NCBI RefSeq assembly: GCF_009389715.1
Contig: NC_052399.1
Coordinates: 21,414,646 to 21,478,645, forward strand
Length of the DNA: 64,000 nucleotides
Reading direction: 5' to 3'
Source: Phoenix dactylifera
Taxonomy: Eukaryota; Streptophyta; Magnoliopsida; Arecales; Arecaceae
Below, piece by piece: positions 1-64,000 of this stretch. Both the position numbers and the translations under genes were made by a program. How positions within the stretch are numbered: the first letter of the stretch is position 1; each line of letters begins with the position of its first letter. The notes under the pieces are model-generated. The model saw only the letters and a program-made list of their open reading frames with translations. It searched no databases and was not told the DNA's origin.

Positions 1-273
1 AATTGCTACTGCTGTTTTTCTCATTTGTTGAGAGGAGGTGGGTGTGGTGCATTTGTGGATAGATTCCATTTGAAGGGCATGTGTTAATGAGTTGATTTAG
101 GGATAGCACTATGAACTACATAGGGACAAATAGGGCTATGCCCCTGCTATGGCCTTTACATATATTACCGACCTTGAAAGATGTGGTTTTTGTATTCTCA
201 AATTTGCAAGCTTGAGCATTGTGCTATCTTTTACTATGTTGAACTGCTCGTTAACATTTTTAATGGGTAACAG

Positions 274-434
274 GATCTCTTCCACTCTCGTGGTCTGTTA
301 GATTGAAAATTGCACTAGGAGCTGCAAAGGGTCTTGCCTTTCTTCATGAAGAAGCAGAAAGACCAGTTATATATCGTGATTTTAAGACGTCTAATATTTT
401 GCTTGATTCAGTACGTAACTGAACTTCCTAGCAA

Positions 435-496
<62 letters not shown>

Positions 497-2407
497 TCCC
501 TCATGTTCCCGCTCTTTCCTCCCCCTTTCTGACCATGTGCTTTTCCAGGATTACAATGCCAAGCTTTCTGATTTTGGACTTGCTAAAGATGGCCCTGAGG
601 GAGACAAGACTCATGTGTCCACAAGAGTGATGGGAACGTATGGTTATGCAGCTCCAGAATATGTAATGACAGGTAACTTTACCGCAATGTTTTTATTTCT
701 GAATTGTGGAAACAATTTGCATGCAGACTTGGCATTAGAGTTGATAATTGTTTCACAACGCTGTGTTTGCTTAAAAATCGAAACAAGTCGACCAAATAAC
801 AGAAATATTTTGCTAATATTTTGATGAGATTTTTCTGCTATATTTTGCCAATAAATAATCACGGCTTGCTATTCTTCAAATAGATGCATCTGGTTCTTTT
901 GTTGAGCATGAGTACTTAAGAAATGTAACTGCAATTGGACTTGGAAAGGTACCTTTATTTCCCAGTTCTTTTTCTCTCAAACGATGAGAGCAAAAGCAAT
1001 ATCCAGAAGGAAGATATGGTTATAGCAATATAATATATATTTAAATATAATCCTAATTACTTGGTGCTGGCCTCATGAGTATCAACATCCTCCTGTCACT
1101 TTGATTATTCCATAGTGTAGCAGAGATATCAGTTGTTTGTTCCATTGGATCTTTGGAGGCAGCACAAGCACTTCAAAAGTCTTTTAGACTATGGCTTTTC
1201 CAGTCATTGCTACTCTACTAGGCTGGCAATGCTACTGAAGATATTTACAAGCGAACCTTGATTTGTCATGATTTCACCAGAAGTTCGTCAACAAACCTTG
1301 TCTGCCTATGATGTCTGTCATCCCCACATGCTGTGTTAGTATTTGGACTCTTCATTTACTCAATCTGAAATCTTCCTAGCAATTAGTCTATAAGTTCTAT
1401 ATTTATAGATTGCAAATATGTTATGCCCACCGCTCCCTCTCATGTTTGCCCACCCAATCATCAGGTGTAGGTACTTGAGCATTTCTTCTTGAATCGTAGC
1501 CCTATGACATCCCTAGAGGAAGCTCTGCATTTTGTTAGTTCTTCTTTGGTATGGGGAATTAAAGTAACAGATGCCCAGAATAGACAGAACCTGGAGATAA
1601 TAAGGAGACAACTTGATAGAGAAAATGAGTACGTTGCTTTCAAAAGTAGCTCTCATTATGTAAGTCTGAAATAGTAAACTAAGCATTCATAGATATTGCT
1701 TGAGGCCAATTCAGATATTATCATTTTCATATTTCACCATTTATTAAACAACACAGTTGTGAATTGTATCCCTTCAGGTTCTTATTTTATCCATGTTAGA
1801 CTACTACAATTCAGTTTGGATGTGGCTTGATATTTTGGCTTTTGAGTTTGCTGTGATATTCTGGCTTCTGATATGTCTCTTCTTTTTCGTACAAGGACAT
1901 CTGACTTCAAAGAGCGATGTTTACAGCTTCGGGGTTGTCCTACTCGAAATTCTAACAGGGAGAAGGTCTATGGATAAGAATCGGCCCAATGGCCAACATA
2001 ACCTGGTTGAATGGGCACGCCCCCATCTTGGGGAAAGGCGGCGCTTTTACAGGCTTATAGACCCTCGCCTGCAGGGCCATTTCTCTGTCAAAGGGGCACA
2101 AAAGGCAGCTGAGCTGGCACACCGCTGCCTCAGTCGGGATCCCAAAGCCAGACCGCTTATGAGTGAAGTGGTGGAAGCCCTGAAACCACTACTCAACCTT
2201 AAAGACATGGCCAGTTCATCATACTACTTTCAAACCGTCCAAGGAGATCATGGTGCTGCCAATAGCAGTAATTCAAGTATCCGAAATGGCTTAAAGAAAC
2301 AAATTTCCTTCTCTAAAAATGGGCAGCAACCAATGAGGAGCCTTTCAAATAGCACGATTAATTCTCCGTACCATCAATCACCAAAGATCAATGCTGAACA
2401 GCCATGA
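274..2407 (+). CDS. PBL34: Receptor-like cytoplasmic kinase, PBL34/35/36 type (RLCK-VII), 3' part
   Basis: This is the C-terminal part of a serine/threonine receptor-like cytoplasmic kinase; the 5' exons lie left of the window. Exons are 274-410, 549-672 and 1896-2407, all with GT-AG borders, and the stop is TGA at 2405-2407. The first exon holds the catalytic loop ([14 protein letters not shown]), so this is an RD kinase. The second holds [15 protein letters not shown] and the activation segment ending [10 protein letters not shown]. The third holds [18 protein letters not shown] and the lower lobe, then [10 protein letters not shown] and a Ser/Asn-rich tail. The join restores TGH across the last intron. 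Family knowledge: PBL34-like kinases are membrane-anchored and relay signals from pattern-recognition receptors. The N-terminal acylation site cannot be seen here. The last intron (673-1895) holds two exon-like pieces, listed separately. The assignment is by motif and tail recall. Confidence 0.9.
439..494. repeat. (AT)n microsatellite
   Basis: An uninterrupted AT dinucleotide run of about 28 units lies in the intron between the first two visible kinase exons. It is likely length-polymorphic. Confidence 0.95.
884..1659 (+). other. Two exon-like open segments inside the kinase intron
   Basis: Segment 884-948 (65 nt) is preceded by AG and followed by GT. In one frame it reads open as [21 protein letters not shown]. 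Segment 1471-1659 (189 nt) is preceded by AG and followed by a perfect GTAAGT donor. It reads open as [20 protein letters not shown] and on through [14 protein letters not shown] to SSSHY. Both look like real protein-coding exons in composition and borders, but they do not belong to the kinase, whose exons join correctly without them. I do not recognise the source protein. They may be captured exon debris of another gene or a cryptic nested gene. The stretch between them (950-1470) shows no convincing further exon. Confidence 0.4.
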
Positions 2408-3974
2408 GTTCATCCATTTCCATCTGTCATCTCCTCAGAGGAATACAAAACTAGGATGGGCATTAGGTCTGCAGGCTTGTGCTGATGCTGGTGCTGGTGG
2501 ACATTCAACAGTGAGGTTTAATTGACCAATATTCTCTGTTGATTCTAAATTATCTGAAGATACACCTCTTAAGGATAATTATAACTGATGCCTGTTTGTC
2601 TTATTCAAGTAATTGTCAGTTGTTTGATATTAGCTAGATTCGTTTCAAAGATATTTGGCAGGGTTATCAGATTTTGTCAAGAAGCAAAAAGGAGGAGATC
2701 CCAGGAGAAGAAAAGGGTTCTATTTTCTTTCTTTTGTAATTAAATTAAACTTAATGCAGTAGAGGGGCAGTTTTGTTCAACAAGTTACAAGTTGAATGAC
2801 TTCATGAACATGGTTAAAACAGTGCAGAAATATTTCTCTTTCTCAGTACTGAAATATAAACATAATAGGAGGAGGGCAAGTAAATAGCATAATGTAGTTG
2901 TAAAATTAGGTTGACCAGTTATTTGGATTCTACAAGATAGCCTGGGTTGAAAATAATGAATATCATATGAACTTGCTAGAGGACCCACAGCAAGGTTGAG
3001 TGAATGTTGTCATCGCTCCAAACCTAATCCGTGAAGAGATCTGGTGACCTGACGAGGTCTCTGCTCGCTAATCCAAATTCAGGCTTGGCATTTAGCAGCT
3101 CTTTCAAGGAGGAAAAACTTACAGGCAAGAGTGTTTGACAAAGCATGCCTTACTGAAGAAAAAAAATGAAGTGTTTCGCCTCCCCCAATCTGGGAAGGGG
3201 ATAGATAGGATTGAAGCCATTTGAATGCCCCAGGAGCAGTCATTCAGCACTCATTTTCCTTCAGGGGCTAGGTCATTGTATAAAGAAGCCGCGAGAACCC
3301 ACGTAGGATTCAGATGCACAAGCCAACGTGAATTTCAAGCTCATGAGATTGAATAGAATTTTCATCTTGATCGAAAACAAAAGCCAGTAACTAGCAGACC
3401 AGTGAATTTTATCTCTGTATTACTCCATTTGCAGGTTTATGGTTTTCTGAGTGGCCTAGCAGAAACAACTTGGTTGCGGTCATCCTTCACCTAGAGTTGC
3501 ATGGAAACCTCAACCAACAAAACATATGCATTCGATGCACGTAGAATCTGCCTGATAGCACTCAAGAATTGTGACATCAGCTTTTAATGTCAAGCAGCCC
3601 GTTGCCTTGAAAGTTAAAACCTCTCCTGCTCGTTGAGACTTGAGAGTTGAGACCCTGCTCGGCGACATATATATATATATATATATATAATATAATTCCA
3701 TTTGCCACCTGTCACCATAAGCCCATTATACTATTTAACTAATTCTATCCCATCTATTTGATCTCACCAAATTATTAAAAAGATATTACGAAGCACAGAC
3801 TACTTTTGATACAGTTTAGTGGGAAAAAAAAAAAACTGATTATTGAGATTCATAGTTGTACATACTCAACTGTGACATATTGCCATCTCTATTTAGTGAT
3901 GCATTAATTACTACATTTATTTCTTAGAAGCACAAGTCATCATTGTGTAGAATAGATAGCTTAAATTCATTTCA
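2408..3974. other. Convergent intergenic spacer (two 3' ends)
   Basis: The spacer lies between the kinase stop and the FLO7-like stop, so both genes end into it. It is AT-rich, with an (AT)n run at 3666-3689 and no ORF with coding character. It presumably contains both 3' UTRs. An A/T-rich stretch near 2735-2750 could serve as a kinase polyadenylation region, but no exact signal is claimed. Confidence 0.6.
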
Positions 3975-6900
3975 TCATGCAGCTTTCCTCGTCAGCTGAT
4001 CTTTTGATGTGCTCTCAAAGATCTTATCGGCATTGCCAACTTCAAAACCATCACGTCTATGAAATTCCTTGATCTACCAGTGGAAAAAAACAACAACAAT
4101 TAAAGGCAGGAGAGATGCAGAAGAATGGCAAGACAAAGTTTAATACTTGGATGCACAGACGGGGGACTAATAACAAAGTTAGTATCAACTACCAAGACAA
4201 TATGAAGTAATGCCTGCTAATTTGATACCATATAGTCAAAATTAGCATTTGATAGAGATTGAAAGTACTAGTGTTCAGGTTGCCTGATGTTAAGGCCATG
4301 ATCTAGCAGCTATTCCAAAAGAAAAAGATTGCAATGAATTACCCCACCTATTGAGATTAATAGAATTTTGGGTTAAATTCAGAAAGTCATTCATTCCGGA
4401 AGCAGCAAAAGTACCAATGCTGGCAAATTATTAATGAAATCATCAATGTAGTAACTGGTGCCTGCAATCAAAATTTTAAGGAATCTTCAAGTACAAAATA
4501 ATCCGAAATGTTCACCGGGATGTTGCTCTTTTCACTTCGCAGAAATGACATCGTGTTCCTCCCCCGCCCCCCCCCCCACCCCAAAAAAAATAAAGAAATA
4601 TATGGCGCTCTTGACTATAGAAAGGTATCGTTTTCATTACATTAAAGGTTTTTTTTCATATTAGTCCCTGAGAGATACCTGTTTTGCATATTAGTTCCTC
4701 AATTCTTTAAAATTGCAAATGAATCCCTGAAAGAAATACAGTCCGTTTCATATAGGTCCCTGCAGTGCCATCTAGTTAAACACAGCTGGAGCAGATATTT
4801 GGAGTTTTAGCTGATTGGCATTGGATTATTATCTTGAAGTTTTTACCTTAAATTATATAACGTTATTTATTTATGTATTTTTTTCATATCAGTTTTTGAT
4901 TATTTGCATACCAGTCCCTTAGTTTCCCCTGAACAAGATGAACAGGCAGATTCAAGAAGAAGCATTTGTTATAACATCTACAATTTTCGAGTTACGGAAA
5001 TCCTTGATGCGTAGAACCAAAATATAAAAACTGAAGATTCAAAATGCATAGCACATTTTATATGCATGTTATGGAAAATTAATTTATTGTCTCTTGGACT
5101 TCTTGCAAAGTCTTAAGTAGATGTAGATACCTACTGATGTGTCATATATGACAAATGCATATATATTTGAATCAAACAGTGGCTCCATTAAGAACGTAAA
5201 CCTAAAGACTGTTGGGAAAACAAAGAAATCCAAACCTCATCATTTGCTAAATTTTTATACTGAGGTAGCACAAGCCGTTCTGCAAATTCGATGTATGAAC
5301 AAGGAACAGATTCGGTGACCCCATCAGCAAAATTAAAAGAAGTTGAATCAGCCACAGTTGAACTTTGCAGTAGAAGGCCATCAGGGCTCACTATCAATAA
5401 CAACAAAGAAAAAAAGACCTGAGAATGCTTGTTTTGCAATGCCTGAAAACCATAACAACAGAAGACAGTTCTAAAACAGATCTGACTATTACCTACTAAA
5501 CAAAACATTAGACTACTGTTTTTGTTAATGCAAGATGACACATTAAGCAAACAGGAAATATTGTGAAATTATGATATCATATCAATAAACAACTGGATGA
5601 GAAGTTGTGACCAATCTTATTATGTGGACAAGTACAGCTTGAGGAAAAGGGTCAGATTTGACGAGGAAAAATTAACTCCATAAGATGTAAGGTTATCTAG
5701 TAGGTAGAAAACCTATGAGAACTTGCTACAAAGCATATGTCTTAACCTCAGGTTGCAAGGAGCCAGAACATTTTTTGGCTACTTTCTACGGTACCAGAAG
5801 CTTATATTTTCTGCATGGTTCAGAATGTTGGGCCATATGGGTGGTCCAAACAAAAAGATGAACATGGAAGCAATGAAAAAGTTGAGATGGAAGTGTTGTG
5901 AAGCATAAGAAATCAATATATTATAAGACATGCAGGATTTATATCAATTGAAAAAACAAAGTGACAGAATTGATTCAAATGTTATAAAACTATGGACATA
6001 TGCAGTGATATTTTGAGATGACCATGGTAAGGAGAGATGATGGAATATGTGATTCGAAGAAAATCTTAGATGATTGGATTAAGTTTCAAGAAAAGATTTG
6101 AAAAATTGCAATAACACCAAAAGTAACACTTAATAGGAATGATTGACAAATGAGAATTCATGAAACCAACCCTAAATAATTGGGAGAAGGCTTGATGCTT
6201 ATATAGATGTGATTTTCAATTTTACAGTTTATGGACAAAAATTAAACATTCCACCTTCTACACTGAAGCATGAATAAATTATATGCATACACTGATAGCA
6301 TGTCAAAGCAGGAATCAGAGTTATACATGTGGCATGAACTGGCAGGTGACTATACCATGCGTTATTATGTCAATATTGCTGCTCAACTCAACCCAACTCC
6401 ACTAAGCCTTTCTCCCAAACTAGTTGGGGCCAGCTATATAAATCCTTTTCCTCCATTCCGCTATGTTTAGGGCCATACTTTTTGAAAGATTCAATATTGA
6501 CCGCTTTGGCACAAAACAATTCAAAGAGCAAATGCATTTTACACTATTTCAAATAGACAATATCCCACAAGCATATAGATAGAGTTGTTTTTTTTTTAAT
6601 CAAGACTACTTTATATAATTAGTTTCTCAAACATGGAACCAGACAGAGTTGATTGCAGACCTTTTAATGTCCCCCCTTCAGAATTCAGTTTGAATCCATG
6701 ATTTTCAATGAACTCATTCAGGCTTTTGATGTTTCTAATATGAGATTTCAGCTGATGTGTGGAAATAGTGACATGATTCAATGCATAACCATTAACAAGA
6801 GTCCATGCAGCATATTCACTTTCCCTGAAACAGTAAACCAAAGAATAAAATAGAATAGCCAAAACAATGTCAGCTCAATAACAAAAAATACCAGAAAATG

Positions 6901-9900
6901 CAGGATTCAACTCATTTCCTTCAGCAACTGTTAAAATAAATTCTGTGCAGCAACTTAAAACTAAGTACTTGTGATATTATACTTCAGAGTTCAGACTGCA
7001 AGGCAAACACCATCGAACAAGATGTCGCACTTGCCAGATTTACTGCTAAAAAAGTACCTAGCTAATTGTTGATAGTCAGAATATAAAGGTTTCTCCCATG
7101 TTAAACATCCCAATGCACTTGCGATGGATGCATGTTCGTTCCCATTACCAGATGTTTTGATGCATTTCCTTATCACTTCCTGCATGCACAGGCAATAACT
7201 GATGGTCATAATCTACAAATAAAAATTGGATACAGGATAAAGAAAGACTGGTATTGGCAAATAAGGTAAAATAAAGGTAACCACAATCAGCTTACAAACT
7301 GAAAAGAGAATGTTACAATATGCAATGATCAGTAAGATAAAGTTGAATATACAATACCTTGCACTAAAGAATGCTGGTATACTCATGTAAAATAGCAAAT
7401 TACAATAGATTAGTAGGTGGTTCAGGATCATTTTAGCATGACATCTGAGACTCGGTGTTATTAGCAGCTGAAACAGACTTCTCTTTTTAACTGGTCACCT
7501 TTAACACACGCTATTAGTTTAGAAATTTGAAGATAATCATGATCACTCAATAGCTCTGTCAAAAAAAAATGTACGCATGAAAATGCCAAAGAAAGACTAC
7601 TTTATGTCCCTCTTCCAACAAGCAATATATTTGGAGGCATATGCAGCTGCTTTGGTGTATGTGTGCCCCAGATGTGCTGTTTAGAGCCTAAGGAATCATG
7701 GTATGCGGCAGGACAGCATAGCTGTTGCTCAGATACCCCTACAGGCCTAGGCGGCTTGCACATGTGGCCCCGGTGGAATGCAGTTGGGCAGAAAATGCAA
7801 CTCAAGCATTATTGAGTGCCCCAACCTCCTGTGCCTTCTACCCCCCACTATGTCTGCTTCCCATTCTCCTTTTCTGTCCTCTCCCTCCTCCACCTTTCAC
7901 CTCTGCCACCACCTCTTTCTCCCCCACGCCTACTTGTCCTCCTGTTCAGTCTAGGCACCCACTTAGGTGCATGTATACAGCATTCATATTAAATCACACA
8001 CAGGACAACAACATATCGTGGCTAGTTTTTAGAATTTTGCAATATTTCCATGCAGATCATATTGTTGTCAAAAGGTCTTGGGTCTTGTGGTGTATGTTAT
8101 TTATGGATGAAAAGTATTGATTGATGAAGTGAGGTACATATACACACAAACAAAGAGAGAGAGAGTTTGGGTGGGAGGGTTTGACGGGGGAGTTGTGGGA
8201 GGTGGCGTGAGTTAAATAATTTAGGCCTCATGGTGTATGTTATTTTAGGCAGTATTAACTGCTGAACTGTAGTCTATATATCTTCTCAATTTAAATTCAA
8301 GCTCCTTGTTTAACCTCATTTTGATGGGAAAATGCACCTTAAAGAAATTATTTTCATAATGATGAACGGATATATAATGCAGTTATTTTTACACGCATTT
8401 AAAAATGAAATGAGGAATGATCTAATCACTTACTTCAATCAATGATATCAACTACTTCTCTCCCAAGTCCCAACTCGCTTGCCTAATCTAGAACCAATGG
8501 ATTCTCAGGGCTGTGTACAAGGCTTCAGCCTCATTTCTCCAGGAGGAAAAAAGCTAGTTAGCCAATTCATTTGTTGAATCCTTTTCCCATTGGTTATAGT
8601 TCAGGTTAATGCCTCAGTCTGTAAGATCTTCGACATATTTCTATTAATGGAATTATACTAATAACCAGAAGAATACTTAATGAGTCATGTCTCAATTAAT
8701 TATACATGTTGCTTTAGTCTTTTCATTTTTTAAGATATGGTCTGTTGTAAATCTACACAGTTTTCATTGGTTCCTCTGTCAATGTCATGTTGAATATTTG
8801 TCCTCCTAAACTTCATCTAAAATACTCATTTCCAACATATCCTGCCTAGAAATATCAGAATCACTTCAAATGTCAAACTCATCTTTTGTTATCAGAACCA
8901 CTTATATCCATCATCTTACCAAACAGCTAGTAACAAAATCAGGATTCATGATTGTCTTGTAAAGGGAAAACTTACAAAATCAGTAATTCAGTTAATAAGA
9001 AGCAGATCAGAAAATGAAAACATCTCAACGAATGGGAGCAATTCAAGCAATTTACAATAGTATGCCATATATTTATAAAAGATCATAAACTATACATGAA
9101 GTAACTGAAATTTAATAAAAAAAAGGCATTATTGAGTTTGTAAATATTCAAGGCAAAATCATTTAACGAGCAATTTAAGGATGATTATAGAATTTTTCAA
9201 CAAGTCACAGAACTTTGCCACTAGTTTTAACAGAGCATTTCAAGCCTTATATGTACCTTGTAAAGGCCTTCATTGAAGTCTTAAAAAGGCATGCAACAAT
9301 GACAAAACTCATTTGAAATGTGTCTCATTCGAAATGTATATCCACTTCTTCAACCTTGCTCTAGCTCAATCAAGCATATCTATTTCAATCTTCTTTTTTT
9401 TCTAAATGACAAACCCAAGATAGCAAATTGATCATACCATGTGCATAGGTAGATTATATTGCCGCCTAACTTTGATATTCTTATTTTATTGTGGTATTCA
9501 AATTTATAATTTCTCATGTGATTAAGAGTTGCATCTTAAAGCCCACAACTTTACTGAATGTTTGTAGCACAGCATCCTTATATAGGATGCATCATCTGTT
9601 TGGCAAATCAATCAGTCGCACCAATTCTGGATGGCACAAAACTCTGCAAAAATCAATACTCTAGAATTATCCACAGACCATGACAGTGCTACAAATTTTC
9701 TTTTGCAGTCTCATGCTGAGTCTCTAATACATTTTTGGGCTCTTGCACATTATGTAGACAAATCAAACCATTGTATCCAATCTGGTGGCTTAAAATCAGT
9801 ATGCAATTATGTTTTGAGACCACAACAAGAGGTATTTCACCTAAATTGATATAAGATGGCCAAACTAAGTCTTAATGATCTTCAAGATGTACTTGTCAAT

Positions 9901-12130
9901 TATCAGCACACCATCCCACATCATCCATCAATGCATGTGTTTTTCCAAATCTTAGAACCCTTGAAACTTTTTTCAGTAACCTGAGTTTTAAAAATTCATC
10001 TAAATCCTTTCAATTTTTAATATGAAGAAAGTATTTATCAGTTATAGTTTGAAAATTATACCAGAATTTTAAAATAGTTTGTTTGTTCATGTATACAAAA
10101 ACTTTTCAGAACATGAAAAATATTGCTGTATTACAGCCGAACAAATCAACTAAGCATCATACAAAAATTCAGGACTTGGGACTACCTGACTTTGAGAACT
10201 CATCTGATCCACAAGAAGCTCTGATATAAATATCCTTGGCAAAGGCCCATCTATACCGTTTCCACCATCAATATAATCAATCTTGGGAGGTGCAAACCAC
10301 AATGCTTTCAACTTTTTTGTGGGAAATCTCAATTCTTCGCGTGGCATATAGCCAAAATCCATGAAAACTTTTGCCATCGAATCAATACCATAACCTTCTA
10401 CCTTTGGTTGCAGATGAAGCACATTATTGTACATCAAGAATGATGCAACATGGATCAGTTAAGAAAGTGGTAACTATTGCATCAGTTGAGTACAACAGAT
10501 AAGCAAAAACAGAGTAATTAGAAAAACCAGTTCAGTGTATACCCCAAATGTTCGGAAGGCAAAATGATCATAGCAGATATGGTCACCATCGCACGAACGA
10601 ACAAGGTCCAAAATTGCTTTGGCAGTTGGATTCCTTGTCATGTAGACCTTTTCCATACTAGAAATTATTGTTCTGAAGAATGACTCAGCACCCTGTGACA
10701 AAGAGAAGACTAGGGTTTTTTTTAATAAAAAAAAGAGAGGTTGGCCAACACAAGAAGCTTACAAGTAGCTGACAAATTATAATTGCCAAAACCATTCTAT
10801 GTGGCAATCTTCAATGGTAGAAATAAACCATACGAGTTTTGGAGGTGCTTGGGATTTAAGGCATGCCCAACAGTAACTTAACACCTTGTCTCAAGACATA
10901 CAATTTACAGGCCTAGGACGAGATGGTATATCAACAAACCATGGCATTTCATGGTTCTTAGTAACATATTTTGACTTAGCAGAGCATATGAAATCCCACA
11001 AACAAAGATGTGTTGAGTTTACATCATAATCCAACCATAAAACAAACATCCAAAGATTCAATTACAGAACTTCCATGTCTTCAACCTTAGCACGAGGAAC
11101 TTTACTTGCGTGAATATGTCTCTGACAAATTTTGTTTGCAAATAGATATACAGATGCCCTTTTTGATAACAAGGCAGAAACCTTCGACCCGACATTCATG
11201 AGTTTCGAATGAAGAATGAAGAGTGCCCCTCTTTTTTCTTCCCTAAATTGCTTAGAAAATCAGCAAGCTTGATTTTTTTTCTCGTGGAAAACTGGCTCAG
11301 ATATGCCCGGAGCAAAACTAGAGAAAACAATGTAGACTTAATACTTTGAAGAAACATCATACAGGGTGCCCATTTTCTGGAATGATGCTGCCTTATTTAG
11401 AAAACTAATGCTACTCATAGAGGGCATTTTCGTTTTTGTTTTAACTTTACAAATGGGTCTGCAGAATCCTCCAGTACTATGGTACGTGTGATGCCCGGAG
11501 GTTTACAAGATTAAAGGCTTTCTTTTTGTGTCTTTAACTTTTAGTTCTTCTGCTTCTTGATTGAAAAGAAATCCACCGTTCCACGGTTTCCATGCGTCAC
11601 ATCATGATTCTTGAGCTAAAAATTGTAGACGTTAAAAAACTACTCAATAAATTATGCATCAAAGATCAATTGGTAACCAAATCAGACCACCTCATCGCCG
11701 GTGCTTTCCGATTAAAGAATCAAGGACTTCTTGATAAAATTCTATTTCATGGAGCTCTGAGAAATCGAGCCCTTATAAAACATAGTTCTTCTTCTTTTTT
11801 TTCTTCTTCAAGAGCCCTTCTGCCATTCGTTTTCCCCTATCCTCCTCTCTGACGAACAAAAGAACTAGGAAGATCTTTAATACTCTGAATCAATTCCAAG
11901 TAAATCGTTCAAGAATCGAACCACCGATGAAAAGGGTAGGGAAGAATCGCAGGTACCTTGGGAGGTGGATCCGCGAGAGCGGTCGCCTGGGATCGGGCAG
12001 CCATGCGGAGGTTTCGCCTGCGATTGGAGATCGGTCGGGCGGCTACGGAGAGGGAGGAGAGCGAAGGAAGCGAGACGCGAGACGGCTTCGAAGCGGAGAG
12101 GAATATCGGAACCCTGGCGACCGCTTCCAT
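3975..12130 (-). CDS. FLO7: 2-oxoadipate dioxygenase/decarboxylase, plastidial (DUF1338, FLO7/HglS family)
   Basis: Seven exons on the minus strand: 12130-11957, 10692-10543, 10401-10186, 7179-7058, 6824-6661, 5390-5236 and 4073-3975. They sum to 1080 nt (359 aa), all GT-AG and in phase. Residues 1 to about 58 form a Ser/Arg/Ala-rich leader typical of a plastid transit peptide. The ATG at 12130 opens it. The DUF1338 body follows: YDHFAFRTFG, REELRFPTKKLKALWF, ALWF-APPK, NGYALNHVTISTHQL, SYIEFAERLVLPQY and the tail HRRDGFEVGNADKIFEST. From family knowledge, the iron is held by two His and one Glu. The matching residues here are the H of YDHFAF, the H of NHVTIS and the E of IEFAER, all present. 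The enzyme converts 2-oxoadipate to D-2-hydroxyglutarate in lysine catabolism, and rice FLO7 mutants have floury endosperm. Introns 3, 5 and 6 are long and contain repeats. Confidence 0.93.
4640..4930. repeat. Repeat-like block with recurring 'attagtccct' phrases, FLO7 intron 6
   Basis: Five near-copies of one phrase recur with variable spacing: catattagtccctgagag, catattagttcctcaattc, aaatgaatccctgaa, catataggtccctgcag and cataccagtccctta. Phrases of this kind are common in dispersed plant repeats. No terminal repeats or target duplication were found, so the class is left open. Confidence 0.4.
5780..6235 (+). mobile_element. Decayed LINE reverse-transcriptase tail
   Basis: The segment lies in intron 5 of the FLO7-like gene, opposite to its transcription. 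One frame shows the C-terminal RT-tail signature with ...HGSECWAI... and then ...MKKLRWKC.... Further on, in shifted frames, come RRDDG...LDDWIK and RIHETNPK. This matches the usual order YGxECW / MRMLRW / GRPKKTLxxVIRxDL / RIHVADP of plant RTE/L1-type LINEs. Stops and frame changes are frequent, so it is an old dead fragment. The borders are approximate. Confidence 0.6.
6383..6478 (+). mobile_element. AU-SINE / RTE 3'-end-like fragment
   Basis: The stretch reads caactccactaagcc, then ccaaactagttggggccag, then tatataaatcctttt and cattccgctatgtttaggg. This closely follows the 3' body shared by angiosperm AU-type SINEs and some RTE LINEs (…aactagttggggtcggctatatgaatcct…). It lies about 150 bp downstream of the decayed RT tail, so it may be the 3' end of the same element or an independent SINE. 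No tRNA-like head is visible. Assigned from recall. Confidence 0.5.
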
Positions 12131-12170
12131 GGATCCAGCGGAGATGAAGCCCGGGGTTCGATTCTTGCAT

Positions 12171-12176
12171 TTTATA
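12171..12176 (-). promoter_or_regulatory. Possible TATA box of the FLO7-like gene
   Basis: On the minus strand the sequence reads GTATAAAATG, about 40 nt upstream of the start codon at 12130. The spacing would leave a very short leader, so transcription may instead start further upstream. Low certainty. Confidence 0.35.
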
Positions 12177-12424
12177 CATACAGTCGCGAACAAATTACGT
12201 GTCGCCACTTCTTGGAGGAAGCACTGGATGGAAGAGTCACGGAAACGAATTCTTTCCCCAAAAAAAAGGCCAAAATAAATACATAAATAAATAAAATAAA
12301 GGAGCCGCTCCCTCTGCCGGAGCGCGTGGTCTGGCCGCCACGCAGTTATTGGCCCGTGCGGTAGGCCCGGAGGGTGCCAACCGCGCAAGGGTCGGAGCCG
12401 CGGGGGTTCGACCTTTTTTGGATT

Positions 12425-12825
12425 TTTTTCATAAATATCATTTTAAATATCAAAATTTGTATGAATATTTTTTTAATTGATATATATATATATAATATTT
12501 ATTTTGCTGTTTTATTTTTTATTCTTATTTTTGCATGTATATCTATATTATCTAATACCTTTAAAAAATTAACGGTTTTAAATTAAAATTAATGAATAGA
12601 AGTGCAGGAAGAAATATTTATAAGGCAATCATGATAGAGTACAAAAAAAGTAATATCATTTTTTTTATTTTTAATTAAAATAAATATTGTTTTTATTACT
12701 ATATTAGGGGCAAATGTGTGAAAATAGTATTTATGAGGGTACAGAAAAAAATATAAATTTTAAGAGAATATTTATACAAATTTAAATTTTTAGAAAAATA
12801 TTCATGCAAAAAAAATCATCTTTTT
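12425..12825. repeat. MITE-like block with imperfect terminal inverted repeats
   Basis: The left end reads tttttttcataaatatc followed by tgtatgaatattttttt. The reverse complement of the right end (12760-12820) reads gcatgaatatttttct and tgtataaatattctctt. The two ends thus share the same A/T-rich phrases in inverted orientation around about 400 bp. Low sequence complexity makes this uncertain, and no target duplication was identified. Confidence 0.3.
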
Positions 12826-13604
12826 TTTTTACGATGCAAACTGTTGCATTGCGAATTACACATATATCAAAGCACGCCGCATGGATCTCATCAAAACAAT
12901 TCTTGAATCGAGGATGGTTCGAGCTTGAATCAAATCGTACGTTGATTCAAGCTTGCAAGCTTGGATTAATATTTAGTTGATAAATTTAAAAGATAAATAA
13001 AATATAATAATTAAAGCTTTAGTTCAATGATTTATTATTTTTATAATATAGGATATAATATAAAATATTTTAAAATCTTATCGAACCAATTTTTTGCTTG
13101 GTTTTTAAAATTAAATTTAAGCTTTCTTTGTTGGTTCAAGCTTAGTCACACTTGAGTCAAGGCTTTCTCCAGCTGTTGCATTTGTTTGGGGGACCTAGTG
13201 CAAAATACTACCATTATTCAAGATTGGTATAAAATAAAAGTTTCTTATGTTATTTAGCTTTGAAAAAAAAGATAAATTTGTTCAGATGAATTGAGATTTA
13301 ATTAACTGCCTGGGCAAAAGCAATAATTGCCTTCCCTCGGGGGAAAAAAAAAACAATGACTGCCCAACAAACTTAAGAGAAAGGGCCACTGATAGATATT
13401 TGCTAAGAAAAACTCTGAAATTTTGATTTTTAAGGATGTTTCTCGTCAAGTAACGTTACAGGCCCCAGCCATGACACGTTCAACTGAAAAAAAAGGGGAA
13501 AAAAGGAATATTCTAAATGATGAGCACACGTGTGTCATGGTGCGAACAATGCTATCGCACGGGACATTGAAATTATTAATATTTTTTCTCTTTTTGGCAT
13601 GAAC

Positions 13605-14350
13605 ACTTCCAACCCGAGACTCTAAAAACTCATTCGAACTCATCTGGTTCTTATTTTTTTTTCTTATTAAAGTATTTTTTTGAAAAGCTAATATCTGCAC
13701 CTATGATATTTAAAAAATAATTTTTATATATTTGGTTGACTATAAAAAATTAGCTTAGAGTATATTTTCTCAAAAAATTATATAAAATATATCTGTTATA
13801 ATTAAGTAAAAAAATCTACCGTAATTTATCTAAACTCAAACATTTTTTAAAAAATAATTTTCAGCTAGTAAAAATTGATTTTTTCATATTTTATTCATTT
13901 TATTTTGAGAACTTAAATTACATATAAGATATTTTTTTATTATTTTTGTTGATCGAGAATTTCTGCTATTCTCGAGAAATGTCCAATTTCTTATCTCTTA
14001 ATGCTCCTTTATTTTTTTTGGACTCATTTGGTTCACGAAAAAACTTTTATTCATTAGAATACTTTTTTTGAGAAGATGATTTCTGAGAACATGATGTCTA
14101 TTTTAGCATGTTTGGTTGATCATGAAAAAGTGGTACATTATAGAGTGGCTTATGTTTTGTTGAGCATCTATTTTTCCAAAAAAGTTGCATGAAATACTTA
14201 TACTTTTTCGGAAAAAAAAGACATTACCCATGAATTTTGATAGCTTAAGAGTATTTTTTTTTAAAAACTCCAATTCTCAATCGATGAAAAAGTAGCTTTT
14301 CCATATTTTTTATATTTTTTTATAAAATATAAAACTCCAATTCTCAATCT
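13605..14350. repeat. Two diverged direct copies of an AT-rich repeat
   Basis: Copy 1 begins near 13630 (ctcatctggttctta…aaagtatttttttgaaaag…tttggttgactataaaa). Copy 2 begins near 14025 (ctcatttggttcacg…gaatactttttttgagaag…tttggttgatcatgaaaaa). The order of phrases is conserved while the sequence between them has drifted. This looks like an old MITE family with two neighbouring insertions or a local duplication. Confidence 0.4.
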
Positions 14351-14583
14351 ATACTTTTTTTTTGCAGATAACATAGAAACAGTTCTTAATCACTGTATAA
14401 ATTATAATCAGATAATGGTCTTACATATCCAGTAAACTATTATCCCTTTATCCCTGGTGGGAAATGATCTGGACAGAGATATTTCCATTATAATTATTAT
14501 CATAATTGCTTAAAAATACTTAATACATATGAATTGCTTGCAAACTTGAGCTGCTGCCTTTTTTTTTAGTCATCAGGGCTAAT

Positions 14584-15943
14584 GTCCCAAAGTTGAATGA
14601 ATGAATGTAGATGATGTCTTTGAGCGAAAAACCGGCATTGCAAAAGCTGTGGAAAATGAACTTGAGAAGGTACTTAATCTGTAGTTTATTTAAACTTTTG
14701 CTCCAATCAATGACTAATTGAGTGTAAGCTTCTGTGCTAATCTGTTGTGCAGGCCATGTCAACATATGGGTACAAGATGGTGCAAACACTCATTGTGGAT
14801 ATTGAGCCTGATGAGTGAGTTAAGAGAGCTATGAATGAGATAAAAGCAGGTAAGTCTGCTATTTGTTGGCTGGGAGTGTGGATTGCGCAAAATGTTTGTC
14901 TTAACATTTGCATCTATACTTGCTGCAAATAAGTTTGACCTGCAAATTTAAGCAGATGTGTCTTTTTCCTTATGAATCATAAGTTATAGAGAACCAGCTA
15001 CATGCTTAACAGTTCATATTTGCTTTGTAAAGAATTTGCTTGCATGTTAGTGACCACTGTGACACTGGCTGCTGACAACTGATGTATGTTTGCAAATGTA
15101 GTTTTAATTGCAATAGGCATCAAGAAAACTAGTTATCCTTGGGATTTCCATTTCTGTTATTCCTTTTTTTCTTTCATGCATTCAAGAAAACAGCAACCTT
15201 TGCTTGGAAAATTTTATTTCTCTTCATAAAATATACAACAATAAAAATATGGAAATCCCTGCCCAAGAATCTGTTAACATAAACTGACAATTGTATGACA
15301 ATTACCTGCTCTAAACCATGGTCGGTCAGAATTGAAATGGATGCTAAACACTCTGGTGGTAGTTTTAGAAGTGTTAGAATTTCATATGATTTCTATTAAA
15401 TCATTCCCCACCTCCGGATTCTTTTTAACTGTATTATTAATTGCTTAAACAGCTGCTAGGATGAGGCCTGAGGGTGTCAGGGTGGCAGCTAATGAGAAAG
15501 CTGAAGCTGAGAAGATACTGCAAATCAAGCAGGCTGAAAGTGATGCAGAATCCAAGTACTTAGCAGGGCTGGGCGTAGCACGACAATTGCAGGCCTTTGT
15601 GGATGGTCTGAGGAATAGCATTCTTGCTTTCTCAGGAAGTGTGCCTGGAACCACAGCAAAAGATGTTTTGGACATGATTCTAGTTACCCAGCACTTTGAA
15701 ACCATGAAGGAGATTGGCGCATCCTCAAAGACTTCATCTGTGTTTATTTCACATGGGCCTGCGGCCGTAAAGGACATTGCTTCTCAGATAAGAGATGGAC
15801 TCCTCCAGGCTAATACAAGTCAGCGAAGTGGTCTTGAGAAGCAATATAGGCCAATGCAGAGGCATGGAACATACTATTTCAGAGAAACTTTGGGGAATAA
15901 ACATGTGGATATCTTGCTGGCTGCAGCGAATATTTTGGTCTAG
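14584..15943 (+). pseudogene. HIR1: Hypersensitive-induced reaction (HIR, SPFH/prohibitin) pseudogene, 5' truncated
   Basis: Three exon remnants keep the order and introns of an HIR gene. Remnant 14584-14669 gives VPKLN, then DVFERKTGIAKAVENELEK. Remnant 14753-14849 gives AMSTYGYKMVQTLIVDIEPD. Remnant 15453-15943 gives the C-terminal region with [53 protein letters not shown] and [11 protein letters not shown]. Retained introns show it arose by DNA duplication, not retroposition. Damage: about 8-11 extra bases after VPKLN shift the frame, an in-frame TGA lies at 14816-14818 where the family has Arg or His, and an MRPEG-like change replaces the usual AARLR. The SPFH N-terminal exons are missing. 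The last exon alone stays open to a stop at 15941-15943. Working HIR proteins are N-acylated membrane proteins that gather around immune receptors. A short transcribed remnant cannot be excluded. Confidence 0.85.
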
Positions 15944-17600
15944 TAGGAGAAACTAATAGCTTATACTGGAGCCATGATGCTGTCACTTTGTGAAATCTGA
16001 GATCGGTCAAAGAAGCAATTATAGTTCATGAAACCTTATAGTTGCCATATTTTTCATGATATTGAGCTCATGTTTATTACCTCTTTGTATCTCATGCTCA
16101 GTACCGCTCAAGTTATGCATTTGTTCTCATTGGCTGGATGATTTAATGAGAATGACACAAATATTTACAAGTCACTCTACAGTTACAAATTTCAGAGTCC
16201 AACCTGCTACCAGATGAAATTTACAGGGAGTGAGATCACTGTATGAGGATCTTGTCATGATGCTGTCATCCCCAATGCTTCTCAGTTTTTTTCAACTATC
16301 AGCTCAGCTCCCATTAAGAGGAGCAGCCCAAATGTGTGATCTACTGCATGAGTCAACCACTGATTGTGGCAAGGTTAACTTGATTACGGGTTACAGTTTC
16401 ACTTCAGAAAGGTCAAGCTAACACAGTTAGCAGTGGATATTGAAAACAAGTTAGATCTGCCTTGCTTGATAATGTGGTTAAATGGAATATTTTAACAAGA
16501 ATTTTTTTTGGGACATGGTAAATATTCACAGTTAACCCACGACTAAATAGATAATAAAATCAGAAAAAAAAATATAAATAGACATGGATGATATATTGAC
16601 AGATCAAAGATGTAATGCTGGGTTCAACTACCGGCCATTCGCTAGTCCCAGCACCAGGGAGTCTGTGATGCATGCGTGCTCTGATATTCAATAACCATTT
16701 GCGGCCTGCCTCTGCACTTCAGAAGAAACTATATGGAAGTTTTTAACAGGAATTTGCAGGCACATTCTATTATTGGATCCTGCGAGCCATGAGCAACTTC
16801 ACAGGCGACAGCTATTTTCAGGCAGAAATAATACTAGCATTGCATAATATTTGTGGGTTCTACCAAGTTAATAACCTTTTTGCATAAAGCCATCCCCATG
16901 CCTGAAAGTAGAATCAGGTCAATGTTTACAGTGTTTAAGTCGCCTTGCAGAAAGCCGTGCTGCGTCTTGAAGTTTACCATCTTACGCAGCAGAAGCATAC
17001 CCTATCATCATAGCACAGCAACCCAATCATGTGAAGATAAGCACTCAATTCCACGATATATATACAAAACATTCCAAACAAGTACTTGAAACATCCATTT
17101 TTCCTTTCCAGTTAAATATAAATCTTTAGAACATTCACACATAACCTGGGAACTATGTTGTGTGCATTATTGTTGTAGTGAATATTTCAAAGACTGACCT
17201 AGAAAAGTGCAGGAGCCCTCGCCAGAGCAAAGATCAAAGAGCTCCTTTGAATGGCACACCATATGTATTGCTGCCAGTAAGCTTCTTGCAGCCTATAATA
17301 AACTTCAAAGCTTAAGGAATCATATTTCCACTTCTCTTGTGGTTGTAAATGCAATCTGTAATGTGACTAATGTCCATTGACCGTGTTGCATCCCCATGAT
17401 ACAAGTTCCTTACAATCCCACCAAATTAACAAACCTAAATAACTCAATTTATATAAACAAGAGAACTCAATTTTTGATAACCAGGAACTATTCTTATTAT
17501 ACAGTCTCACCAAAAAACATGAGAAGCTCTTCATTGCAGACTGCACAATAAAGAGCACTGCAAAGCAACCATGTAACAGCTGCATTTAAATGAGGACTAA
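15944..17600. other. Spacer between the HIR relic and the phosducin-like gene 3' end
   Basis: No gene recognised. The open frames here (for example near 16230-16420 and 16853-17089) lack family motifs and biased composition. The right part should include the 3' UTR of the minus-strand gene ending at 17601. Confidence 0.5.
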
Positions 17601-20220
17601 TCACTCATCACTAGAGTACTCATCCTCTTTATCTTCATGTTCTGTGACAACTTTCTCTATGAACTTCTTTCGAATTCCTTTTATGACAGCCTTCTTTGAT
17701 GGATCGCTCCCACTCTGACCATCATTGAGCACTGGATCAGACTGGCAAAGGGTTAAAGCAACAGCTGGAGGGAAAAAAGAAAAGATCTTAGTAATAAATC
17801 AATAGATCATGAACAGCTTTGCAAGCAACTTCAGATGCACAAATTGGTTGTCTGACAACATGCTTTTAATAGCAGAAACTAGGCATATGTTCCACTCCAA
17901 ACTACAATGGAAGATGTAGGAATTGAAAAATGCAGTGGTCTGGTGATATAGCATAAGAACTTGTGGTAAAATCAGCAGGTAATGTTCCAATGAAGGTGAT
18001 GCTTAAACTAATCTCTGATGTGGAAATTCAAGTCCAAGCACAGGAACAGATTCAAGATGCATCAACAAGAACATGAACAATTAGTCTCATCCCATAGTTA
18101 TAGGTTTGGCTCTAGAACCTACACAATAGTTTCAAGGTTATTTATGTGTATTTATATGTATTTTTTAATGGAGAGCATGTATGTAATTTTTCAATGAATT
18201 TGATGAGATTTTAGCTTTCTACTGGCTCATTCGACGCTTTCTTCTTCTAAGCAGATTCTCTTAACTTGTTTATGAATTACCACTAGTTGCAATACATGCC
18301 AATCAGGTATATTGTTGACAAAGTTAAATAAACAACACATAGTTTATATTCACCGACAAAGCACATTGCTAGATCATGCTAGGCGGACATCAAATAATTT
18401 ATGCAGATGAAAACCTCGAAACAAATACATGAAGTTTAGTCTCTAAAATGATAACCTGTCAAGGATGATTCCTTTTAGTTTTGAGCTGAGCCTATTATGA
18501 AAATTTCACTCATCGTTTCATAGATGTCTCTAAAGCAAATAAAGAAGCCATTAGAATAAGATAACATTCATTATTTTGTCACATCATGGGAACTTTTTTT
18601 ATACATCAGCCAAGATTATTTCATCTCTTCTTTCCTATCTTATAATGGGTTTTCCACTCATTGAATATCAAGATCAAAGCATCAAATGATAGTTGACCGT
18701 GTTTTTACCACATCAGCCGATATCTCCAAGATTTTATATTGGCTGATAACATCTGGATCAGTTAATTGCTTTAGAAATTATTCAGACTTCCATCTTGACT
18801 CAGAAAAACCAGTATCTTGGTTCATTTCAGTAATAGACCCACTCAGATTGCCGAGTTATTACTACTTATATATTTCAAATTTAATATATAGATGATTTTG
18901 ATCAAAAATAAAAAATAAAACAGTACAAGCCTACAATATGGAGTTAACCTCAGAAAACATCTGTCCTAAATCAAATGGCTATTACAAGCATAAATGCCAC
19001 AAAAACGCATCAAGTTCTTTGACATGCAAAGTAGGTGCGGCTGAAAAATCTCCATTCATAACAGTTGCACGGGTTACCTTCAGGCGTGCATCTCCGAGCA
19101 CCAAACTGATGCAACCCTACATAAGTTCCTTTAACTGCACCATTGTTGTAAACCAAAACAGTTGGGAGGTTGCGGTCTGGGTAGTTCGGAATGCAATCCG
19201 TGGAGATTATCTTTACAAATTTTGTTGCAGGGTATCTGGTAGCCAGTTCTTCCAGGCAACGCAACAGTATCCCACATTCTGGTATTCTGCCATCCAAATT
19301 ACAGAACCAATCCAAAAAAAGGTAAACACCACAAAGAAATAGTACAAATAAATGCGGCGAAACAAAAGAATAGTTGTGAAATAGATAGTCTTCATAGGCA
19401 TAGGAAATACTACACATTGACCCAGCACCAAATTTTGACAAGTTTGCCGATCACTGGCATCCGACTGGCAAAGAATAATTCGCAGATAATAATGAACAGA
19501 TTTTATTTCTAAACAACCTGCAAATGCTCTTCAGGCTATCACAGTTGAATTCGAGTTGGGATGAAAAATTTACTGGTTGACAATAAGAAACACTCACAAA
19601 AAAGAAAAAAAAGTTGTGGCTTTAATCAAGAGTTCATCAACGAGAGGGAATCAGCCAAGAGAGAAAGCTTGAAATCTCCCCAAAACCAAATTTTTAAACA
19701 ATAAGATAGAAGAGAAGCCCTAAAATTACCCATCCTTGTAGAGGAACACGACGACCCAGACATCGGGCGGCGCCTGCGAGACCTCCCGAACGAAATCCGA
19801 TCCGGAGATGGGGACCACCGACCCGAACCGCGAAATCCTGGCCTCCTCTCGCATCTCGGCCAGCCTCTTCTTCCTTCACCACAGCCAAACCACAGGAAAC
19901 CGTACAATACATTCAAAGAGAAAGGATCGACGGCGAAACAAAATAACCCTAGGAGGAGAGGAGGAGAGGAGAGGAGATTACCTGTACTCCTCGAGGAATC
20001 GGTCGTCATCGAGATCGAGATCGTCGTCAAGCTCTTCAAGGGTGCGTTCGTCGATCCAGGCCTTGGATTTGGGCTGGAGGTCGGGGTCCTCGGCAGGGAC
20101 GAAGGGAGGGGGTTTGAAGGGCTCGGGCTTGGGGGGCAGGTTGCCGAGCTTCCGCTGGATGTCGTCCCACTGGGTGCTCGCGCCCTCCACGTCCTTGTAC
20201 ACGAAGTGGTAATCCGCCAT
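17601..20220 (-). CDS. Phosducin-like protein, PDCL2/3 (viral IAP-associated factor) type
   Basis: Four exons on the minus strand: 20220-19982, 19873-19730, 19286-19078 and 17764-17601. They sum to 756 nt (251 aa), all GT-AG and in phase. The start is MADYHFVYKDVEGASTQWDD, followed by an acidic stretch EELDDDLDLDDDRFLEEYRK. The thioredoxin-fold domain (about residues 85-225) includes FGSVVPISGSDFVREV, DVWVVVFLYKDGIPECG, YPATKFVKIISTDCIPNYPD and LPTVLVYNNGAVKG, then RRCTPEG and LCQSDPVLNDGQSG. The acidic C-terminus ends DEYSSDE. There is no CxxC redox pair, as expected for the phosducin class. Family knowledge: these cytosolic proteins act as co-chaperones with the CCT chaperonin in actin/tubulin or G-beta folding. 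The role in plants is inferred. The gene is divergent from SSRP1, 5 kb away. Confidence 0.93.
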
Positions 20221-23170
20221 GGCTTCCTCTCTCTCGCGATCTCTCCGGAGTCTGGAATGGGGACAATCGGAGAGGAAGCTCAAAAGCGGAGGAGGCGTGG
20301 GAGCTCCGAGATCTCCAATTATCTAACTTGGGTCGGACGATTTCGAGATCTACAATATCTAACTTGGATCAGACGGCCAAACGCTTTTGATCTAGTTTGA
20401 TGCGCTTCGGCTTCGCTCGAGGGCAGGCGATTACGCTCTTTTAAGGGGCTATGCATAAAACTGCTTAAACTATATTTAAGCTGGTGTCGTCAACCGGCTC
20501 GCCGGGTCTGGTTCAGATTTAGCCCAAACACTTCTCTAGGTAAACCGTGCCTCCGGGAGTTGTTCAGATTTAGTTCGAGCACTTCTCTACCTAAAGCTAG
20601 GGAGCCACATCTAGCTTTTATTATATCTACATATAATAATTTATAAAATCTGTACTTACATCTAGTTAAATTAACAATATTAATAAAATTATTTATCTCA
20701 TGTAAAAAAGCCGAAATTGTCTTAAGTGGGAGGAAGATATATATATTTTCTTAACTTCGTGGATAGTTGTTATGTCACTTAAGATTATTTTAGTTATTTT
20801 TAAAAAAAAAATTAACACAGTATTTAGGTTCCATTTAAGATTAATAGTTCGACTGACATTCTCAAGTTATGGAATAAAATATTGAATAGAAATAAACCTA
20901 TAGGGATAAGCATAAATTTTTTGAACTATTGGATGTAAATATAATTTCTCCCTAATCTTACATAGATTTTATTGTAATTTACTCCTATTATTGTGATTTA
21001 AAAATTGCAGTTGCTCTTTGCTACCATATCGTAGTTTCTTCTTTAAATTAACCACATCATGTATTTGAGAAGCAGTAGAGCAGTCCAGTACCTCTGGTCA
21101 AGCAAGAAGCTATGAAGCAGTAGAGCTCATGGTAAAATTTCCAAAGAGTTGAGATCCCTGACCAGTTCCATGAAGGAACCGAATCTTGGCGACCATGATT
21201 CTGTTGAAACACATTAATTCTAAACTTGTCTTAGTTGGTAATCATGAGATGCTACGTGTTCGCCAGGTTGTCTCAGATATGTCATCTGAAGTGGGAGAAA
21301 TTTTAGTTTTTGGTCTCAAGCGCTCTTCAGATATCTGGCAAAGCACAGGATAGAAAAGCAGGTTAGGAGCAACTGCACTAAAAGCATAGAGCTGCTGAAT
21401 GTGATGGAGATGCAGCAGATGCCATTGGTCCTGATGCATGCCACTGGCTTTTATTTTGAAAAAAAAGAGAGCATGGTTTTACATCTGGATCATCACCTTG
21501 TCTACCAATCTATGGGGCTGGCTGCAACTAGATTTCCAGACAGCCTTACTAAGAGGAAATCTGCTTGTCTGCATGACTCTGTTTTAGTTTTTCCTTCTCG
21601 TTTTTCTGCTGGTCCTTCTTTACTTGGTCATATTTTTCGGATGGCTTTAATTTTGTTTCATTTTATTTTTTGTTCCTTTGAATGCATTTGAGGTATCCTG
21701 TTCATGATTATTGTTTCCATTTTTGTTTGTGATCACAATGATCATCAATCTAGGCACTGTCTTATCAAGATTCAATGCATTATCAACTGCTGCTTGCATG
21801 ATAATATCCTTGTGAAGCTTAGGCGATGTCAGCGCCCTTGATGCATTCCTAAAAATTCTTAGCAGGATCAAGTTCTTTTCTGAATGATATAACAACCTCT
21901 ATAGGAATTGCTTTGAAAGTAGAATTAAAGCCTAGTCTCATTTGTGATAGAAACTATCTATACAGCTTCTAGTGAAACAGATTAGTTTCTCAAATGTCTG
22001 ATTATGATGGCATGCTTAGTAATAGGCGCTTGCAACATTTTCAGAAGTGTTTACACCATAATTTAAACTTTGGATATAGTGCACATTGGTGGCATCCAAG
22101 ATGTTAGTCTTGCTGTCCTCTTCTCAACCTTGCATGTTGTTAGGTCTAATCAAGTTGGACTAAACAATAGGGGCCTTCTTAGGACAGGACCTTGGATAGT
22201 AGGACTTGTTATGATAGAGGAAAATATTGATGGAAGTTCTGCTGATTGTTCTTTGGATTAAGAACTTGGGTTCTATTCTTTTTTTACGATTAGTCTTTTT
22301 TTTATCCACCCTCTTTCAAACTTTGTGGTTGAGCATACGGAGAACTCTTGTACTTAATGCATGCCATCCCAATAGTCATTAGCATTTTCACATGATCTTC
22401 ATTTGACTCGCATGCATATTATTCTTGCAGTCTTATTTAACTTCATCTTCCCAAATTTTCATGCATGCATGAAGAATGTTAAAGACATTCTCAATCTACT
22501 ATTTCGTATGGTTAGTTCACATAAATGAATTCGATTTCTCTCTAAGAACAAGACCTGAAACCCAAGTTTTCCCTACAATTTTACTTAGCTGGAAGATTTT
22601 TATATGCTAAAAATGGGTGACTACAATATTTAGTTGTATATTTAGGTGGTAAGCTGTTGGAATCCTTGCAGCTTGCAATGCTCATCAGATGACTTGGAAG
22701 TGCCTTGATAGCTCTGCATGAACCGAGATGCCTAACCTGTTGCAAATGTTGTGCATCAACTTATATAGATATCATGTTTTGTGTTTTTATGTGGTGAGAA
22801 TTTACTGGCTAAGTCTAAGGCTTATTTATTGTTATCTTAAAATTTAGTAAGTACCCTTTACATTTTGAGCTCTTCGAAAATTTCAAACCTTTTCATTCAC
22901 TGGAGTTTGGCAAAGCTGCTTATATCCAAATATACCTTATCAAGCTAGTAAAATCTTTTAATAATGATAATAGAAAGCCAGTTCAATTCCTCCTCCCTTC
23001 ACATAGAAATCTGTCTATGGCCTCCTTTGTTCTTTTTTTATTTTAAAAAACTAAATTTAAGGTTAAAAATTTTTGAGAAAGTTTTGCAAGAAAATATAGT
23101 AACTTTTAAATTTAAAAAGTTGATACAAAATTTTAAGGCTAGGATAAAATTTTCCCAGGCTCTTCTGCAG

Positions 23171-23837
23171 TAGCTCGCCAACCCACAATATGATCAAGTT
23201 CTGAATAAAATTTGCATGAAATTATAATTAGCTTATTTTAGAGTATAACTAGTATAAAATAAAACTTGCATCGGTCTTGTACAAGCTTGTTATCTCTATA
23301 CTATCTTTGTTTATTATGCTCTAACAAGTTTAGTTTTGGTTATTTATACTGCATATAATTCTTGTGATGTATTTTCTGAACTCTGCCCTTAAAGTAAATC
23401 CTACTCAAAACTTATATAAAAGGTACTAAAAACTGTTGCAAGTTTTTAGTATATGAACATGGTAAGGCAAAAAAAAATCTAGTTGGAGGGCTAGTGGCAT
23501 CCTTCCACACTAGCTCACCAACCCATTGGTCCAGGTTGTACAAGTGTTAAATGAAATTTTCACGAGGTTGTAAATAGTTGAATTAAAAATATTATTAGTA
23601 TAACAGAAAACTTACATAGACCTTGAGCAAGTTAGTCAATATGTTAGCTCCATATTGTACTTGTTTATCGTGCTCTAACAAGTTCTGATATTTATTTATT
23701 TATTTATTTATTTATTATTGAATAATTCTATGAAGCAGTTATCATTTTAGGTGTGTTTTCAAATGCTATCTTTTACAAATATGTATAAATTCGATTCAAA
23801 ATTTATGTAGAAAGTATTAAAAATATGCAAGTTGTCA
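23171..23837 (+). repeat. Diverged tandem pair of about 300 bp
   Basis: Copy 1 is about 23171-23442 and copy 2 about 23511-23837. Shared ordered phrases are tagctc(g/a)ccaacccat/c, 'gctctaacaagtt', 'cttgtttat(c/t)', '…tcaaaa(c/t)ttat(a/g)ta…' and 'gcaagtt'. Copy 2 has a (TTTA)n expansion at about 23690-23716. No coding capacity. Confidence 0.55.
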
Positions 23838-23860
23838 ACACTAATAGAACTGTTCAAATG

Positions 23861-24720
23861 TCAGGCGGCCTACCAGCTCCGCTCAAGCCCAATGTGTTTC
23901 GGACATGTCTGGGCCGGGGTTTTAAGCTCGGTAGATCAAGTTGGGCTAAAAATTTGAGCTTGCTCATTAAATGAGCCAAGCTATTGTCTTGGCCCGAATC
24001 TAGAATATATATAAATAGAAAATATATTACAAGTGGATGCCCTAGCTCATCATTAGTCTTTACTTCTCACCACGATAGTGCCTCCGATCATTGAGCATTG
24101 TCCGACGATCTCTCGATCTCGTCAAGAGTCTCTAGGTCCTCAATGCTAGGATCGATCTGCTTCGGTGGCTTCTCACTTCCTAAGAGGATCAATGACAAAA
24201 GGATTGACGGCTTGATCGGGTCTCCACCAAGGAAGTGTAGACCGTCGGTGCTGAGGAAGATGCAAACTCCCACTGTCTTGTCCGGTCCCACACCCTCCTG
24301 GTCTCCCACCTCCACGTTGTTGCCTTACCTCCTCTAATCCTTTGCCCACCTCCGCCTCTTTAGCAAGCTTCGTGACCTCATGTCCCACATTGCTGACCGG
24401 CTTAACCTCGCCAAGGCCATTGATATGCATTGCGAGATCAAGCGTAGCCTTGTCGGCATCTCCGTTGTTGAGGACGAGACACTAGCAACAGGCTCTCATT
24501 CGAGGCCATGAAGACTTCTTGCAGATCTAAGATGCAGACAAGACGATAAAAGCCCAAGGATCAGCCTAAAAGTTCGAAGTCTGATAAATATCAGCTCAAG
24601 CCTAGAATGTAGGCTCGAGAGTCCGGCCGAGTTCGGATCTAATTAAATTAAGCGATAAATTAGGCCGAACTCTAGCTTGAACCCAATCTGTCCTGCTTGT
24701 TGAGCGGATCTACATGCCAG
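23861..24720. mobile_element. GC-rich block with short inverted ends, possible non-autonomous DNA transposon
   Basis: This is a GC-rich island within AT-rich spacer. The left end carries agctccgctcaagc (23875-23888). The right end carries the inverse, gcttgttgagcggatct (24695-24711), with 11 of 12 core bases matching. Pilgrim phrases such as 'gagcttgctcattaaatgagccaagc' recall hAT-type MITE ends in plants. The middle (24090-24480) stays open on both strands for about 80 aa and looks formerly coding (SKLRDLMSHIADRLNLAKAI). I could not name it. No target duplication was found. Confidence 0.4.
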
Positions 24721-25023
24721 TATAGACGTGGCATGAAAATCTAACTTTATATTTGTCCAATTTTTAAAAAAATTGTATGCAAAGTGAAAAAAATTATAAC
24801 AAATACTGAATTTGAAACATAAAAAGTAGTGTATGTTCTTATGATATCCACAAAATCTTAAGAGTATTAAGATATTATTGAAAATAAAGAAAGCTTCGTT
24901 TGGAAGAAAAATGGCGGCAAAGAGACCTAGCAACACAAATCTGTTCGTAACCGTCGATGCAACATGTGTCGCCGGCCCACCGCCTTGTCTTCTGTCTTTC
25001 CCTAGCCTTCTCTCCCCTACGGC

Positions 25024-25031
25024 TATAAATA
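25024..25031 (+). promoter_or_regulatory. SSRP1: TATA box of SSRP1
   Basis: TATAAATA lies in a short GC-rich stretch, 160 bp upstream of the start codon at 25185. The intervening leader is purine-rich (gagagcgagagcgagag), as is common in plant 5' UTRs. Confidence 0.6.
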
Positions 25032-25184
25032 CCCCCGGTGTGAGCGAGGCAGGAGATGTCTTGGCGCTGGGATCTGCGTGGAGTGAAGCCGGGCAAAGAG
25101 AAATCTTGAGAGAGCGAGAGCGAGAGCTCAAACAAAGGAGAAGAGGAGGAGGGAAAGAAAAATCCTCCCTCGCCTCCGGAAGCG

Positions 25185-28100
25185 ATGACGGACGGCCATC
25201 TCTTCAACAACATCCTCCTCGGAGGACGCGGCGGAACCGTAATCCCCTTCTCCCTCTCTCTGGTGTTTGTCTCGCTTTCGGTTCTCTTTTGACCGCTCTA
25301 GGGTTTTCTTGAGTCGTTTGCGATCTTTCGTTCATTCTTTCCTTCTTCTTTTTCTTTTTATTATTCTTCTTTTTTACGATTTGAAGGAAGCATATAGATT
25401 TTTCTTTTTTCTTTTCCCCCTTATATCTGGGGAGATCCAGTGCATTTCGCGTTCCTATGGTTTCTTTTCTAGGTATCGGTTTGGTTGATTTGGGGAGGTT
25501 GAACATGGGTTATCTTTGAAGGCCCTGGAAGTCTTGTTAGGGTTTTCTATTATGAAAGTGCTCGATCGTGGATTTTAAGTTGGTTTTTCATTCCCGTTAA
25601 ACGAATCTTTCGTCACTTCTATCAGTTGTTCATCGCAGAAGTTTTTTTCCCCCTTTTATATTAGATTTTTTTGGCATTTTTTATATGTGTTACCGTGGAA
25701 TTTTGTTTATTTGTTACCACTGAATTTTGTTTCTTACGATATTTTTCCATATCTTCTGTCAATTTATTGATGATGCAATGCATCCAAGAAATTCCTAATT
25801 AGGAGAAAAATTAAACTGGGGATTGGGATTTTTTCTATTTTGTTTTTACCATTATTGACTAATTCTTTTTTCCCTTAAATAAATTATGGGTATCATCTGC
25901 CTGTTGTATCTGGTTCCACAAATTCAATTATCACTTGGTGCAGATGGTTTCTAGGATAGAAGAAATGTTCTTTATAGGTCCTGGGAACTTTTTACGTCAT
26001 CTGGTGCACCAGTAATGAAAAAATTTGCAAAAAATCTTTTATAAACCTATTTGGTCATCAAACAATCTTTGGATATATGAAGTTCTATTGCTTTTTTTTA
26101 AGTTTCTTACCTTTTCATTATTTTTGCTGATTATATTTGTGCAGTCAAAAAGCCTGGAAATTTCCAGTTAATCTCTATAAATATCACTACTGTTCTGTGC
26201 TCTTTGGAATTAGGAATTATATAACCGAAGGTTTTCAGAATACTTTGCTATTGTCAAGTTCAACTTGTTTTCATATGGGTGAATGCAGAACCCAGGGCAG
26301 TTGAGGGTGCATGCGGGCGGGATTGCATGGAGGAGGCAAGGTGGTGGAAAAATTATTGAAGTAGACAAAGCAGATATTGCTTCTCTGACCTGGATGAAAA
26401 TTCCTAGGGCATATCAGCTTGGGGTGAGGATCAAGGATGGCTTGTTTTACAAATTCATTGGCTTCCGTGAACAGGTGGTTCTCTGAAACCTTTTTCAATA
26501 TGTCTTAAGTATTAGATATTGCTAATTTTAGTTTGAAAATTGGAAAATATGAAGAGGTATGGCTTACTATAAATTGCATAAAACAAATCAACAATTGTAA
26601 GATGTCAATGGAAGTTTCTTAAAATATGGAAACAAACATGATAAGGTTTTTAAATGTTCCTCATGCAACTAAAATGCGAAATAAGCTTGATACTCATGTT
26701 GTAGGAAATGATTGGGTTGCTGATCTCAAATTGTAGGGTGAAGTGCTTTTGTCGTGATCGCATGCTAGTTAATCTTAATTTATATAGGAATTTTGTGCTA
26801 TGAATTAGCGATAAATGCATGGTTCTTGTTAAGACATATTAGCAAGGTAGTTAGAAATAAAGGGACCTAAGATTCTTGTTAAGTACCGGTATCTTAGCGC
26901 GGAGAGCCTGGGCGGGGAACCGCGCGCAAGTGCAGGGAATCGTGTGCGGGAATCGCGTGCATGCGATTCCCTGTGTGGGGACCGAGGTTCGTACCAAAAA
27001 AATGCGCGCAGGCGCGAGTCGGGGACATGTTTCCCCACTCGCACCCGTGCCCCCATGCACGGGACGACCTCTCTCCTTTTTTTTTTCCTTCTGCTGTTCA
27101 TCTTGCCGACCCTTCTCCTCCTCTTCTTCCTGAACTCTCTCTTTCTCTCCTTTCTTTCCCTCTCTCCTCCTCTCTTCTCCTCTCTTTCTCCCTTCTCCCG
27201 CGAGCAAAGAAGGGGCCGGAACCGCACCGGAAAACAGGTGATCCTCGTCGGCCCGAGGGAGGAGGTCAGCCTGAGGGAGGAGGTAGGCTTCTTCTTCTTC
27301 TCCTCTCTCTTCTTCTTCCTCTTCTTCCTCTTCTTCTTTCCTCTTCTTCCTCTTCTTCTTCTCCAGTGCCGATACCGGGCTTGTACTGGTGCGAACCGCA
27401 CCAGTTCCCACCGGTACGGTCAAGGAGTCTTTTAGGGGTCGGAACCGAATTCTGTGGCGGTACCGGTGCCGATACTGGCCGACACGGGTATGGTACAGGC
27501 TGAACCGGTCAGTTCCGACCGGTTCAGCTAACCTTGATTGTATCAATACTTGAAAAACCTACCCAGCCATGATAATGCAGAACCGACCGGTTTAGCTGAC
27601 TTTGATTGTATCGATACCCGAAAAACCTACCCAGCCATGATAATGCTTGAAATCGAGCAGTATGGGTTGGTGCAGCACAAAATTGGCTGGAATTAATTGA
27701 TTCTTCATAGTAGAGCCTGAATCAGTCCTTGCACTTTATCGAATCTTAGTATTGTACTAGATTACCTTACTGGCATGGTATGGTATGCCCGATACTGCAT
27801 GTTTCATGTTACAGGTTGGTATAGTGGACCATGGTATGGTCATAAAGGTGTTATGTGGTTGACAAATTTTGCTAAATGGTTTATACGGAAGTCAAGAATG
27901 AACTGGTTCTATGAACAAATTTGTTTGGTTGCTTTCTTTAGAGCTTATTTATGAACAGAAGTCCAGACTCTAGAGTTTTATCTATTAATGGTGATATTTT
28001 ATTAGGTGAATTATGTTTTATGATTGCGGACTTCTATATTTGTTGTTATTTGATTGCTGAATATCTTTATTTTATGGTTGATGTTATATGATTGTGAATG

Positions 28101-31100
28101 TTTTTATCTTATGAGATGTTATTTTGCTTGGTGGATGATGATTCATTAGCTTGCGGGCCTTTATATTATGTGGATGTTGACATGATATTATGATGTTTGG
28201 TGGATGATGTTTTATAGCATTGTCCTTAATTATTCGGTATTTTTGCATGAAGCTGATGTGAAATATTAGTTTTTGATACTTAGCAAAGAAAAATATTGAT
28301 ATATTTTACCAGCTCGCTTTGGGTATGTAGCACCAGCTCTCCGTCATCCGTTATGAAACCCGTTGGCCCCTACATGTTGCTATCTGATTTTTATTACATT
28401 GATTTTGCCAAAAGTAGTAAGTTATGGAATCTAAATGATTTCCCCTCTTATTCACAAAGGTTTATCTCCAGAGAATCATATTTTTTAGTTATTTGTTTTG
28501 TATAAACTTAGAACAACTCTAAAAGGTTGTTTTTTAGTTTTGAGGGATTCTAAAAGGTGTTTAATGAATAATAAATTAATCAAACAAGAAAATGTTAACT
28601 AGTTACTCATGACATGACATGGCTTGAGAGTTTTCATTAGATCATTTATGGACCATCATTCAAGATCAATTATGGACCATCATTAGGAGTAAAATATGGC
28701 ATCAATAGTTTCTCGGAGATGGGAAGAAAGGTCAGATAATTTTATAGATGTCTAAAGTTCATCTATTATAAGAGTGATTTTTCTTGGTTACTAGCACAGA
28801 CAAACATGCAATGCATGTGTGAGGAAAAATATATGGCTATGCATTATTATGGAAAAAATATATATTTGTATTCACAATACTATGTGATATTTCAAATGGA
28901 TCATAGTTTATATGGCTTCTTTTTGCTTTAGGTAGTTTGTTCCTATGCATGCGCGATTGAAGTAGAGGATAGGCAGGCACGGGATAGTGCTGGATTGGTT
29001 TGGCAGGATCGAATGCCGCAACCTATATTTTATGATCAGATAGGGCATTAATGTAATCTTGGTTTATGTAGTTTATGTACTATTCCAACTTTGCTGGTTG
29101 ATCTTTTAACATTGAGCAATGCTATGGTTTCCAATACTGGAATCAAAAGTTTGTTTCCAGTACTGGGAACTATTGAGCCTTGTAGCAGTCTTTTCTATTA
29201 TTAAACATTAAAATGTGCAATACTTACCACTGTCACCAATCGCCTATCTTCTAGATTTGTTTTGTTCAAATAAGGAGAGAATTTATATTGATGTTATGCC
29301 CACTTATATCACTCCAAAAAAAACAATATTTATTTTGGAGAGTGAGAGCTTGTGCGTGAAAGATTTGAACATAATCTTGGTGGATTGGGTGGGATAACAA
29401 GATAAAGGTTGCATATGGGAGATATTTGAGAAAAGGCTAAACATGGTTTCTTGATGGTATTTTGGCAAAGAAGGTTATAAATTAGGTTTTGACCAAGTGT
29501 TTTAATGCATCTGCACATGCAGATGCAGCTTGGGGACCACATTTTATTGGGGTTGGGCTGCAGTGTGAGGCATTAGGCATCTATGTAGGGTACATGGCCA
29601 GGACACGCTGCATGGTGCATATCGATTGTGATGGTGATGGATGATACGGTATTTACCGAAGAAGATCAACATTTTGAGTGCCTTCTTAAAAACTGTTACT
29701 TAAATACTAATGTTTTGCTTTAGCTGGGTATTTTAAACTCAATTATAAGTTATGTATTTTTGTTTCATGTTTCTGTTATTGTTCAATATGTAAATTTCTT
29801 TGTTGCATTAACGTACCTGAATTTTGGCATAGTTCATAGGCTTTTTTTATTTAAGGTTAACTTGCTGTACTACATGAAAGCAGGCTTTTGAATAAGTGTT
29901 GTAGTGTACACTTAAAGTTTCAGTTTTTTAAACTTATTGTTTTGGTTTTTACTTACATTTATCTATTTTATGTAATCTATTTGTCTCTAGATATTTCTAA
30001 AATACCAACCCTACAGGTGTAACTGCACATGCACTGCATATGGCGTACCTCAATTGCCTTACTACTACTTCGATCCTTATGGAACATTTCAAAGTTCTGT
30101 TCTTAATCTCTAGTATGTTAAAATAGAGATTCATAAGCTAGGAATATTCCTCCTAGATTTCATCCTTCATTTTTTTAAAAATCAAAATTCAAAAACACTC
30201 CCATTTTTAATCTCAATCAATTGTTTGCTCTTCCATATTTGTAGATTAAATTCCGGAATTAGTCTGCATATTCTAGAAATCAGTGATATTTTGAAACATT
30301 TTTCTAAAATCAAATTAGTCATTTATCTGCTAAAGAAAGGCAATATTAGACTGGGTATGGATGTCTTAACAAGGAAAGATTTTGAAAATAGTTTGAACAG
30401 GTTTTCCAAAATTCTTAGATGGTTCCGGTTGTTGAAAAGGAAGGACAATCCTCCTCCACCCTTGACAAGTCTAGTGACAATATCCAAATTGGTCTTGAAT
30501 TTCGAAAATCAATAATATCAAACTATGGATTCTGGCTACTAAAAAATGAGAGAGAAATTACTCACTCCCTCTGCTTTTATTTCCATATATATCCATTTTG
30601 ATTTGAGGCGAGACAAGCATTTCGTAATGTGGATAGATTTTGATATCTTGATTTCAAAAGATATTTTTGAAATATTTTTTTTTATGTAAATAATATTTTA
30701 TAGTTTGTGTATAAGGTAAATTATAGTTTATATATCCATTAAACGTGCTTTGCACTTGCCTGGTTGTTGGTAACTTTTTAAAATAGATGGGCCTCTAAGA
30801 GTGCTTACTCTGTCCTAGTATAGAAATAATTTGATTGTCGTTATAGTTACATATATATTATGGGATTCATTGTCGGGGTCCTTGAGAATAGCTGAAAGGG
30901 TAGTTGATCAATTCCTACTTGACTTAAAAGATGCATATCAATTCTTTGGATATCCTTTCTAAAAGAGTAAGGAAAAGTAGTTAATTCTCTACCCAAATAG
31001 AAACTAGCAATAAGAAAGAGTCTGACATCTTGGCCTAACCTTTATTGGCGAAAGATTATTCTCAGAAATTCAGTAAACACCTCCAAGGCTATACAAATAG

Positions 31101-34100
31101 AGAAAAGAGTTAGGTCTCACTAACTTAATTAGAAACTTGTAAGTGGGGAAACAAACTGCATCGCTTTCAAGGTTCGTCGAACAAGTACTATGACCTGTAT
31201 TGATCGACTATCGTTATGGTATAATAGGAATACATACCATACTGTGCCAAAATGTACCGAAATAGGGAAAGGGAGGGGGAGAAGGAGAGGAAGAGGGAGG
31301 GATGGATGGAGAGAGAGAGATAGAAAGTCGGAGGCAGTGCCTTGAGGCAAAGGGGAGTCAATGAGAGGGGGAGGGAGAGAGAGAAAGTGGAAGAGGAAGA
31401 GGGCGGTGAGAGGGGTAAATAGGGGATCTAGGAGCTCCCCATGCTTGGCACGACCGTTGACTGAGTGGCAGGGTAATGGGGTCTTGATGGAGGGGGGTAA
31501 GAGAGAGGGAGGGAAGGGGGGAGAGAGGGAGGGGAGGAGAGAGGCTTACATGCTGGTCTGCGAGGGTGAGACAAGCGCGATGCTCGAGCGAACAGGAGGG
31601 AGAGACGAAAATTCTTAACCAAATGAAGCAACAAAGGCGAGCCCTCTCAATTTCGATTTTATATGCTAAACCATGCTGGTAACCGGCTGGTCCGATTTGG
31701 TATGCCTCGACTAACCAATTCAATGCGGTTTGGTAATCTATGGTGACTTCTCTAGATGAGGATTATCCTTGGAGACTTGGCAAGATTCCTTTCCGCAGGA
31801 CTTCCACAAGTCATACAGGAACATTGGCACATTTTGGAAACTCTCACATCCCAACCTTCTTTTTATTTTTGCACTTACTATTTCTTCCTTTTTTATGTAG
31901 GATCGAGTGTTATATCATTGATACCACTAATCTGATAGGTTTGTAAGGCAATAGGCCAAAAGTAAAGGAAGTGTATAGGGAGCAAAGTAAAGAATTTATA
32001 TAAACGATTTAAGATATATTTCCTATATTTGGGACAACAAAAAACAAGGTTTGCCATATCGTTCAGTACCGGTCATACCGACTGTAGCGTATTGGTCCCG
32101 AATTGGTATGCGGTACGGCAGGCATACCGACAATCTGCGAAACCGAGTATCGTATCGAGCATACCGGCACTTTAATAGGATGGTACCGGTATGGGGTGCG
32201 ATATCGAGGTTGCGAACCTTAACGAAAAATGTCTCCATAATGCTAATCTCTTTAAGGGTGTGCTTGGTGTTAGTTTTGCTTTTTTTTTTCTAAGGAAGTT
32301 CTCACAAAATGAGAAACAAGAAGCTAGGTTTTTTAGGTTCTCCTAAAAGCATATTTTTGACTTTTCTTCTTGAAAAAGCATTTTTAGATAATGCCACCAA
32401 ACACTTTTTTTTGGAGACCTGTGGCTTTTACTTTAGAAGTTTTTTGATGAACAATTTTTGCGTTAGAAGTTACAAAGTGGTTTTTTTTTTGAGTCAACAC
32501 CAAACACACCCCGAGGGAAGGTCCTAGATGCTGGAGATGGGTTATTTTTGCAATTGTGGGGTTTGCTATGAAACTTAGAAGGCTAGTCGGTGGTTAGAGA
32601 GATGCATACCTTCTTGGCTGCAGCTTAACGTCATACGGCAAGGGAGTGCCTCTCTCCCTCAGAATTAGTGAGAAGTTTTGAATTTTGATGGAGCTGAAAG
32701 ATGATAATGCTAGTCACTTTTGTTCTGTATTTTTTCTTTGGGCATTATAAATAAGCCAAATTCAAATCAAAACTTTCATAAGTGCTGAGTTGGATATACT
32801 ATGGATGTTTTTCTCATGAAAGATTAAAAAGTAGGGAATATATGGATTCTCCGATCTATGGCATTATGTTACATAATTAGATGAGTGTTTTTTCATGGAT
32901 TGGTTATCATGCAATTTTGACATTTTATACTTATCATCATAGAATGGGCTGTGAATACTTTCTGATGGCTCTAGATAATGGTTGTCTTAATTTTATCCTG
33001 TAGGATGTCACCAACATTACAAATTTTATTCAAAAATCTATTGGAATAACACCAGAAGAGAAGCAGCTTTCTGTCAGTGGCCATAATTGGGGAGGTGTTG
33101 ATATCAATGGTTGGTGTTGTTCCTTTAATTATTGCTTTTTATTTTTAACATTTCTGAATTATCAGTCATCTTAGTTTTTACTATCATTATTGAACATGCT
33201 TTAGCTTTTCTTGTATCCGCGAAGTTTTCCCCCTTAAACTTAGTTTTCCCCCAGTACTTTTTCATCTTGAAGTTGCTATATCTAAATCGTGATATTGGTA
33301 TATTTATTTGAGTCAGTGATTTTAAAGGCAAATCCTTCATGGTGTTACCATGAAGTCTTCACTTTTCTGTTCAAATTGGATGTTCTTAGGTTCTTTTTAA
33401 CTTTCATCTGATATCATCTTCTAAATTTTGATGGAAAACATATTGTTCTTGAAGTATACAGTGACTTGTGCTAGTTAGGAGTCAACATAAAATTATTTTC
33501 TCTCTTAATGCTTAAAACAAAAAAAGAGTCAATATAATGATCATGCAAATCAAATGGATTAGTCATTTTGATATGATTCTGCCTACTGTCACGAGTCTTA
33601 AACATGTAAATTGACTACAGTTCTGAAAGACAGGCGAAAACCTAAAGCAACACAAGCTAGGACACCGATGTTAAGTACTTGAAAAAATAATTTGAGGCAA
33701 ATCTGATTGAGGCACAAGATATAAGGAAAATGCAGCTGTGATTTATACACAACTCTAAACTAAAAGATTTTACAATTATTAGTATCTGCCAGGCATTGGG
33801 TTTATGAAGTCCAAAAAACTAGACTATACTTCTTAGACAATACTTCATAACATATGACAGCTCAAACATCTGTTTTTTATGCTGTCATCATTTTGCAGTT
33901 TAAGAAAGAAAACTGAAATCAAAAAATGTAGAGGGAGGAAAAATGTTACTTTGGTCAGAATTTGAGTTGAATCTGCTCAAGGGAGGAGAGAGACATAGAT
34001 CAAGAATTTAAAGTAAAACAATTGGGCCAAAAGGCATAGAATTAGTTGTCATGTTTTTTTTTTGGCCCTTTTTCATGGTCAACAAGCATAACAATGAAAG

Positions 34101-37100
34101 CAATTTCCCAGTACTATTGCCTGTAAACCAGAGGTGTCGTTGTCTATCCATGGGGAGTGATGTCATCATTTGGAAGGCATGCTTATTTCGTGTAAAAGAA
34201 ATGGAGTGCATGCTTTGTAAATCATAATGTAACAAGGTGTGGAGGTAAGTGTTCACAGACTTCTATTAACTGATCTAAGCTAGATCGTTAATTAATGAAG
34301 GTAAATGGTCTTTGTTTTTTCTTTCCATTATGTCGCCCAAATTAGATGATTGCAAACTTCATTTTAATTTGCATTGCAGGAAACATGCTTACATTCTTGG
34401 CAGGTTCAAAGCAAGCATTCGAGGTTTCACTGGCAGATGTTGCACAGACTCAACTGCAAGGAAAAACAGATGTTTATTTGGAGTTCCATGTTGATGACAC
34501 TACTGGGGCTAATGAGGTAGACACCGATGCTCCTAACAATTTTGTTTTAGGCTTATCTTATAGGCAATTGGTTGAGGTAATATTCCCAAGTATACTATTA
34601 CTGTGTCTGTTAATTTGTTGCTGGCCACACATTACCATCCATTACTGTCAACATGGAAGGCTGGTGTATATTCAAATCAAAGTCAGATATAGCATCCTGG
34701 AACCAGTGCAGTGGTTATTCGAAAATTCATCCACTGATATGTTGCTGACCAGTAAATGCGGCTTGTTGCCATCTAATTCTGTATTATCTGAGAAGCAACA
34801 GGGTAAATGTAGAGCTCAATATATCTGTTGGTTTGTTCAGGAAACAACCATCCAAGTACATGGCCAGGATTCTTTTTTCCTTTTCTTTATCTGCTCCTCA
34901 GTTTTGTATGACTTAATTTAACATGGTAATGGTATATGATGACCTAGATTGATCCTATAATTTGTTCTGGAATTTATGCGATGATAGATTATTCTGTATA
35001 AGAAGGGATTTCCAGTTTATAATACTGAGCTAATCGCTAGACCAAATTCTCACTCTGTTCTTGTTTCATGTGCCACTTTGAATTGTAGGTCGCATAGATT
35101 TTGTTACCCTCTTCTTTCTGGAACTCAGTTAGGATCCCTTTTCTGTCCCCACTCCTAGCTTCTAAAGCCCTATTGCTTTATTTTACATCTTATGGTTTAT
35201 CTGCAACTGATCAAAAACATGGAAATATGTCCATGTTCCCTTTATGTTTCATGTGAAATTAAGTTAGTTCAGGAAGTTGATTCTGCTGATAATTTGCTTT
35301 TGGAATAAGCAATGAACCACAAAAAGTATCTTATGATTTTAGGAATTAAACATGATACTTTCATGCTTATGAAATCTAAGTTTTTCTTCATTTAATAAAT
35401 GCAGTTTTTCGATCTTGATTGTATATAGAGAATATGCCTTTTACGGCTTTGTTACCATGTCAAAACCTTAAGGAATAGAAGGTTGATTTTAATAGGTTGC
35501 TTCTTGTTATTTTAATTGGATATGTCTATGGTTATGTTGAATTTTGGCATGAACAATGCTCGACATATCTTGCAGCTGAAACTATTGACAAGAAATGTTT
35601 TGTGTATGCTGGCATGTGTTGGGTAGAATGTGTGCCTGATGCGATAGTTTTGGTTGTAGACTGGTGCACCACCTTTTATGAGCAAATTATACACAATATT
35701 AGCTTATAATTGTATTCTATATACTTGCAAGTAGATAGCTCTAGATTGGGCAATGCATGTTGGTGCTGATTTTTTAGTTCTATGATGGGGGTCAATACCA
35801 GCTTATTAATTTTTTTCCTAGATAAGATACAGGATGGGTAATCCCACTCATCTATTAAAATAGATAAAGTAAAAGATTACAAAGAAGACTTAGGAAAGAA
35901 GGCTAGCAAGTCTTCTTTTGATTCCACTAGCCAAGTGTAGCTTATGCCAACCCAGAAAGGAAGTTTTTATGTAGAAGAATTAGGTTTCATTTCGCAGCAC
36001 GCCTTTCTTTGACTTTTATATTGTTGCCTTTGGGGTTCTCCGAGTCCTATCTTGGCATTTCTCCTTTGATCTAGTAAAATAGGAAATATCATTGTTTTAT
36101 GGTATTGAATGTCATAAAAAGTTTTACAGGTCAATTTGACTAAAAACACAAGAGCTGGATCTTTGCGCTGTCTAAAGTAATGGAATAAATTATTACTGTT
36201 GACTGATATTTGATGGCTGGAATTCAGTTCCATAAGAAGTGAATGAAATTGAACTTACCCAAATTGTTGTTTCAAAAGCATATCTGTTATATGTTCCACA
36301 TTGGAAGGTGCTCTGCTGCTATGCTTCTCTCTACCATGACTTATTGCCCCTCAATCCAAAAATGGTGAGGTGGGTTGGAAAAATAATTGACTTGTAAAAC
36401 ATGGAAAGCAAAGAGGGTTGAAAAAGGGAGGTGGCTGACAGAGTCTGGCATCCTGACGTAATTAACATACTTGAACTTTATGAACAATTTCGATGAAATT
36501 ATGCTTTATCGATTCCATTAGTAGATTTGTTCCAGTGGTCTCACAATTTTATGATTTTCTCTTTTCCTTCATAATGGAGCTTCTGTTGCATTGATATATT
36601 TGGGTAACATTTTGGTGTTTTTTCTACTGCATCGTTCTGACTTCTTTCTTTCCTAATCCTATAGAAAGATTCGTTGATGGATTTAAGTTTTCACGTACCT
36701 ACTTCCAATACTCAGTTTGTTGGTGATGAAAATCGTCCTCCAGCTCAGGTAAATAAATTCAATTTGCACTGGTGCATGTGGCTGAATGCTGGATTTTGCT
36801 ATGCTGAGCTCATTAGAAATTAACCATGATTTTATAGGTTTTACTAGAAAAAATCATGTCATTGGCGGATATTAGTTCATCAGAAGAAGCTGTTGTCACA
36901 TTTGAAGGAATTGCAATTCTTACGCCTAGGTACATGAACCAGTTGACTGCATATTTAGGCAATCAATTTGTCTGCATGCATGTGCCTGGGTGGTTTTTTC
37001 TACTCTTTTTTTCTTTTCTTTTCTTTCTTTCTTTTTTTTTTTGGGGTTGGGGGGGGGGGGGGGGGCGGGGAGGGGTGCACATCCATATTTTTCCTTAAAA

Positions 37101-40100
37101 GCTGATATAAATTTTGTATCTGCAGAGGGAGGTACAGTGTTGAGCTTCACCTTTCATTCTTGCGACTGCAAGGACAGGCTACTGATTTTAAGATTCAGTA
37201 TGGCAGTGTTATACGACTGTTCCTGTTGCCAAAGGTTGGGTTCCTTCTTGTGCAAGTTATTCTTGCATTTCCATTTTCCCACTTTAACAAGTAGTTTCTC
37301 TCTGCTATTGTGGTTTTAAAAGAATCTCATTAATTAATGGCTTACTCTGTGCTTTTGTGTTTCGTATGTATGCTTTAACATTGTATAATCACAATGGCTT
37401 CTTCCTTGAGCATTGTAGTAACGATATTATATTGTGTTTTGTGCAGTCCAATCAAACTCATACTTTTGTTGTAATCACACTTGACCCGCCAATTCGCAAA
37501 GGACAAACTTTATACCCACATATTGTTATTCAGGTAGCTAACCTATTATTTTTGCTGCATAGTTCTTTTGTACCCTAATGGCACATAACTTGAATTTGAT
37601 TTTCCCCCAAATTCAACCATAGTGCTTTTCTTTCTTCTGCCTTGTACAAGTTTGAAGCAGAAGCTGCTGTTGAAGGGTGCCTGTCTCTAAGCGAGGATCT
37701 CTTAGCTACAAAATACAAAGACAAACTGGAAGCGTCATATAAGGTGAAGTATATATTCATACCCCAAGAATTTACTATTGTTTCGATCCTGGCATAATTT
37801 GGTTTTTACTGGCAATTCCTTGAGTACCCAAATATTTGGGAACCTTTGTTCTTTTAATGGTTAGAGTGGCAGAGAGTTTTAAGTGGTATAGAAATGAGTA
37901 TTTTCTTTTGTTTGAACTAGTCAAACAAGTTACGATTCAGAACTTGCTCGTTCCTATGAGATAACTCGTGTTGCGTGTCTGATAATTATGATTAACTTGC
38001 TGAGATTAAATTCAATGCACAAGTTCTTTGTCTCAGAGATGGTGACTTTTGGATTGTCTAACTGGTTCACTAAAGCTTCCACATATAGCAATGTGGTGAC
38101 CACTTGTTGCATTGTGTGGGACACCTGAAGAGATTGAACACTTGAATAGGACACCTTAATGCTTGTACGGGTGCATTGAGCTCGCGTGTGCGCGCGCGTG
38201 CGTGCGTGCATGTATGTATATATACATATATATGTGTCTGCTGCGTGTGTATTAGCATGTGTATATACATATTAGCAATAATTCTGTTCTATTATGCTAA
38301 CCTTCACATGTCTCTCATTGCTCCTGGAAGTCTAATGTATGGAATTTAAAGCTCATTGCTGCTGTCACTTGCCAGAATCATAAGAATGATCATCTCCTGC
38401 AGAAGTTCTAAGCTCAAATATTGTTTTAATGATATTGGGATTGCCGTCCTTAGATGGTAGTTGAGGGAATCTCTTATATAACTTGATTAGCTTCTTGTTA
38501 TGCTATTTCTGTGTAAGGCATGTCAGATTTCTGCTATAATTTACCTATAGCGTACTATAACATAGCAGATAAGTGCTTCTCTTAGGATCTGCAGCTTCAC
38601 AGAGTTTTGAGGGCATTTGTTTGTTAATTTTTCATGTTGGGTTTGTAGTTTTCTTGGATTGCTATAATTGGAACTGTTTTTACATCTGCAGGGTCTAACT
38701 AGTGATGTCTTCACTAAAACCTTGCGTGGTTTATCTGGTGCCAAAGTGACGAGAGTCAGTTCATTCCGCAGTTGTCAAGGTGGGTATGAAGTCAAGTCAT
38801 CATTGAAAGCTGAAGATGGATTGTTGTACCCTCTTGAGAAGGGATTCTTCTTTCTACCAAAACCTCCAACTCTAATTCTTCATGATGAGGTAATGGTTTG
38901 TGGGACATATGCGTAACCAGCACTACTTTCTTGTGATATATTGTCTTATTGTGGTGAGCACTGTACTCCTAATGAACTGGTGCAGATTGAGTATGTTGAA
39001 TTTGAAAGGCATGGTGCTGGAGGCTCAAGTGTGTCATCTCACTATTTTGATCTCCTCGTAAAGCTAAAAAATGATCAAGAGCACCTGTTTAGAAATATCC
39101 AGAGGAGTGAATATCACAGCCTTTTTGACTTCATTAGGTTAGATCCCTTCAGTTTTTTACTGCACTTTCCCGGAGTTGCTCTCTGATGCCTAACCCCTGC
39201 TTCCTCTGGATTTATGAAGTGGAAAGGGTTTGAAGATTATGAACCTTGGAGATGTGCAAACTACAAATGGTGTTGCAGCTGTGCTTCAGAATGCTGATGA
39301 TGATGCTGTTGATCCACATCTAGAGCGAATAAGGAATGCGGCTGGTGGCGAGGAAAGTGATGAAGAGGTGCCGTCTACAGTCACTTTAGCTCACCAGTTT
39401 TAGTTTATTATAGATGAATCATGGCACTGCTGATCCTTTTTTTTAAAAAAAAATGCAGGATGAGGATTTTGTTGTTGATGAGGATGATGGTGGGTCTCCT
39501 ACTGATGATTCTGAAGAAGAGGAGTCTGATGCTAGCGAGGGTGGAGATGATAAAGAAGTATAAGAGAAAAAACATTACTTTGTTATTGTTCTTTTTTCAC
39601 AGTCTTGTCTTCTTGCTGAAATTTGATTAATGACTGATGATATATGCTGATAAAACTGAAGTTACTTAAATTTGCCAATCCAGAGATCTGCTGCTAAGGA
39701 TTCGAAAAAGGAAGCAGCTGGTACTAAGGCATCATCTGCTAAGAGGAAATCTAAGGATGGGGATGAAGAAGGCTCAAAGAAGAGAAGGCAGAAGAAGAAA
39801 AAAGATCCTAATGCACCAAAAAGGGCAATGTCAGCGTTCATGTTTTTTTCAAATGCTGAAAGAGAGGTAAGTTGCATCTCCTGTAGAAATATAGCTGTTC
39901 TTTTCAAAATAGGTGACCAAATTATCTTTAATATAGATCTATATAATGTCTAATCAACCTAGTTCCATACTTTACATGATTTGTTGGTCAAACTGAACTA
40001 GCAGCTACATGAATATGCCATCTATAGCCTAATATGATCGAGATATTTTTCACAGTTCATAAAACAGTATCTGGAAATGATTTGGCCTGGGGTCCACATC

Positions 40101-42019
40101 AAGATTGTGGATTTACCTCATCCTTGAATTTTACTTTTCAAGAGATTGTCCTTGGTGATGCTCCCTGAACCAAAATTTATCTGCTAATGAATGTTTTATT
40201 GAAGCTCATTCAAATGGGGTTGTTTTGGGGAATTCCACCATCTCCTCATAGAGTTTGTTTCCTCTGGAGTCCAGAACTTTCATCTTTAATACTTTCTCCA
40301 TCCTGTTATTCTGATTATTTAGTCTTTTGGTTGATTAAACTAGCTCCTCACAAATGTCTTTCCTAGGGGTGGTGTCGTCAAATGAGCTGGTCATTTTCAT
40401 CAAACTGCATGTTGCTTTTTTCATACTTTTATTCTTACTCCTGCCATTTTCTTGAAAACAATTGTTGCCTTTCCCCCTCTTAAATACAATGAATTCTTAA
40501 TTTCTAAGACCACACTTGTCTGAAATCTGTTATTGTTCAAAATGGTCATGAGTCTTGTAAGATGATTGCACTACCTCTTTGCCAACTTCCTTCTCCCAGT
40601 GGTGTTAGCTTTCATTGATTAATGAGCTGCCAGCCTATTATTACCCTGATTCCTACTCCTGGATTCTCATCAAAATAGGTGGTTCCCCCCTATGTATTCT
40701 TGATTTTTGATCCTTTGCATGTCTGAGATGTCATTTCTTTAAAAAAAATGTTGATGAATTTCTTTGTTTTGTTGGTATACGGGTCATCTGGACTTTGGAA
40801 AATTTCCCTTGAAGTTGCAGTTGTGTGTTTTACTTCCTTATGAATCATACAGTGAAGAAATCGGTACTTTGAGCTTCTGATTTTTGTGTGCTGCTACAAA
40901 CAAAATAACCTTGCCTCTTTCAGAAATAGCCAGTCAAGACAATGAGGCTGGCTTTATCTTTATATGAACTGGCTGATTCTGAACACCGACTGAATTGGGT
41001 CAATACTTGTCGTGCTTGACTTAAAAAAGTATTTACAATTTGTTTGCTTGTTGTCCATCCAAGCCTAAAAGTTCTTCATAACCATAACCGTAACAAAAAA
41101 AAAAAAATCCTATATTCTTAGGTCCATATGCTATGGTTGCTTGATCTTCTGTTTCAAGTACTTCTAAATGCCAATGATGTTGCACAAACCAAGTAGATCT
41201 AGTGCATTACTTATAGATAGTCAGTATGGAGGCATGTCATCTTGTTATCAAGTTTAAGATGGTGGGAACCTTCATTAAGAAGCATTCTGAGTGCATTTTC
41301 GAAGATTAATCCTATGTGGAAAGAAGTAAATGATACATTGCAACAACATAGATAAGTCAGCTAGGCTTATAACCAAGATATTTTTGTTGGATTCTTGAGA
41401 GTATTCTTGGCTATAATGCAATAGTCATCTCTTATCTTTCACGATAGTTTTTCTTCTCTATTTTCATTTTTGGAACATTTATAAGAAGGTAATTTCCTGT
41501 ACTTGTGCAGAATATAAAGAAAAGCAATCCTGGAATGGCATTTGCAGATGTTGGGAGGGCTTTGGGGGAAAGGTGGAAAAAGATGTCAGGTACTTTTCCC
41601 TTACACAGGATACCACAATCTTTCTGCTTAAGCAACAACATGTGTATATGCATTTACATGCTGCCCTTGTGTATCATGCTGGTCATCAAACAGCTACACG
41701 TCCCAACTCCCGACGTATCTGTGTGAGGTTCTGGTTGTCTGTGTCCATCTCCACCATGTTTCCAACTCCCCTTTACACAATTTGCATTTGCTGAAGTCTA
41801 TTTCCTTTACAGTATGCTTTATATGTTCCCCCCTCGGGGTGGACTGCTTTATGTTTGAATGCATGGAGCTGTAATTTGTTACTTCTTTGTGTAGCTGAGG
41901 AGAAGGAGCCATTTGAGGCAATGGCACGGGCGGATACTAAACGTTACAAGGAGGCCATGGCTGGCTATAAGAGTGGCGGTCCTGCAGTCACTGTAGATTC
42001 GGGTGATGAGACGGAATGA
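25185..42019 (+). CDS. SSRP1: FACT complex subunit SSRP1
   Basis: Sixteen exons: 25185-25238, 26289-26474, 33004-33109, 34380-34516, 36665-36748, 36838-36929, 37126-37234, 37447-37533, 37651-37743, 38692-38889, 38986-39137, 39220-39367, 39459-39557, 39684-39866, 41511-41589 and 41895-42019. They total 1932 nt, or 643 aa, the usual plant SSRP1 length, and every phase closes. It begins [17 protein letters not shown]. The N-terminal SSrecog/PH domains span about residues 20-260 ([36 protein letters not shown]). The middle Rtt106-like double PH part lies at about 260-440 ([32 protein letters not shown]). An acidic stretch follows at about 470-515, a Lys-rich nuclear segment at 516-555, and one HMG box from [15 protein letters not shown] to about residue 625. 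Family role: with SPT16 it moves H2A-H2B during transcription and replication. Intron 2 is 6.5 kb and repeat-filled. Confidence 0.97.
26850..27535. mobile_element. Non-autonomous element with TACCGG-rich ends and polypyrimidine core (SSRP1 intron 2)
   Basis: The block is GC-rich inside an AT-rich intron. The flanks are full of 'accggta/taccgg' and 'gaaccg' phrases (27370-27535), and the middle (27065-27365) is a long C/T-rich stretch. The right end is 'ggttcagctaaccttga', which inverted reads tcaaggttagctgaacc. Other elements with the same vocabulary lie at 31160-31740 and 32044-32222. I take them as one family of small dispersed elements. The class is unknown, and the left border is approximate. 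Confidence 0.45.
27515..27646 (+). repeat. 68-bp tandem duplication at the element edge
   Basis: Copies 27515-27578 and 27583-27646 differ at only a few sites. Each starts ccgaccggtt and ends ccatgataatgc, with period 68. The duplication spans the element edge and adjacent intron DNA, which places it after the element's insertion. Confidence 0.85.
31160..31740. mobile_element. Second TACCGG-family element, inverted, with polypurine core (SSRP1 intron 2)
   Basis: The left part reads caaggttcgtcgaac and then atgtaccgaaatagg. The core 31260-31610 is strongly G/A-rich, and the right part has ggtaaccggctggtccgat and ggtttggta phrases. The core strand is opposite to that at 27065-27365, so the two elements appear to be in inverted orientation. 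Long ORFs across the core are low-complexity and are not genes. Confidence 0.4.
32044..32222. mobile_element. Short TACCGG-family MITE-like element (SSRP1 intron 2)
   Basis: The element is about 180 bp. The left end is aaggtttgcca and the right end is gttgcgaacctt, which inverted is aaggttcgcaac. The inside is dense in taccg/cggta phrases (cagtaccggtcataccg, gataccggtatgg-like strings). It is the smallest member of the family seen at 26850 and 31160. Confidence 0.5.
32256..32512. mobile_element. MITE with 17-bp terminal inverted repeats (SSRP1 intron 2)
   Basis: The left end is gggtgtgcttggtgttag. The right end, reverse-complemented, is ggggtgtgtttggtgttga, matching at about 15 of 17 positions. 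Total length is about 257 bp, the interior is A/T-rich and there is no ORF. The left flank is TAA, but no matching flank on the right was evident, so superfamily (Harbinger or hAT) is undecided. Confidence 0.65.
37043..37075. repeat. Long G tract after a pyrimidine tract (SSRP1 intron 6)
   Basis: A run with more than 15 consecutive G, then cgggg and agggg, follows about 40 bases of C/T. It is 50 bp upstream of the exon at 37126. It could form a G-quadruplex in DNA or in the sense RNA, and it is a likely assembly trouble spot. Confidence 0.8.
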
Positions 42020-43184
42020 AGGGCCATTCCTCTTAACAGGGCCCAATTATCTGCAGCGCTGAGACAATGGATGCTTTGGTATTCTTGTTTGTTGTACTTG
42101 AATAAGTCCATGTTATTATCGATATATGAATAATTAAACATGAATTGTATTCTGATTCATTAGAAAGGAGGCAGGACACCATCAGGTCAGAATGTGGTGA
42201 TATTTCATTGCTTCTTTCCCTCCCTCCATCCCTCTCTCCATCTCTGTGTGTGTGTGTGTGTGTTCCCCCCAGAAAACGGAGTAATAAATTGGTGCTGGGA
42301 ATGATGCTTTGCCTTGAAAAATTTTACGACCTTAACTGGTGATGAAGCATCTACTCTATTGTGCTGTATAGACATGGAAGGAAGCTGGATACTACATAAA
42401 CAATTTTATTTAAGTATCTGTTCAATTTCAGTGACAGTACTTAAATGAAATGGGATGGGGATCAAGTGATTCTAGCTCGCTGCTGGTGTTTAGGCTATAG
42501 CAGAACTTTCTTCAGCATGTCTGCTTCTATGATGTCTGCCATGCAACCTACCAGCAGATTGGACCATTTTTGATCAAAGGATCCTGCATAGCTGCGACAG
42601 GAATGTTGGAAACCTGCTTCTCTAGCTAGGTGAATTGCTTGCAACCATCCCTCTATTGAAGGCTTCTGTTCTCTTGTATTCTTTTTAACAAAGTTGGTGG
42701 GCAATGATACGATGAAAATAATAAATAACCAAAGAACATCATTCACTTTTATAGTTCTATCTGCTATTTTCCTTGAACAAAAACAGAAAAAAAATCGAGA
42801 GCTGCGACCCGATCATTCAATTTGTGAACCAAATTCCTGAGGCACAGATTATAACAGTCTGCATGCTGGACCAAAGATCCAATAGCTCCGTGCACCCAGA
42901 ATGTGGGCAAGGTTTAGATAATAGCATCGAATCCACATCTGGTGGGGATGTTGGTTTTTTGAACACTCCCGTTTTCTTATAAAAGAACAACTGAGGACCT
43001 TGCTTCTTCGTGAATGGTGTAAAAAAAAAAGTGCTTGTTGTCTAAGTAGTAAGTATTGACCAACTCTATTAATCTTTTTATAATAAATGGTGACTATACG
43101 GGAGTGTGGTGTCTGAGAGTGAAGATGTGGACTCGCACTCAGGAGTGTTAACGATTTTATTTGCAGTCCCCAGACAAATATGAG
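42020..43184. other. SSRP1 3' region and spacer
   Basis: It contains the SSRP1 3' UTR (an AATAA-like 'gaataattaaac' near 42128 could be the polyA region) and a short (GT)n run at 42244-42263. No gene was recognised. The last 11 bp, ACAAATATGAG at 43174-43184, are the left target duplication of the LINE that follows. Confidence 0.6.
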
Positions 43185-43688
43185 CTGTTGATATCCTGGA
43201 GGACAACTGGGTGACTGAGTGGCCGCTATGTAGACTCCTGACTTTCGTGGACACGGCCAGATTAGCGGGGCATAGGGTCCGTGAGCTGATTGGACCTGAG
43301 GGGAGTGGATGGAGGACAGGGATGAACAGGAAGGTTTTCGGGGATTAGCTAGTGGAGAGGATCCTAGCCCTTCCCCCATCGGAGCGAGGAGCCTGACAGA
43401 TTGGTATGGATGCCGATGGGGCAATCGAGGGTGCAGGTCAGGGACATTCATGCATTGATTGGCAGGGAGCCAGTCCGACAGATCGATGGTGGTTGGATTT
43501 GGAGAATGCAAATACATCATCGGGTTGCCCTCTTCATCTGGAAGCTGGCATGGGGCTGCTTACCAACTAGGAGGATGTTAGCTGGGCGAGGTGTTCGGAT
43601 CCCTTCGTACCGTGAGGTATGCCAGGATACAGAGGAGACTATAAACCACGTCATCATGGAGTGCCCCAGAGCAGTGCAGATCTGGGAG

Positions 43689-45041
43689 CACTACAGAAAA
43701 AAGGGGAAACGCCGACGCATATACGGAGCCAAAATTTGCTGACGCTTTTAAGAAGCGTCGGCGGTCACAATGCTAGATGGGAGCCGGGTGATTAGACGAC
43801 GCTTAAAAGTTTCGTCGGAGTCCAAATAAACCACTTCAACTCGATCGGCCCCACCCCACCCCACTCCAACTCGATCGGCCCGCTGCCTGCCGCCCTCCTT
43901 ATCCCTAACCCTTGATCTGAAGCCATGGCCATGGTCCAGCTCCAAATAGGGGAAGGAGATGCTCCAGCCCCAAAGAAAAGTGACGGTCCTTTTCTTCTCT
44001 CGTCCTCCTCCTCTCTCTCTCTCTCCCCTCTCACTATTTATATTTCTACTTTGTTTTAGGGTTTCGATTCGGCGGAGAGGGGATGGCGACGGAGGAGAAC
44101 AGGGGATGGCGATGGAGAGAGGGTATAAGAGCACCGGCGAAGAGCCGCACATCCTCGCCGTCGACGATAGCTCCATCGACCGGAGGGGTTTTCAAATTTC
44201 ACCATGGTGCTGGAGATGCACTATGATCCTGCCTTTGTAGTCTCGGTCCAAAGTCCTGTAGGTGCCTCTCTTCATCTTTCCTTTCCAATTTTTTTTTCCT
44301 CCCCTTATTATTTATCTTCATTTCTTTTCCTTTTTTTATTATTTTTGTTCCCTTTTTTTTTCATTTTCTTTTCTCTTTCCTTTCTTCATTCTTTCTTTTT
44401 TTTAGATAAATAATATAATTTCAGATAACAAACTTTGATTGAATTTCTCTCTCTCTCTCTCTTTTGCAGTGACGGCTGTGGATAGCGGAAAGAGAGCTCT
44501 AGAGCTTCTAGGCTAGGTATGGCCATTTATTTAAATCTTTTTAAGCTATATGTATCGAATATATTTTTTCTTAGGATTAATATGTGAATATAAGATTTGG
44601 GTTTACTAGATGTCGGAGATGACCGGGTACGAGCTCGCCAATAGATTTCGAAATAGTGATGGAAATGGAGCCCCCTCCCTTGCCTCTTCCTCTTCTTCTT
44701 TGTCGCCTCCGAACGATCAGGGCTTATAAGCCATCCTCAAGGTCCCCAGAGATTTGTAAATATTTTTTTTAAGAAAAATATTTACAACGATGCTTATAAG
44801 CATCGGAATAGAGTATTTTTTTGTAGAAATAGGGATTTGCCGACGCTTTATAGAATTTGCCGACACTTTATTCCCTGTTTTTGCCGACGCTTTCATGTAG
44901 CGTCGGCAAAAACTTTTGCCACTCCGGTATCGCCGACGCTTTTGCGACGCTTTGATTTGTGTCGCCGGAACTTTAGCCGATGCTTATAAGCGTCGATAAA
45001 GGTTATAAAACGCACCGGAAAAGATAAGTTTTCCTATAGTG
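43689..45041. mobile_element. Non-autonomous CACTA (En/Spm) transposon, 1353 bp
   Basis: The left end is CACTACAGAAAAAAGGGG and the right end inverted is CACTATAGGAAAACTTATC, the classical CACTA termini. Flanking triplets are GAG (43686-43688) and AAG (45042-45044), consistent with a 3-bp target duplication with one change. Subterminal regions are packed with 'gccgacgctt' and 'aagcgtcgg' motifs in both orientations (43710-43810 and 44840-45000), as expected for transposase-binding repeats. No transposase is present, so it needs a helper. Removing it rejoins the LINE frame (…VQIWE then KSSPIPFHQALES…), so it inserted after the LINE. Its interior carries host gene fragments, listed next. Confidence 0.9.
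44106..44705 (+). pseudogene. Captured fragments of a type-A response regulator
   Basis: Three receiver-domain pieces lie in native order inside the CACTA element. Piece 44106-44190 reads EEPHILAVDDSSIDRR, the exon-1 motif with the acidic Asp pair. Piece 44470-44516, directly after a TTTTGCAG acceptor, reads TAVDSGKRALELLG. Piece 44609-44635 reads MSEMTGYEL, matching the CMPxMTGYELL motif. The spacing agrees with the separate exons of type-A ARR genes (cytokinin signalling repressors). The phospho-acceptor Asp region just before CMP and the rest of the receiver are absent. Between pieces the sequence is unrelated or decayed and ends in stops. The fragment cannot make a working receiver. It is evidence of gene capture with introns. 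Confidence 0.75.
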
Positions 45042-45900
45042 AAGAGCTCCCCTATCCCTTTCCACCAGGCCTTGGAGTCAGTGGAGGAGCTGTTACACTA
45101 CTTGAGTGAGGCCATGAGGAGACCCAGCACAGCCGAGGCAGGGGTCATGAGGGCATACCTGGCCTACCATATTTGGTTGGACAGGAATGCCCGCATATTT
45201 GAGGGTAGGGGATCATCGCCGAGTATTGTGGTGCGCAGGGCCTCCCGCCATGCGACAAAGATCATCACGACTACCTCGTTGTTTACCTCCGGGATGATTA
45301 GGGATATTTGGGATACCCACTCCGCTGCTACAGCGCCTGGTTTTGCCCCCGTCTCTTGGGTACCCCCATCCTCTGGTTATCTCAAAGTGAACTTTGATGG
45401 TAGCTGGCCGGCGGATGGAGCACACGGAGGTGTGGGCTTTGTGATTAGAGATCATCTAGGTACGCTGGTTGTAGCTGGAGGATGACGTACCACAGGCCGG
45501 GCCGTCATTGAGGTGGAGTTGCAAGCAGCCTGGGAGGGCATGTTCTATACGAGGAGGATCCTGGGAGCCGATAGGATTTTTTTAGAGGGGGACTCCGTCA
45601 TGGTAGTTGACTGGATACGGGGTGGATATGGATGGAGATGGGCACCCGCGGCTTCGCGAGATCCGCGGTCTGGCTAAGGAGTCAGGCTCCTTCCAGCTTG
45701 CACACATTTATCGGGAGACGAACGATACGGCAGACTGGGTCGCTTTCTTTGTGACCCAGCATTTCGGTGGAGTGGTTTGGACGAGGGTCGGAGATATTCC
45801 CACCCCTTGTATCATCTTTTTTCTTTTAATTTGGCAAGTTGTACTCACGTGAGAATTATATGAATGCCATTAATTTTTAAAAGAAAAAAACAAATATGAG

Positions 45901-46785
45901 TAATTAAATTCAATTTGGTTCAATTGACATGACCTATGTGTCACTTTAAAGGTTTTCTTTTTTTTATTCTTGATAAAGGAAAATAATTTATAAAACATCA
46001 CTTGACGGAGACGGACATTGATTTGATATCTTTTCAATTCCATAATAATTTTAATTAGATTTCTCTTTTAGAGGTTCAAAGTTTGAACCATGCTAAACTT
46101 TTATGAATATGTTTTTAATAATGTAGGGTTCTATATATAGAGTAGCCTAGGGCAAAACTCTCCCTAAGTTAGGATAATTTTTCATGAATCAACGCATAAT
46201 AAAAACCTCATGATCACCAAAACTCAAGTTCATAATAACTTGTTGATTTACAGAAATTTATTTGGATTAAGAAAGTAGATAAGAAAAATCTTTAGCATCT
46301 AATCTATGTTGATTTTTTAAAAACTTATTTCATATCTAAAATATTGGGAAGTAATCACGTGCATTTGCATGCGCACTGCAACCAGTCAAAATAAAGGCCA
46401 AGAAACAAAACAGAAAAACAAAAAGGAAGTAAACAACAGAGACCAACCGCCCGTTTCTCTGGCAGGGTGGAGACCACCAGCATTGGTTCTCCCTGCCCGT
46501 CGTTCTCTCGCCCGCCAACCTTATTTCTATTTTGAGCCACACCCTCCCTTTATATAAACCTCCTCGCCATTGTGACCCCCATTACAGGCCGAGCTGACCA
46601 TGATCCTGTCCTCATAGTCTTCGTGGATTCGGTCGGTTGGTCTTGTCGGGTCTGGTGGTCTCCTAGACTATACCGATCCCCCAACACCACCACCCCAAAG
46701 CTCCAAAGAGTTATAGGAGAGAAAGACAACCAATAAAAAGAGATCATCGCCAACAGGAGAAGAAAGGAGCTATAAGCTCCACCAA
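45901..46785. other. Upstream region of the pectate lyase gene
   Basis: This is AT-rich DNA to about 46420 with no ORF of interest, then a GC-richer proximal promoter. A TATATAAA box lies at 46551-46558, about 230 bp upstream of the start codon. The right end is the presumed 5' UTR. Confidence 0.6.
46551..46558 (+). promoter_or_regulatory. TATA box of the pectate lyase gene
   Basis: TATATAAA follows a C-rich stretch (caccctccctt), a common plant promoter layout. Transcription would start near 46585 and give a leader of about 200 nt. Confidence 0.55.
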
Positions 46786-48838
46786 ATGACAATGGAGGGT
46801 CTTCAGACCCGACCCAGCTTCTTCCTCCTCTCCCTCTTCTTCCTTGCCTCCGCCACCCTGTCCGGCGCCAACATCGCGGAGTTCGACGACCATTGGCAGA
46901 AGAAGGCGGAGGAGGCCTTCGCCAGATCCCGTGCCGCCTACCATCCCGACCCCGAGGCCGTCACCAACAAGTTCAATAAGGCTGTCCACTTGTAAGCCCC
47001 TCTTCCTTCCTTGTTTTCCTTCCATCATGCATGGATGGATCCCTCTCTCCTTCTTCGCGTACGTGCATGATTCAGATTCATTAGGCTTGCCTCCGATGAA
47101 CACGGGCAATTACAGAAAAAAAAAAGAATTTAATTTATACGTCTTCTAGAATATTTCAACTTGTTGTTGTTGTTGTTGCTGTAATTCACCTTCTAAAAAG
47201 ACATGCAGTCTCGTTTCATTTGATGATGTGCATGAATAAATTGAAGGAATGCGGTGCATGCAGGGCGGTTTCGCAAGCCCGCAACAGCACGAGGAGATCC
47301 CTGAGGTCGGCCGGCGTTAACAAGTTCAAGGGGCCGTGCGTGGCCACCAACCCGATCGACCGGTGCTGGCGGTGCCGGGAGAACTGGATGGAAAACCGCA
47401 AGAAGCTGGCCGGCTGTGCGAAGGGCTTCGGTCGCAACGCCGTGGGCGGCAAGGACGGCGACTTCTACGTGGTGACCGACCCTTCCGACAACGATCTGGT
47501 GAACCCCAAGTACGGCACCCTCCGGTGGGGCGTCATCCAGGACCGGCCCCTCTGGATCATCTTCGCTCGCGACATGATCATCCGCCTCTCCGAGGAGCTC
47601 ATGATCAACAGCAACAAGACCATCGACGGCCGCGGGGCCAACGTCCGCATCGCCTACGGCGCCCAGATAACCTTGCAGTTCGTGCACAACGTCATCATCC
47701 ACGGCATCCACATCCACGACATCAAACCCAGCAACGGCGGCATCATCAGGGACTCCCTCCAGCACTTCGGCATCAGGACCAAGAGCGACGGCGACGGCAT
47801 CTCCATCTACGGCTCCAGCGACATCTGGATCGACCACTGCTCCTTGAGAAACTGCGCCGACGGCCTCATCGATGCCATCGAGGGATCCACCGCCATTACC
47901 ATTTCCAACTGCCACTTCACCCACCACAACGATGTACGTTACGTACCCTTACTACCAATACTAATTAATTAAAAGCACTACCAAATTTCCCTATTAATTT
48001 GATGACAAACCTCTCGCTGATGATCATAATGTCATGCATGATTCATTGGTTCAGGTGCTGCTCTTCGGTGCCAGCGATTCAAACGAGCACGACTCGATAA
48101 TGCAGATCACTGTTGCCTTCAACCACTTCGGGAAAGGCCTTGTGCAGAGGATGCCAAGGTGGGTGGTCCAAAGCAAAATAGAGACACTAGTAATTTCTGA
48201 TCTAAATTTGTATGCGAGCTAGTCTTTGAGAAAGTAAGGTTAGATGGGTGTCGATCTAATGAAACAGATAAATTCATGGAGCAGGTGCCGCTGGGGGTTC
48301 GTCCACGTCGTCAACAATGACTACACCCAGTGGATAATGTATGCCATCGGTGGTAGCCAACACCCTACCATCATCAGCCAAGGGAACCGATTCATCGCTC
48401 CTCTCATGCAATTCGCCAAGGAGGTAGGACACCACCAACGTACAACTCGCTCGGATCATCTTTTTGTTTGTTTGTTTGTTTGTTTTTTTTTCTTCTTCAT
48501 AATACACATAATATCAAGATAAATAAATGAAAGAATGAGAGAATGACGCATCCATATGGTGGAAGCTGCATGCCTCCCTGCTTGCCTGCTGAGCTGAAGT
48601 TTGGGTGTTGTTGCAGGTCACCAAGAGGGACTATGCAACAGAGGATGTCTGGAAGCAGTGGACATGGAGATCCGAGGGTGACTTGATGCAGAACGGAGCC
48701 TTCTTCCGTGAGTCGGGAAGTCCAAACACGAAGTCGTTCCACAGGAAGGACTTCATCAAGGCGAAGCCGGGGACATGGGTGAGGAGGCTCACACGCTTCG
48801 CCGGTCCGCTCGGCTGCAGAGCCGGCCGCCCGTGCTGA
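46786..48838 (+). CDS. Secreted pectate lyase (PL1 family, with Pec_lyase_N domain)
   Basis: Five exons, 46786-46991, 47264-47933, 48055-48158, 48285-48423 and 48617-48838, total 1341 nt (446 aa), all in phase. The N-terminus has a signal peptide ([17 protein letters not shown]), then the Pec_lyase_N motif [20 protein letters not shown] seen in pollen/LAT59-type enzymes. The parallel beta-helix core shows [45 protein letters not shown] and [11 protein letters not shown], then the Ca-binding part [20 protein letters not shown] and the strand [20 protein letters not shown]. The catalytic Arg region [18 protein letters not shown] is restored across the exon 3/4 junction. It cleaves de-esterified homogalacturonan in the cell wall by beta-elimination. 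Exon 2 is very GC-rich, typical of monocot genes. An alternative ATG lies two codons downstream. Tissue role (pollen, fruit, other) cannot be read here. Confidence 0.95.
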
Positions 48839-50838
48839 CTGACGCCGCCTCCCATCGGACGTTCTCATAGCACCGGAGGATGAGAGAAAAGAGAGGCATG
48901 AAGTCCGACGAGAGGAGTTTAATTAGAAATACAGTACGGCGCGATCGTTGTTTGAGATGTCATCGATCATTTTATTTATTTATTAGTATTGCTATCGTTA
49001 TTATTTTGTTTTAGGCTTTCCTTTTCATACAGGGCTACTCTTCAATGAACTCACAAATGATTTGTTTCTAGTTATTGCGTCCATCAAAACAAAACAAAAA
49101 TAAAGAAATTAAAAGAGAACGGACAAACCTGGTCCGATCTTCGCCTTTTTAACTTTAAATTGAAGCTCTTTCAGGTTGCCTTTCATCCTGTGAGTTGATC
49201 GACCAGCTCTCGGGGTGGATTCATTTAGGCCTGTCAAAAGGTTGGGTTAGGACCCGCCTGAACCTGAGAACCCCACCCGAAGTCTTTCACGCCAGTCATG
49301 GCGGTTGTAGCGTTGTCATCAACGAGGAAGACCTCATCGAGGTCACCAGCATTGATGAGCTTGTTGAAGTCACCAGGCTAACGATGGACGAGGCTGCCAC
49401 CGGAGCTAGGCGGGGAAGACAGAAGCTCGACAGTCACCAAAGGTGTCGTTATTGACTTGTACAACCACGTGATCTTGATGACTAGAGCTCATCACGGGCC
49501 GGACCATGGGCATTAAACGCTATTTATCTTCAGTCAGGCTTCAGATCCGGTCCATGATCGGCTCTATGGGGACATTGGTGCCATCTCTTGCCATTAGCCA
49601 TTAGGGTGCACACCATGAGAATCATCGATTAGGTCATATTTAGTGGATTAGAAAAATAAAGGACAATATAGCCTCATTTTTAGTGGATTTGAATATCCAG
49701 TATAGAGGTCAATATAGCCTCTTTTACAACAAGCCATAACTGTTGCTTGATCAAATAAAGGACAATGTAACTTAATCCTTTTATCATTCCAATTAGAAAA
49801 ATATAGGATAGAACGTACATACGTCTTGGTCGTTTAGGAATATTGAGCTAAAGATTTAGTTCCTCCGCTATGTTAAAGTATAGATTAGCACTTTTCTGCC
49901 GATTTCCAAGATCCCCTTCTCATTAAACAAAAGTATTTCATTTGCTTATTCCATAGCAAGAAGATGTGAGCCTTTCCTTTAGATGTTTTAAACAGGAGCG
50001 CAAAATGAAAGCAAGGAGACAATGGCAGCAACTTTACAAAAATAAAATAACAATCCGACTGGTGAATAGCAAGGATCAACTTTTCTTTTATTATTTTTTG
50101 GATGAGAAATAAGGAGAAATAGGTCTCCTTTCTATGGGTGGAGATCAGCCAGATAGGAAGAGAGGAAAAGAGGAAGAAGGGGTAAGCTGATGGAAGAGCA
50201 TAATTTGGAACTAATTCAGTCACGCCCCAACCCGAGTTTACGAACCGAGGGTTGTGACAACCGTCGTATACTCGTAGAGAACCCTCCTTACAAGCATGCA
50301 GGGCTTTTCAACATAATCTTATAAATATGCAACGGAACAATTTAAATAATCATATATAAACTTTACTTCAATAAATAGCACAACATTTAAATGTCTCACG
50401 ATTCTAACAATATTCTAGGGTAGTATATCAATTTAAATAAACTCTATTCTAAAATAACTTGTACCAAAATTTTGCTAGTCCCTCTCCTATATTGAAAACT
50501 CCGGTAGGCTAGTTCTCTAAATCTGTAAAAAAAAAAAAAAAATGATTTCTTCAGTTGCGCATCCCTTTGGTCCTTGGATTAACTTGTGGTGAGATGGCAG
50601 CTATCTAAGAGTTGTAGCGAATATTCCATTATGTGGTTTGTAATGGAGAGGGTCCGAGCCCAAACCTCTTAACCCCAAAGTAACTCGTCGCTTAATCTAT
50701 CTTCCATCTTCTTCCTCCTTTCTCTTTATTTATCTCAACGTGGTGGTCGACACCTAGTTGGAGGGTAAGAGAGTTGAGACAAAGGAGTGGAAAGAAGACA
50801 TAGAGAACATTAAAGTCTTCTACTACCATTTAAAGCCA
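48839..50838. other. Pectate lyase 3' region and spacer
   Basis: The first few hundred bases are the likely 3' UTR. A GC-rich island at 49200-49560, open for about 86 aa in one frame (INEEDLIEVTSIDELVEVTR), has repeat-like edges (ggttgggttaggacccg). I cannot name it. 50221-50300 (cgccccaacccgag…cgaaccgagggttgtgac) looks like a dispersed-repeat fragment. No host gene was seen. Confidence 0.45.
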
Positions 50839-52214
50839 AGTGGGCTGTTGGTGATGGTCAGTCTGTTGATGTGTTAGAGGATAGTTGGATAGTTGAGTAC
50901 CTGTTGAGCTAGCTACCGATGATGGTTGACTCGGCAAGGCTGGCGGGGCTCTCAATCAGTGATTTCGTTATCTCCGGCGAGGGCAGGTGGGACGAGGTGC
51001 TGATCAAAGAGGCCTTCGAAACTCAGCTGGCTGAGAGAATCCTTGCTATCCCGCTACCTCATGAGGCCACAGCGAATAGGTTGGTTTGGGCGGCCATCGG
51101 GAGGGCCAAGGTTCGCTCAGCTGATATGCAGAAGGTGATGGGTGGTGAGGGCTCTAGGCAACTTGATGGTGGTTGGATTTGGAGGATGCAGGTCCACCCT
51201 CGAGTTGCTCTGTTCATCTAGAAGGTGGTCTGAGAATGCCTACCAAGTAGGAGTGTGTTGGCGAGGAGGGGGGTTGGGATCTCTCCGTCATGCGTGGACT
51301 ATTCAAAGGTGGAGGAGACGGTCAGCCACGTCCTGTTACTATGCCCACGGGTCGTCCAGATTTGGAGGAGGGCTTCCTTTCCCCTATCGAGGTTTATTGA
51401 GTCTACAGAAAATTTACTTCGGCACATGAGGTCTGCTATGCGGGCTCCAAATTTTGCCAATTGGAGTGTTATTGTTGCCTATCTAGCTTATCACATCTAC
51501 CTGGATAGGAACGATAGGGTCTTCAAGGATAGGAGGGTTGCCCTGAGGGTTGTGGTAGATAGAACTATCCGTCAGGCCACCGAAGTCACTGAGGCTACTA
51601 TAGATGTTTTATCTGAGTTGGCTAGGGACATTTGGATCTTTCCCTCTACTTCTATAACATCTAGGTATGTCCTTACATCCGGAAAAGCCCCCACCCTCTG
51701 GCCACCTAAAGGTGAACTTTAATGGTAGTCTGCCAGATGGTGAAGGTAGCACTGGAGTTTCATTTGTGATTAGGGACTACGAGTCTAGGCTGATTGCTGC
51801 AGGAGGGCAGCGTACCTTCGAAACATCAGTTTCTGATACGGAACTCCAGGCCACATCGGAGGGTATCTTCTATACGAGGCGAGTGTTAGAGGCTGAGAGC
51901 ATCATCCTGGAGAGGGACTCAGCAGAGGTGATTAAGCAGATTGTATAGGAGGGGCCAGAAGTATCCGATCACCCGCTTTTAGATGAGATCCGGAGGCTGC
52001 TGAGAGAGCATGATGCCTTCCAAGTCGTGCATATGTTCCGGAAGACGAATATACCTACTAATTGAATCGCCTCCTTTATTGCTTACCACTTTGGAGAGAT
52101 TCTCTAGAACTGTTTTGTATATGTTCCTCCACCTCTATAGAGTATCGTGTTCCTTGACTTAGATGGCAATGCTCACGCGAGACTAGTGTATGCAGTCGAT
52201 GTACCAAAAAAAAA
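50839..52214 (+). mobile_element. Second 5'-truncated LINE fragment, same family as the 43-46 kb copy
   Basis: It starts near VGDGQSVDVLEDSW and runs through SGEGRWDEVLIKEAFE, DGGWIWRMQVHPRVALFI, EETVSHVLLLCPRVVQIW and AYLAYHIYLDRNDRVFKD into an RNase H domain. That domain (KVNFNGS, GVSFVIRDYESRL, ERDSAEVI) lies in another frame. It ends in an A-rich tail at 52204-52214. AAAGCCA occurs at 50832-50838 and at 52213-52219, a possible short target duplication. Stops (for example after VALFI) and a frame change near 51700 show it is dead. At protein level it is clearly related to the first LINE. Confidence 0.8.
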
Positions 52215-52219
52215 AGCCA

Positions 52220-53851
52220 CTGCACTTGAAACCTCTACTTCCCCCTCCTTTCATCTCTCTCCTGACCACTTCTTTTACCACTAATTGTGGTTGCTTGATT
52301 TGTGCACAAAACCCACGAGGATGTAGAGGACCTGCACTCCTCTGGAGGACTTAGAGGAGGATGATTAGCAGTTTGCAATCATTTAAGGTTACCTATGTTT
52401 GAAGAGAGTCAAACATTGCAATGGTTGGGTGGGCTCCTATCAGACCCATGCAGAGGACTCAACACCCAACTCTGAAGGACTTATGGAGGATGATTAGCAC
52501 TTTACAAATTGAGGTGGCCTCTCAAGTAGTACCTACATTGTTGCATGATATGTTGCTGGCAGATGATGTTAGTTATATTTATTTCAGGCCCTGTAATTGT
52601 GCCACCTTATAAAATAAAAAAAGCCACCCCTGAAATTTATACGCTGCTTATTATTGTGGCACAAGTACTAGTACCGTTAAGGGTTTATTGTGTGTGTGGA
52701 GGGTGCACCATGCAGCCCTTTACGTTGGACATAAATTAAACATGATTCATAGAGCCCGTCTACTTAAGCATGCAATAAAGATAAATTTGTCACCGCTTTG
52801 AATTGCATACTGAATCAATACTAATTAACAGACTGAAGAAAATGTTCCTTGAACAATTGAACTCCAAGTAGGGCACAATTGTCATGCTTGGACTCATCCA
52901 ATATGATACCTACATGAAGGGAGCATCGATCCAAGTAGGTTGGCTCACGTATAAACTTGTAGACGATGGCCATTTCTTTGAGATATGTTGCAAAATATAT
53001 ATATATTTTTGTACTAAAGCGGTCAAGAAATCCATATATAGTTAGTTCTTCAGTCTAATTTGCTGGGCCAAAGGTTTAGCTTATTTTCACTTCAACGTAA
53101 TAATAGAATGAATAAAGGTAGCAAATCAGTGCACAGAAATCGTGTACGAATTTTCTAACTATTCACACTATCCTAGGCATGGAAGCAGGATTCCTATTTT
53201 ATGGGAAGTTTCCAAGGGGACAAAGGGGCATGAGAAGCGGTTCCACCTTTTCCGCATGGTAGCAATTGCATGATCCTCATCAACTGAAAATTACTTCATT
53301 GCATCTAGAAGGAGAGGGAAGCTGTAATCTCCAATATCTAAAAATAAAAATTAATCATTCTATATGATAGTGGGACCAAGAATTAATATTTAAGTAATCA
53401 TCATCTTCCAATCTTAGCCCACATATTAATTTTGAAATTAGGTATCCCATGAACTTTCTTGTAAAAAAGTACTAAAATAAATAACTGCAAGTGCAAGTAA
53501 TGTAAGGACCTGTTTGGTAATGTTGAAGATATTATTTGCATAAAATTTCTGCTATTCTTTGCTATTATTCAATCTTTTTGAAAGCAATAACACTTTGCTA
53601 TCAAAGATCTAAAGATTATACAAATATTTTTTTTGGGCAGCGATTTTCAAAAATTTTAAAACCAATTTTACAAATAATTTGAAAAAATAAAAGCATTTCT
53701 TCATGCATTTTTTTTATAATTTAGCTTATTTTTCTTCTCGTGTTTGCAAACAAAAATTGAAAATAAAAACAATACCAAGCAAACTCTTAGTTAACAATAT
53801 TATTTTAAAAAAAAAAACAAAAGGATAAGTCATACCACCTGTATGACATGC
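52220..53851. other. Spacer upstream of the cysteine-rich peptide gene
   Basis: AT-rich. No gene or clear mobile element was recognised. The phrase 'tttatggaggatgattagcactt' near 52480 partly repeats one near 52350, a small local duplication (about 52320-52510). Confidence 0.5.
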
Positions 53852-53857
53852 TATAAA
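53852..53857 (+). promoter_or_regulatory. TATA box of the cysteine-rich peptide gene
   Basis: TATAAA within gctataaagatgg lies 84-90 bp upstream of the start codon at 53941, a normal plant distance. Confidence 0.6.
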
Positions 53858-53940
53858 GATGGATCTTACATCCAGCGGGAGAAATTAAAAGCAACCAATA
53901 GGATTGAGAAAGAAGAATTGCAGAAGAGGGATCTCCAACC

Positions 53941-55145
53941 ATGAGAAAACTTTTAATTACAATAATTTTCACAACCTTGGTTGCATCTCCAGGTAAGATC
54001 AGTAAATATTCATTGTCTTAACTAAAAAGTATTTGTTTCAAGCATTCAAATATTGATAAAATTTTCTGACATTTGTTTTGGCTTGCACTTCAATATCTTC
54101 CTAAAATAAAATGTATCCTTCAAGAAAAGAAAAAAAGAAGTCATGTTACACATCACAATATACTTGCAAATGTCATTTATATCTATTTGGCTCAATATAA
54201 TCATCAATTTGGAAATTGTTTACAAGGATGCTCTTTATCTGATACACAATACATTGTGATTTTGGGTTATACTTTCCTCTGAATTATCCATATTGCAATA
54301 TTGATAGTGTTTTCTATTTAATGAACCAGGAACAACGCATATGCCATTGGAAGAGCATAAATCTCCATTTGATTGTTGTTCTTTATGACTAGGGGAAATA
54401 TATGTATGCTTCTATTGTATTTTATGAGCATGTTAATTCTATGGTATTGCATCAAAAAGTTCTGTAATACATGAGCGCCCACTCATGATATAAAAGACAA
54501 ATAAAATAGGCACATTTCAATTAATAGATTAAACATATTTGACCTCTTGAACAAGAGGTCAGCTCAATCTCAACTCACAATTCATCAAAAAAAAGAAAAA
54601 GAAAATAGAAGATGATCAATAGATCAAAAATTATAATAGCTAGGTTTGATTTCAATAAAATGGGCATTATAATTAGCTAAACCCAACACTCGGGGGTGCA
54701 CCACTTAAGACTTGAACCCACCAACATCTATGGTTTTTAAGAAGTCATCAAAACCTTTGATTGCTAAGCATAGTAGCATGATAGGAATAAGCCCTAGTTC
54801 ATAGCAGTGTTGCATTTCTTAAGTTAAACAATGACAAAAAATTCAGGCGATGAATGTTATTTGACCTACCCAGCCATTATTTAACATAATGCTACTAGAT
54901 TCCGAGTATGCATGAACATGATATAGCAACATGTACAATAAGATTTCATTGTGTATGATATTTTTTCTCTTTCAGCAATCGCCTTGGCACCGATGGATGA
55001 CAATCCCCGCTATGCATATTGTGATGGTCCATGCACCGAAAATTGCAATGAATATTGCATGTCCTTAACCTTCCGTGAAGGCGAATGCGTTGTGACACCT
55101 AACAAGAAGGATTATGTATCTTGCTGTTGTTATGTATACCTGTAA
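53941..55145 (+). CDS. Small secreted eight-cysteine peptide, defensin-like
   Basis: There are two exons, 53941-53992 and 54976-55145, joined across a GT-AG phase-1 intron, the standard layout of plant defensin-like genes. They total 222 nt, 73 aa. Exon 1 is a signal peptide, MRKLLITIIFTTLVASP, continuing AIALAP after the splice. The mature part has eight cysteines spaced C-x3-C-x3-C-x3-C-x9-C-x11-CCC (CDGPCTENCNEYC … GEC … SCCCYVYL). Such proteins are secreted and act in defence, self-recognition or pollen guidance; which applies here is unknown. The terminal CCC differs from classical plant defensins, so it may be a separate cysteine-rich family. The TATA box, splice sites and signal peptide agree. 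No homologue is recalled by name. Confidence 0.8.
54332..54388 (+). other. Possible alternative second exon of the cysteine-rich peptide gene
   Basis: Inside the intron, an AG acceptor (aatgaaccag) is followed by an open stretch that joins exon 1 in phase. It would give ...VASPG then TTHMPLEEHKSPFDCCSL and stop. The product would be a very short peptide with a CC pair. It may be chance, an old duplicated exon or a decoy exon. Confidence 0.25.
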
Positions 55146-58100
55146 ACAAGAAGATCTTTGGCTTTTCAAAGACCATATTTTCAGTATGGAAGTAAATAAG
55201 AAGGATGGCCTTCCATAGTATCAAGTAATTAAACCCTATGTTCCATGCTATGTTCATGATATTGTATATGGTCGTACCAGAAAACCCTCATTCAAGGGTT
55301 TAGCTTTTAAATAATGTTTGGCATTCTAGTGTCCTTTTATTTCTATGGCCAAGTAATGATTTCTTTTCCTCTAATATAGCCTTTTCCTCACGAAGAATAA
55401 ATAGTAATAGATAATGCATAATTTCGGTGATATACTTATTGGATTCTATATTACTTATTAGGTTATCTAGTTCATACGGGAACAGATTTAATAAATATCC
55501 TTTCAACTGTTAATACTATATTCTTTAGAAGAAGAAAAAAAAAAGCTGTGGCCATTATACATTTATAACATGCCACAGTTACCAGCTTAATCATTGCAGA
55601 TAAGCTATGATGCTTTCCACTCTTACCTATTCTCTTCCTCCTGCTATCTCTTCAGAGCTGCTTCCCTTGATCTCCCTCCATGTGTGTGTTGCAGTCCTCC
55701 ACCAATCAACCATCTCTAAAACTCATCAAAACATATTGCAAAGCATTATTATTAAATTTAAAAGAGTTTATTCAGACCTATTGAAAGAAACAGAACACAT
55801 TGAAGGGGGGGATGTAAGTTTCAAAAAAAGAACCTTTCCTAGAGCAGAACATGTAATTCGTATCAGTATCCAATTTTACAGGACTGCCTGCATCTAGTTG
55901 AACAAATACATTCCGATACTTGGATCAATCTCAGTGAGAAAGCAGAGTCTTTCCAGCAGTCACCCAGTTTGCTAAATGAAGACAAATCATGAAAAGGTTC
56001 AAACAGAACAAATTCTGTTCCATTAGGGAAAAAAAGGAATCATACTGTTATCCTATTTTTTCTAAGTTTCACCTCATAAATCCATTTTATTTCATCTCTT
56101 CTCTTCACCAACTATAAAAAAACTATAAGCATTCATCCAAAAAGCTTTCCTATCAATGGAAAACAATCAAATGGAGCGAGCAATCAGCCAAAAATATGAT
56201 GCAGAATGTCAGGTGAAATGATCACTTCTGTACTGAAAAATGGAATCAAATAACCTCATTAAGCTATTGCTACATGGTTGTACTTAATCTAGAAAGCATC
56301 AATATTCCAAGGGCCAACTGCAGCATAAAGTCACATCTTCCGTGGATCTATGAAAACATTAGGAATCTACTGCATGTAATTTCCAACACAACTAGCAATA
56401 ACTTGCAAAGTTGTTGATAATATTCCAATTTCATTAAAAAAAAAGCTGTATAGGGTTTTAAATGATGCAATCGACTGACAATCACTAAGAGTTGATTAGC
56501 AGAAGGATAAAATCGCTGCTGTGAAAGTTTACCATCTCAGTTTACAATGAAATTAGAAAAGCAAAAATAATTGTTGTAAACAAATTGTCGAGATATACCT
56601 TAAGAAAGAATTGGGTCCAGACATCCCAATCAAAGATCCCCAAAAGCAAACACCAGAAATGATGTGAAGAATACTTGTATAACAACATTTACCAGTCATC
56701 AAATGCTTATCCTTTGCAGGGGAAAAATTGCAATACCCTTGAATAAAAAAAAAAGAGAGAAAAAGAGTAACCTAAAATGTGATCTTCTTTTGCGAAGCAG
56801 CACAAGGAACAAGTCAAAACCTACCCTCAAGACAGCTTACATTTTGAAATTTAAGAAGCACAAGTTGAAACACTGGCAAGACTCCTGTAGCAACAGTGAG
56901 CATGAAAAAGTAGTACGCATTTGCACCAAACCTAAGGTATCACAATCTCACTTGGCATGAAGCATGCAACTACAGGAAATTCAACAGAAGGGGAATGGTG
57001 TACAGAAACAAAACAATAATAGAGAAAGAAATTAATAAATTATGGAAAAATAATGAACGTTATGATACTTACAGGTTTCTAAGATATAACTTTTTTAAAT
57101 GGATACTGTATTCTCATATCTTTCAGCAACTTTTCATGGTCCAGTGATATGCAGACGAGCAACGAATATGTCAGTATCCTGCACACCTTCAAGATAACTG
57201 ATGCTAATTCCTGTACCAGTTTCTTGAAGCATGCCTACATCATTAATCACCAATTACTTAGGTTATTTTGCCAATGCCACCAGCTTCAACCGTGCTTCTC
57301 ATCTGAATGACACCGCAATTGTCTGCTTTAAATCAACGAAGGATTGATAAAAGAAAAGTTAAAAACAGACCAAAGAGCCAAAGATGGATACCTTACAAAG
57401 AAGATCATACAGCATTACTAGGTTAATTTCTATGGATGAGGAATGAGAATGTGTAACTGATGCACAGCAAACTGCCAAATCTACAATTGATGAGGTAATG
57501 AACAGACTTTTGTGAATGAACAAAGCAAACAACTCTACACTTGATGAGGTTAAAGTGCCTTCCCATCATTCATCTGAAGGGAAAATGCTTTCATTCAATG
57601 CTTAAAGTGAAAATAACAAGGAGGAAATTTGAGAACTGCTAAAGCTGTTCAAGTTTATAACTTCATCCAAAATATAGCTCAGAACTGTGCCTTGGTCACA
57701 AAACGTGTGCACCGCAAATTGGCCCTGAATGTTGAGATTACCAAAATCTTACAGTTAGTAGTAGAGAAAAAAAAATAGAGTTTGTAACCAATGTATCGAG
57801 TCCCATCCACCACTTTCCTCGGGTTCAGTTTCATAAGATGCTAAATACAAACTAAATTAAAGAATTAGTTCAGATGTGACCATCAATAACTCCTTTTTTT
57901 TACCTTTTTTTTCTGTTTTTGAGATTAGAAGGGGCTAATCCCCACGTTTCTACCCTATACCCACCCCACCCCTCCAGGGGCAACTCCACGCGGAACCGAA
58001 CCCCCATCCCCTTGTTCAAGTGGCAAGGGGAGCACTTGGGGGCAAGAACTCCGCAATTTTCAAGTGTTGGAAGGGAATTTTCACAGAAAAGTACTGATTT

Positions 58101-58373
58101 TTTTTTAAAAAAAGAAATACTTAAATTGGATTTATCGCTTCGATGATGTTTACGGTAACACTCCAGGATCAAACCAAGAAAGGGAGGAAGAAGAAAAAGA
58201 GAGATGAAAAGAGGAACAAATGCATCATACCATCCAAAAAATTAAAGCTGCTACAATGTGGATTTAACCTGACAGAGATCACAATCCAAGAATCGGAAGA
58301 TGATAGGAGGTAGTTTAGGTTTTCCCGGAACAAATGCAATTATCTCCCGCCTTCGCACCACATGTGGAGCTAG
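55146..58373. other. Spacer, mostly featureless, with one SINE-like insert
   Basis: AT-rich. The first few hundred bases are the probable 3' UTR of the peptide gene. No further gene recognised. A tRNA-derived SINE-like element lies at 57892-58060. Confidence 0.5.
57892..58060 (-). mobile_element. Probable tRNA-derived SINE
   Basis: On the minus strand it reads cccaagtgctccccttgcc, then gggggttcggttccgcg (a good tRNA B box, GGTTCGGTTCC), then a G-rich body ggaggggtggggtggg. It ends gccccttctaatctc with an A-rich tail. Plant SINEs have this order. The A box is weak and flanking duplications are not evident. Confidence 0.5.
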
Positions 58374-59560
58374 TTCGTACTGGCATTACTGCTCGTGTTT
58401 GAGCCAGCTTGGAAGCAAGTTGGTAAGACGCCAACACCCGCACGATATGGAAAATTCGTACGAGATAGTCATTGCCTCCTGCGTCCTAAATTCTATTTTT
58501 CAGTAGGATAGTGCTTTCCTTGAAGTTTCTTATAGGCAGTCGTTCACAACCTGGCTGAGGGTCCACCAGGATGGTTGGGCTAAAAATCTTATTGTATTTA
58601 TGGATGGAGTCATTGCAAACAGCAAATTTATGAAATTATAGGCTGAGTCAAGTTTATATACATAAATAATTAGGAATAGCTTAGAAATAGACCAGCTCAC
58701 GATATTCGGAAGCTACTAAAGAAGTGTGGCTCTCATTAGGCCATTCACATATACAGAAAAGTAAATAGTGCCGTCGATTGAATTGTTTCTTTTGCGGCTC
58801 ATCATTCTGAAAGTTTCATATGAATGAATCGTGGTGCAATGTCAGAACTCTTATCTGATCTTTTATTTTCTAATTTTGTTGGCCGTATTCTCACCTATCA
58901 ATTGTGAGCCGTCATTATACGACGACGGAAAAAAAAAAAAAAAGCAGCAGGAAGATGAGAAGAAGAAAAATAATTAAAAAAAGGGCCGAATCTCATAGAT
59001 AAGACATATGGTGGGTACAATAGCGGGATGTCGTAGAGCAAGGATAATGAAATGCACTTTTCTCCTGCCTAACGCACCTCTTGTGTCCGTTTCCAGCTTC
59101 CACCTTGCTTTCCTCGTGGAGCCAGTTCGGACCGACGTTATTGCTCGCATTTGAGCAAGCTTGGAAGCAAACTGAGAAGCCGCCAACACCCGCGCGATGT
59201 GGAAAATTCGAACGTCATGTCATGATAGTGGAAGAAAAGCAGCATCTTCCACGCTTGTTCCAGCGGGGAGAATACCATTTTAAAAATGCCGATGAAGTCA
59301 TTCTTTCATTACCAATTCAACGAAGACTGCTGCTTCCATCTCTCTGGAGTTGCTTTTTTAGAGATAGACGTTGCCTCGTGCCTTCTAGTTCCATTTTTCA
59401 GCAGGAAAGGGCCTATTTAGATGATTGGCCTGAAAATTTTATTGGATTCATGAGTTGAATCAGTACAGCTAGTAAATTTATAGAATTATAGATTCGGCTA
59501 AGTCTATATCCATAATTATTCAAAAATAGCTTTGGAGTCGATCGGCCTCCACGCCGCTGA
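58374..59560 (+). repeat. Diverged direct duplication upstream of the LRR receptor kinase
   Basis: Segment A (about 58374-58700) and segment B (about 59116-59540) share, in order, 'gtggagc(t/c)agttcg', 'gagc(c/a)agcttggaagcaa', 'gccaacacccg', 'tggaaaattcg', 'attgcctc…ctattttt cag' and 'aaatttat(g/a)(a/g)aattata'. B has about 140 extra bases. B ends 300 bp before the receptor start codon. A is probably the promoter of a lost or moved tandem paralogue. Confidence 0.65.
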
Positions 59561-59873
59561 ATTCTTCGAGATGATGTCGAACACTCGCTCTAAAGTCTAA
59601 CCAATTTAAAGTAGTAGTGACTTTCTAAACGAACATCGCGAAGTCATTGAACCACTTGTTTATCTCTATTTATTGCTCCTTCTGATATCCGACGTCCAAG
59701 AGAGGGCACCTCGCCTGTCTGCTGGTGGGTAATGAACTCAATTCCATTGCCACAAGACTGTTAAATCTCAATCTAAATAGAGTATATCCCCCATTTGATC
59801 AGCTGATCTTGCTATTTCAGTGACCACGTTCTGCTTCGCAGTTTGGCATTTGCAAGCTCTTGCCAGATTCCTC

Positions 59874-62800
59874 ATGGCTCCGCCTCTGCTGTACTGCCAT
59901 CCACGGGAGTTCTCTGTAGGAAAATTCTGGAGGCCATACTTCTCCAGTGCCATCATTCTAATCCTTGGTTTGAGCTACTTGGCATTCCAAACCTCAGCAG
60001 CTTCTACCACTTCAAAACTAAACGGTGCAACTGATGATCGCCTCGCCCTTCTATCCTTCAAAACTCTCATAGCCGATCGCTCTGGAGCATTAGCATCCTG
60101 GAGCAACTCCACTCTCCATCACTGTCAGTGGGAAGGCGTCTCATGTGGCGGCCGCCGGCACCCAGAGAGGGTCATAGCATTAGAGCTTGACAATCTCAAC
60201 CTTACTGGATCCATGTCGCCGCACCTAGGAAATCTCACTTTCCTCAGAAGGCTCCACCTCTCCATGAATCAACTCCAAGGGCCCATCCCACAAGAACTAG
60301 GCCGCTTGTTCCGGCTTCGGTCTCTCAACCTCGGATTCAATTCTCTTGAAGGGGAGATTCCCACCAATCTCAGTAGTTGCACTGACCTCCTCAGCATCAA
60401 CATAAGTAACAACATGCTCGGAGGATCAATTCCTGCGGAGTTTGGCTCCCTTTCAAAGCTCACGGTACTTGATCTTGGCGGCAACCCTCTAACTGGTGGC
60501 ATTCCGTCCTCACTGGGGAACATCTCTTCTCTTATCGGCCTTCTTCTTTATGAAAATGATTTGGAGGGAAGCATTCCAGACGGCCTAGGAAAGCTCGCGA
60601 GCCTGCAAGTCTTTCATGTGGCCCGAAACAAGCTTTCAAGTGAGATTCCATCCTCTCTTTACAATCTCTCTTCCATTCAGATATTTGATGCAGGCGAGAA
60701 TCGTCTTGTTGGAAATCTACCATCCAATATGTTTGATAACCTTCCGAACCTCCAAATGCTTATTTTGGACGATAACCAGTTTAGTGGTCCCATTCCAAAT
60801 TCACTCCCCAATGCCTCTAGATTGGTAGAAGTTGATCTCAAAGACAACAAATTCAGTGGAACAGTGCCCTCTAATCTGGGAAATCTAAAGAACCTCTACT
60901 GGATTAATCTTAATACGAATCAGCTTGAAGCTAGAGATGCCAAGGATTGGACCTTCCTCACCTCTTTGACAAACTGCAGCCTTTTAGGGACACTAGGGCT
61001 TGCAAACAACAGGCTTGGTGGTGAATTGCCCAGCTCCATTGCCAATCTCTCCAGAAAGCTAGATTTGCTGTCAATGGGGCAGAACCAAATATCAGGAAGC
61101 ATACCTGAAGGAATTGGAAACCTCGTCAATCTAACCGTGTTCTTGGTGAATGACAACCGCTTGACTGGCATAATTCCTTCTAGCATAGGGAAGCTTCGGA
61201 AGCTACGTCTTCTGGTTCTACCAAGAAACAATTTTATTGGACAAATTCCATCTTCCATTGGCAACCTCACACAATTGCTTTGGCTGTACTTGGAAGAGAG
61301 CGGCCTGAGTGGAACTATACCTGCCGAATTCGGAAACTGCAAGAGCTTGCAAGAGCTTGACCTTGCTTACAATAAGTTAAGTGGTGCCATCCCCAGAGAG
61401 CTCGTTGGCCTTAGTTCTCTATCCATATTTCTTAATTTATCAGGTAATGCCCTTGTTGGATCCTTACCCACAGAAGTTGGCAACTTGAAGAATCTTGGTC
61501 AGCTCGATATTTCGGAGAACAGATTGTCTGGTGAGATTCCAAGCACTCTTGGTGATTGTCAAAGCTTGGAGTACCTCTATATGGAAGGGAACCTCTTTCA
61601 AGGAAACATTCCTCAGGCTTTGAGCAATTTGAAAGGCCTTCAAGAGCTAGACCTTTCCCACAACAATCTATCAGGACCGGTTCCAGAATTCTTAGGGAGG
61701 TTAAGCACTCTGCTTCATCTAGATTTGTCCTTCAATGATCTCACTGGCGAAGTACCAAAAGAAGGTGTCTTTAAAAATGCAAGTGCTGTTTCCGTGCTCG
61801 GCAACGACGGCCTTTGCGGAGGTATTGTAGAATTAAATTTGCCTTCATGCAATACCAAATCTTCCAGGAAAAAGCATATGTCTGTTGCACTCAAAGCAAT
61901 CATCCCTGTAATCAGTGCAGTCCTCTGTCTAGTCTTATTGCTTTCTGTGTGCATGTCTCGTCGTTGGGTGAAGAATTGCAGAAGAACTTCATCTCCACCT
62001 TCGATTAAGGATCAATTCTTGAGGGTCTCTTATTTTGACCTGTTTAGAGCAACTAATGGATTCTCATCATCTAATTTAATTGGAGCTGGAAGTTTTGGTT
62101 CTGTGTACAAGGGAGTTTTGGACTCCAATGAACAAATTGTCGCGGTGAAGGTTCTAGATCTTCAACAACGAGGAGCATCGAAGAGTTTCATGGCTGAATG
62201 TGAAGCCTTAAGAAACATCCGGCATCGGAATCTTGTTAAGATCTTAACTTCATGTTCGGGTGTCAATGTCAATGGCGATGATTTTAAAGCTCTGGTGCTT
62301 GAATTCATGCCTAATGGAAGTTTGGAGAAGTGGTTGCATCCAGAGGAATCTTTGCATTCTGGAACGAGGACCTTGAACCTTATTCAGAGATTGAACATAG
62401 CTATTGATGTTGCCTCTGCATTGGATTATCTTCATCACCATAGCCAGATGCCAATAGTCCATTGTGATCTGAAACCAAGCAATGTTCTGCTAGATGATGA
62501 TATGTGTGCCCATCTGAGTGACTTTGGATTAGCAAGGATTCTTTCTGATGAAGTTTTTAAGTCCCACGAATATCCATCTAGCTCTGTCGGAATAAGGGGA
62601 ACCATTGGTTACATTGCTCCAGGTAAGCATTTCTAGTGATGCCTAAAGCATCTCTTTTTGTTATTTTTAATTTTTTTTGTCCACATTTTTTGGATGACAT
62701 TATCAAGAAATGTAGAGAATGAATATTTGTTTTTCTAGCCATCTCGGTACATTATGAAGTTCATCGATGCTTTTTCATGAAAAACTAACGACGATATTTT

Positions 62801-64000
62801 GAAGACTTGGATAGCTTATCTAAAATGATAGCGCTAAATTCTCTAGGATATGTTTAAAATACAGCATGATATTTATGTTGATTGTGGATTCTAGCTCCCT
62901 TTTTTTTGTGCAAGGCACATGTAGAAATATCATATCCTTAATGCAGATCTTAATTATTTTTTTTCCCTCAAAGCAATCCTATAGATGTTAGCCAAGAGGC
63001 TCTCATTTGGCTGACCACTGCCATCGACATAGTCCATTAACTTATGATAGATAATCAGAGGTTTAGCGAAGCCAGAAACCAGCATTTTTTTTTGTTCCAA
63101 CCAAGTAGCCTGTTGTTTTAAGATACTATTACAGAGGAATCGAATCTATGTGAAAATTAAGAGATGGTATAAAAGAATGGAAGCAGTACATATTGCTCAG
63201 AAAGGAAGAAATGGGCTGAGGTGACAGTTTAGATATCTTACTTACCTACTAGATCATGTTTTGAGCCTTATGACAGCTTCTTCATTGGGCCTTGTGATCT
63301 AACTCCTTGATTATTTAGACTTCTAGTCTAGATCACCATCTCTATAAGATGGCACATTTTTAATTAACATCACTACTCCATTTTGTTCTTGTTTCTTCCA
63401 AACAAATCCTTTATGTGAATCTTATCTTTGTGACTAGAGAGTCTTTGTTTTTGCATAAAATGAAAAATAACAAAGAACTGAAAGAGTCATAATGGTGATT
63501 TCCATAGTATCAGAAAATGTGGTCAAGAACATAAACCATTAATTCACCAAAGTACAGGCAATGGATGGGGAAAAGCTTGGATGATGATGATGATGATTTT
63601 TATATATCCACATCATTTGCGTATTGTAAAGTTTTTCAGCTCAAAGCAAGTATATTTTCTTAAAAAAGAAAGAATAACATATTTAATTTTAAACACCAGA
63701 GCTTGGATTACATATGACATAGAAGTACTAATTATAATTTTGGCGTGCTTCATCAAAAATTGTCTGAAAATAAGATTGCAGATTCCATGTACCAAAAGTG
63801 GTGCCTAACTTTTGACACATGAATGAATTACAGAATATGGGTTGGCTGGTCAAGTCTCCACCAAAGGCGATGTCTACAGTTATGGAATCCTCTTGCTGGA
63901 GATGTTTACAGGGAGAAGACCAACTGATGACATCTCAAAGGCTGGTTTAGAACTCTATAAATATGTAGAGATGGCGTTTCCCGACCGAGTGTTGGATGTC
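59874..64000 (+). CDS. LRR receptor kinase, subfamily XII (Xa21/EFR-like), partial at right edge
   Basis: Exon 1 is 59874-62622 and exon 2 starts at 63833, with the frame restored as IAPEYGLAGQVSTKGDVYSYG. The 3' end lies outside the window. The start is the ATG at 59874; the frame is open further upstream but has no earlier ATG. Order: N-terminal signal region (SSAIILILGLSYLAFQTSA), LRRNT (DDRLALLSFKTLIADRSGA, WEGVSCGG), about 21-22 plant-type LRRs, LCGGIVELNLPSC cap, transmembrane segment (AIIPVISAVLCLVLLLSVCM), then the kinase. The kinase has the loop GAGSFGSVYKG, Lys in VAVKVLDL, IVHCDLKPSNVLLDD and DFGLARIL. His-Cys-Asp instead of His-Arg-Asp makes it a non-RD kinase. The single intron in the APE region is the standard position for this subfamily. 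Known members sense bacterial patterns; the ligand here is unknown. Confidence 0.95.
62623..63832 (+). other. Intron of the LRR receptor kinase
   Basis: A 1.2-kb AT-rich intron with GTAAGC donor and an AG acceptor at 63831-63832. It holds nothing recognised apart from a short (GAT)n-like run at 63580-63597. Confidence 0.85.

Follow-up and report, generated by a model that had tools for sequence, protein, structure and literature searches.

Host gene DNA has been captured by the Pack-CACTAs of Arabidopsis and maize, and a maize element often combines several loci (PMC8903248); the published model of capture is the joint mobilisation of neighbouring copies (PMC8903248, PMC13317346). A soybean CACTA element, Tgm-Express1, holds fragments of five unrelated host genes with exon/intron structure; it is 5.7 kb long, lies in the intron of a gene, and has its pieces spliced into transcripts (PMC1947982). 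The poplar locus FERR-R combines rearranged pieces of a type-A response regulator (RR) with the 5′-UTR and exon 1 of another gene, is Y-linked and has demonstrated siRNAs (PMC7674411). CACTA elements with host pieces from several loci are already known, and the element described here, from the 64,000-nucleotide stretch of Phoenix dactylifera DNA that we analysed (the window; NC_052399.1, positions 21,414,646 to 21,478,645), joins them. With the Pack-CACTAs of PMC8903248 it shares CACTA-type ends, target duplications, a non-autonomous constitution and captured gene DNA, but it resides in another genome, carries other cargo, and joins a TATA/leader segment of the host directly to a start codon. 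Unlike Tgm-Express1, it is 1.35 kb long and sits in a LINE, and unlike FERR-R, it belongs to a dispersed transposon family. The main text of PMC8903248 does not contain the name “Phoenix dactylifera”, and a literature search, judged by title among the matches listed, returned nothing on a transposon carrying RR pieces.

The element occupies window positions 43689–45041 on the + strand and is a whole, non-autonomous CACTA (En/Spm) transposon of 1353 bp, a Pack-CACTA with host gene DNA between its terminal inverted repeats. It starts with CACTACAGAAAA at 43689 and finishes with TTTTCCTATAGTG at 45041. The 5′ terminal repeat, CACTACAGAAAAA (43689–43701), pairs at 11 of 13 bases with the 3′ end on the opposite strand, where the 3′ repeat (45029–45041) reads CACTATAGGAAAA, and these ends, starting with CACTA, are common to its relatives. 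Subterminal repeats of the GCCGACGCTT / AAGCGTCGGC type lie at both ends, at 43735–43819 (D1 and I2 of the repeat search) and, in both orientations, at 44788–45006 (D1, D3, I2, I3 and I8). The 3′ internal region, 44647–44793 on the + strand, is CACTA backbone common to elements without RR pieces, with 34 genome matches of which 7 are copies of the present family. An intact transposase is not expected in 1353 bp, and the stop-to-stop frames of at least 100 aa inside the element, of 109 and 147 aa, look non-coding by eye. An Rfam scan of the window and a tRNA scan gave no matches, nor did a search of a plasmid collection.

A 3-bp target-site duplication is the hallmark length of the CACTA superfamily, and the element is flanked by GAG on the left (43686–43688) and by AAG, with one mismatch, on the right (45042–45044). 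Joined across the element, the flanks read GGGAG-AAGAGCTC, as against GGG-AGAGCTC in related copies of the host sequence; the element locus thus holds exactly three bases beyond its paralogues in all five related LINE copies that were read (L076–L080, L080 being the most diverged) among 39 other flank matches. The GAG/AAG pair is a GAG duplication with one later change. Across the eleven copies of the family described below, the flanks show eight exact 3-bp duplications and two with a single mismatch (the window copy, L001, and L071), with the 5′ end of L069 missing; the duplications scored as exact in L002, L007, L008 and L072 allow for a changed or shortened end. The host site is an old non-LTR retrotransposon, with a zf-RVT match in the left flank (E 1.8e-14) and a weak RVT_3 match under the curated cut-off in the right (E 0.062). 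Outside the element this LINE spans window positions 43368–45482, and its right flank is matched at at least 40 places (the best 40 of 604 candidates). About 2 kb past the element, an open reading frame on the + strand (47100–47969) matches pectate lyase (Pectate_lyase_4, E 5.9e-08).

How far has the element spread? The full 1353 bp was searched against its own genome (773,078,369 bases in 2391 contigs), and the best 40 of 820 candidates were scored, so that all counts are lower bounds. At least eleven copies, the window element included, share the body, the ends and the RR cargo; the ten further copies aligned are L002, L003, L004, L005, L007 (of which L006 is the same copy), L008, L069, L071, L072 and L073. 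At least 28 further places match solely about the last 170–210 bases. The exact 25-base pattern of the 5′ end occurs at eight places in the 773-Mb genome, six of them family copies, and the same pattern written backwards at none. Pairwise likeness among the copies is 79.5–93.7%, except for L003 and L005, which are 98.6% alike. These two, on contig C120 at 428 kb and 382 kb, are 46 kb apart within the same near flanks; they are a single insertion that a local duplication copied together with its surroundings. A tree of the eleven rows, midpoint-rooted only, splits the copies at 100/100 support into two groups, and in one of them (group B: L008, L069, L071, L072 and L073) the RR exon 3 piece has given way to other sequence. 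L071 (C3:19480324-19482060) is stretched to 1737 bp by a repeated unit at that very place. Remnants of RR exons 1 and 2 are found in all eleven copies, as is the string TATTTATATTTCTA upstream of them, and the chimera is therefore older than the copies. The original prediction of a 1353-bp CACTA element with clean termini is borne out by these ends and by the copies that share them, with the proviso of the one mismatch in the target duplication; it had named termini not found in other CACTA copies as evidence against itself, and body and ends prove common to eleven.

The 3′ internal backbone (element 959 to about 1105–1117) recurs in three other CACTA-like elements read among its genome matches (L082, L083 and L084), two of which have the ends TTTTGTAGTG; within the 900–950 bases read, none of the three matches the RR pieces. 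En/Spm-type transposase is abundant in the genome, with 150 of 150 scored candidates matching Transposase_21 (PF02992; the best 150 of 534 genome candidates), which makes help in trans plausible. An autonomous partner bearing these ends did not come to light, and this counts against the reading of the family that we prefer. The locus L070 (C2:17865000-17872000), the one further stretch read that matches the 3′ end, was tried in this role and set aside, its long open reading frames being LRR-like by eye. These LRR receptor-like frames lie at about 3767–7001 of the locus, in pieces in three frames, about 1.3 kb from the family 3′ end.

The RR cargo can be traced to one native gene. RR loci were sought with a query resembling Arabidopsis ARR5, and about ten type-A-like loci were grouped by hand from exon-by-exon matches. 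The best donor is a five-exon gene, L050, on the minus strand of contig C2 at about 23.122–23.123 Mb. Spliced at chosen GT/AG sites for all four introns, it yields a receiver-only protein of 133 aa (Response_reg, E 1.3e-25); its label as “type-A” is our reading and rests on this receiver-only make-up and on the query. Three collinear blocks link the element to it: element 362–494 (79% over 134 columns, 111 bits), 705–915 (76% over 216 columns, 148 bits) and 916–947 (91% over 32 columns, 39.7 bits). A low-complexity match reaches 38.3 bits, so the third block is near noise on its own and is counted because of its collinearity and its position in the alignment. In window coordinates and on the + strand, the alignment with L050 places a fragment of exon 1, 5′ edge included, at 44073–44186, from the start codon at 44106 to ...AVDDSSIDRR and including the piece EEPHILAVDDSSIDRR (44139–44186); the residual 3′ part of intron 1, with its pyrimidine tract and acceptor TTTTGCAG, at 44404–44469; exon 2 at 44470–44516, encoding VTAVDSGKRALELLG in phase with the G before it (44469–44513); the 5′ part of intron 2, with the donor-like GTATGG, at 44517–44603; and an exon 3 fragment, TAG-MSEMTGYEL, at 44604–44636 (MSEMTGYEL being 44610–44636). 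Identity to the donor is 68 of 77 bases in exon 1, 41 of 46 in exon 2 and 67 of 76 in intron 2. Other loci fared less well. The RR paralogues on C18 and C17 match at 55.4 and 48.3 bits, where the reversed control of this set reaches 36.8, and the type-A-like loci on C20, C13, C12, C3, C403, C10 and C1 show no match at the DNA level at E 0.1, where the flanks taken for C403, C10 and C1 may miss exons 1–2. A genome search with PF00072 (51 matches, 30 loci compared) did not include the C2 donor, and the loci that it did return match the element just briefly and weakly.

Could this likeness have arisen otherwise? The peptides first noticed are short (9–16 aa) and the element contains long pyrimidine tracts, as a chance resemblance in low-complexity sequence would have it, but the two main blocks point to one native gene at bit scores that tower over those of the reversed element (31.1 bits) and of 30 doublet shuffles (at most 29.7), and the donor proline in M(S/P)EMTG is kept by the sister copies L002–L005 and L007. 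These controls refute coincidence, whose probability we put at practically nil. A processed pseudogene, made by reverse transcription and later interrupted or flanked by a CACTA insertion, would agree with the preserved order of the exons; this reading is refuted by the retained intron sequence, which comprises donor intron 2 and the last part of donor intron 1, and the pieces moreover lie within the ends of copies at different sites, so that we hold it barely conceivable. Since the homology runs through intron 2, it was genomic DNA that was copied. The original prediction, a transduplication of a type-A RR gene with three receiver-domain pieces in order, is supported by a single native donor with shared intron sequence, by the eleven copies and by the empty sites, and its pieces lie at the places given. 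Its further claim that intron positions were kept holds at the intron 1 acceptor and the intron 2 donor, and fails at their opposite ends, the intron 1 donor and the intron 2 acceptor, which are lost.

Beyond what had been predicted, the element is a chimera of three loci: the RR gene, DNA from upstream of a leucine-rich-repeat (LRR) gene, and DNA from beside a DUF4666 gene. The LRR-locus segment, at 43984–44072 (element 296–384, + strand), corresponds to C9:19761516-19761611 on the minus strand with an E-value of 2.2e-23, at 86% over 96 columns for the window copy and 95% for copy L071, and its 96.8 bits compare with 29.7 for the reversed sequence and at most 24.0 in 30 shuffles. At the C9 locus, the ATG of the LRR open reading frame lies 28 bases past the homology. 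Its product matches Pfam LRR_4 at E 2.8e-05, with 24.7 bits against a cut-off of 27, and also 30 PDB sequences, the best of them LRR proteins. The captured stretch holds TATTTATA (44035–44042) as well as AGGGTTT, and from this position and motif it would comprise a core promoter and 5′ leader. In all eleven copies it now stands directly upstream of the RR start codon.

The third contribution, at 44191–44403 (+ strand), comes from beside the DUF4666 gene (C8:4433613-4433798) and substitutes for the 3′ end of RR exon 1 together with most of the intron that follows it. Its core, 44237–44300 against C8:4433632-4433695, is 95% identical over 64 bases (E 9.1e-21), and the match extends to about 170 columns at 86%. 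An upstream open reading frame at that locus bears the Pfam DUF4666 domain (E 3.5e-36), with the matching piece about 340 bases past its stop. The whole match scores 172 bits against a reversed control of 58.3 bits and is in part pyrimidine-rich, a point to be set against our preferred account; the evidence is therefore the 64-base core. The captured-looking stretch at about 43886–43966 has no clear donor, a further point against our account: beyond the 11 copies of the family, a genome search gave for it just two matches, both short and weak (C3, E 3.5e-7; C16, E 6.6e-7). The C3 match lies about 250 bases from a CACTA backbone match and is thus probably another CACTA element.

Taken together, the locus is very probably a Pack-CACTA whose interior was drawn from at least three host loci, which was multiplied in trans, and whose RR fragment evolves as dead cargo, free of coding constraint. 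According to this account, the interior was copied from the type-A-like RR gene, from the promoter-like/5′-leader stretch of the LRR locus and from the DNA beside DUF4666; the chimera took shape in an ancestor common to the eleven copies; the copies would then have multiplied by means of a transposase supplied in trans, as we infer; and the window copy inserted into the old LINE. A transposase needs the ends and not the cargo, so the cargo may persist even where, as we likewise infer here, it has no function.

The RR frame in the element is ruined, and an intact receiver with its aspartate is absent. DNA of a different locus has taken the place of the exon 1 tail, the intron 1 donor site and most of that intron. 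A deletion of about 65 bases runs from late intron 2 into exon 3 and removes the codon of the phospho-acceptor Asp. Exon 2 has a TAG after VTAVDSGKRALELLG where the donor has TTG, while the acceptor and the GT after the exon are kept, and the TGG (Trp) of the donor before the exon 3 piece is TAG in the six copies of group A. The exon 3 piece itself reads MPQMTGYEL in L002, MPEMTEYEL in L007, and MPEMTGY followed by diverged sequence in L003/L005 and L004; the window copy has MSEMTGYEL, with Ser for the donor Pro. Exon 1 of L004 carries a frameshift. The sites that vary among the eleven copies fall in roughly equal numbers on codon positions 1, 2 and 3 (5, 7 and 9 of 26, 26 and 25 sites in exon 1; 4, 4 and 5 of 15, 16 and 15 in exon 2), with no codon-position bias. 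Differences between the copies and the native gene fall on positions 1, 2 and 3 as 18, 24 and 66 in exon 1, a third-position excess that is expected if the native gene alone is constrained, and as 7, 25 and 11 in exon 2, where this excess is lacking and the pattern weighs against our account. The TATA-like box, 14 bases in all eleven copies, could be read as selection for expression, but it is short and the copies are 79.5–93.7% alike in any case.

Does the captured segment nevertheless drive something of use? A short functional peptide, a truncated N-terminus of the receiver, could in principle be expressed from it, for a frame of 44 codons (MAMERGYKSTGEEPHILAVDDSSIDRR...) follows the captured leader. 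In the window copy, however, a 23-bp duplication (repeat D5) adds an earlier, out-of-frame ATG at 44083, neither frame has a Pfam match, and the frameshift of L004 and the evenness of the variable sites speak against a maintained product; we hold such a peptide to be exceedingly unlikely. Alternatively, the family might act as a regulator, transcribed from the promoter-like segment and yielding small RNAs for the silencing or methylation of the donor RR gene in the manner of FERR-R in poplar, an idea close to the original suggestion that the element could give small RNAs against type-A regulators if transcribed. A TATA and leader right before the RR start codon in eleven of eleven copies would suit such a role, and the chimeric make-up, type-A RR pieces joined to the 5′ region of another gene, resembles that portrayed for FERR-R in PMC7674411. 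Exact 21-mers shared with the spliced exons 1–3 of the donor number 11 in L007, 9 in L002 and 5 each in L003 and L005, besides 3 each in L008, L069 and L073 and 1 each in L004 and L072; the window copy, on the other hand, has 1 and L071 none. The RR pieces stand in one orientation, and no inverted arrangement of them that could form hairpin arms was found in window positions 41500–47000. Transitions at CpG sites (199 of 1724) are about twice as frequent as at other C/G sites (283 of 4602), which fits past methylation, but such CpG decay is usual in any silenced transposon. We consider the regulatory reading very unlikely, and its specific form, in which small RNAs from a dispersed Pack-CACTA family with a captured promoter before its RR pieces would act on the parental cytokinin-response gene in trans, slightly less likely still. 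In our judgement the cargo is inert, and the small-RNA reading is possible but unsupported.

With dead cargo in a mobile chimera as the preferred account, the element illustrates in detail how a CACTA transposon captures gene DNA, with three named donor loci, junctions that are nearly base-exact, and an empty site. The juxtaposition of a promoter-like segment and a captured start codon indicates how such elements can, by chance, build what might serve as a transcription unit. The known role in poplar of a partial duplicate of a type-A RR gene makes the small-RNA question worthwhile for an element that is otherwise ordinary; and if the action in trans were true, the family would be a transposon-borne parallel to the sex-determining RR duplicate of poplar, of special interest given that its host, the date palm, is dioecious.
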